In this document: piece after piece, positions 1 to 43,345 of the stretch
Layout: every line of letters starts with the position of its first letter
Numbering within the stretch: position 1 is the first letter of the stretch
NCBI GenBank assembly: GCA_945787715.1
Contig: CALZJE010000021.1
Location: forward strand, 1-43,345
Source of the DNA: an uncultured Ectothiorhodospiraceae bacterium
GTDB lineage: Bacteria > Pseudomonadota > Gammaproteobacteria > S012-40
Direction: 5' to 3'
DNA length: 43,345 nt
Notes under the pieces: generated by a model
What the model saw: the letters and a program-made list of their open reading frames with translations, nothing else
Databases searched by the model: none
What the model was told of the DNA's origin: nothing
Made by a program: the position numbers and the translations under genes

Positions 1-344
1 CCGATAGCAAATACACGTTTCCGATTGATATCGAACGCGTGAACAACGCCAAGTAAGCTATCAGAAACAACAACTAAACCGCCATAAGCAGCAACATCAT
101 AAGGTTTTGCAAATGATTGAGCTTGATCGGCTAACTCACCGGTTGCAAACGACTGAAATTCGTCCACCGCATTTTTTGCTTGCAAACTCGACGGATTTTT
201 TAAGGTTGTTTCAAAAACGACACGAGGAATCTCAGGCGCTGGAGGCCAATACTTTTGCCCGGTTTCGTCAACGGACGTAGTTGCACAAGCACCGAGACCA
301 ATTGCAATAAGTAAAAGGAGAATTTTGTCGAAATAAAATGGCAT
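1..344 (-). CDS. Lipoprotein, likely NHL/6-bladed beta-propeller type (3' end missing)
   Basis: The reading frame runs off the left edge, so only the N-terminal ~114 residues are visible. They begin with a short hydrophobic signal ending in a lipobox (LGAC, Cys20), so the product should be a lipid-anchored envelope protein. After it comes a YWPPxPExPR segment (residues 32-41), and later text such as KPYDVAAYGGLVVVSDS resembling one blade of an NHL-type propeller. From family knowledge, lipoproteins with this YWPP start plus NHL blades are common in Gammaproteobacteria, sometimes near cytochrome genes; their role is not settled. The start is ambiguous: ATG at 344 puts a lipoprotein signal at the N-terminus, while an in-frame ATG at 395 would add 17 residues. 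Neither has a convincing ribosome site. It lies 76 bases downstream of rpe on the same strand and may be co-transcribed with it. Confidence 0.7.
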   Translation of the reverse strand, partial: MPFYFDKILLLLIAIGLGACATTSVDETGQKYWPPAPEIPRVVFETTLKNPSSLQAKNAVDEFQSFATGELADQAQSFAKPYDVAAYGGLVVVSDSLLGVVHAFDINRKRVFAI

Positions 345-420
345 ACTTCGATGTGGGAGCAGGGTTATATGACGAAGGTGATTGCCGATGCTCATACTAA
401 GCACCGGCATCAACTATTTA

Positions 421-1095
421 TTATGCAGATGCTTTTGCGAGTTCTGCGCGCATTTGATCAATTGTTGCTTTGTAATCTTCAGTATTAAAGATGGCAGAGC
501 CGGCAACAAACGTATCTGCCCCTGCTGCCGCAATTTCACGAATATTGTCGATTTTAACACCACCATCAATTTCTAATCGGATGTCATAACCGCTTTCGTC
601 GATCAGCTTTCTTGCCTGGCGAAGTTTATCTAATGTTCCAGGAATAAATTTTTGTCCGCCAAAACCTGGGTTAACAGACATCAACAAAATCATATCAACC
701 TTATCCATCACATGCTCAAGGCAAGAAAGTGGAGTCGCTGGATTGAATACTAAACCTGATTTACACCCTAATTCACGAATCAAACCCAATGAACGATCAA
801 TATGCTCTGACGCTTCAGGATGAAAAGTAATATAACTAGCACCTGCTTTTGCGAAATCCGGAATGATGCGATCTACGGGTTTGACCATTAAATGCACATC
901 GATTTCAGCAGTTACACCATGACTTCTCAGTGCTTCACATACCAATGGCCCAATGGTTAAGTTTGGTACGTAATGATTATCCATAACATCGAAATGCACA
1001 ATATCAGCGCCTGCATCCAATACGTTTACTACTTCTTCACCTAGACGAGCAAAATCGGCAGATAAGATGGAGGGGGCAATTTTATAATCTGGCAT
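421..1095 (-). CDS. rpe: Ribulose-phosphate 3-epimerase
   Basis: This cytoplasmic (beta/alpha)8-barrel enzyme interconverts D-ribulose 5-phosphate and D-xylulose 5-phosphate in the pentose phosphate and Calvin pathways. The 224-residue length is normal. Family signatures are visible: [13 protein letters not shown] at the N-terminus, the metal/substrate segment [37 protein letters not shown], and [11 protein letters not shown]. The ATG at 1095 has an AGAGG ribosome site seven bases upstream. Here the gene is followed by a lipoprotein gene rather than the gph-trpE order seen in many gammaproteobacteria. Functionally it complements the tkt-gap-pgk-fba operon about 10 kb away. Confidence 0.97.
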
Positions 1096-1238
1096 GAGTT
1101 TAGCCTCTTGTTAAATAGCGAGCATTACAATTGATGAATAACACCAATTAATTAAGAATTTTGAACCGCAGACTTTACATGAATGATGCCTATTTTTCAG
1201 CTTTTTCTTTCCGTAACATGCTCATCCAGCAGTGGTTT

Positions 1239-2144
1239 ATGCTTAATAATTCGTCAACCAGCCCATTAAAACAACTTTTTGCCGCTGTAATCCTCATATC
1301 TAGCTTTCAAAATGTCTTTGCGAGCAATTACCTTTATGAATATGAATTTAGTGAAGCACTGAAAAAGCAGATACCGGAGAAGCAATTTGTCTGGCTGGAT
1401 AGTGGTACTGATCGCGATACATTATCCCTCCTTATCAAATCCCAATCACCTAAAGCAAAAGGGGCTATTATTATTCTCCCTGAGATAGGTCATCACCCGG
1501 ATTGGCCTAATGTAATTCACGATTTACGCTATACTCTTGCTCAATATGGCTGGGCAACATTATCAGTTCAGATGCCTGTAGACGTAGAACTGAACTATAA
1601 ACAGGCATATGAAGACGTTTACCAAACTGTTAAAAAACGCACCATTGCAGCGATAAAATATATCCAGGAGAACTCCCCTGACTACATCGTATTATTGGCA
1701 AGAGGAAAATCAGCGAATTTTGCTATTCGCTACATTGCAGAAATGCAAAATCTTGAGCAAGCAACACAGGCAGCACATGCGCTGGTGTTTATTGGTGCCT
1801 TTGACAGTGCATATTTGAAAACCAGTGACTACATGAAAAGCATCGCTATTCCAATGCTCGATATTTTTGCCGAGAAAGATCACAAATATGTGCTGGAGTC
1901 TGCCACTGCACGAGTCGTAGCTGCTAGATTTGCTGCAAAACTAAAAAGCGACCCCCAAAATTTGACAAGTTCACACAAGGTGCAACAACTTATTATCAAT
2001 AAAACCGGTAATCTACGTTTTCGACAAATCGTAATTCCTGGTGCAAACGCCTTATTCACGGCTCAATCTGACACATTAATCAAGGCAATCAGAGGATGGT
2101 TACAAGTACACTCAAGTCAGAAGAAAGTTGTCGTTCAAAATTAA
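1239..2144 (+). CDS. DUF3530 family protein (alpha/beta-hydrolase-like, secreted)
   Basis: About 301 residues from the chosen ATG. That start gives a clean signal peptide (hydrophobic stretch LFAAVILISSF, likely cleavage after VFA). An in-frame ATG at 1179 or a TTG at 1161 would add a long uncharacteristic N-terminus; none of the starts has a good ribosome site. The core segment GAIIILPEIGHHPDWPNVIHD followed by LAQYGWATLSVQMP is the recognisable DUF3530 signature. The fold resembles alpha/beta hydrolases, and the segment VLLARGKSANFA sits where the nucleophile elbow would be, with Ser in GKSAN. The substrate is unknown. It is divergent from rpe, with a 143-base intergenic region available for both promoters. 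Confidence 0.8.
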   Translation: MLNNSSTSPLKQLFAAVILISSFQNVFASNYLYEYEFSEALKKQIPEKQFVWLDSGTDRDTLSLLIKSQSPKAKGAIIILPEIGHHPDWPNVIHDLRYTLAQYGWATLSVQMPVDVELNYKQAYEDVYQTVKKRTIAAIKYIQENSPDYIVLLARGKSANFAIRYIAEMQNLEQATQAAHALVFIGAFDSAYLKTSDYMKSIAIPMLDIFAEKDHKYVLESATARVVAARFAAKLKSDPQNLTSSHKVQQLIINKTGNLRFRQIVIPGANALFTAQSDTLIKAIRGWLQVHSSQKKVVVQN

Positions 2145-2262
2145 TTCAGATGGCATTATACCGTTGAAAATAATAAACACTAAACTAAAGCACTAAACTA
2201 CAGCTGCAATATTAGCTATCATATGCACTTGACCTTTTCAACAGCTAACACACCATTACCCC

Positions 2263-4827
2263 ATGAATAAACGAAAAATCAGCTTACTGCTTCAAATAAC
2301 TAGCCTTCTGCTTTTTATGTGGGTGAGTTTTTCAGCACACTCAGAAAGATACATAGAAGAGTTAGTAGACGTAGCAGAAATAAACGCGATTAACGCGCAG
2401 GGTACAATAATTGGCAAAAGTCATTCGAACGAACCATTTGTTTGGCGTTTAGATAAAGAGACCAATAAATACGAGAACTCATCTGAACGCAGCGGTTTTG
2501 AAATATTAATCGCAACATTTCCGGTTTTCGATCTCCATCTTACCGATATCAGTAATGAATTATCCTCAGGCACTGGCGGTAATATCACCGGCTGGTATAC
2601 GGATGAAAACGGTATCACTCAAAGTATATTGTGGTTCCCGGTAGAAGACGATAGGAATGTATTTAATTACGAGGCAGTTACCTTGCCACCACATCAAGCA
2701 TTTGCACCTTTTTGCTCTACCGAACCCACAAATGACTTTCCAGTACCGGAATGTATGCGACCAAAAGATGCACAGCTAATTATAGACGCAACTCAATGTA
2801 CACAAAATGCTAGCCGTGCTGGTGGCGAACCTATTTTAAAAGGTCCTGCTGCTAACTGTGATACAAACAATATAATCCCACTTTGTGAATATCGCCTCAA
2901 ACGAAATGAAACAGATAGACAATTTGTTGAAAATGATAATCTGGGACAAGCAAGGCTAGTTATTAGTTATGACTATGTAGAAAATCCATTGTTTACAAAT
3001 CAAAGCTGTATAACAGAAGAGCATGCCAAGCTAGTCACTCTCGCCATGCAGTGTGATAATAGCAGCTGGACATGGGATGGAGAGAGTGTAACCATCGATC
3101 CCATAGTAATTCAGTGTGACCATGGTAGCAAAGCCGTTGGCATTAATAATGATAATTTGGTGATTGGTGAATCAATCAATAAAGCAGATACAACATTAAC
3201 TAGCCGACCTGTATTCTGGCTGAAAACCGGAAGCGCTTCAACAGAAGGAAGCGATGCGTTTACTACAACAGATTTAGGTGTCTCTCGTAAAGACATTTCC
3301 ACCGAAGAACAATTAGCACTAAAGGAGGAACCAGATCCCGACCCAAAAGCCAAAGAAGGCGATACTGTATTTTACGAATACCAACACATATTCGAAACCA
3401 ATTATCGTGAAGGCAATACAAGCGTTATTGAAAAGAGAAGCAATAACATTGCTGGGATGTTAAGAATTAAAGAAGAAGACACATTACTCGCACCTGTTCA
3501 TTGGTTTGCAAGCAGTGCAACAGGCACACAGCCCATTCCTCTTTATAAACCTAACAATGAGGATAACGACGAACTACCTTTTACTAATGAAGATGTGGTC
3601 ACAACAGGCATCTCCCTTGGCTTCGTATCAGGTTGGTATGTAGATGATGACTCTGAAGTGAAGCCAGCTCTTTGGGCGTTAAAAATAGACACCATTGGTG
3701 AAGGTGACGACAGAGAGGACATTACCAGTTTCCCTCCCCTCAAAATAGACGAGGTCGCTCTGCTTGAGGGCAGTAAAAGAGGAAAAATTCAGCGCAGGCA
3801 TGGCTTTGAGTCTATAGGCACTAGTAAAGTCATTGCCGATCAAAATGGCATTGAGGATCGGGCATTTTATGATACAGGTAAAAGTAACTGTGGAATGCAG
3901 GATCTTAACGGCTTACTTGTAAACGAAAAATCGCTTGATGAATTAGTGCTAACAGATGCTTACAATATTTCTTCAGGGTCAAATTCTTCATATATATTGG
4001 CCCGTGGAACAAACCCTGGCACATCTGAGGCAAACCTTTATGTTTTAAAGCCAGAAGATGTTTATGTGGATCTGGAAGTATCAATCGTTGCCGACAGAAA
4101 AGCCCTAACAGTCGGTGATAAACATAAATATTTCGTAACCGTTAAAAACAATGGCAAGCCCGATGAAGATACACCAGAAAACTTCGCAACCTGCATTATT
4201 GTGACCATCCAGGCGACAGTATATGAAGGTGAACCAGAGCCTGGCCAACCCGTTAAGGAGTTAGCTGGCGGTCTAACTTTCCTTGATTATGACTCTGAAG
4301 AAGACATTTTTTGCGACATAAGCGTTATTAGCATCACCTGCGGTATCGAAAGAATGGACCCAGGCAAAGAAATAAGCATCATTATCAATACTAAGGCTAG
4401 GCCATTACTTGCCGATAGAACCATACGAGCAACGGCAACTGTTACATCAAAAACAGAGAAAGAGAAAACATCTACTAGCGCAAATAATTCAAAGAGCATA
4501 TTCACGGATGTGAAACGAGAAGGCTGCTTTATTGCCACTGCAGCGTATGGCTCCTATCTCTCACCAGAGGTGAAAAGCTTAAGAGAATTTCGAGACAGGG
4601 TGTTGTTGGCAACGGAACCAGGGAGGCAGTTTGTCTCACTCTACTATGACTTATCTCCAGCTTTAGCTGATATTATTCAAAAAAATGAAACAATAAGAAC
4701 AGCAACAAGGTGGGCGTTAACTCCATTAGTTTATACGGTGAACTATCCAATCACTGCTTTATTATTATTTACTGCAATCTTGTTTTCTACTCATCGTTTA
4801 CGACGAAAATGTAAATTAAATTATTGA
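2263..4827 (+). CDS. Secreted DUF3466/HAF-like protein with DUF11-like domain and CFI-box C-terminus
   Basis: 854 residues. An N-terminal signal (residues ~1-27) is followed by a long region with phrases typical of HAF/DUF3466 repeats: [11 protein letters not shown]...[20 protein letters not shown]...PVFWLK, and DLNGLLV...[11 protein letters not shown]. Around residues 605-750 lies a DUF11/CARDB-like beta-sandwich ([30 protein letters not shown]). The C-terminus carries [10 protein letters not shown] (Cys755) then [10 protein letters not shown], a set of residues I associate with the NCBI CFI-box-CTERM domain. It ends in a hydrophobic segment and a basic tail (HRLRRKCK), which suggests C-terminal membrane anchoring or sorting. 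Many paired cysteines in the N-terminal half fit an oxidising, extracytoplasmic location. The function is unknown; a surface or exported role is inferred. Confidence 0.75.
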
Positions 4828-4857
4828 ATGTAGAGTACTATGGGCTTTTGCAATTCC

Positions 4858-4883
4858 CCCGGATAATTTATATATCATCCGGG
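4858..4883. terminator. Hairpin between convergent genes
   Basis: Arms CCCGGAT (4858-4864) and ATCCGGG (4877-4883) enclose a 12-base AT-rich loop, between the stop of the CFI-box gene and the stop of the DUF302 gene. There is no strong T-run on either side, so it is a plausible but weak terminator. Confidence 0.4.
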
Positions 4884-4892
4884 AGAAATAAA

Positions 4893-5279
4893 TTATTTCA
4901 AATTATTCATCACTCGTTCAAGCTTGCCACGCACTTCCATCGCCAACGCTTCAACACCATCCATTTGCACCAATCCTAAAACTGATTTGGGATCCATGAA
5001 ATTTACCGTGACAGAACCATCATCTTCCTCTCTCACCAATACATTACAGGGTAATAACAAACCAATATCAGGATCTGCATTTATCGCTTGATTTGCTAAC
5101 ACAGGATTGCAAGCACCCAAAATAGTATAGGGGCGACGATCCACATCGATTTTTTTCTTTAGCGTTGCTTTTACATCAATCTCTGTTAAAACACCAAAGC
5201 CTTCTTCTTTTAATGCTTCTGTAACCTGTTCTATCGCTTCTTGAAAGCCGCAAGAAACTGAAGTGCCAAAACCGTACAT
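4893..5279 (-). CDS. DUF302 domain protein
   Basis: 128 residues, with no signal peptide from this start. The whole protein matches the DUF302 pattern: an N-terminal FGTSVSCGFQEAIEQVTEALKEEGFGVLTEIDVKATLKKKI segment, then YTILGACNPVLANQAINADPDIGLLLPCNVLVRE and a C-terminal helix. DUF302 is an uncharacterised fold often encoded near sulfur, metal or redox genes; Cys residues sit in GACNP and LLPCNV. The gene follows the CusF-like gene by 54 bases on the same strand, which suggests a two-gene unit with a possible metal or redox link. An AAAGGAGAG ribosome site lies just upstream of the ATG. Confidence 0.9.
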   Translation of the reverse strand: MYGFGTSVSCGFQEAIEQVTEALKEEGFGVLTEIDVKATLKKKIDVDRRPYTILGACNPVLANQAINADPDIGLLLPCNVLVREEDDGSVTVNFMDPKSVLGLVQMDGVEALAMEVRGKLERVMNNLK

Positions 5280-5333
5280 AAACTCTCCTTTTGAGCTTGT
5301 TCACAAGTATTACTATAATTATAGATCACATCA

Positions 5334-5639
5334 TCATTGAATTTCAGAAATAATGAGATATCCGAAATCATCTACCGTAAGAACGAACTTTACCTTTTGC
5401 CCAATTTTTATTTTTGCAAGCATCGCAACATCTTTAACAGGAAAATCCATTGTCATAGCAGACATCCCCATTGATTCAATGGGTTCATGACTGATGCTAA
5501 TAATCTTGGCTTTGTTATCAATAGCGTTAACTACACCAATTGCGATATGTTTTTCACTCGCGATAAGGCTAGTTGCGAAAAACAAGTAGAGTATAAAGAT
5601 CCAATTTGTTTGCCTATGCATCTTTTGATTTATCATCAT
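5334..5639 (-). CDS. CusF-like periplasmic copper/silver-binding protein
   Basis: 101 residues with a signal peptide (residues ~10-28, cleavage probably after LIAS). The mature part matches the CusF fold: VVNAIDNKAKIISISHEPI, then SMGMSAMTMDFPV, then KIGQKVKFVLTV. In E. coli CusF, Cu(I)/Ag(I) is held by His, two Met and a cation-pi Trp. Here the aligned residues are His51, Met62 and Met64, but the Trp position is Met59, with an extra Met57 nearby. No CusCBA efflux genes are in view; the only partner is the downstream DUF302 gene. The start could also be the second ATG (5636) or Met7 (5621); the ribosome site is weak. Confidence 0.85.
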   Translation of the reverse strand: MMINQKMHRQTNWIFILYLFFATSLIASEKHIAIGVVNAIDNKAKIISISHEPIESMGMSAMTMDFPVKDVAMLAKIKIGQKVKFVLTVDDFGYLIISEIQ

Positions 5640-5993
5640 TAATATCCATCAAAATAATTAAGCGCTAAAATCTACTGCAGAATTATGATTTTACTACCAA
5701 TGCAAAAAATATAATTAAAACACTACAATCGTTATAATATTTCTTTGCCATTTTAATTTCAGTATAAGGAATGGAATACTATAACATTTGTCAGTTGCAC
5801 TCTGATTTAGTTTCTCTTTAGACGTTCTTATTGAGGGAAAACACAGCGCTAGCTGAATAAAAGCGAGTGTTTTTCGATTAAATAATACTCAAAGAGGAGC
5901 AGAAATAGAAAAGCTAACTTTGAATGTTATTCCGCTCCTTAAGCATGATCAGCAACAAACCGCTATCCATTCATACTTCCTCATAATACTGTC
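5640..5993. other. Intergenic region, no gene seen
   Basis: 354 bases, very AT-rich, between the divergent CusF-like gene and the cysteine-motif gene. It presumably holds both promoters. An imperfect inverted repeat (AGGAGC at 5895-5900, GCTCCT at 5934-5939) lies about 55 bases before the rightward gene. No known operator or riboswitch was recognised. Confidence 0.6.
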
Positions 5994-6698
5994 ATGCCTC
6001 AACAAGAAAACAATTATATTTTACAATACAAAATCCGCTCTGGCACAAATGTGATCCTGGATTATTGTTTTGTGGATTCTAAAGATGGGATAACACTTCA
6101 TCAAGACAATACATTGCCAAACTCAGAATGGACTAAACTAGAGCATGAAAAATGTACAAATTGTACGCTGGTTGCAGCTGAACACCCAAACTGTCCAGCT
6201 GCGGAAAACCTGTCACTGCTCATCAATGATTGCGAGCAAACAATATCATTTGAAACAGTAGAGCTGGAGGTTGTCTCAAGACAAAGGACCACTTACGCAA
6301 CAACTAGCGCTCAAAGAGCACTAAGTTCTCTCGTTGGATTAGTAATGGCGACAAGTGAATGCCCCCATACTCAATTTTTTCGACCCATGGCGCAGTTTCA
6401 TCTTCCGCTTTCTAGCCAGGAAGAAACAACATATCGTGCAATTTCTACTTACTTGCTCACTCAATTTTTAAAAAACCAACAAGGACAGGATGCTAGTTAC
6501 GACCTATCTGGATTAGTAAACATCTATAACAACATGCACACTGTTAACTTGCATATGAGCAAACGAATAAAAAATGCAATTGATAGTGATACTGCAATTA
6601 ACGCTATGGTTATTCTCGACACATTGGCAATTACACTTCCCAACTATCTTGAAGAAGAACTAAATAAACTCAGTCCTTATTTTTCTAAATTACTTTAA
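5994..6698 (+). CDS. Uncharacterised cysteine-motif protein (DUF6901-like)
   Basis: 234 residues, no signal peptide or membrane segment. It has an N-terminal beta-rich part, then a cysteine cluster Cys54-x2-Cys57-x9-Cys67 followed by PAAENL, and a C-terminal helical part with the phrase ATSECPHTQFFRPMAQFHLPLSSQEETTYRA. I recognise these phrases from an uncharacterised proteobacterial family (WTKLEHxKCxNC..., HPxCPxA..., ATSxCPH...MAxFHLP), which I believe is catalogued as DUF6901; that name is from memory. The cysteine cluster could bind zinc or iron-sulfur or act in redox chemistry, but this is inference. The gene is convergent with the ODP/chemoreceptor/phosphatase operon and shares a terminator with it. 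Confidence 0.75.
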   Translation: MPQQENNYILQYKIRSGTNVILDYCFVDSKDGITLHQDNTLPNSEWTKLEHEKCTNCTLVAAEHPNCPAAENLSLLINDCEQTISFETVELEVVSRQRTTYATTSAQRALSSLVGLVMATSECPHTQFFRPMAQFHLPLSSQEETTYRAISTYLLTQFLKNQQGQDASYDLSGLVNIYNNMHTVNLHMSKRIKNAIDSDTAINAMVILDTLAITLPNYLEEELNKLSPYFSKLL

Positions 6699-6725
6699 CC
6701 TAGAAAAATCAGATCATAAAAAAAA

Positions 6726-6746
6726 GCCTGCAATATAGATGCAGGC
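6726..6746. terminator. Bidirectional rho-independent terminator
   Basis: Arms GCCTGCA (6726-6732) and TGCAGGC (6740-6746) have a 7-base loop. A run of A precedes and ATTTAT follows, so it can end transcripts from the cysteine-motif gene on the right-going strand and the ODP operon on the left-going strand. Confidence 0.85.
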
Positions 6747-6774
6747 ATTTATACTTTTAAATTGATAGTGACAT

Positions 6775-7506
6775 TTAAGCGATGGCTGTACCAACTTCCA
6801 ACGCTTCAAACCAATCGAGAAAGCGGCCTACATTTTCACCTTTAAATAATCGGCCGTGTTGTGGCGCGAGAATCTCTATATCCAAATCACGTACTCTATT
6901 CACCCAATCATTCTTCGCTCTGTTAGATGGCATCCAGCGTTGATGAAACATCTTCATTTTATTTATATGCTCATCAAAATCATCAACAAACATATCAGCA
7001 CCGGGCGGCTCCAAAGCAGCGCCCACATCACCACTCATCAGTATTTTTGCGGCAGGATCATAGACATGAAAATTTCCCGACGAATGCAAATAATGCGCAG
7101 GCACCATATTCAACTTTACTGAACCTAAATGAATTTCACCACCCTCATCAGGAATAGGCTCATATTGAATATTATTCAAGCCAAAATGGCGTATGAAACC
7201 TTCCCATATCCACGGTGCATGAAGCCGTCCGTTAGGGAGCGCTTGATCCCACAATCCAAGTGAAGAAATGATATCGGGATCTTGATGCGATGCGAATAAA
7301 TCTGTAATTTGATCAACTGATACATGATGTAACACCGCGCTCAGCATACTCGAGAATATTTCAATACCACCAGGATCGAGTAATAAAGCTCTATCATCAA
7401 CACGTATTAAATATTGATTGGTATCAATTATTCCGTCAGGTTTTTCTGGGTCTCTTCCAAACACAATCCACTGATGTCGTTGATCATATATATTAGTCGC
7501 TTTCAT
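6775..7506 (-). CDS. ODP-type metallo-beta-lactamase-fold di-iron protein
   Basis: 243 residues from ATG 7506, chosen because AAAGGAAA lies 8-9 bases upstream; a longer frame to 7593 would lie inside the preceding gene. Metal-site residues are visible: His74-x-Asp76-x-Asp78 (SHQDPDI), His138/His141 (AHYLHSSGNF), Asp160 (SGDVGA) and His217 (PQHGRLF). This is the flavodiiron-like beta-lactamase fold without a flavodoxin domain. The HQDPD form, with Asp for the usual Glu and Ile for the last His, is characteristic of the ODP family, whose Treponema member binds oxygen at a di-iron site and feeds chemotaxis. It overlaps the chemoreceptor-like gene by 14 bases, so the two are translationally coupled. 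An oxygen or peroxide sensory role is inferred from family and context. Confidence 0.85.
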   Translation of the reverse strand: MKATNIYDQRHQWIVFGRDPEKPDGIIDTNQYLIRVDDRALLLDPGGIEIFSSMLSAVLHHVSVDQITDLFASHQDPDIISSLGLWDQALPNGRLHAPWIWEGFIRHFGLNNIQYEPIPDEGGEIHLGSVKLNMVPAHYLHSSGNFHVYDPAAKILMSGDVGAALEPPGADMFVDDFDEHINKMKMFHQRWMPSNRAKNDWVNRVRDLDIEILAPQHGRLFKGENVGRFLDWFEALEVGTAIA

Positions 7507-8128
7507 CTTGGGAATTTCCTTTCCATTGTTGAATTGCGCTATCCAAGCGTTGCTCTGAGGAATTAACTCGATCTCGTATTGTTGCACACGCACTTTCTAT
7601 ATCGTTAGCAATCGACTCCAGATTAGAGCGATACTCTTCTGCATTGACCGCCTCAATTCTTGAGTTACATACAATAACACTGGCGACGGACATTTTTTTT
7701 GAAATTTCATCCATGAGATTTTTTAGCTTTCTTGCATAACTATAAAGCTTAACGTGTTCTTCATGTTGATTTTGTTTCAGCTTATTAACAGATTCATCTA
7801 ACGAAGAAATATATTTCGCATCCGATGCTGTTTCAGTCACTTTTTGAAATTTTTCAACTGCATCTCTAATTCTCAATTCATTGATTGCGATACGTGATAG
7901 CTCGATAGAATCTTTATTAATCAAATTGACGAGTTTCATTGTCTCAATTGACATTTCGTCGATGAAATCTGTGATTGGAGAAAAGCCTCTTGCTTTCACA
8001 CCTGCTCTGTTTGCAATAGCTTTTGCATTCTTCACACTGATAGACATTGCTCGCGCAACACCTCCAACGACATACAATTCAGCAGCTACACTGGTGGAAG
8101 ATACAAAAGCGGCTTCTTTAGTTATCAT
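7493..8128 (-). CDS. Soluble chemoreceptor-like (MCP-related) coiled-coil protein
   Basis: 211 residues from ATG 8128; a GTG at 8185 would add 19 residues. There is no membrane segment, HAMP domain or ligand domain. Residues 34-65 (NAKAIANRAGVKARGFS, then ITDFIDEMSIET) align by eye with the signalling hairpin tip of methyl-accepting proteins (NAxxEAARAGExGRGFxVVAxEVRxLxxxT). A second, weaker copy appears at residues 155-180 (NSRIEAVNAEEYRSNLESIANDIES). The rest is heptad-rich helix. It may therefore be a degenerate cytoplasmic chemoreceptor that couples the ODP partner to a CheA/CheW-like kinase, or a scaffold that no longer does so. It lies between an HPt-REC-PP2C gene (76-base gap) and the ODP gene (overlap). 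Confidence 0.72.
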   Translation of the reverse strand: MITKEAAFVSSTSVAAELYVVGGVARAMSISVKNAKAIANRAGVKARGFSPITDFIDEMSIETMKLVNLINKDSIELSRIAINELRIRDAVEKFQKVTETASDAKYISSLDESVNKLKQNQHEEHVKLYSYARKLKNLMDEISKKMSVASVIVCNSRIEAVNAEEYRSNLESIANDIESACATIRDRVNSSEQRLDSAIQQWKGNSQDESD

Positions 8129-8204
8129 AATACAAGTTATAATTCCCTGAAAATTTCGTTCACTAAATAAATAGACTGAACACACTTGTAATCGACAGCT
8201 AGCA

Positions 8205-9731
8205 TTAAAAATTTAATACCATTAACGATAGATCATCAACCAATTCTGTGTCTAAAACGTATTCTTCTAATTCTTTTTTTATCCCTTCAAACAGGTTCGA
8301 ACCAACTGGCATTTGCTCAATCAAATCAATAAAACGCTGCTCCGTGTACATTTCACCCTTAATATTCTCAGCCTCTGTGACTCCATCACTATAAAAAACC
8401 AAAGAACTTCCCTTATCAGGTTTTAAAGTGAAATAATCCTGCACTGCCATTGTTTCCATAATACCCAAGGGCAAACCGCTTGACGGTATCTCTTCAATAA
8501 TACGGTTCTCATCATCCACCAAATAGACAGTGGGCAATCCGTTATTCCATATTTTTACTTCATTATCTACTTCGCTGACTGAAACCATCACCGACGCACA
8601 GTACCTACCGACAGGCAATATACTATGCATCTTTTTATTGATTTCTATGAGTATCGCATCAGCTGGCAATTTCTTTTTCACCATACTTTGAAACATGTCA
8701 GCAACAAACATTGTTCCTAGTGCGGCAGGTAATCCATGCCCCGTAAAATCACATAAGAGGATGAATGTATCACCGTTATCAAGTTTAGCGCTAAGCTGCA
8801 CATCTCCGCTAAAATGTCCTGGAAATATCGACCAACAGTTTAAGTTTGTTATTTTTTCGTGATCATTACCAATTAGAGCGTTAAACAAATGCTCAGAAGC
8901 TTCCAGTTCTTCTTCTGTTTTTTTCTGATACTCATCCAGTTTTTTGTATGCTTTTTTGATGCGCTGCATCGCTCGAATTTTTGCGTCGAGAATCATCGGA
9001 TGTACGGGTTTGACAAGAAAATCATCACCGCCTGAAGAGATACAGGTAGCTAAAGACTCGCTGTCTGTAATGGCAGTTAAAAAGATAAGTGGAATAAACT
9101 CATCTTTAGACCGTTTTTTTATAATCCCTGCTGCGGTATAACCGTTCATAATAGGCATTACCACGTCAAGCAACACCAAATCAGGATTATGTAGTTCAAA
9201 GTATTCAAGTGCTTGCTGTCCATTTGAGACTTCAAGAACTTCATGATTATTAGCACGTAAAATCATTGCTATTTGCGCGCGACTATCCTCGTCATCATCG
9301 GCCAATAAAATTTTGTTATGCTCTGTAACTTCCTGAATGCTTCCATCAATACAAGAAATATTACTAGCTGGCTGTGAGACTATGGAATTAACTTGTTGCT
9401 GTTTCGAGCTTTTTTCTACAGGAATAATATTTTCTAAGCCCTTTAATTGGCTACTAATTTCATTTGCGACGCTTTCAAGCAAAATATTATCAGCGTTTTC
9501 CTTCAAATAGAGCTCAAGTGTTTTAGCTTTTTGACTTAGCTCTTCTTGACCAAATGTAGCTGCACTACCAGCCAAACTATGTGCAAGTCGATACATCTCA
9601 TCCTGTAACTCCCTATCGCCAGATTCACAGATTTTCAACCAAATGGTTTGGATATATTTAAACTTGTCCTGCAATGAAGAAACATAGTTTTCTTTTAACT
9701 GTGCAAGCTTATATTCAATCTCTAATGACAT
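8205..9731 (-). CDS. HPt - response receiver - PP2C (SpoIIE-type) phosphatase
   Basis: 508 residues in three modules. An HPt domain (~1-110) has phospho-acceptor His51 in LAHSLAGSAATFG. A receiver (~138-260) has the acidic DDD cluster at 145-147, phospho-acceptor Asp189 (LLDVVMP), Thr219 and Lys241. After a coiled linker (260-285) comes a PP2C/RsbU phosphatase (~295-508) with SGD (308-310), DFTGHG (328-333), FYSDGVTEAEN and VDDLSLMVL. Family knowledge: REC-PP2C proteins dephosphorylate anti-sigma-factor antagonists in partner-switching. An N-terminal HPt on the same chain is less common and implies a hybrid kinase input; no kinase or anti-sigma antagonist gene adjoins it. An AAGGG ribosome site precedes the ATG. 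It is first in the three-gene run with the chemoreceptor-like and ODP genes. Confidence 0.9.
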   Translation of the reverse strand: MSLEIEYKLAQLKENYVSSLQDKFKYIQTIWLKICESGDRELQDEMYRLAHSLAGSAATFGQEELSQKAKTLELYLKENADNILLESVANEISSQLKGLENIIPVEKSSKQQQVNSIVSQPASNISCIDGSIQEVTEHNKILLADDDEDSRAQIAMILRANNHEVLEVSNGQQALEYFELHNPDLVLLDVVMPIMNGYTAAGIIKKRSKDEFIPLIFLTAITDSESLATCISSGGDDFLVKPVHPMILDAKIRAMQRIKKAYKKLDEYQKKTEEELEASEHLFNALIGNDHEKITNLNCWSIFPGHFSGDVQLSAKLDNGDTFILLCDFTGHGLPAALGTMFVADMFQSMVKKKLPADAILIEINKKMHSILPVGRYCASVMVSVSEVDNEVKIWNNGLPTVYLVDDENRIIEEIPSSGLPLGIMETMAVQDYFTLKPDKGSSLVFYSDGVTEAENIKGEMYTEQRFIDLIEQMPVGSNLFEGIKKELEEYVLDTELVDDLSLMVLNF

Positions 9732-10359
9732 TTATCGCTTAACCCTTAAACACCGTTCCCATTGAATCAGTTTTTTCGCTTTGAAATACGATCTCTTTTT
9801 GTCCAAGAAATAGCCGTATGACACATTAATTGAACACAAGATGTTGATCTTATTTGTTAAAGCTTGTGAAGCAACCGTTTCTTGGTTTATCGGATTTTTC
9901 CAATGTTTTTTCACAATACATTTGCATTACACACAGTACGAAAAAGTTTTCGGCCCTTTATTACACACTAAACCGGTATGTGTTTTAGCAGTTACTAAAC
10001 AACACTCATCTATCAAGCTTTATCGACAATTACAGTAAGAAGCTTTACTTTCCCAATTGAAACAAAAAAATGCCTTTTGAGTTCAAGTTTTTATACATTT
10101 CCGCATTATAAAAACCATACTATTGCATGGACCCAATACCATACAAAAGACATCGGATAAAATAGGTGAGTTAATATAATAGGCTGCGAAGTAAAGTTAA
10201 ATAATGAATAAAGCTACTATCACCTGAGTGACAGCATTATTTTTCTTGTTTAACTCAATGGGATAATAGTCTACGTTATTTTCAAGGATAGACTACTTTT
10301 TCTAGCAGGTAGAAATATCTCGAGCGAGGATAATTTTATATGTTAACCCCATAAAAAAA
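9732..10359. other. Long gene-poor region upstream of the phosphatase operon
   Basis: About 630 bases with no convincing gene. It presumably includes the promoter of the leftward HPt-REC-PP2C operon. A hairpin with arms TAGTCTA (10267-10273) and TAGACTA (10289-10295) is followed on the plus strand by CTTTTTCT and could end a plus-strand transcript. A 60-codon basic minus-strand frame (9732-9914, GTG start) ends with TAA immediately before the phosphatase ATG, in the same frame; without a ribosome site I do not call it a gene. Confidence 0.5.
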
Positions 10360-10377
10360 GGCGCTTAGTTAAGCGCC
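10360..10377. terminator. Terminator at the end of the glycolytic operon
   Basis: GGCGCTT (10360-10366), loop AGTT, AAGCGCC (10371-10377), flanked by seven A and by a T-run, so it is active in either direction. It lies 25 bases beyond the fba stop. Its arms are identical to those of the terminator behind metF. Confidence 0.93.
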
Positions 10378-10402
10378 TTTTTCGATTCAAGAACAGTAAA
10401 TC

Positions 10403-11440
10403 TTATTTGTAAAAATCAATCATAGTCTCAAGAGACTTAGCATTGATTTTAGAAGCATGGCCTGCGCAACCAAAAGCTTCATAACGCGCTTTACAGATTT
10501 CAGACATCGCTTTTGTAGATTCTTTCAAGAATTTACGTGGATCAAAGTTTGATGGATTTTCAGCAAGGAATTTACGAACTGCACCAGTTGAAGCCATGCG
10601 CAAGTCAGTGTCGATATTAACTTTACGAACACCTGATTTAATACCTTCAACAATCTCTGCAACAGGAACGCCGTAAGTTTGCCCCATATCACCACCGTAG
10701 TTGTTGATTATTTCTAACCAATCTTGTGGCACAGAAGAAGAACCATGCATTACCAAGTGAGTGTTAGGGATAACTTCGTGAATTTCTTTGATTCGATCAA
10801 TACGTAATACCGCGCCTGTTGGTGGCTTGGTGAATTTGTAAGCGCCGTGAGAAGTACCGATAGCAATCGCTAGCGCATCAACACCCGTTTTTTCAACGAA
10901 GTCTTTTGCTTCTTGAGGATCAGTCAATAGCATATCCAAATCTAGCTTGCCTTCAGCGCCGTGACCATCTTCCTCGCCCATTTCACCTGTTTCAAGCGAA
11001 CCAAGACATCCCAACTCACCTTCAACAGAAACGCCGCCAGCATGAGCCATGTCGACAACAGTTTTAGTCACGTTTACATTGTATTCAAACGATGAAGGGG
11101 TTTTCATATCAGCCATCAAAGACCCGTCCATCATTACAGATGAAAAGCCAGACTGGATAGAGCGCAAGCAAACGGCAGGCTCTGAACCATGATCTTGATG
11201 CATTACGATTGGAATATGAGGATATTGCTCAATCGCTGCAGAAATCAAGTGACGAAGGAAAGCCTCACCCGCGTATGAACGCGCACCGGCTGAACCTTGC
11301 ATAATAACAGGCGAATCAGCCGCATCAGCAGCTTGCATGATTGCGTGAACTTGCTCCATATTATTTACATTAAATGCTGGTAAACCAAAACTATGCTCTG
11401 CTGCATAATCTAATAATTGACGCATGGAAATTAAGGCCAT
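10403..11440 (-). CDS. fba: Fructose-bisphosphate aldolase, class II (Calvin-type subgroup)
   Basis: 345 residues. This zinc-dependent enzyme cleaves or forms fructose 1,6-bisphosphate (and, in the Calvin-type subgroup, often sedoheptulose bisphosphate). Visible signatures: [10 protein letters not shown] at the N-terminus, the catalytic/metal motif HQDHG (81-85), [34 protein letters not shown] and [11 protein letters not shown]. Length and the insert [20 protein letters not shown] match the class II type B (Calvin) proteins rather than E. coli FbaA. The ATG at 11440 has AGGAGA six bases upstream. It is last in the tkt-gap-pgk-pyk-fba run, 40 bases after pyk, and ends at a strong terminator. 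Confidence 0.97.
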
Positions 11441-11480
11441 GGTATTCTCCTATGTTCTAATTAACGAGTTTATAAAAAAA

Positions 11481-12929
11481 TTAATCTTCGCCTGCTTCGG
11501 CTAATGCACCGACACGCACAACTTTCATGGCATTGGCTCCACCACCAACACCCATTAAATCACCTTTAGTGATAATCACCAGATCGCCATCTCTCACTGC
11601 ACCACGGCGCACTAACTCATCGATTGCATCACGGTTAACTTGTGGGTGATTGCTACTTTCTGGTTTAAAGCTGATTGGATAGACACCCCTGAACAGCGTT
11701 ACTTTTCGTCGAGTCTCCACATGACTCGTTAGAGCATAAATGGGTCTATCCGAACTAATTCGAGACATCCACAACGGTGTAGCACCAGATTCTGTTAGCG
11801 CAGCAATAGCTTTAACATTCAAATGATTAGCTGTATACATTGCTGCCATAGCAATGCCTTCATCAATTCTTTCAAATTGAGTATTGATTCGATGATCTGA
11901 AACTCTCACGCTAAGCTGTTTTTCAGCTTCAAGACAAACGCGATCCATTGCAGCAATTGCTTTATCAGGATATTTACCGGTTGCCGTTTCAGCAGAGAGC
12001 ATTACCGCATCAGTACCATCCATCACTGCATTGGCACAATCAAATACTTCTGCACGTGTCGGAATAGGATTCTCAATCATAGACTCCATCATCTGCGTGG
12101 CAGTGATGACAACACGATTCAAGCTGCGCGACAATTGGATAATATGCTTTTGCACAGCTGGAAGTTCAGCATCACCAATCTCAACACCTAAATCACCACG
12201 CGCGACCATCACAGCATCAGAAGCTTCAATAATTTCTTCTAACACATCTAGTGCTTCGGCTCGCTCTATCTTAGCGACAATACCTGCATAACCACCGGCT
12301 TCTTGCAATAAAAACCGCGCTTCTTTTATATCATCAGCCGTTCTTGGAAAAGATACCGCCATATAATCCGCTTTTAATTCCGCAGCAAGCTTGATGTCTT
12401 TCCGGTCTTTTTCAGTGAGTGCGGGTGCAGATAATCCACCGCCTTGTAAATTAATACCTTTACGATCCGACAAAAAACCACCAATAACAACTTTACACTC
12501 AATTCGGGGGCCATCAACATTTTCCACCCAGAATACAATGCGCCCATCGTCAAGTAATAGTGTATCACCGCGCTTCACATCGTTTGGCAATGTTTTATAG
12601 GCAATGCCAACTCGATTTTGGTCACCCGCATCGGTAGGGCATTCTGCATCAAGTGTAAATGCGTCGCCTTCTGCCAACTCAATTTTATTATTTTTGAATT
12701 TTTCGATACGAATTTTGGGGCCCTGCAAATCGACAAGAACTCCGATTTGACGACCATGCGCATGCGCTCTATCACGCACCATTTCAACACGTTTACGATG
12801 CTCATCAGCAGCGCCATGCGAAAAATTAATGCGTACCACATCCAGACCTACTTCAATTAATTTATCCAGAACTTGTGGATCATCTGTCGCGGGACCGAGT
12901 GTTGCTAGTATTTTGGTTCTTCTGAGCAT
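11481..12929 (-). CDS. pyk: Pyruvate kinase
   Basis: 482 residues. It converts phosphoenolpyruvate plus ADP to pyruvate plus ATP. The start MLRRTKILATLGPATDDPQVLDKLIEVGLDVVRINFSHG is typical. Further signatures: LVDLQGPKIR, the active-site lysine region GIVAKIERAEALDVLEEI, MVARGDLGVEIG, ITATQMMESMIENPIPTRAEVFDCANAV and DGTDAVMLSAETATGKYP. The C-terminal effector domain is complete. A ribosome site (AAGGAAA) precedes the ATG. It sits between pgk and fba; the 53-base pgk-pyk gap contains a perfect 24-base inverted repeat. Type I versus type II cannot be settled by eye. Confidence 0.97.
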   Translation of the reverse strand: MLRRTKILATLGPATDDPQVLDKLIEVGLDVVRINFSHGAADEHRKRVEMVRDRAHAHGRQIGVLVDLQGPKIRIEKFKNNKIELAEGDAFTLDAECPTDAGDQNRVGIAYKTLPNDVKRGDTLLLDDGRIVFWVENVDGPRIECKVVIGGFLSDRKGINLQGGGLSAPALTEKDRKDIKLAAELKADYMAVSFPRTADDIKEARFLLQEAGGYAGIVAKIERAEALDVLEEIIEASDAVMVARGDLGVEIGDAELPAVQKHIIQLSRSLNRVVITATQMMESMIENPIPTRAEVFDCANAVMDGTDAVMLSAETATGKYPDKAIAAMDRVCLEAEKQLSVRVSDHRINTQFERIDEGIAMAAMYTANHLNVKAIAALTESGATPLWMSRISSDRPIYALTSHVETRRKVTLFRGVYPISFKPESSNHPQVNRDAIDELVRRGAVRDGDLVIITKGDLMGVGGGANAMKVVRVGALAEAGED

Positions 12930-12950
12930 ATTTTCCTTTTCCTACTATAA

Positions 12951-12974
12951 ACACGGGGTGACCTCACCCCGTGT
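12951..12974. repeat. Perfect inverted repeat between pgk and pyk
   Basis: Arms ACACGGGGTGA (12951-12961) and TCACCCCGTGT (12964-12974) are separated by two bases. The stem is strong, but downstream on the minus strand there is only TTTATAG rather than a clear U-run. It could act as a partial terminator, an mRNA stabiliser or processing site setting pgk:pyk ratios, or a binding site for a dimeric regulator. Confidence 0.7.
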
Positions 12975-12982
12975 TAATTAAT

Positions 12983-14158
12983 TTATTTTGCACGCTCTTC
13001 CAAAATCGCGACTGCAGGAAGTTTTTTACCTTCTAAAAACTCCAGAAAAGCACCACCACCAGTAGAAATATAAGATACTTTATCGGCGATATCGTATTTA
13101 GAAACAGCTGCCAATGTGTCACCACCCCCAGCTATTGAAAAAGCATCTGAATCCGCGATTGCCATTGAAATGGCTTTAGTACCTTCACCAAACTGATCAA
13201 ATTCAAAAACACCAACTGGGCCGTTCCAAACAATGGTTCCAGCGTTTTTTAGAATTTCTGCCAATTGCTTTGAAGTCTCAGGACCTACGTCAAAAATCAT
13301 ATCATCATCTTCAACATCAGTGGCATTCTTCAAAGTCGCTACAGCCGTTTCAGAAAATTCTTTGCCGCAAACAACATCAACAGGAACCGGAATATCACCA
13401 CCGCGTGATATTGCATCGGCTGATAATTTATTTGCAGTTTCAATTAAGTCAGCTTCATAAAGTGATTTTCCCACGTTATTTCCGGACGCTGCAATGAACG
13501 TATTAGCAATACCACCACCAACAATTAATTGATCAACAATTTTTGAAAGCGATTCAAGAACAGTCAATTTTGTTGACACTTTTGAACCACCAACAATAGC
13601 GACCATTGGACGAGCAGGATTATCTAAGGCTTTACCTAATGCATCCAACTCAGCAGCCAATAAAGGACCTGCACATGCGGTTTCTGCATATTTTGCAACA
13701 CCGTGAGTTGACGCCTGTGCACGGTGAGCAGTGCCAAATGCATCCATCACATAGACATCACAGATTGCTGCCATTTTTTTAGACAGCTCATCGTCATTTT
13801 TCTTTTCACCTTTGTTAAAACGCACGTTTTCACAAAGAACAACATCACCATCATTTAAATCAACACCATCAAGCCACTCTTTAACGAGCTTAACTTCTTT
13901 ACCTAATAATCCAGAAAGGTATTCTGCAACAGGAGCTAACGAATATTTCTCGTCATACACACCTTCTTCTGGGCGGCCAAGGTGAGACATAAGCATAACT
14001 TTCGCACCTGCTTCCATAGCACCTTTAATGGTAGACAATGAAGCACGAATACGAGTGTCGTCACCAACTTTTCCATCTTTCAAAGGCACATTTAAATCTT
14101 CACGTATAAGTACTCGCTTACCCGCCAAGTCTAAATCAGACATCTTAATTACAGACAT
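12983..14158 (-). CDS. pgk: Phosphoglycerate kinase
   Basis: 391 residues, the usual bacterial length. It reversibly transfers phosphate from 1,3-bisphosphoglycerate to ADP. Substrate-side motifs: [22 protein letters not shown] (with the Arg/Asp/Asn set), [21 protein letters not shown] and [12 protein letters not shown]. Nucleotide-side motifs: [21 protein letters not shown] and AGGGDTLAA. The ATG at 14158 has an AGGAG site upstream. It follows gap by 133 bases, a gap that contains two strong inverted repeats, and precedes pyk by 53 bases. Confidence 0.98.
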
Positions 14159-14182
14159 GTATTACTCCTACAATTAGCTAAA

Positions 14183-14268
14183 AATTATTTGCAAAATTTC
14201 ATTCAATTTTGCAAATAATTCTTTTCACTACACATTAATCAAGAGAAGACATGGAAAAATTTTCCATG
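14183..14268. repeat. Two inverted repeats in the gap-pgk intercistronic region
   Basis: The first has 15-base AT-rich arms (AATTATTTGCAAAAT at 14183-14197, its complement at 14206-14220) around an 8-base loop, followed on the minus strand by TTTTTAG, so it resembles a weak attenuator. The second has 9-base arms (CATGGAAAA at 14250-14258, complement at 14260-14268) with a one-base centre. Both lie between two glycolytic cistrons of the same operon and may tune relative expression by partial termination or RNA processing. Confidence 0.65.
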
Positions 14269-14291
14269 CCTTTCTTAATTACAACGCAGTA

Positions 14292-15296
<1,005 letters not shown>

Positions 15297-15355
15297 TTAT
15301 TTTAACTCCTAAAAATTAATCAGGCCTAGTACGCCAGACCTGACATTCGTTTGAA

Positions 15356-17344
15356 TTATTTTCCAAGAACCTTGTTTGCAGTTGCCACAACATTTTCTAC
15401 GGTGAAACCGAACTGTTTGAACAACTCAGAAGCAGGTGCAGACTCACCGAAGCTCTTCATAGCCACGATACCGCCTTCAAGACCAACATATTTGTACCAA
15501 GACTGATCAACACCGGCTTCGATAGCAACGCGCTTAACACCAGGGATTAAAACAGAATCTTTATAAGCCTGGTCTTGGGTATCGAATGCACATGTAGAAG
15601 GCATAGAAACAACACGTACGTTTGCATCCATTGCTTCAGCAGCCTCAACTGCCAAGCCAACCTCTGAGCCGGTAGATATAAAGATAATGTCTGGAGTACC
15701 TGAACAATCTTTCAGTACATAACCGCCCTTCTCAATATTTTTAACTTGTTCGGCAGTACGCTCCATTGGCGTCAGGCCTTGGCGAGAGAAAACTAATGCA
15801 GTTGGTGCATCGCCACGCAACATCGCGACTTTCCAGGAAACGGCAGATTCGATGGCATCACAACCGCGCCAAGTCTGGAAGTTAGGAATAACACGCATGG
15901 TAGCGATTTGCTCAACGGGCTGATGAGTAGGACCGTCTTCACCTAGACCAATAGAGTCATGAGTGTAAACATATATAGTTCCGATCTTCATCAGAGCAGA
16001 CATACGTAACGCATTACGCATGAACTCCATAAACATGAAGAAAGTTGCACCATAAACTTTGAAGCCGCCATGAAGAACCATGCCGTTCATCATGTGAGCC
16101 ATACCAAACTCTCGCACACCCCATGAAATGTAGTTGCCGTTGGCGTTTTCAGCGTTAACTTTAACCGTACCAGACCAGTTAGTCAGATTAGAACCCGTCA
16201 AGTCAGCAGAGCCACCGAACATTTCTGGTAACAGAGGACCCATTGCTTCGATTGCATTTTGAGATGCTTTACGTGAAGCAATGTTTGGCATATCGGCTTG
16301 AGTCTTAGCGATAAACTTATCCATTTCAACTTCAAAGTTAGCTGGTAGATCACCAGCCATACGACGCTCAAATTCAGTTGCTTCAGCAGGAAAAGCAGCA
16401 CGATAAGCTTCAAATTTCTTGTTCCATGCAGACTCATCTGTAGCGCCTTGTTCTTTGTGATCCCAGCCAGCAGCGATATCGCTAGGAATTTCAAAAGGAG
16501 CAGAAGTCCAACCCAGCTTGTGACGAGTTGCAGCAATTTCATCGTCACCCAGTGGTGCACCATGACAGTCATGTGTACCCGCTAAATTTGGAGAACCGTA
16601 ACCAATGGTGGTACGAGCACAAATCAGTGTCGGCTTATCAGTGACCGACTTTGCTTCTTCAATAGCAGCATTGATTGCATCAGCGTCATGACCATCCACG
16701 TTTGGAATAACATGCCAGTTGTAAGACTTGAAACGACCAGGTACACCTTTCTCCATCCAGTCACCGATGTGACCATCGATAGAGATATCATTGTCATCCC
16801 AGAAGGCAATCAGCTTGCCCAGACCCAGAGTACCAGCCAGAGCACAAGATTCGTGAGAAAGACCTTCCATCAAACATCCATCACCCATAAAAACATAAGT
16901 GTTGTGGTCAACGATGTCATGACCTGGTTTGTTGAATTGTGCAGCCAAAGTACGCTCAGCGATCGCCATACCTACAGCGTTGGTGATACCTTGCCCCAAA
17001 GGACCAGTAGTAGTCTCGATGCCATCGGCGTAACCATACTCAGGATGACCTGCAGTTTTGGAGTGCAACTGACGAAAGTCTTTGATGTCTTCTATGGTCA
17101 AACCAAAACCAGTCAGATGCAACAAAGAATAGATCAGCATGGAGCCATGACCATTTGATAATACGAAACGGTCTCGATCAGCCCACTTAGCGTTGCTGGG
17201 ATTATATTTCATGTGGCTGTTCCACAGAACTTCGGCTATATCTGCCATACCCATTGGCGCACCAGGATGACCTGATTTTGCCTTCTGCACCGCATCCATG
17301 CTTAAAGCACGAATTGCATTGGCCAGTTCTTTACGAGATGCCAT
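15356..17344 (-). CDS. tkt: Transketolase
   Basis: 662 residues from ATG 17344, chosen because AAGGAGA lies six bases upstream and the family begins with [25 protein letters not shown]; the longer frame to 17479 is leader sequence. It is a cytoplasmic thiamine-diphosphate enzyme that moves two-carbon ketol units in the pentose phosphate and Calvin pathways. Visible are [18 protein letters not shown], the ThDP motif GDGCLMEG...DDNDISIDG, the second-subunit part [19 protein letters not shown] and the C-terminal domain. It is first in the tkt-gap-pgk-pyk-fba run, with 350 bases of leader and promoter region upstream. Confidence 0.98.
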
Positions 17345-17400
17345 GTATCTCTCCTTATTAGTTACTAAGTTTAATTTTAACTTGGCAAGAAACGCGTATT

Positions 17401-17510
17401 CACGCCCCTTAAAAATTCGTTCGCAATTAAAGAATCCTATGCTTTTTATTACCGTTAATTGAAAGGATTCGAGTCGCAATTATTCGACTTTGCAATAAAA
17501 AAGGGGCGTA
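17401..17510 (-). promoter_or_regulatory. Possible structured leader upstream of tkt
   Basis: In the 350-base gap before tkt, a 9-base GC-rich pair (ACGCCCCTT at 17402-17410, AAGGGGCGT at 17501-17509) could close a structure. Inside are a 7-base stem (GAATCCT 17432-17438, AGGATTC 17464-17470) and, directly adjoining, a 5-base hairpin (AGTCG 17472-17476, CGACT 17485-17489). Read on the minus strand this is a three-way-junction-like fold about 60 bases before the tkt start. The pairing is seen by eye only; a role is inference. The rest of 17345-17694 presumably holds the operon promoter; no known riboswitch was recognised. Confidence 0.35.
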
Positions 17511-17694
17511 TTTTCTCTCAGATACCGCATAACAGCAACTGTTAATTGAAACCCGCAACATAAAGCTTGCTCTATGGTCATGATTTTATTGAGTAGCTAA
17601 AAAACGTTGCTCACTTAAACATCTCTACACGAAGAGCAACTAACAAATTATTGGCGCTTTATTGGCCTAAAAACCACCAAGAAACGACCGTTTT

Positions 17695-18258
17695 TTATTC
17701 ATCATCCTTCCATTTGATAGAACAGCCCATACTTGGAACCTGATCTGTAGGACCTTTCGCGGTCATTGCAACTTGTTTCATCGCTTCAAACAGATCTCGA
17801 CGTACATTTTCTGACGCTGTTTGTTTTTTACTCTCATCTAGACGCCCACGATATTGCAATTTCAAATCAGCGTTATACCCAAAAAAATCTGGTGTACAAA
17901 CCGCCCCATATGCTTTTGCAACTTCTTGAGTTTCATCTATCACATACGGGAAAGTAAAACCAAACTCATCAGAGATGTTTTTCATGTTTTCAAATGAATC
18001 CTCTTCATATAAAGATGGGTCATTAGACATAATCGCAATAGTGTTTACCCCATACTGTTCTTTCAATTCATTGGTATCTCTTACAATTCTCTCTCGAATA
18101 GATTTCACATAAGGGCAATGATTACATATGAACATAACTAATAGACCATTCTTCCCTTTGGCCGAAGCCAAATCCCACATCTTCCCATCAATACCTGGCA
18201 GGGAAAAATCCACCGCAGGAAGATTAAAATCACACACAGGTGTTTGTAAACTAACCAT
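17695..18258 (-). CDS. Thioredoxin-fold (peroxiredoxin-like) family protein
   Basis: 187 residues, no signal peptide. It matches the thioredoxin-family subgroup with LPAVDFSLPGIDGKMWDLASAKGKNGLLVMFICNHCPYVKSIRERI: the CNHCPYVK stretch takes the place of a CxxC active site, with cysteines three apart. Later segments AIMSNDPSLYEEDSFENMKNISDEFGFTFPYVIDETQEVAKAYGAVCTPDFF complete the fold (cis-Pro in VCTPDFF). These proteins are annotated as redoxins of unknown substrate. The gene lies between tkt (same strand) and metK (divergent), with 137 bases before metK. A third Cys lies in the C-terminal PSMGCSIKW. Confidence 0.88.
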   Translation of the reverse strand: MVSLQTPVCDFNLPAVDFSLPGIDGKMWDLASAKGKNGLLVMFICNHCPYVKSIRERIVRDTNELKEQYGVNTIAIMSNDPSLYEEDSFENMKNISDEFGFTFPYVIDETQEVAKAYGAVCTPDFFGYNADLKLQYRGRLDESKKQTASENVRRDLFEAMKQVAMTAKGPTDQVPSMGCSIKWKDDE

Positions 18259-18395
18259 TCAATATCCTTTAATAATGTTAATAATGTTTTGCTCTATACA
18301 GATCGCTAAATTCAAGTAAAATACGATCGCCAATAATATTCGCAACAATACACTTAACACAAGGCTACATTTACAAAGGATAATAGAGGGAAGCA

Positions 18396-19556
18396 ATGTT
18401 AAAAGACTATGTATTCACATCTGAATCAGTTTCAGAAGGACATCCAGATAAAGTTGCAGATCAAATTTCTGACGCTGTATTAGACGCCATTTTGGAGCAA
18501 GACCCAAAAGCTCGTGTTGCTTGCGAAACCCTGGTTAATACCGGAATGGTCATCCTTTCTGGTGAGATAACCACCAGTGCCTGGGTTGATATGCAGGACA
18601 TCGCCCGCAATACAATAAAACGCATTGGTTATAATCACTCTGATATGGGTTTTGATTGGGAATCCTGTGCAGTTATCACATCAATCGATAAACAATCAGC
18701 TGACATTGCACAAGGTGTTGATGAATTTGACGATCATGAACAAGGTGCCGGTGACCAAGGTTTAATGTTTGGTTATGCCAGCAATGAAACTGATGTATTA
18801 ATGCCTGCGCCAATCACATATGCTCATCGTTTAGTTAAACGCCAAGCTGAAGTTCGTAAAAATGGCGTATTATCATGGTTGCGTCCTGATGCAAAAAGTC
18901 AGGTTACTTTCCGCTATGAAAACAATCAGCCAGTCGGTATTGAAGCCGTTGTTCTTTCAACGCAGCACTCCCCAGAAATTAAACAAGCAGATTTGATCGA
19001 AGCGGTACGCGAAGAGATCATCAAGCCGGTTCTTCCTGAAGAGTGGTTAAGTAAGGAAACTAAATACTTTATCAACCCAACTGGGCGTTTCGTCATTGGC
19101 GGACCAGTTGGCGATTGCGGATTAACTGGTCGTAAAATTATTGTTGATACTTACGGTGGTATGGCTCGCCATGGTGGTGGTGCTTTTTCTGGTAAAGATC
19201 CATCAAAAGTCGATAGATCAGCAGCCTATGCTGGTCGCTATGTTGCAAAAAATATTGTTGCAGCTGAACTCGCTGACAAATGTGAAATCCAAATTTCTTA
19301 TGCAATCGGCGTGTCTGAACCGACTTCTATTTCTATCGAAACATTCGGTACTGAGAAAATTGAACATTCAAGAATTATTGAATTAGTCCGAGAACATTTT
19401 GACCTACGAGCTAAGGGCTTGGTTAATATGCTCGATCTACTTAAACCAATTTACAGAAATACTGCAGCATACGGACACTTTGGCCGAGAAGAACCTGAAT
19501 TTTCCTGGGAAAAAACAGACAAAGCCGACGCTCTTAAATCTGCCGCAGGATTATAA
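18396..19556 (+). CDS. metK: S-adenosylmethionine synthase
   Basis: 386 residues. It makes S-adenosylmethionine from methionine and ATP. All signatures are visible: [58 protein letters not shown], the P-loop-like [23 protein letters not shown], and EISYAIG-type text near the end. A GAGGGAAGCA ribosome site precedes the ATG. It is first of the methyl-cycle cluster metK-ahcY-metF. The 137-base upstream region, divergent from the redoxin gene, shows no recognisable SAM riboswitch or MetJ box. Confidence 0.98.
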
Positions 19557-19580
19557 AACAGCCCTATATAATCGGGCGCA

Positions 19581-19637
19581 CCTAACTTTTACGAGAAGCG
19601 TTGCAGCAGACACTCTGCCAGGCTCGAAAAAATTAGG
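19581..19637 (+). promoter_or_regulatory. S-adenosylhomocysteine (SAH) riboswitch upstream of ahcY
   Basis: The core at 19592-19626 reads CGAG AAGCG TTGCAGC ... GCC AGG CTCG, which matches the SAH riboswitch consensus (GAGnAGCGnTGC...GCCAGGCTCG) closely. P1 is CGAG (19592-19595) with CTCG (19623-19626). It appears extended outward: TTTT with AAAA, and CCTAA (19581-19585) with TTAGG (19633-19637). Known SAH riboswitches turn on SAH-recycling genes when SAH accumulates; this one lies 53 bases before ahcY. A TATAAT hexamer at 19567-19572 could be its own -10 box, though no good -35 box is visible. Confidence 0.9.
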
Positions 19638-19689
19638 CTTACTTAAATAGATACAACCGCGCTTATTAAATTCACGGAGAATAACCTTA

Positions 19690-20991
19690 ATGAACGCTGT
19701 CGCTGAAAATGACTACAAAGTAGCTGACATGTCCCTGGCCGATTGGGGCCGCAAAGAAGTTTTAATTGCTGAAACTGAAATGCCTGGATTAATGGCATTG
19801 CGTGAAGAATACGCCGGCAAAAAACCTTTAGCGGGTGCACGCATCGCTGGCTGCCTTCACATGACTATCCAAACTGCTGTTTTAATGGAAACATTAGTAG
19901 ATCTGGGTGCAGAAATTCGCTGGTCATCTTGCAATATCTTTTCAACTCAAGACCAGGCCGCAGCAGCCATGGCTCAAGCAGGAATTCCAACATTTGCCTG
20001 GAAAGGTGAAACGGAGGAAGAAGCTGAGTGGTGTATAGAGCAAACAATCATTGGCCCTAACGGCTGGCGGCCAAACATGATTCTTGATGATGGTGGAGAT
20101 TTAACCATCATGATGCATGAAAAATTCCCAGAATTACTTAGCGATGTTAAAGGCCTTTCTGAAGAAACGACGACTGGTGTTCACCGTCTTTATGAAATGG
20201 TTCAAAAAGGCGAATTAAAAGTTCCTGCGATTAACGTCAATGACTCAGTAACAAAATCAAAATTTGATAATTTGTATGGCTGCCGTGAATCATTACTCGA
20301 TGGAATCAAGCGTGCAACTGACGTAATGATAGCTGGTAAAACATGTGTAGTACTTGGTTACGGCGATGTAGGTAAAGGTTGCGCGCAAGCATTCCGCGGC
20401 ATGGGAGCAACAGTATGGGTGACAGAAATTGATCCAATATGTGCACTACAAGCGGCAATGGAAGGCTATTGCGTTGTTGATATGGACGACGCTGCCAAAG
20501 CTGGCGATATTTTCGTAACTACAACAGGCAACGTCGATGTTATTACTCACGACCACATGGTTGCAATGAAAAATGAAGCTATTGTTTGTAACATTGGACA
20601 TTTTGACTCTGAGATTGCTATCGCTTCAATTCGCAAATATGAGTGGGATAACATCAAACCTCAGGTGGATCATGTAACATTCCCTGATGGTAAAAAAATT
20701 ACCGTATTAGCGGAAGGCCGACTAGTAAACCTTGGCTGCGCCACTGGTCATCCAAGCTTCGTCATGTCAGCATCTTTCACTAACCAGGTGATGGCTCAAA
20801 TCGAGCTTTGGATCAATGCGGACAACTACGAAAATAAAGTTTATGTATTGCCAAAACACCTTGATGAAAAAGTTGCTCGCTTACATCTCAAGAAAATTGG
20901 TGCACAGATAACCACATTAACCAAGAAACAATCTGACTACCTAGGCATTCCTACTGAAGGCCCATACAAGCCAGAGCATTACCGTTATTAA
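19690..20991 (+). CDS. ahcY: Adenosylhomocysteinase
   Basis: 433 residues. This NAD-dependent cytoplasmic enzyme splits S-adenosylhomocysteine into adenosine and homocysteine, removing product inhibition of methyltransferases. Signatures: [66 protein letters not shown], the substrate/NAD region [36 protein letters not shown], the dinucleotide motif [10 protein letters not shown], and the C-terminal PYKPEHYRY. It is regulated by the SAH riboswitch just upstream and followed by a strong terminator, so metF may have its own promoter. A CACGGAGA ribosome site lies before the ATG. Confidence 0.98.
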
Positions 20992-21009
20992 TATCTAGCC
21001 ATACTTATT

Positions 21010-21048
21010 GCCCGTGTATTGAAAACATTCTATATACGGGCATTTTTT
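21010..21048 (+). terminator. Rho-independent terminator after ahcY
   Basis: A nine-pair stem (GCCCGTGTA 21010-21018 with TATACGGGC 21033-21041, one G-T pair) is followed by ATTTTTT. It lies 18 bases after the ahcY stop. Confidence 0.9.
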
Positions 21049-21059
21049 ATTTAGACATA

Positions 21060-21088
21060 TATCTTCTTCCCTCTTTACGAAGAAGATA
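21060..21088 (+). promoter_or_regulatory. Hairpin in the metF leader
   Basis: Arms TATCTTCTTC (21060-21069) and GAAGAAGATA (21079-21088) enclose a 9-base loop, ending 19 bases before the metF ATG. No T-run follows, so it is not a terminator; it may be a leader hairpin affecting translation or stability. Confidence 0.4.
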
Positions 21089-21107
21089 GTAATAATGGTA
21101 CGAATTC

Positions 21108-21959
21108 ATGAACTCTCAAAAAGACTTTAAAAAAACCTATAGTATTGAGTTCTTCCCTCCCAAAACACCCAAAGGCGCTGAAAATCTTCGCAAAACTCGA
21201 TTGGAACTCGCGAAGCTAAAACCCGCTTATATCTCAGTCACTTTTGGCGCTGGAGGTTCAACTCAAGATGGTACAATTGAAACAGTAACGGAAATTCAAG
21301 CGTCAGGAATTTCTGCAGCCCCCCACCTCTCCTGTATCGCTTCAACAAAGCGAGAAATATCCACTATTCTTGAGTTATATAAGTCTAGAGGTATAAGCCG
21401 CATTGTTGCACTAAGAGGTGATATGCCCTCGGGGATGCAAGCACCCAGTGAGCTTCGTTATGCAAACGAACTTGTTGAATTCATCCGGGAAGAAACGGGG
21501 AATCACTTTAAAATTGAAGTCGCTGCCTATCCAGAATTCCATCCTCAAGCAAAAAGTGCTTCAGATGATTTAAAGAACTTTAAGCGTAAAGTGGAAGCCG
21601 GGGCAGACAGTGCAATTACGCAATACTTTTTTAATCCTGATGCTTATTTCAGCTTTGTTGATAGCTGTGAAAAGATGGAGGTCAATATTCCAATCATTCC
21701 AGGCATCATGCCAATTACAAATCATAACCAATTGGTAAGATTCTCCGACATGTGTGGCGCTGAAATACCTCGTTGGATTAAAAAGCGGCTGGAAGATTTT
21801 GGTGATGACATTAATTCCATTCAGGCTTTTGGTATGGATGTAACCATTCAACTATGCGAAAAATTGTTATCTAATGGCGCTCCTGGAATTCACTTTTATT
21901 CCATGAACAAAGCAGAGCCTACCACGCAAATTTGGAATGCTTTAGGCTTGAAAAACTAA
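21108..21959 (+). CDS. metF: Methylenetetrahydrofolate reductase
   Basis: 283 residues, the length of bacterial FAD-containing MetF. It reduces 5,10-methylene-THF to 5-methyl-THF for methionine synthesis. Visible motifs: SIEFFPPKTPKG (substrate/folate side), YISVTFGAGGSTQDGT, the SPH-like APHLSCIAS, RIVALRGDMP, FKIEVAAYPEFHPQA, GADSAITQYFFNPDAYFSF, IIPGIMPITN and GAPGIHFYSMNKAEPT. It is the third member of the methyl-cycle cluster, separated from ahcY by a terminator. The ribosome site is weak. It ends at a strong terminator. Confidence 0.97.
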   Translation: MNSQKDFKKTYSIEFFPPKTPKGAENLRKTRLELAKLKPAYISVTFGAGGSTQDGTIETVTEIQASGISAAPHLSCIASTKREISTILELYKSRGISRIVALRGDMPSGMQAPSELRYANELVEFIREETGNHFKIEVAAYPEFHPQAKSASDDLKNFKRKVEAGADSAITQYFFNPDAYFSFVDSCEKMEVNIPIIPGIMPITNHNQLVRFSDMCGAEIPRWIKKRLEDFGDDINSIQAFGMDVTIQLCEKLLSNGAPGIHFYSMNKAEPTTQIWNALGLKN

Positions 21960-21968
21960 TCAAAAAAA

Positions 21969-21986
21969 GGCGCTTTAATAAGCGCC
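21969..21986. terminator. Bidirectional terminator after metF
   Basis: GGCGCTT (21969-21975), loop TAAT, AAGCGCC (21980-21986), preceded by A7 and followed by T7. It serves metF and, on the other strand, the Lcl-domain gene pair. Confidence 0.93.
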
Positions 21987-22010
21987 TTTTTTTGCCTATT
22001 TCAGATGCAA

Positions 22011-22571
22011 CTAAGGTGTTTGTACATCCCGAACCAACCTCAAATAGTTTTGAGTCGTATAATCCAACGACAATGCTTGACCGCTTAAAAAGTTAATCAA
22101 TCGAATTGAAGTACCACCATAAGTTGGCGTGTTAGTCCAAAAGCTACCATCAGCAGAAAATCCACTTAATGGAAAAACAAATTCATTGATTGCAGGACTA
22201 TAACATTGATGTTCAATTATTGAGGCTAGCTCTTTAATATTTGGCATTCGCCAATCAGAATAACCTAAATAGTCAGTTGAATTTGCTATGTCTACCGCTT
22301 TTAATGCTGCTTTCCAAGTAATTGTCGCATCAGATTCAAGTTCGCAATTCACTTTACCAACATCCCAACTTGAACCCCAGAAACAGCGCGCCCACATTAA
22401 CCCAGTTTTATAGTCTTCAATAACCTCTACATCCTGACCAACTAAATTCAAGTTAGTAAATTGTGTGGATGGTGTGGTTGTCGACAAAGTGTCAAGACAT
22501 GTCGATGCATGTAGAGCAGTGTAGCTGAACAAGAGGAATGTAACAGGTGCAATGAGTTTAAATTTTTTCAT
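22011..22571 (-). CDS. Secreted Lcl/DUF1566 domain protein
   Basis: 186 residues from ATG 22571, chosen for its AGGAGG site eight bases upstream; a TTG at 22577 would add two residues. It has a signal peptide (residues ~1-22, ending near ALHA), then one Lcl C-terminal (DUF1566) domain: EVIEDYKTGLMWARC, ITWKAALKAVDIANS, YSDWRMPNIKELASIIEHQCYSPAIN, GSFWTNTPT and a final YLRLVRD. Four cysteines could form disulfides. DUF1566 domains occur in cell-surface and adhesin-like proteins (e.g. Legionella Lcl, which binds glycosaminoglycans). The stop of the preceding Lcl/Calx-beta gene lies within this gene's ribosome site, so the two are tightly coupled. Confidence 0.85.
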   Translation of the reverse strand: MKKFKLIAPVTFLLFSYTALHASTCLDTLSTTTPSTQFTNLNLVGQDVEVIEDYKTGLMWARCFWGSSWDVGKVNCELESDATITWKAALKAVDIANSTDYLGYSDWRMPNIKELASIIEHQCYSPAINEFVFPLSGFSADGSFWTNTPTYGGTSIRLINFLSGQALSLDYTTQNYLRLVRDVQTP

Positions 22572-22583
22572 TAACAATTCCTC

Positions 22584-24317
22584 CTAAGGCAATACTGTTG
22601 GTTCAATTTTACTATCATTTACTAAGCGAATAGTATGACCAACAAATCTATTTTTTTCAGCCAAGCCTTCGACAAGACCTCTAAATTTTATTGTCCGAAC
22701 CAAGTTGGGGTCTGGTGCATATGTTGTAGAAGACCAAGTTTGAGAAACGCCTAATGTGTCACCAGCAAAATAGTTGCCATCATATGCGACAGTGCTTGAG
22801 TTACTATAATCAATCAAAGTTCGCAATTCCTCGATCGTTGGTAGTCGCCAATCTGTTAAACCACAGAGTTGAGCTGCATTAATTTCCGCAACATAAAAAG
22901 ATGTATTACAACTCGATAATGAATCCTCGGCACATTGATAATCACCAATTTGACCTGAGACACCACCGTTAGTTGAAAAATCTGGATCATACCAGTGAAA
23001 ATCACGACTCGCTGCTCGCAAGCCAACATTTGAGTCGATTTTAACTTCCCAAATTAAGCCGGTATTATTATCTTTTACACAGTCCCAAGGAACGACTCTA
23101 TTGCCTTCATCATCAACAAAAACAACTGCTGTAGTGGAACTTCCATCACTCATAAGTTTTGTATAGTTAAATCCACTTTTGCCAACATCTAAAGAATCAA
23201 GGCCATGACTGTGATCCATTTGCGCTTCAAAATCTTGCAATGCAGCTTCCACTGCCGCTACTTTTTCTTCCTCAGTGAGCGTATCATAATCTGGTATATC
23301 CACAGCAGGGTCGACAATACTTCGGCCAAACGCTGCCCTCGCCCCTGAATCGTTTAAAAGCACTTTTCTAATAGTTCCTTCCGGGTCGGTATCATCATCT
23401 ATAATGGCAAAGCTCAAGGCACTACCATCATCAGTATTGGCATCGCTAACAGCGACTAGACTAAACTCCACTGACTCAGTGTTTTCACTTAATCCGTCAT
23501 TAACCAACTGAAATTCTAAAATCTTATCTTTATCACCTGCAGAGATGGTTATATTAGCGCTGGCTGTTTCCAACTTTTCGTATATTTCATTACCTTCATC
23601 ATCTTTTTTTAATTCTAGCAATATGTAGTCAATTAGATAAGCCGCAGTAATACCAACAACCTCTGAATTCGAATTTTCTACACTTCGAGAAATCCCTACA
23701 ACAGTGTCAACGCCGCTTATTTTATCCAGAGAAATCCTAAAAGGAACTTTTAGGGGAACTTTATTTTCACCCTCTTCAACATCCCCTTCAGATAGTGATG
23801 TTGAGAGGGTATCATCAACTAACTCAATAGAGACGATTGGAGTTGGATCATCATTCACAATGGAAATGGTTCCGTTATCATCAATTATTTTTGCACCAGT
23901 TGACTTGGTTAACTCAACTAAAAATTGCTCTTTTGCTTCATATACTGTGTCATTAACAATTGAGACAGGTATGTATAAAGTATCATCTGTTCCGGAATTA
24001 AAAACTAATGTTCCTTGTGAACCAATAAAATCAGCGCCATCAGGATTATCTGCATCCCTTATTGTTGCTAGGGAAGAAGAGCCCGTTTCTTTGGAAGAGG
24101 TAACAGAATACTCAACAGTAACTTCCCCGCCACCCTCACGCTCGATTTTAACAGGAACTTGAAAGACAGTTATTTCATCATTTTCTTCAGTAATTGAAAA
24201 ATCTTGCGCATATATCCCATGAGCCACCTCGGGTGTTTCATCGGGTTTTTTAGAGCAACCGAATACCCCGAAAAACAGAACGGAAACCAGGATAGAAATC
24301 AGAATATTTTTTTGCAC
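22584..24317 (-). CDS. Lipoprotein with Calx-beta repeats and Lcl/DUF1566 domain
   Basis: 577 residues, GTG start at 24317 with GAGAGG six bases upstream. The N-terminal signal ends in a lipobox (FGVFGC, Cys21). Two Calx-beta-like domains follow: residues ~35-155 (VTVEYSVTSS...GTLVFNSGTDDTLYIPVSIVNDTVYEAKEQFLVELTKSTGA, ending SIVNDD) and ~160-305 (ending FAIIDDD). A linker leads to a C-terminal Lcl/DUF1566 domain (~400-570) with CVKDNNTGLIWEVK, LTDWRLPTIEELRTLIDYS and WSSTTY. Calx-beta domains bind Ca2+ in surface proteins. The architecture suggests an envelope-anchored adhesin or matrix protein; this is inference. It overlaps functionally with the downstream Lcl gene, six bases on. Confidence 0.85.
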   Translation of the reverse strand: MQKNILISILVSVLFFGVFGCSKKPDETPEVAHGIYAQDFSITEENDEITVFQVPVKIEREGGGEVTVEYSVTSSKETGSSSLATIRDADNPDGADFIGSQGTLVFNSGTDDTLYIPVSIVNDTVYEAKEQFLVELTKSTGAKIIDDNGTISIVNDDPTPIVSIELVDDTLSTSLSEGDVEEGENKVPLKVPFRISLDKISGVDTVVGISRSVENSNSEVVGITAAYLIDYILLELKKDDEGNEIYEKLETASANITISAGDKDKILEFQLVNDGLSENTESVEFSLVAVSDANTDDGSALSFAIIDDDTDPEGTIRKVLLNDSGARAAFGRSIVDPAVDIPDYDTLTEEEKVAAVEAALQDFEAQMDHSHGLDSLDVGKSGFNYTKLMSDGSSTTAVVFVDDEGNRVVPWDCVKDNNTGLIWEVKIDSNVGLRAASRDFHWYDPDFSTNGGVSGQIGDYQCAEDSLSSCNTSFYVAEINAAQLCGLTDWRLPTIEELRTLIDYSNSSTVAYDGNYFAGDTLGVSQTWSSTTYAPDPNLVRTIKFRGLVEGLAEKNRFVGHTIRLVNDSKIEPTVLP

Positions 24318-24641
24318 ACTGAACCTCTCTGCTATGTTAAGCGTTAATGCAACTCAACGTGTACAGTCATTTATTTATGTTATGACATCAATAATATAGC
24401 TCGGAAACTATACCACACTTAAAACTGACTGTGTATGATGCGTCCCAGCGATATCCATAATCTATCGATACATGAAGAAATTTGAAATTTTATTGTTATT
24501 AGTAGACTATATACACAACGGGATCAAACACCTATATTTAACTTTGAAATAAAGTGCAGGTTGTATGTAAGCCATTCCTGATTGACCATTAATTACTGTT
24601 CAAATATCGTCCATTTCCATGAATTATTTAGGCTTAACTCC
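24318..24641. other. Divergent promoter region between the Lcl lipoprotein gene and bioA
   Basis: 324 bases, AT-rich, with no gene. It should carry promoters in both directions. I found no BirA-type biotin operator (TTGTAAACC/GGTTTACAA palindrome) and no recognisable riboswitch. Confidence 0.5.
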
Positions 24642-25988
24642 ATGAACAACTCATCTTTACTTAAGCGCGACTTGGCGGTGTTATGGCACCCCTGTACACA
24701 AATGAAAGACCATGAAACCTTACCATTAGTTCCAATTCATAGCGGCAAAGGTGTTTGGCTGAAAGACTATGAAGACAAAAAATACTTGGATGCAGTTAGC
24801 TCCTGGTGGGTAAATTTGTTTGGGCATTCCAATCCTAAAATTAGCAATGCAATAAAAAACCAAGTCGATACTTTGGAGCATGTGCTACTTGCAGGCTTTT
24901 CCCACGAACCTGCAATTTCACTTGCTGAAAAACTCATCGACATTAGCCCTCCGTCACTACAAAGATGTTTCTATGCCGACAATGGCTCATCTGCAGTGGA
25001 AGCTGCTTTAAAAATGAGTTATCACTATTGGCTCAACACGGGAAAAGAAAAAAAGACGAAATTCATAACGTTAAGTAACAGCTATCATGGCGAAACATTA
25101 GGTGCTCTGGCTGTTGGTGATGTGGCGTTGTATAAAAAAACTTACAAACCACTACTCATGGAATGCATTGTTGTTCCATCGCCTGATTGTTATGAGCGAG
25201 ATGAAGGGCAAAGCTGGGAAGAGCATAGTGAGAAAATGTTCCAACAGATGGAAAAAGCCTTGGCCAAACATGCTGACGAAACCTGCGCAGTAATCATTGA
25301 ACCGCTCATTCAGTGTGCAGGAAATATGCGCATGTATGATCCAATCTATATCAAACTGCTCAGAGAGGCCTGCGACAAATACAATGTTCATTTAATCGCC
25401 GATGAAATCGCAGTAGGTTTTGGTAGAACAGGCACCATGTTCGCTTGTGAGCAAGCGGATGTTTCACCTGATTATATGTGCTTATCTAAAGGCATAACAG
25501 GTGGTTATTTACCGCTTTCTGTAGTGCTTACTACTGACCAAATTTACCAGGCATTTTACGATGATTATGAAAACCTCACCGCATTTCTCCATTCACACAG
25601 TTACACCGGAAATCCGATCGCTTGCGCAGCAGCTCTCGCGACATTAGATATTTTTGAAAAAGAAAATATTATTGAGAAAAACAAATTTCTTGCAGAAAAA
25701 CTGGGCAGCTCGGTTGCCGACCTGCAAGATCATCCAAACATCGGTGAAGTGCGGCAGACAGGAATGGTTGTCGCGATGGAAATGTGTAAAAACAAAAAGA
25801 CTAAAGAGCCTTTTCCTTGGCAGGAGCGCCGAGGACTAAAAGTCTACTTGCATGGATTAGAAAACGGTGTGCTATTAAGGCCTTTAGGTAATGTTGTCTA
25901 TTTTATGCCACCCTATGTCATCACAAACGATGAAATCGATTTAATGGCGAGTGTAGCAAAATCAGGCATCGAGATAGCAGTGAGGTAG
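24642..25988 (+). CDS. bioA: Adenosylmethionine-8-amino-7-oxononanoate aminotransferase
   Basis: 448 residues from ATG 24642; a TTG frame to 24582 lacks support. This PLP enzyme of biotin synthesis transfers the amino group of SAM to KAPA to make DAPA. Class III aminotransferase features are present: LWHPCTQMKDH (BioA-type N-terminus), SSWWVNLFGHSNPKI, FYADNGSSAVEAALKMSYHYW, SNSYHGETLGALAVGD, IADEIAVGFGRTG (PLP Asp234) and LSKGITGGYLPLS (Schiff-base Lys263). The WHPCTQM start and the SAM-site tyrosine region favour BioA over other transaminases. No other bio gene is in the window, so bioA stands alone here. The ribosome site is poor. Confidence 0.95.
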   Translation: MNNSSLLKRDLAVLWHPCTQMKDHETLPLVPIHSGKGVWLKDYEDKKYLDAVSSWWVNLFGHSNPKISNAIKNQVDTLEHVLLAGFSHEPAISLAEKLIDISPPSLQRCFYADNGSSAVEAALKMSYHYWLNTGKEKKTKFITLSNSYHGETLGALAVGDVALYKKTYKPLLMECIVVPSPDCYERDEGQSWEEHSEKMFQQMEKALAKHADETCAVIIEPLIQCAGNMRMYDPIYIKLLREACDKYNVHLIADEIAVGFGRTGTMFACEQADVSPDYMCLSKGITGGYLPLSVVLTTDQIYQAFYDDYENLTAFLHSHSYTGNPIACAAALATLDIFEKENIIEKNKFLAEKLGSSVADLQDHPNIGEVRQTGMVVAMEMCKNKKTKEPFPWQERRGLKVYLHGLENGVLLRPLGNVVYFMPPYVITNDEIDLMASVAKSGIEIAVR

Positions 25989-25991
25989 TGC

Positions 25992-26008
25992 ATCTGATCA
26001 AATCAGAT
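25992..26008. terminator. Small hairpin between convergent bioA and ggt
   Basis: ATCTGAT (25992-25998), loop CAA, ATCAGAT (26002-26008), in the 33-base gap between the two stops. There is no T-run on either strand, so termination function is uncertain. Confidence 0.4.
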
Positions 26009-26021
26009 ACACCATAATAAA

Positions 26022-27713
26022 CTAGTGAGCCACGCGTGTTTTTGCATCTCCGACACCTCGAGGATCAGAGGCGGCTGAAACAATATTTGTGCGCTTATCC
26101 CACAATATTGCCTGCATGTTGCCATACTTCCAGCGCGTTTGCTCAAGCTCATGCCCCATAGATTCCAGCTTTGCTTTTTCGTCTTTGCTTAACGCACCCT
26201 CTTCATACTGAATTTTATCGGGTAAATATTGGTGGTGATAACGAGGCAAGCTCACCCATGAATCAGGCGTATTACCTGCCATAAAATCCATCGCACCCAG
26301 CATAACCATAGTAATAATTCTGCTACCACCAGGGGTGCCTAATATCGCTAAGCCATCTTCAGTCTCTAAAAATGTTGGCGTCATACTTGAAAGCGGACGT
26401 TTATATGGTGCTATTGCATTAGCTTCTGCTCCGACTAAACCATAGGCATTTGGTACGCCGGGCTTGGTAGAGAAATCATCCATCTCGTCGTTAAGCAAAA
26501 CACCAGTGCCTTGAGGTACAAAGCCAGATCCAAAAGGATAGTTAACCGTTACGGTTGCTGAGACTCGGTTACCTTCTTTATCTAGAATTGAAAAATGTGT
26601 GGTATGAAAACCCTCTTTGCTCGCTTCTATCCCAGGGAGGTTATTACTTTTGGTCGCTTTATCGCTACGAATACTTGCGCGCAATCCATCGGCATAAAGT
26701 TGATGCGTCAATTTTTCTACCGGGACTTTCACAAAATCAGGATCGCCCAAATAAATCGCTCTGTCGCGATAAGCACGTCTCATCGCTTCGACAATTAGAT
26801 GTTTTCGTATTGTTCGATCATAAGAGTCAAGATCATAAGCCGAGAGTATATTAAACATTTCAACCAACGCTACACCGCCTGATGAAGGAGGTGGAGCTGA
26901 AGTGATTTTCACCCCTTTGTAGTTACCAATCAGTGGCGCACGTTCCACGATTTTATAGTTATCCAAATCTTCTTCAGACCAAATACCACCAGCAGATTTA
27001 ACACCGCGGACGAGCTGTCGAGCAACTGGCCCTTTATAAAAACCATCATGGCCTTTGTTTGCAAGCGTTTCCAGAGTTACGGCTAAGTCCGGCTGTTTAA
27101 TAACATAACCAACAGCGGGGACTTCACCGTCAGCAAGAAAAATCTTTTTACTATCGATTGAAGACAGCAACACCTTTTTTCGAAAATCCGCCATACGTTG
27201 ATAATGCTCATCAACTTCAAAACCTTCTTTGGCATATCGGATAGAGGCAGCTAGCGTTTTTTCTAATGATAGGGTTCCGTATTTTTCAGACAGGTGTGCA
27301 ATCGCGGCAGGCACACCCGGAATTCCAGCAGAAAGAGGTCCATCCATCGACAAGCCAGGAATCACATCGCCGTTTTTATCTAGATACATATCACGATGGC
27401 CGGCAGAAGGCATGGTTTCCCTGCCATCAATCATGGTTTGATAACCATCTTTTGCTCGGTGAATTAACCAGAATCCGCCACCACCCATGCCGGAGCTATA
27501 AGGTTCAACCACAGCCAAAGCAGCGGTTACGGCAACGGCAGCATCAAACGCGTTGCCACCTTGAGTGAGAATTTCCATTCCCGCCTGTGTTGCCAAAGGA
27601 TGGGCCGATGCGACCGCTGAAGATTGTGGTGCTCGACCATCAAGTTTTTTTACTGGTGCAGCACATCCAAACAGCAACAGCACTGAAAGAAATAGGACGC
27701 TAATACGTTTCAT
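26022..27713 (-). CDS. ggt: Gamma-glutamyltransferase, lipoprotein form
   Basis: 563 residues. This Ntn-hydrolase cleaves or transfers the gamma-glutamyl group of glutathione; it self-processes at a Thr. The likely nucleophile is Thr371 in GFHTTHFSILDKEGN, which would start the small subunit. Other signatures: ASAHPLATQAGMEILTQGGNAFDAAVAVTAALAVVEPYSSGMGGGGF, DGRETMPSA, FGSGFVPQGTGVLLNDEMDDF, RPLSSMTPT and ILGTPGGSRI. The N-terminus has a lipobox (LLFGC, Cys17), so the enzyme should be membrane-anchored rather than soluble periplasmic like the E. coli enzyme. It probably recycles extracytoplasmic glutathione. It is convergent with bioA and lies downstream of the ferredoxin gene, beyond a terminator. 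Confidence 0.95.
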   Translation of the reverse strand: MKRISVLFLSVLLLFGCAAPVKKLDGRAPQSSAVASAHPLATQAGMEILTQGGNAFDAAVAVTAALAVVEPYSSGMGGGGFWLIHRAKDGYQTMIDGRETMPSAGHRDMYLDKNGDVIPGLSMDGPLSAGIPGVPAAIAHLSEKYGTLSLEKTLAASIRYAKEGFEVDEHYQRMADFRKKVLLSSIDSKKIFLADGEVPAVGYVIKQPDLAVTLETLANKGHDGFYKGPVARQLVRGVKSAGGIWSEEDLDNYKIVERAPLIGNYKGVKITSAPPPSSGGVALVEMFNILSAYDLDSYDRTIRKHLIVEAMRRAYRDRAIYLGDPDFVKVPVEKLTHQLYADGLRASIRSDKATKSNNLPGIEASKEGFHTTHFSILDKEGNRVSATVTVNYPFGSGFVPQGTGVLLNDEMDDFSTKPGVPNAYGLVGAEANAIAPYKRPLSSMTPTFLETEDGLAILGTPGGSRIITMVMLGAMDFMAGNTPDSWVSLPRYHHQYLPDKIQYEEGALSKDEKAKLESMGHELEQTRWKYGNMQAILWDKRTNIVSAASDPRGVGDAKTRVAH

Positions 27714-27754
27714 TGGAATGTTCCCTCATAATAATGATTCCCCAGATACAAAAA

Positions 27755-27772
27755 AGGCCCGTTTCCGAGCCT
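27755..27772 (-). terminator. Terminator after the ferredoxin gene
   Basis: On the minus strand, AGGCTCG, a GAAA tetraloop and CGGGCCT are followed by a T-run (A-run at 27750-27755 on the plus strand). It lies about 20 bases past the fdx stop and before the ggt start. Confidence 0.88.
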
Positions 27773-27793
27773 CTTTTCTATACCCCTATAACC

Positions 27794-28051
<258 letters not shown>

Positions 28052-28071
28052 TTAGTGGCTCCAAAAGCTAT

Positions 28072-28138
28072 TACCTAGATCCTGCAAGTGATCTAGGTAT
28101 CATTAACAACGGGTTTTCATTTTTTGTATAAAAAACCC
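28072..28138. repeat. Two hairpins between coaD and the ferredoxin gene
   Basis: The first pairs TACCTAGATC (28072-28081) with GATCTAGGTA (28090-28099) around an 8-base loop. The second pairs GGGTTTT (28111-28117) with AAAACCC (28132-28138). They separate two genes of the same orientation and may attenuate or stabilise the transcript. Confidence 0.5.
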
Positions 28139-28163
28139 ACGACTCAATCCTTTGGGCGACATT

Positions 28164-28643
<480 letters not shown>

Positions 28644-28747
28644 TTATCACCCCTACAGAATCAAAAAGGGTATGTTAACCGAATAGCGATCAATTCACAC
28701 GGATTTACCCAATAGATCATTTTTCAACCTAGGCGTCTGTCAGACAT

Positions 28748-29332
28748 CTAGCCAATCTGAAAAAGCATGTACCGCACTTGCCCTGCTGTTTTTTCTTTTT
28801 TTAGTTGCCAATTTTTTGGCAAATCCTGCAAAGTTAATTGCTTTTCCATCTCAATATAAATCAGCGAATCCGACTTGAAAATATTTTCCGTCGACAATGC
28901 AGCTAATATTTTCGGCAAGAATTCTTTCTGAAACGGAGGGTCGAGAAAAACAATATCGTATTTACTGCTATCACCATGGCTTTGCAGAAAACTAAAAGCG
29001 TCGGCTTGAATGCAATGTACACTATCAGTTTTTAAAATTTCCGCATTAGATTTGATTTGCGATATTGCTTTTGGATGTTCATCAACAAAAGTAATTGAAG
29101 CCGCACCGCGAGAAAGCGCTTCAAATCCCAGTGCCCCACTACCAGCGAATAAATCGAGGCAATGAGCGCCAATAACATCGAACTGCAACCAATTAAACAA
29201 AGTTTCTCGGATACGATCAGAGGTTGGCCGTAAACTCTGAATAGCGGGGAAGTCTAATTTCCTTCCCCGCCATTCACCTCCAATGATTCGAAGTTGATTA
29301 CTCTGCTTTTGCTTGAGCTTTGCTCGTATCAC
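28748..29332 (-). CDS. rsmD: 16S rRNA (guanine966-N2)-methyltransferase
   Basis: About 194 residues. It methylates G966 of 16S rRNA using SAM. Motifs: LRIIGGEWRGRKLDFP, LRPTSDRIRETLFNWL, the SAM-binding LDLFAGSGALGFEALSRGA, and catalytic DPPF (DIVFLDPPFQKE). There is no ATG before the conserved LRIIGG; candidates are GTG at 29332 (chosen) and TTG at 29338. The start overlaps the end of the M16 gene by 35 bases, so translation is probably coupled. The order M16-M16-rsmD-coaD is common in gammaproteobacteria. Confidence 0.93.
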   Translation of the reverse strand: MIRAKLKQKQSNQLRIIGGEWRGRKLDFPAIQSLRPTSDRIRETLFNWLQFDVIGAHCLDLFAGSGALGFEALSRGAASITFVDEHPKAISQIKSNAEILKTDSVHCIQADAFSFLQSHGDSSKYDIVFLDPPFQKEFLPKILAALSTENIFKSDSLIYIEMEKQLTLQDLPKNWQLKKEKTAGQVRYMLFQIG

Positions 29333-30614
29333 CCACAATCACCGTCACTAATTTATCGGGATTTACCCTGCGCTGAAATGCATCTTTCACCTGTGCAAGC
29401 GTTACTGCTTCAACGTTGGAAATAAACGTTTCCAGGTAATCCAAAGGCTGATTATAAAATCCAATAGACGCTAGATTTTCAACCATGCTTTTATTGCTTG
29501 CGATTCGTAACGCAAAACCACCGACAAGATTCTTTTTCGCTGCAATCAAATCTTTTTCCGAGGGGCCATTTTTCACAAAATCAGCGACAACATCATGCAG
29601 CACCTTCAATGCCGCATCTGCGGACTCGTTTTTAGTCTGCAGGCCTAGTAAGAATGGACCTTGTTGTCGCATAGGAATGAAGTAACTGTAAGAACTGTAT
29701 GCTAATCCACGTTTTTCTCGAATTTCATCGAAAAGCTTGGACACCATGCCACTTCCACCCAGTACATGATTACCTACATAAAGAGGAAAATAGTCTGCAT
29801 CACCGCGCTTAATTCCTGGCTGACCAACCATGATGTGACTTTGGGAAGATGGAAAAGCGATCTCAATCTTATCAGCTTTATCGAGTTTATTTACTTCAGG
29901 AATAGCCTCGGCAATACTACCTACAGATAGATCTGCAACAACATCATTTACCAACTTTTCTGCCTGTTCACGATCCAATGCACCAACCAGGGCAATGACT
30001 GCATTTTTGGCAACAAAATATTGTTGATAGAATGCTTTTAGATCGGCAATTGTCATCGCCTGAACGGTCTCTATTTCACCTGTAGTTTCACTCGCATAGG
30101 GATGATCACCATATAAAGCAGAGTAAAATACTTTATCAGAAATAGCATCGGGGGATTGCTTTTGCCTTTCCAAACCAATGAGCAGACGCTTTCTCTCACG
30201 CTCGAAGGCATCTTTAGGAAATGTTGGATTTGTTAAAACCGTAGTGAAAGTTGTTAACGCAGTTTTTAAAAGTTTTTCATCCGTTAAACTGCGCAAACTC
30301 ATGACAGACATATCACGATGTGAGCTGTTACTAAACACAGCACCCACGCCATCAAACCTTGCTGCAATTTCTCCTGAATCCCAATTGCCGGCACCTTCAG
30401 CTAACATTCCGTTAGTCATCAGCGCGACGCCTTTCTTATCACCATCACGTGCAGCACCGGCATCAAAAACAATACGCAAATCCATCATCGGTAACTCAGG
30501 TGCAGGATAAAAATAAACGCGTACGCCATTATCTGTCACCCAGTGTTGAATCTTTTCACCAGCTTGTGAAGTGAACGAAACGAATGCAAGAACTAAAAAA
30601 AGAAATTTAACCAC
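29298..30614 (-). CDS. M16 peptidase-family protein lacking the zinc motif
   Basis: About 438 residues from GTG 30614, chosen because AGGAGGG lies seven bases upstream; a GTG at 30632 would put that site inside the gene. It has a signal peptide (FLFLVLAFVSFTSQA). The M16 fold is clear (DNGVRVYFYPAPELPMMDLRIVFDAGAARDGDKKGVALMTNGMLAEGAG, later KEKRGLAYSSYSYFIP-type text), but the HxxEH motif is absent: the position reads LMTNGMLAEG. This is the usual non-catalytic partner subunit of a two-gene M16 peptidase. It overlaps the catalytic gene by 8 bases upstream and rsmD downstream. Confidence 0.9.
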   Translation of the reverse strand: MVKFLFLVLAFVSFTSQAGEKIQHWVTDNGVRVYFYPAPELPMMDLRIVFDAGAARDGDKKGVALMTNGMLAEGAGNWDSGEIAARFDGVGAVFSNSSHRDMSVMSLRSLTDEKLLKTALTTFTTVLTNPTFPKDAFERERKRLLIGLERQKQSPDAISDKVFYSALYGDHPYASETTGEIETVQAMTIADLKAFYQQYFVAKNAVIALVGALDREQAEKLVNDVVADLSVGSIAEAIPEVNKLDKADKIEIAFPSSQSHIMVGQPGIKRGDADYFPLYVGNHVLGGSGMVSKLFDEIREKRGLAYSSYSYFIPMRQQGPFLLGLQTKNESADAALKVLHDVVADFVKNGPSEKDLIAAKKNLVGGFALRIASNKSMVENLASIGFYNQPLDYLETFISNVEAVTLAQVKDAFQRRVNPDKLVTVIVGDTSKAQAKAE

Positions 30615-32022
30615 CGTGACGCCCTCCTGCACTTCTTACTCGTGGTTTGCTGGAATCGAGCGGTTGTGGATCGAGCACCGCCACCGTCAAATTATCATCA
30701 ATTAAGTACTTCTTAGCCACGGCTTGTATTTGCTCTTTAGTTACGCTGTTAATGTTATTGATATATTGATCAGCCAATTTCCAACTCATATTAGTTGTCT
30801 CCAAACGACCAATAGACATTGCTTGGTAGAATATTGAATCCTTCTCATAAACTTTTCCAGCGACAACTTGCGCTTTTACACGTTCCAGCTCCACATCTGA
30901 CACAATTTCAGATTGAATAATTTTAATCTGCTCACGTACCGCTTGCTCCAAATTGTCAACGGTATGACCTTGCGATGGTGTACCGCTAAACATGAACAAT
31001 TCACGCCCTGGCGTAAACGCATCATAACCAGAACCGATACTTGCTGCGACTTGTTGTTCACGCACTAGGCTTGTTTCCAGCCTGGCACTAATACCACCAT
31101 CCAGCACACCCACTAACACTTCTAGCGCATAAGGCTCCCAATCTTCATTACTGTCACCCAATGATGCGGCTTGGTAGCCCATTATCATATAGGGAACTTG
31201 TGCGGGTGCTTTTACTGTTAGTCGACGAAGTCCTTTCTGCTGAATCTCTTTTCTGGGTTTTATCTCGGGGAGTGGTGCGGCATTTAATGGACCAAAATGC
31301 TCCTCCGCCAATGCAAAAACTTCATCAGCTTGAACGTCACCAACAACAACGACCGTTGCGTTATTTGGGCGATACCATGCGTCATACCATTTTTTTAGAT
31401 CGTGAACATTCATATTCTCTAGATCATTCATCCAACCAATCACTGGTGCATGGTATGGGCTATTCACATAAGCAGCCGCGCTAAATTGTTCGTAAGTCAG
31501 CGATTGAGGATTGTCCTCTGTGCGCATGCGACGCTCTTCCATCACCACTTGAATCTCTTTTTTAAACTCTTCTTCCAGAAAAATAATATTGCGCATTCGG
31601 TCTGCTTCAAGCTCGAAGCTTACAGGCAAACGGCGCTTTTCCATTTGCTGGAAATAAGCCGTGTAGTCTCTCCCGGTAAAGGCGTTTTCTCTTCCGCCAT
31701 TTTCAGCAATGATTTTTGAAAACTGATTAGGCGCGAGCTTTTCTGTCCCCTTGAACATCATGTGCTCTAACACATGAGATAAACCCGTTACCCCGCTATG
31801 CTCTGAACTACTTCCAACTTTGTACCAAACTTGGGAGACCATCACCGGTGCTCGATGATCCTCTTTCACAATAACCTTTAAGCCATTGCTGAGTGTTTTT
31901 TCATAAACGTTGAAATCAGCATAACGTTTGATCGGTTTAGACATATCAGGCATCGATGGCGTTGTTGCACATCCTGATAAGGCAAATAATCCCAGACTAG
32001 CCAGGAATAAAAGTTTTTTCAT
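30607..32022 (-). CDS. Zinc M16 family peptidase (catalytic subunit), lipoprotein
   Basis: 471 residues. The signal ends in a lipobox (ALSGC, Cys18). The inverzincin motif HVLEH (His83, Glu86, His87) in GLSHVLEHMMFKGT is intact, with the third ligand expected at Glu162/163 in QVVMEERRM. The rest follows the M16 (pitrilysin-like) pattern: NAFTGRDYTAYFQQM, a WYDAWYRPNNATVVVVGD segment, and a second-half YDAFTPGRELFMFSGTP. It should act at the periplasmic face as a heterodimer with the next gene, which lacks the zinc site. Substrates are unknown. It is divergent from ftsY. Confidence 0.95.
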   Translation of the reverse strand: MKKLLFLASLGLFALSGCATTPSMPDMSKPIKRYADFNVYEKTLSNGLKVIVKEDHRAPVMVSQVWYKVGSSSEHSGVTGLSHVLEHMMFKGTEKLAPNQFSKIIAENGGRENAFTGRDYTAYFQQMEKRRLPVSFELEADRMRNIIFLEEEFKKEIQVVMEERRMRTEDNPQSLTYEQFSAAAYVNSPYHAPVIGWMNDLENMNVHDLKKWYDAWYRPNNATVVVVGDVQADEVFALAEEHFGPLNAAPLPEIKPRKEIQQKGLRRLTVKAPAQVPYMIMGYQAASLGDSNEDWEPYALEVLVGVLDGGISARLETSLVREQQVAASIGSGYDAFTPGRELFMFSGTPSQGHTVDNLEQAVREQIKIIQSEIVSDVELERVKAQVVAGKVYEKDSIFYQAMSIGRLETTNMSWKLADQYINNINSVTKEQIQAVAKKYLIDDNLTVAVLDPQPLDSSKPRVRSAGGRHGG

Positions 32023-32337
32023 TGAATCACACCTATTTCAAATAAACTCTAAAAGGGTTAAAAGTAGTTGTCCAAGTTATATAATTCTTCAGATTGTGTC
32101 AGAGTTGCTCAAGGACTAATTAAGTCGTGCATCGTGCAAATCTGGGGCAAGCTAAATAGCTACTAAGTTTCAAAGCGTTAAGATACAGCAACAGAGAGAC
32201 TATTCAAGACTCTTCCACACAATCTGGATTGTTTGTCGTAATAAATGATACGATTCACCACGTTTCACTAAAGTGTGTCTCTTTTTAATACAGACATGCC
32301 TTATACATACCAGCTATAGACAGGAAGCAGTAACAAT
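32023..32337. other. Divergent promoter region between the M16 genes and ftsY
   Basis: 315 bases, no gene. A TATAAT hexamer occurs on the plus strand at 32080-32085 without a good -35 box. An AGGAAGCAG ribosome site for ftsY lies at the right end. No known operator was recognised. Confidence 0.5.
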
Positions 32338-33318
32338 ATGTTCGGTTTTGGAAAAAATAAAAAATCAGATGATGAGAACAATGAGAAAAAAGGGTTTTTT
32401 TCTCGCTTAAAAAATGGGCTATCCCGGACACGCTCCAGCTTTACTAAAAGCCTGACCAATCTCGTTCTTGGTCGGAAAACCATCGATGATGAATTATTAG
32501 AAGAGATTGAAACACTGCTTCTCACTTCAGACGTGGGGATGGAAGCAACACAACAGATTATCTCAGACCTTACTGCGAGGTTAGAGCGGCAACAGCTTAA
32601 CGATGACAATGCATTATTCGACGCATTAAAAGAAGATATGATGCTAATTCTGCAACCCAGTAATCAGCCATTGATTATAAATGAACAGAAAAAACCTTAC
32701 GTCATTTTAATGGTCGGCATTAACGGTGTTGGAAAAACAACCACTATTGGCAAGCTGGCGCAAAAATACAAACAAGATGGAAAATCAGTCATGCTGGCCG
32801 CCGGAGATACTTTTCGTGCAGCGGCTGTTGAGCAATTACAAAGCTGGGGGAAAAGAAATGATGTGCCCGTTATCGCTCAGCATAGCGGTGCTGATTCAGC
32901 AGCGGTTATTTTCGATGCACTCGAAGCGGCGAAAGCCAGAAATGTAGATGTGCTAATTGCTGACACTGCAGGTCGATTACACACACAAAATAATCTAATG
33001 GAAGAGTTGAAGAAAATTAAGCGTGTTATGAGCAAGCTGGATGAAGAAGCGCCTCACGAAGTCATGTTAGTTGTAGATGCGGGTACTGGCCAAAATGCAC
33101 TTGCTCAAGCCAGTCAATTTAACGAAGCGGTGGAAGTTACCGGTATCACACTGACAAAACTTGATGGAACAGCAAAAGGTGGGATTATGTTCGCCATTGC
33201 TAAAAACCTTGGCATTCCCATTCGTTTTATTGGCATTGGTGAAAACATCGACGATTTGCGTCAATTTGATGCCGAAGAATTCGTTACAGCCCTGCTCTCC
33301 CGCGAGAGTGAGGACTAA
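32338..33318 (+). CDS. ftsY: Signal recognition particle receptor FtsY
   Basis: 326 residues. It is the membrane-associated SRP-GTPase that receives ribosome-SRP complexes for co-translational insertion. The NG domain is complete: N-domain helices (~40-105), G1 GINGVGKTTTIGKLA, the DTFRAAAVEQLQ segment, G3 DTAGRLHTQ, and G4 TKLDGTAKGG. The acidic N-terminal A domain of E. coli (about 200 residues) is almost absent: only ~35 residues precede the N domain, including a basic amphipathic stretch (FFSRLKNGLSRTRSS) that could bind lipid. It starts the ftsY-ftsE-ftsX run. Confidence 0.97.
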   Translation: MFGFGKNKKSDDENNEKKGFFSRLKNGLSRTRSSFTKSLTNLVLGRKTIDDELLEEIETLLLTSDVGMEATQQIISDLTARLERQQLNDDNALFDALKEDMMLILQPSNQPLIINEQKKPYVILMVGINGVGKTTTIGKLAQKYKQDGKSVMLAAGDTFRAAAVEQLQSWGKRNDVPVIAQHSGADSAAVIFDALEAAKARNVDVLIADTAGRLHTQNNLMEELKKIKRVMSKLDEEAPHEVMLVVDAGTGQNALAQASQFNEAVEVTGITLTKLDGTAKGGIMFAIAKNLGIPIRFIGIGENIDDLRQFDAEEFVTALLSRESED

Positions 33319-33332
33319 CTTCCTAACGTACT

Positions 33333-34019
33333 ATGATCAAACTGCAGAAAGTACGGAAACGTTATTTCGATAATCACGCAGCATTAAGAGGCATTGATTT
33401 AGAGATAAAAGCCGAAGAGATGGTGTTTTTGACGGGTCACTCCGGTGCGGGCAAAAGCACACTACTGCGGCTGATAGCCCTACTTGAGCGCCCATCGGCA
33501 GGAAAAGTAATATTTGATGGAGTTGACCTAGCCACATTAGCACCCAATAAAATCCCACAACACAGAAGACGTGTTGGTGTCATCTTCCAAAATCCTACAC
33601 TGCTTTATGATCGATCTGTTTACGAAAATATTGCACTTCCACTGCAAGTAAATGGTTACACACCTACAGAAATTCAAAGCCGGGTACAAGCCTCACTGGA
33701 TTTGGTTGGACTATTAAAAAAAGCAAATAAAAATCCTGTTATCCTCTCAGGTGGAGAGCAACAACGAGTCGGGATAGCCAGAGCTATTGTGACACGCCCT
33801 GATGTTATATTGGCAGATGAACCCACTGGAAATCTGGATCCAGAGCTATCCAGAGATATCATGAATTTATTTAGGCGCTTAAATCAGGTAGGTATAACTT
33901 TGCTTATTGCTACTCACGACCTTGAGTTGATCAAGTCCTTTGATTTCAAGCAAGTTGAGCTGAAAAATGGCTTAGTTTATTCACCAGATAACGCTTCACC
34001 TGCTGGAGTAGTCATCTAG
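33333..34019 (+). CDS. ftsE: Cell division ATP-binding protein FtsE
   Basis: 228 residues. It is the ABC ATPase of the FtsEX complex, which activates septal peptidoglycan hydrolases through periplasmic partners. Walker [13 protein letters not shown]-loop VIFQNPTLL, signature [14 protein letters not shown], Walker [14 protein letters not shown] and the switch His (ATHD) are all present. It starts 14 bases after ftsY without a clear ribosome site, so re-initiation is likely, and its TAG stop overlaps the ftsX GTG start by one base. Confidence 0.97.
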
Positions 34020-35077
34020 TGATATCGAAAAAAACCCGCGGCGCTACACAAAAGCCGCCTACAGATTCCTCTCAAAAACCGAGAGAACCGTATAAAGTAG
34101 AAAAGAGTAAAATAGAAAAAAAGAAGACTACCGCAGCAGCAACAAATCCTGCGGAGCGATCGAGACTAAGAATTTGGCTCTCACATCACAAGTTAGCACT
34201 TACAAATGCTATTAACCGCATAAAGAAATCCCCAATTCCTACTCTACTCACCATACTTGTTGTGGGTGTCGCTTTAGCGCTTCCTGCTTCGTTGCAAGTT
34301 ATCATCAAAAACGTTGAACCTAGCCAAACGGCATTAAGCGAACAAGCGCAAATAACGCTATTTCTTAAAATTGATAGCAAACCCGTTTCAATAGATGCTT
34401 TTGTAGACGAGTTAAAAACTCGCCAACACATAGCAGACGTACAATATATCCCCGCATCAACCGCCTGGGAGGAGTTTCAACACACCACAGGATTAAGTGG
34501 ATCATCATCATTGCTGGAAAAGAATCCGCTCCCACACACTGTCATCATTCGACCTAGTACCGAAATTATGGACGCTGACCGCATTGAAAGTCTGCGCAAT
34601 GAATTACAGGCTTTACCGTTAGTGGATCTTGCAAAAATAGATATCCTTTGGGTAGAACGCCTCTATGCTATTATCGATTTCGTAAAGCTCACTTCCATCA
34701 GCATTTCTATCTTCTTGATTTTCACTGTATTGATTGTCATTGGTAATACCATAAAAATGCTTGGCCAAAATTTCCATGATGAAATCATCGTCAGTAAATT
34801 GGTGGGAGCAAGTGATGGCTATGTCCGCAGACCGTTCCTTTACAGCGGTGTGCTCTATGGCTTTGCAGGTTCCTGCTGCGCTATCCTGTTCGTTTTTATT
34901 GGTGTTTTACTACTTACTCCACAGCTTGATCAAATTGCAGCTCTCTTTCAAACAAAGATAGATATTACTATTCTTAGCATGAGTGACATTCTATCTTTGT
35001 TATTTATTGGAATAATTCTCGGACTTGGCGGGGCTTGGATATCAGCTAACCGCCTTATTAACAAAATGGCAGTCTAA
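34019..35077 (+). CDS. ftsX: Cell division membrane protein FtsX
   Basis: 352 residues, GTG start overlapping the ftsE stop (TAGTG). A Lys/Pro/Thr-rich cytoplasmic N-terminus (~1-55) precedes TM1 (IPTLLTILVVGVALALPASL). A periplasmic domain (~100-215) with ITLFLKIDSKPVS and KTRQHIADVQYI follows, then TM2 (ISISIFLIFTVLIVIGNTI), the cytoplasmic loop DEIIVSKLVGASDGYVRRPF, TM3 and TM4. The segment VSKLVGASDGYVRRPFLYSGVLYG is the family signature. With FtsE it couples ATP hydrolysis to amidase/hydrolase activation at the septum. Confidence 0.96.
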   Translation: MISKKTRGATQKPPTDSSQKPREPYKVEKSKIEKKKTTAAATNPAERSRLRIWLSHHKLALTNAINRIKKSPIPTLLTILVVGVALALPASLQVIIKNVEPSQTALSEQAQITLFLKIDSKPVSIDAFVDELKTRQHIADVQYIPASTAWEEFQHTTGLSGSSSLLEKNPLPHTVIIRPSTEIMDADRIESLRNELQALPLVDLAKIDILWVERLYAIIDFVKLTSISISIFLIFTVLIVIGNTIKMLGQNFHDEIIVSKLVGASDGYVRRPFLYSGVLYGFAGSCCAILFVFIGVLLLTPQLDQIAALFQTKIDITILSMSDILSLLFIGIILGLGGAWISANRLINKMAV

Positions 35078-35155
35078 GCTAACGAAAAATAACCAATTTT
35101 TTCAATGATATAGCTCATATTCAATAATTAAAGATTTTGCGAACCAACCCGATTA

Positions 35156-35182
35156 TTAGCACTCTAATCCTTTGAGTGCTAA
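35156..35182 (+). promoter_or_regulatory. CIRCE operator (HrcA site) upstream of rpoH
   Basis: TTAGCACTC (35156-35164), nine bases, GAGTGCTAA (35174-35182): a perfect match to the CIRCE consensus in both arms and in spacing. CIRCE is bound by the heat-shock repressor HrcA, classically in front of groESL and dnaK. Here it lies about 80 bases before rpoH. Confidence 0.93.
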
Positions 35183-35185
35183 ATA

Positions 35186-35215
35186 TTGGCAGACTGGCGT
35201 AGAGAGTGCTAATAT
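35186..35215 (+). promoter_or_regulatory. Sigma70-like promoter overlapping a degenerate second CIRCE
   Basis: TTGGCA (35186-35191), 18 bases, TAATAT (35210-35215) make a plausible promoter for rpoH. Inside it a third exact half-site GAGTGCTAA (35204-35212) is paired, at CIRCE spacing, with TTGGCAGAC (35186-35194), which matches the left arm at six of nine positions. HrcA binding here would block RNA polymerase directly. Confidence 0.6.
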
Positions 35216-35261
35216 GTAGTCAGCATGACTTTTTAAAGATGCATATATGGAGGCCCAATTA

Positions 35262-36119
35262 GTGACATCGAATATAAACGCATTGGATTTGGCAGTACCT
35301 CAAGGCAACATTGAGAGCTTTATTCATTATGTGAAACAAATTCCAGTACTCAGCGTAGAGGAAGAGCGAGAGTTAGCTTATCGGCTACAAAATGAGCATG
35401 ATCTGGATGCTGCACGTCAGCTTGTTATTTCGCATATGCGCTTTGTAGTACATGTAGCTCGCGGATATTCCGGCTACGGCTTACCTCAAGCAGACTTAAT
35501 TCAAGAAGGCAATATAGGCTTGATGAAAGCGGTTAAGCGCTTCGACCCAAGCAAAGAAGTTCGTCTTGTCTCTTTTGCGGTTCACTGGATCAAAGCTGAA
35601 ATCCACGAATTTATATTGAAGAATTGGAAGATCGTCAAAATTGCGACAACCAAATCTCAGCGTAAACTTTTCTTCAACCTGAGAAAGTCTAAAAAGCGCT
35701 TAGGCTGGTTTACTCAGGAAGAAGTAGAAGCAGTAGCTAGAGACCTTGATGTTTCTGAAAGCACAGTTCGTGAAATGGAATCTCGCTTGGGCAATATAGA
35801 TGCTTCGTTTGACGGATATGGCGACCAAGATGACGATTCATCTGATTATTTAGCGCCATCGTCCTACATTGTAGCCAATGACTCAGATCCTGCATTGCTG
35901 ATAGAGTCCACTAATTGGAACGAACAAAGCAACAACAACCTAAATGACGCACTTGCTGACCTGGATGATAGAAGCCGCGACATTCTTAACAAGCGTTGGT
36001 TGTCTGAAAGCAAATCAACACTTCAAGAATTGGCTGCGCAGTACAACGTGTCTGCAGAGCGTGTTCGTCAACTTGAAAAGAATGCGATGAAAAAACTTAA
36101 AGCAACACTTGCTGCTTAA
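35262..36119 (+). CDS. rpoH: RNA polymerase sigma-32 (heat shock) factor
   Basis: 285 residues from GTG 35262, chosen because GGAGG lies eight bases upstream and the resulting start ([16 protein letters not shown]) aligns with E. coli RpoH (284 residues); an ATG at 35247 lacks a ribosome site and contains this one. It directs transcription of chaperone and protease genes. Region 2 ([41 protein letters not shown]), the RpoH box [18 protein letters not shown] and region 4.2 ([29 protein letters not shown]) are intact. Upstream are CIRCE elements, implying HrcA control. It follows ftsX by about 185 bases, the conserved ftsYEX-rpoH order. Confidence 0.96.
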
Positions 36120-36143
36120 AAAATAACTTTATTATTCGTAAAA

Positions 36144-36168
36144 GCCTCAACTAGACTCTAGTTGGGGC
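36144..36168 (+). terminator. Terminator after rpoH
   Basis: A ten-pair stem (36144-36153 with 36159-36168, one G-T pair) and a five-base loop are followed by TTTTTTTT. It lies about 25 bases after the rpoH stop; the convergent DUF2461 gene ends six bases further on. Confidence 0.93.
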
Positions 36169-36173
36169 TTTTT

Positions 36174-36896
36174 TTATTTTCCTAGAAAAGGCCGTTGAGA
36201 ATGAAAAGGCAAATCTAAAGCCCTAGTAATAAATTCCACAAATGGAGAAGCCGCTTTAAAGGTTTTATTCACCTCTGATATAAACTCTGGCTTCAAAACC
36301 ATATCAGGATCAACTGAGCGCATAACAAAAAAACTCTTGCGTTTTAAATCATCGATAAAACGATGTTCAGCGTCAAACCCTCTCGGCGGACGTTTTAAAC
36401 CATCCCCCGAAATACCATCAAAATACTTAAGCAAAGTTTTGTTCTTTTTGATCTTGTCCCACTGCTTATCTTTCTCCACGATGGCAGTTCGGATTTTAAA
36501 CAATACATCATTGGGCGGCATCCAAACACCTGCGCCAAAAAAAACTTCATTAGGCTCTAAGTGAACATAATAACCCGGCGCATGTGCATCCTTTCCTGCA
36601 GAATGCCGAAACTGACAACCTACATTTTCTTTATACGGGCGTTTGTCTTTTGAAAACCGACAATCTCGATAAATGCGAAACATGGAGCCACCATTCCGTC
36701 GCGGATCTGCAACAAAACAATCCGCATACTTATCAAGTTTTTCGCCCATCGACATTATAAATTCCACCATAGGCTCAGCAATATTGCTGACATAGCGTGG
36801 TTTATTTTCGCTAAACCACTCACGATTATTATTTTTCGAAAGCTCGGTAAGAAACTGAAAAAGTTCAGGTGGAAAGCCTGAAAAGGATGAAGTCAT
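36174..36896 (-). CDS. DUF2461 domain protein
   Basis: 240 residues, no signal or membrane segment. The pattern FSGFPPELFQFLTELSKNNNREWFSENKPRY at the N-terminus, MFRIYRDCRFSKDKRPYKENVGCQF in the middle and GYYVHLEPNEVFFGAGVWMPP identify the DUF2461 (TIGR02453) family, which has no established function. GGGAGA lies upstream of the ATG at 36896. It is convergent with rpoH and upstream (same strand order) of nothing obvious; the cytochrome gene precedes it by 49 bases and may be co-transcribed. Confidence 0.9.
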   Translation of the reverse strand: MTSSFSGFPPELFQFLTELSKNNNREWFSENKPRYVSNIAEPMVEFIMSMGEKLDKYADCFVADPRRNGGSMFRIYRDCRFSKDKRPYKENVGCQFRHSAGKDAHAPGYYVHLEPNEVFFGAGVWMPPNDVLFKIRTAIVEKDKQWDKIKKNKTLLKYFDGISGDGLKRPPRGFDAEHRFIDDLKRKSFFVMRSVDPDMVLKPEFISEVNKTFKAASPFVEFITRALDLPFHSQRPFLGK

Positions 36897-36945
36897 TGAT
36901 ATCTCCCATGTATTTTATATTTTATTTGCGGGCACTGAAAAAAGG

Positions 36946-37344
36946 CTAAAATTTAGAAGAAAAATCTGACGCACGAAGTATTAGTATATAGTCAACCAAC
37001 TTCTCAATGGCTTCAGATGATACACGCTTCTCTAATGGAGCCATTCCCTCGCCTCCCTTCCAGGTATACCAATTACCTTTACTCCCTTTTTTAACACGTT
37101 CAATCAATAATGCTCGTGCGTCTTCTGTTGGTGCATCTTTATAACGTTCCGCTATATCCATCCATGATGGCCCAATAACAGTGCCATTAGTGCGATGGCA
37201 TTCAATACAACCATGGGCTTGTCCTAATTTAAATAACTCTGTTTTTGCGTTATTCAAAACAGGCGAGCTTGCCTGTTGCTCACAACCTGCGAACAGTCCA
37301 ACGAATAAGCTTACTATCAATACCGAACTGTATTTAATACTCAT
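36946..37344 (-). CDS. c-type cytochrome lipoprotein
   Basis: 132 residues from ATG 37344, chosen for its AAGAAGG site; an upstream ATG at 37362 would place that site inside the gene. A lipoprotein signal ends at LFAGC (Cys21). One heme-binding motif CIECH (Cys46, Cys49, His50) lies in GQAHGCIECHRTNGTVIGPSW, and the probable axial Met is Met101 (GGEGMAPLEKRVSS), as in cytochrome c551/c552-type (class I) proteins. It should be a small membrane-anchored periplasmic electron carrier. No oxidase or reductase genes adjoin it. Confidence 0.92.
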   Translation of the reverse strand: MSIKYSSVLIVSLFVGLFAGCEQQASSPVLNNAKTELFKLGQAHGCIECHRTNGTVIGPSWMDIAERYKDAPTEDARALLIERVKKGSKGNWYTWKGGEGMAPLEKRVSSEAIEKLVDYILILRASDFSSKF

Positions 37345-37924
37345 ATTAAAACCTTCTTGCATAACAAAGAAGCAATATAGCGCTTCTTTTTAATAAATCA
37401 CCTACAGCTTTGGAATAATTTACACCGCATTTAATGAAAGTGATTACAAATTTATTATCAACTTCACTAACACGACACCAAACTAGCCCTCCCCAAACCA
37501 ATAAATATTATAAATTAATATGCCAGGTTGGGATAACCCAAACGTCCCTAATCGATGTGCATAGAGAAACTTTCTTACAAAACTAAACTCTCATACTATA
37601 TTCTTGGCCGAACTTTAGTAATCTCTGATTATATCTTTGCCGCTATGATTATATCTTTGCCGCAAATAGATACATAAATAATTTATGAATAGCAGTTGAT
37701 CCATGAAGCATGCCTCCCGAGGGCACTTGATTAAGGGTGTAATACAGCTTCTTTCTTATAGTATTCTGGCGTGTAAATTGCTGAGATAATCGTATGTATT
37801 TAGAATAGCCTGGAAATCTATCGGACTTGAGAATTCGCCGCCAAACAACTTCAGTATTACACTGAAATAATATCCATTGGTCGATTCTCCCAGGAAATAA
37901 TTAATGCCGCCCCTAGGAGCAAAA
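37345..37924. other. Gene-poor region with a tandem 18-base repeat
   Basis: About 580 bases without a gene. Two copies of TGATTATATCTTTGCCGC lie at 37626-37643 and 37646-37663 (20-base period). The right end has an AGGAG ribosome site for the next gene. No known promoter or riboswitch was recognised. Confidence 0.6.
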
Positions 37925-38326
37925 ATGGATCTTTTGCAGGACCCCAGATATAAAGACACACCTGTCTATCTATTTTTTGAAAAATATATCATGGATGTTA
38001 TAGGTGAACTACCTGACGATAAAATTGAGATACTGAAAAATATCAATTTGCAACACGTCTTTGGCACAAAATCCAGTGCTTGGAAGGATGTTGTCACAGA
38101 AGTCTTACACTTATCTTCCACAATAAATATTGCAGTTCTTGAGCAATGGTACAAACAAAAAGAAGCTGCAATTTTACATAACACTCAAATTGATCCAACT
38201 CAATTTAGCAGAGATTTTGTCGATCAATATTTTGATGAAAATAATTCATTAGACCAGTGGACAGAAGAAACACTAGCGGATGCAAAAAGATTTATTTACG
38301 AAAATCGAAATCTCGAAAAAGTTTAA
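37925..38326 (+). CDS. Hypothetical protein
   Basis: 133 residues from ATG 37925, which has AGGAG five bases upstream; an ATG at 37904 would include that site. I do not recognise the family. The product is soluble, acidic and mostly helical by composition: MDLLQDPRYKDTPVYLFFEKYIMDVIGELPDDKIEILKNINLQHVFG, then a segment with WYKQKEAAILHN and a C-terminal part QWTEETLADAKRFIYENRN. There is no signal peptide, membrane segment or cysteine. It stands alone, convergent with the pilin-like gene, with an A/T-tract hairpin between them. The good ribosome site and normal composition support a real gene. Confidence 0.7.
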   Translation: MDLLQDPRYKDTPVYLFFEKYIMDVIGELPDDKIEILKNINLQHVFGTKSSAWKDVVTEVLHLSSTINIAVLEQWYKQKEAAILHNTQIDPTQFSRDFVDQYFDENNSLDQWTEETLADAKRFIYENRNLEKV

Positions 38327-38345
38327 TCATTTTTCCGAACTGTAG

Positions 38346-38386
38346 AAAAAAAACAGAACCCCCATACCTCTTTCGCTGTTTTTTTT
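38346..38386. terminator. A/T-tract hairpin between convergent genes
   Basis: A8-CAG (38346-38356) and CTG-T8 (38376-38386) are perfect 11-base arms around a 19-base loop. The T8 on each strand makes it a plausible bidirectional terminator. Confidence 0.6.
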
Positions 38387-38391
38387 AATGA

Positions 38392-38790
38392 CTAAAGCCC
38401 CCGATTTCCCTGAATACAGCGCACAACATCAGTAACACCTGGTTCAGTCATACTCGTCAAATTTGTACAATCAACATCATTAAAAGTATTGACGGTAATT
38501 CTCTTACCATTATCACGAAACATAATTCCTGATCGATCATTCATTTCAACAACAAAACCTGCATCTATAAATGCGACGACTTCTGTTACCAAAGGAAAGC
38601 CGCTTTTATTAGCAATAGCGATAGCATATGCTGAACGTACTTTATCAATTGAAGCATCAAGAGACGGTTGCTGAACTTCAGATTGAGATTGCATAGATAC
38701 CTGAGGCAAAGCTACAACAGATACGATAGCGAGAACCACAGCTATCATAGCGATTTCCACAACAGATAAGCCCACTTTTTTATTAACCAT
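38392..38790 (-). CDS. Type IV pilin-like / pseudopilin-like protein
   Basis: 132 residues, ATG 38790 with GGGAGG upstream. The N-terminus (MVNKKVG, then LSVVEIAMIAVVLAIVSVVALPQ) has prepilin form: a short basic leader ending in Gly, a hydrophobic helix, and Glu at position +5 of the mature protein. The residue after the processing Gly is Leu instead of the usual Phe/Met, so processing by PilD is likely but atypical. The C-terminal part (cysteines in DVDCTN and VVRCIQG) could hold a disulfide, as in pilins. No other pilus genes are in the window, so whether it is a major, minor or orphan pilin is unknown. Confidence 0.75.
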   Translation of the reverse strand: MVNKKVGLSVVEIAMIAVVLAIVSVVALPQVSMQSQSEVQQPSLDASIDKVRSAYAIAIANKSGFPLVTEVVAFIDAGFVVEMNDRSGIMFRDNGKRITVNTFNDVDCTNLTSMTEPGVTDVVRCIQGNRGL

Positions 38791-39292
38791 GATACCTCCC
38801 TATTTGAAGAGATACCTAAGTTATCGAAATTATGAGAAATTAAGCCCAGACAATAATTGAGACGATTGTCACAGATACATATCAACTAGGAACTTAATGT
38901 TTTACCGGCTGCCGTATTTATACCAATCCAAAACGAAATCCCTACACTTTACTAATGATTGATAATAAATCCTTTGAGAGTGACGTTGCTTGCTGGAGAA
39001 GTGATTCCGAACTCCTCAGCTACCGACGCCTACTGCGACACAACTTATCTCAATTTCGGGACCAAGACTATTGGTCTCACCTTGATGCATAATTTGAATG
39101 ATACCATCAATAATTCTAGAAAAAGCAGCTCAAAACTTTTCGAATCTTATCAATCGATTTTAAAGTGCTTTGTAATACGCGAATTAACTGGGTGTTGAGT
39201 ATTGAATGAAGAGACCTACTACTGATACGCAGTTACACTGCAGCCTGAGAGAAACAAAAAAATATTTCTTCGCTTCCGAAATATCTAATCAA
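38791..39292. other. Gene-poor region; one possible 45-codon frame
   Basis: About 500 bases. The plus strand has an ATG frame at 38955-39092 (45 codons: MIDNKSFESDVACWRSDSEL, then LSYRRLLRHNLSQFRDQDYW, then SHLDA) whose composition looks protein-like, but it lacks a ribosome site. It may be a small gene or a gene remnant. Nothing else was recognised. Confidence 0.3.
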
Positions 39293-39320
39293 GAAACCGA
39301 GTGAGATCCAACTCGGTTTC
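39293..39320 (-). terminator. Hairpin downstream of the large lipoprotein gene
   Basis: Perfect 10-base arms GAAACCGAGT (39293-39302) and ACTCGGTTTC (39311-39320) with an 8-base loop, 27 bases beyond the stop of the minus-strand lipoprotein gene. The T-run after it is weak. Confidence 0.6.
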
Positions 39321-39346
39321 CATTAAATATCCAATTTGGAATCCCT

Positions 39347-41179
39347 TTACTTAGACACTGTATTTATAGATTCCTGATCACTTGTCCAAATAAGTTTTAC
39401 TTTGTTTGAAGAACTTGGTAAGAAATATACATCTTCAATAATTGCTGCGTCTCTACTCGCTTCAACTAATTGCGATACCTCACCTGAAGACACATTATAA
39501 TCTAAACTAAAAAGTTGATGGCCAGACTCTGCATGTGATGCACTCCAGCCACGCCAGACAACACTGAACTTATCTTTTTCAACAGCAGCAATCTTTGGCT
39601 TCAGAAAAGAAAAACGCTCGTCACTCGCCAATTGTTGGGCACCTTGCCAATCAGTTTTGAAGACATTCTCCCAGATAGTTTCACGCTGGCTGTTATTCCA
39701 TTTGGAACTATCATCAGCAGTAAAATCATACGGTGTGTCTTGTGACCAGGCAACCATAACTGTGCCACTGGAATCTATCGCTATACTTGGTTGTTTGTTG
39801 TTTTCATAACTACCATCTTCAGCGCTATTATGTACACTTATTGGTGGCAACCATGTTTCAGCATCTACTGCTATATCAATTTGGCGTACATTGATTTTAG
39901 CGTTTGTTGCTATGGAATTAACGAAACTCTCCACACCATCAATATTTGATCGGGTAACATATGCGTCATTTTGTTCCCAGACAAGCCAAACAGAATTCAC
40001 ATTATTAGTTACCATTTCAAACTCCCCAACTTCACCTTTTTCACTAATTAATGTTGGGGAGGCCTGCCAACCATCTGCGTTAAACCAATTTGCGTAGAGG
40101 TTTGTTTGTGTCCCATCACAAATAGTGGCAGTTACAGCACATAGATCCCCTTCTCCATCCTGCTCCACATACGTTGCTTTTGCGGATTCATTGACGCCAG
40201 ACCAAACAGCAACAACACTGGCGTTATCAAGCATAACAACCTTTACAGAATCTGCTGATGTTGAACTATCACTCAACAATGCAGAGCTCGACCAAGCGCC
40301 TACAGTTTTATCATACGATGCTTGATAAACATGAGTGCTGTTCGAAGAATCAGAATTTCGAGCAATCCATAACAACTGAATGTTGCCATTTGCATCCAAA
40401 CTCAAAGCAAAATCTTTCAATGCAGGTTTCTCACTATCTGATGAGAGAGAAAGTTTTTCAGCAGTTGTCCAGGTAGTATTCGATGCAGAGTATTGAGCAG
40501 TATAAATATCGTACTCATCGCCAGCATCTCCTGCAGCGTCAGGATCTAAACTTTCTCTCACCTGAACCCAAGCGACTACTGCATTACCTGAAGAACTAGC
40601 GGTGGAAGAAATATGCGCGTTTGGTAGAGAAGACACATTATCCGTGACGGTTACTTGTTCGTCATTTGAATCAAATCTACTCCCTTTTTGAGTTTTTTTC
40701 CAAAATCCGCTTTGAAGTGTTATAGATTCCAACCAGGAACCACGACTTGAAGAATAAACGCGTGCTTTTACACTTAACTTGCTATAAATATCAACGTGGA
40801 TGTGCGCTTCATGATTCCCATAGTCGGCAACTTTTGCATCAGTCCGATGTGTCAGATTGGTACTATCGTAAGCTTCGAACACTTCTGGATCTGGATCCAT
40901 ATCTCGGTCAGCCGAAATTGCTGCATCTTCAGAATAAGGTATCGACGCATCGTGAGCATCAGTCAATTCTTGATCAATTCGTACTTGTTCTTCCGTCTCT
41001 TCCCAAACGAGAACAATATCACCTTTATCATTCGAGGAAACCTTACTTGATGTGATATTGCTGCCCGAAAGCACCTTGCTTGGCGAGGACCAAGGGTTAT
41101 CATCATCATTTTTTGAACATGCTTGTAGGAAGCTCAAACCAGCGATACAGCAAATACTCAAAAAAATCTGTCTTTTCAT
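39347..41179 (-). CDS. Large lipoprotein, possible beta-propeller
   Basis: 610 residues from ATG 41179; a GTG four codons upstream is less likely. The signal ends in a lipobox (FLQAC, Cys21) followed by an acidic, Ser-rich stretch. The body repeats a short strand pattern ending in V-x-W: DIVLVWEE, GNAVVAWVQ, GNIQLLWIA, ASVVAVWSG, NSVWLVWEQ, GTVMVAWSQD, DKFSVVWRG, NKVKLIWTS. That is about eight to nine regularly spaced repeats, the kind seen in beta-propeller or sialidase-like exoproteins. I do not recognise the family. It is probably an outer-membrane surface lipoprotein. It is transcribed from a 600-base gene-free region that also precedes the histidine kinase. Confidence 0.75.
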   Translation of the reverse strand: MKRQIFLSICCIAGLSFLQACSKNDDDNPWSSPSKVLSGSNITSSKVSSNDKGDIVLVWEETEEQVRIDQELTDAHDASIPYSEDAAISADRDMDPDPEVFEAYDSTNLTHRTDAKVADYGNHEAHIHVDIYSKLSVKARVYSSSRGSWLESITLQSGFWKKTQKGSRFDSNDEQVTVTDNVSSLPNAHISSTASSSGNAVVAWVQVRESLDPDAAGDAGDEYDIYTAQYSASNTTWTTAEKLSLSSDSEKPALKDFALSLDANGNIQLLWIARNSDSSNSTHVYQASYDKTVGAWSSSALLSDSSTSADSVKVVMLDNASVVAVWSGVNESAKATYVEQDGEGDLCAVTATICDGTQTNLYANWFNADGWQASPTLISEKGEVGEFEMVTNNVNSVWLVWEQNDAYVTRSNIDGVESFVNSIATNAKINVRQIDIAVDAETWLPPISVHNSAEDGSYENNKQPSIAIDSSGTVMVAWSQDTPYDFTADDSSKWNNSQRETIWENVFKTDWQGAQQLASDERFSFLKPKIAAVEKDKFSVVWRGWSASHAESGHQLFSLDYNVSSGEVSQLVEASRDAAIIEDVYFLPSSSNKVKLIWTSDQESINTVSK

Positions 41180-41799
41180 GGATACCCACACTTAGTTATT
41201 CTTGGATGACTCCTGGAGGCTGTCCTGTCCGAAAATAGGAGCTGACTGTTTTTTGCTCCTATTTACGGAAAGTCTCGTTAGCAAAGTATCAAATTTACTG
41301 CATCTGTGCCAGTCTCTAATTCCCGCTAAAATTAATCAATCCAGACTACTTAAGTAACTAAGTTGGATGCACGTTCCCATACATACTAATAATTGACTGG
41401 CATTGCACAAAAAACACCCAGCTACTCAAATTTACGTATCACGAATTAGCTTTACCTTTGAATTTTTTGTAGCAACTAATAACACCTATTCTGCAATTTG
41501 GCAGATTACTCCATCACATTTTGAAATGTATATTAGGAAAAAATCTCAAATTTGTGATTTTGAATATAAATTAATAGCATACTAAATCGCTAAACAATTA
41601 TAGGGCGTTTCAATGTTAATATGTGTTAAGTAGAGACATACCCCTGTCGTTAAAAATGAAAATAGAGAGTTTCGGCATACTGATCAAATATAATAGATTC
41701 AGTATATCAACATCTATAAACTGGAATGAAAAATGTGAAAATTGTTATTCAAAATACCAAACTACGACAACGATTGTTCACATCAACTAAAAGAATATC
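41180..41799. other. Divergent gene-free region with a strong hairpin
   Basis: 620 bases between the lipoprotein and the histidine kinase genes, very AT-rich. At 41228-41269 a 15-position inverted repeat (TCCGAAAATAGGAGC and GCTCCTATTTACGGA, one mismatch) encloses a 12-base loop; on the minus strand it would lie in the lipoprotein leader, about 50 bases before its ATG. I did not recognise a riboswitch family. The rest should hold promoters for both genes. Confidence 0.5.
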
Positions 41800-43116
41800 A
41801 TGAATAATTCACACGCAGAAAATATAGAAACGCCAAATGTTGTTGCAATAAACGCTGATTTTCAGAGTTTTAAATTTTTTATGGATTGGTCCAACAAGCT
41901 TCAATTTACTGACGGCTTTGCTGATCTTCAAAAAATTGCACTAGAAGCCGTTCAACAAAAAACTTCTTATAATCATTCATGGATAATGGTAACCGATCCT
42001 GAAAATAACAATGAAGCTTACATAATTTCCATCGCTGGAGATACCAAAGATTCGATACTTGAAAGCTGCCCTCGAGTTACCATGAGTTCAGACGCCATGC
42101 TATTAGAAATTAAGGAGTCTCACCAGCCTGTCGTCGTTGAAGATGCAAGAACGGATGTGAGAACCAATAAAGAGATTGTTAAAGCAGTTGGAAATATTAC
42201 AATAGTAAATATCCCCATTGTATTAACGGGAGAACTGGTAGGCATGCTTGGAGCTGGTTCATTCGGAGATGAAGGTGTAATTCCGCCCAGCCAGGAAGAT
42301 ATAGATTTTTTAGTGTTGCTCAGCAATTATATTGGCCCAGTCATCGTAAGAATACTTGAACAAGAGAAACAAACACGATATCAAGCAGCTCTAGAAAAGG
42401 CAAAACAAGAAGCAGAGCTCGGTAATCAATTGAAAACAGAATTCATAGAAAACGTAACACACGAACTAAGGACTCCGTTACATGCGATTAACGGTTTTGT
42501 TCAACTGCTCGAGCTGGAAAGTGAGAATTTTTCTTCCGATCAACACAACTATTTAGACGATATCAACAAAGCCAATACGCGACTATTGTCTCTTGTTGAT
42601 AATGTACTTGACTTTGCAAGTTCAGAATCTGGGAATTTAAATATCGATCGTTCAGATGTAGATATAATTGAATTAGTTCACGAATCAATTAAGGAGCACC
42701 GAGACTCTATACAACAGAAAAATATTTCCATTACTGAAAATTTTGAAGGCCTTATCAATACAAACATCACTTCAGACAAAAAACGCTTAAAACAAATCAT
42801 AGATAATCTATTAAGCAATGCTATCGTTTTTAATCGTCAAAACGGTACTATTCTAATAAGCGCTGAAACAGAGCCAGACAACTCCATAAAAATTGCTATA
42901 AAAGACAGTGGAATTGGTATTCCTAAAGAAAAATTTAATACACTCTTTTCGCCATTTGCCAGAATTAATAAAAATGCCGATACTTTAGGTGCAGGAATCA
43001 GCTTAGTAGTAAGCAAACAACTCACAGAGCTATTGGGTGGAGAGCTAAAATATGAGTCAACAGAGAATGTTGGTTCCGATTTTTGGTTGGAATTCCCTTC
43101 AAACAACAAAAATTAA
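41800..43116 (+). CDS. GAF-domain sensor histidine kinase (soluble)
   Basis: 438 residues, no membrane segment. A GAF domain covers ~35-185 (ending in a PPSQEDIDFLVLLSNYIGPVI helix). A short coiled coil (186-212) links to the HisKA dimerisation domain with His221 in NVTHELRTPL. The ATPase domain has the N-box DNLLSN (Asn336, Asn340), G1 DSGIGIP (369-375), an F-box-like FSPFARI, and a G2 that reads GAGISLVV (397-404) rather than GxGLGLxI. It should phosphorylate an unlinked response regulator in response to an unknown cytoplasmic signal. The HPt-REC-PP2C protein about 30 kb away is one possible, unproven partner. The ribosome site is weak. Confidence 0.93.
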   Translation: MNNSHAENIETPNVVAINADFQSFKFFMDWSNKLQFTDGFADLQKIALEAVQQKTSYNHSWIMVTDPENNNEAYIISIAGDTKDSILESCPRVTMSSDAMLLEIKESHQPVVVEDARTDVRTNKEIVKAVGNITIVNIPIVLTGELVGMLGAGSFGDEGVIPPSQEDIDFLVLLSNYIGPVIVRILEQEKQTRYQAALEKAKQEAELGNQLKTEFIENVTHELRTPLHAINGFVQLLELESENFSSDQHNYLDDINKANTRLLSLVDNVLDFASSESGNLNIDRSDVDIIELVHESIKEHRDSIQQKNISITENFEGLINTNITSDKKRLKQIIDNLLSNAIVFNRQNGTILISAETEPDNSIKIAIKDSGIGIPKEKFNTLFSPFARINKNADTLGAGISLVVSKQLTELLGGELKYESTENVGSDFWLEFPSNNKN

Positions 43117-43345
43117 ATATACTCATTGCAAACTATAATATTGCAGTAAGGAGTGTTCAAATCAGTTCCAACGCCTTTTTTCTACACCTTCATAGGCAAT
43201 TCTACTACAGCGTAAAGGCAAGAAAGTGCCCTCAGGTTTGTCAAAAGTATCTATCATGCAGGGAAACATTCCGGCGGTAAAACAGAGAGTCATAAAATAG
43301 TAATGTTGCCGACTAGTCAATCCTTGGTCTGCTGATAAACCAGCA
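43117..43345. other. Right-edge region, no gene seen
   Basis: 229 bases after the kinase. A small inverted repeat TGCTG...CAGCA sits at the very edge. No complete gene or recognisable element. Confidence 0.4.

Follow-up and report, generated by a model that had tools for sequence, protein, structure and literature searches.

What controls the gene for the heat-shock sigma factor sigma-32 in this uncultured bacterium, and could the repressor HrcA be part of that control? The question is raised by an exact CIRCE operator, TTAGCACTC-N9-GAGTGCTAA, which a pattern scan of the window (the whole 43 kb stretch analysed here, contig C21 of genome G000) located without mismatches on the forward strand at 35156-35182, in the leader of rpoH. 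A third GAGTGCTAA begins exactly 30 bases past the preceding one and, together with a partner matching six of nine bases, forms a second CIRCE, TTGGCAGAC-N9-GAGTGCTAA, at 35186-35212 on the same strand, 30 bp 3′ of the distal site and with three mismatches (15 of 18 arm bases matched). The preliminary description of this DNA, made from its letters alone, had reported the exact operator, the additional half-site with its spacing and the imperfect partner, and the scan bears it out on all of these. There is no further CIRCE with up to three mismatches in the window.

The downstream gene, also correctly named in that description, is rpoH: its product scores 399 bits against TIGR02392 (curated cut-off 323) and 424 bits against NF005143. 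The start of the gene, which runs on the forward strand from 35262 to 36119, is likelier to be the GTG at 35262 than the ATG at 35247 of the open reading frame list, because the alignment of relatives begins at the GTG, behind a putative Shine-Dalgarno sequence GGAGG read from the sequence at 35249-35253, eight bases ahead of it. The ATG overlaps this Shine-Dalgarno sequence (window 35247-35264), so that automatic annotation would begin rpoH five codons early. Upstream lie ftsY, ftsE and ftsX in that order, all before rpoH, and from the end of ftsX (forward strand, 34019-35077; TIGR00439, 279 bits) to the GTG the leader measures 184 bases; on the 3′ side of rpoH there is an intrinsic terminator-like hairpin at 36140-36172 (forward strand; 15-pair stem and T tract). 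Two other modes of control were considered for this leader and set aside: matches to an autoregulatory sigma-32 promoter are weak (9-10 of 13) and away from the sites, and an RNA thermometer is unsupported for the stretch 35222-35320, whose fold is no stabler than that of shuffles (z +1.35).

Scanning the whole genome (4.4 Mb in 227 contigs) at up to two mismatches revealed a sole additional CIRCE, an exact copy at groESL (C65:773-799), so that exact copies in the genome number two, this one and the distal rpoH site. At three mismatches a match at C30:18036 lies amid pilin-like open reading frames; as this is at the level of the CIRCE pattern read backwards (three matches per strand at the same tolerance), we take it to be chance. 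The groESL copy lies about 100 bases 5′ of groES (Cpn10), directly behind a sigma-32-like promoter, CTTGAAA-N12-CCCCTA. The genome also encodes HrcA (PF01628, 211 bits) on contig C18, in a cluster ordered hrcA-grpE-dnaK-dnaJ, in which dnaK and dnaJ were recognised from their translations and grpE and dnaK are preceded by sigma-32-like boxes. No CIRCE with up to three mismatches was found ahead of hrcA in this genome (G000:C18, L005 2509-2700), unlike in several relatives, which do have one there (L181-L195). Since good CIRCEs sit at groESL and rpoH only, these are the two predicted HrcA targets visible in this genome.

To what extent is the operator at rpoH shared? A search of 56 genomes of the class for RpoH succeeded in 49, which yielded a first set of 50 rpoH leaders, and a second set comprised 80 named rpoH loci; a CIRCE was counted as present at up to three mismatches. 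On this basis a CIRCE precedes rpoH in 35 of the 50 leaders of the first set, among them all ten from the window's family that could be read. The same holds for 33 of the 80 named loci, including those of Alcanivorax, Dyella, Methylocaldum, Pandoraea, Trinickia and Pseudoalteromonas. The arrangement had been presented as a peculiarity of this genome, which it is not: it is widespread, and HrcA/CIRCE control of rpoH in Geobacter sulfurreducens was predicted in 2004 (PMC545781, Table 8).

Aligning the leaders on CIRCE brought out another motif at a constant position, GGAACTT, which lies 16 bases 5′ of the operator. Its GAAC core begins at -15 in 36 of 68 rpoH leaders and at -16 in another eight, and stands within 1 bp of this offset in 45 of them, as against none of 42 groESL and hrcA CIRCEs with GAAC at -16 to -14 (p=7e-14). 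At a spacing of N16 in 36 leaders and N17 in eight, it is followed by TCnnA, whose first two bases are the final two of the CIRCE left arm and whose other three come directly after that arm; TCnnA is found in 46/68 rpoH CIRCEs versus 10/27 groESL CIRCEs. On this comparison GGAACTT-N16-TCnnA at rpoH is a predicted sigma-E-type promoter whose -10 element lies inside the left arm of the operator. In the window the corresponding elements, both on the forward strand, are CGAACCA at 35140-35146 (GAAC at 35141-35144), at the fixed offset from CIRCE, and TCTAA at 35163-35167, N16 from the GAAC box. The -35 is a weak match (4/7), whereas those of relatives are strong, and the pattern xGAACxx-N16-TCnnA occurs five times in the window; the sigma-E claim for this genome therefore rests on the comparison with relatives.

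The CIRCE arms may themselves supply another promoter. A promoter scan places a sigma-70-like -35, TTGGCA, at 35186-35191, the left end of the proximal CIRCE, and a -10, TAATAT, at 35210-35215, starting in its right arm, with TG at 35207-35208 (all on the forward strand). The TTGGCA-18-TAATAT promoter of the preliminary description is thus present and has an upstream TG, but TAATAT matches TATAAT at only 4/6 positions, and comparable sites are no commoner in the window than in shuffled DNA (three found, 2.6 expected). The left arm of CIRCE again reads TTGGCA or TTAGCA in relatives, and the right arm is followed by ‘nAT’ in 52/68 rpoH CIRCEs versus 0/27 groESL CIRCEs, a constraint through which the arms yield TTrGCA-N18-TAAwAT, sigma-70-like and with an upstream TG.

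A second CIRCE at 29-34 bp is found in eight of 96 rpoH leaders, against an expectation of 0.02. Six of these tandem leaders belong to the window's family (of ten), one to a genome of another family (G022) and one to another genome of the class; the offset is 29-32 bp in the window's family and in G022, and 34 bp once. Within the family the distal copy is a nearly perfect CIRCE that keeps the sigma-E geometry. The proximal copy retains TTGGCA or CTGGCA together with its right arm, the remainder being degenerate; G010 is the exception, its proximal copy carrying a single mismatch. A simple reading of these sequences would be that the two promoters share one operator elsewhere and are split between two operators in the window's family. 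The second site might instead be a decaying or nascent copy without a role of its own, a single CIRCE doing everything, as its three mismatches in the window and the mostly single CIRCEs of leaders elsewhere would suggest. We think this rather doubtful, given the preservation of the proximal right arm and a recurrence so far above expectation at such similar distances. It may nevertheless be that the proximal CIRCE is too degenerate for HrcA to bind it alone.

Further support for the sigma-E-type promoter comes from a wider comparison. Allowing one mismatch, the composite GAAC-N11-CIRCE occurs in 152 of 369 genomes of the class, and the same pattern read backwards gave zero among the matches listed. 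When 30 composite loci were examined, all 21 exact ones and seven of nine with one mismatch lay before rpoH; the two not at rpoH both lacked an exact GAAC. In P. aeruginosa (AlgU) and E. coli, rpoH is already known to be under sigma-E control through promoter P3. Among CIRCE-less rpoH leaders 32/62 have a sigma-E-like box, versus 0.6% of shuffles; these include leaders from hrcA-less Pseudomonas and Enterobacterales, in agreement with the sigma-E/AlgU promoter P3 reported for rpoH of P. aeruginosa (PMC13104619). The window's genome has an rpoE gene (TIGR02939, 334 bits), itself preceded by a sigma-E-like AGAACTT-N16-TCTAT, and a protein with an RseA_N domain encoded next to it (PF03872, 4.9e-17).

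These findings bear on a more restricted proposal, that HrcA represses rpoH at the sigma-70 promoter only and that the sigma-E-type box here is a functionless, decayed remnant. The window's -35, CGAACCA rather than GGAACTT, would fit such decay, as would the 23 of 68 CIRCE-bearing leaders without GAAC at the fixed offset. Yet the GAAC core and its spacing are exact in the window, the same GAACCA recurs in the same place ahead of CIRCE in other genera, many families have conserved the composite and the genome has both rpoE and an RseA-like partner, so we regard the remnant proposal as unlikely.

The presence of the operator at rpoH also follows that of its presumed repressor. In the first set an rpoH CIRCE is present in 29/33 leaders from genomes with hrcA versus 6/17 from genomes without it (Fisher p 2e-4), and in the named set in 26/29 versus 3/21 (Fisher p 1e-7); these tests treat genomes as independent, and most genomes of the first set are from separate families. 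Five of the six hrcA-less genomes with an rpoH CIRCE in the first set are assemblies 62-94% complete, the sixth (G028) being 97% complete, and among leaders from genomes with hrcA, four of the class set and three of the named set lack an rpoH CIRCE. Action of the CIRCE in mRNA, or binding of a factor other than HrcA, is on this evidence very improbable: the palindrome could fold as a hairpin if an upstream promoter read through it, but site presence follows hrcA across genomes, and the bases are kept to the HrcA consensus beyond what mere pairing would demand. A chance resemblance to CIRCE, for which we found no supporting point, is already refuted by the conservation of the site at rpoH in all ten family leaders, and shuffling leads one to expect only 0.01 such sites per window at up to three mismatches.

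The preliminary description had proposed that HrcA represses rpoH, and had suggested looking for hrcA, for other CIRCE sites and for the element at the rpoH of relatives; as described above, the genome has hrcA and an exact groESL copy, and the site is conserved. Neither of its two refuting conditions that could be checked, a lack of hrcA and a lack of the element at the rpoH of relatives, therefore holds. With hrcA present and CIRCE conserved at relatives' rpoH, the predicted HrcA control is well supported by comparison, but that proposal was incomplete in that it missed the conserved sigma-E-type promoter, the interleaving of which means that HrcA would gate the envelope-stress input besides the housekeeping promoter.

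We propose that the rpoH leader is probably a composite switch, in which GroE-activated HrcA gates the two inputs to sigma-32 transcription. Free GroE would keep HrcA active and HrcA would occupy the CIRCE or CIRCEs, covering the sigma-E -10 and start region from the distal site and the sigma-70 -35 and -10 from the proximal site, and so blocking both routes to sigma-32 synthesis. Heat or misfolded protein would titrate GroE, releasing HrcA and allowing rpoH transcription, to which the sigma-E promoter would add once sigma-E is freed by envelope stress; envelope stress by itself would have a weak effect while HrcA stays bound. Sigma-32 would then raise groESL, grpE and dnaK, and restored GroE would re-arm HrcA to close rpoH and groESL again. 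The sites, their fixed geometry and conservation, and the genes hrcA, rpoE, groESL and that for the RseA-like protein are all there; from these we infer HrcA binding, promoter use and GroE feedback in this organism. We counted against this mechanism the chance-level occurrence of sigma-70 hexamers, the weak -35 of the window, the degeneracy of the proximal CIRCE and the leaders that lack an rpoH CIRCE although their genomes have hrcA.

We see an even chance that in a large part of the Gammaproteobacteria (the former Betaproteobacteria included) a single evolved composite, with HrcA covering sigma-E and sigma-70 promoters, gates sigma-32. This would be a coincidence gate, through which envelope stress reaches sigma-32 only after GroE capacity has run out. 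The tandem form would then split the promoters between two operators, and the hrcA-less lineages of E. coli and Pseudomonas would be exceptions in which the gate was lost and the sigma-E promoter remained. The sigma-32 gene itself appears to be occupied by a repressor that senses how much GroE is available, and an HrcA site on rpoH would therefore wire in series two heat-shock systems usually called alternative or parallel. Envelope stress would enter through a promoter embedded in the HrcA operator, and the prediction is a sharp one, operator and promoter sharing bases; the layout thus seems to join three stress signals within one short stretch of DNA.

In the textbook circuit of E. coli, sigma-32 is controlled mainly via translation and protein stability, and the HrcA of Bacillus subtilis is modulated by GroE. 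In Campylobacter jejuni GroE raises HrcA binding to its operator, and titration of GroE by misfolded protein has been proposed (PMC8533110). The HrcA targets of B. subtilis and C. jejuni are chaperone operons, whereas the target predicted here is a heat-shock sigma gene. The rpoH P3 promoters of P. aeruginosa and E. coli are likewise of the GGAACTT-N16/17-TCnnA type and link envelope stress to sigma-32; in contrast to the rpoH leader described here, with its -10 inside the CIRCE, hrcA is absent from the Pseudomonas and enterobacterial genomes tested, and CIRCE from their rpoH leaders. The groESL operator of the window's own genome resembles the rpoH site in being exact and in seemingly answering to both HrcA and a stress sigma factor, but it lies just 3′ of a sigma-32-like promoter and has no GAAC box and no -10 within the operator.

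Another close likeness is to G. sulfurreducens, for which a pure prediction places an exact CIRCE about 50 bases 5′ of rpoH, in a genome that also has hrcA and a CIRCE at groESL; the bare observation of CIRCE at rpoH is thus not new, but the entry in that table is a single site, with no overlapping sigma-E promoter or tandem described there (PMC545781). The interleaving, its spread and the tandem form were not found in the literature searched, outside which lie subscription papers, notably Permina and Gelfand 2003. Relative to that literature, what is new is the interleaved and often tandem design.

Several minor observations were made besides. The groESL layout is conserved and differs from that at rpoH (L002 773-799, L086-L092, L158-L180), with CTTGAC or CTTGAAA, a CCCCTAT-like box and CIRCE immediately 3′, which we read as a mixed sigma-32/sigma-70 promoter with its operator at the start site. 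In rpoH sites of the Xanthomonadaceae/Lysobacteraceae type the core is altered (L062 2927-2953; L048 2931-2957; L025, about 49 bases 5′ of rpoH; L122, of G024), symmetrically so in L062, where TTAGCAGTC-N9-GACTGCTAA occupies the usual position behind the sigma-E box; this is possibly a changed or weakened HrcA operator particular to rpoH. One genome (G044) has two rpoH genes (L123 and L139), with a CIRCE leader at L139 only. Pseudoalteromonas luteoviolacea (L042) has an exact CIRCE before rpoH, and its HrcA seems divergent, given its low profile score (E 1e-11).
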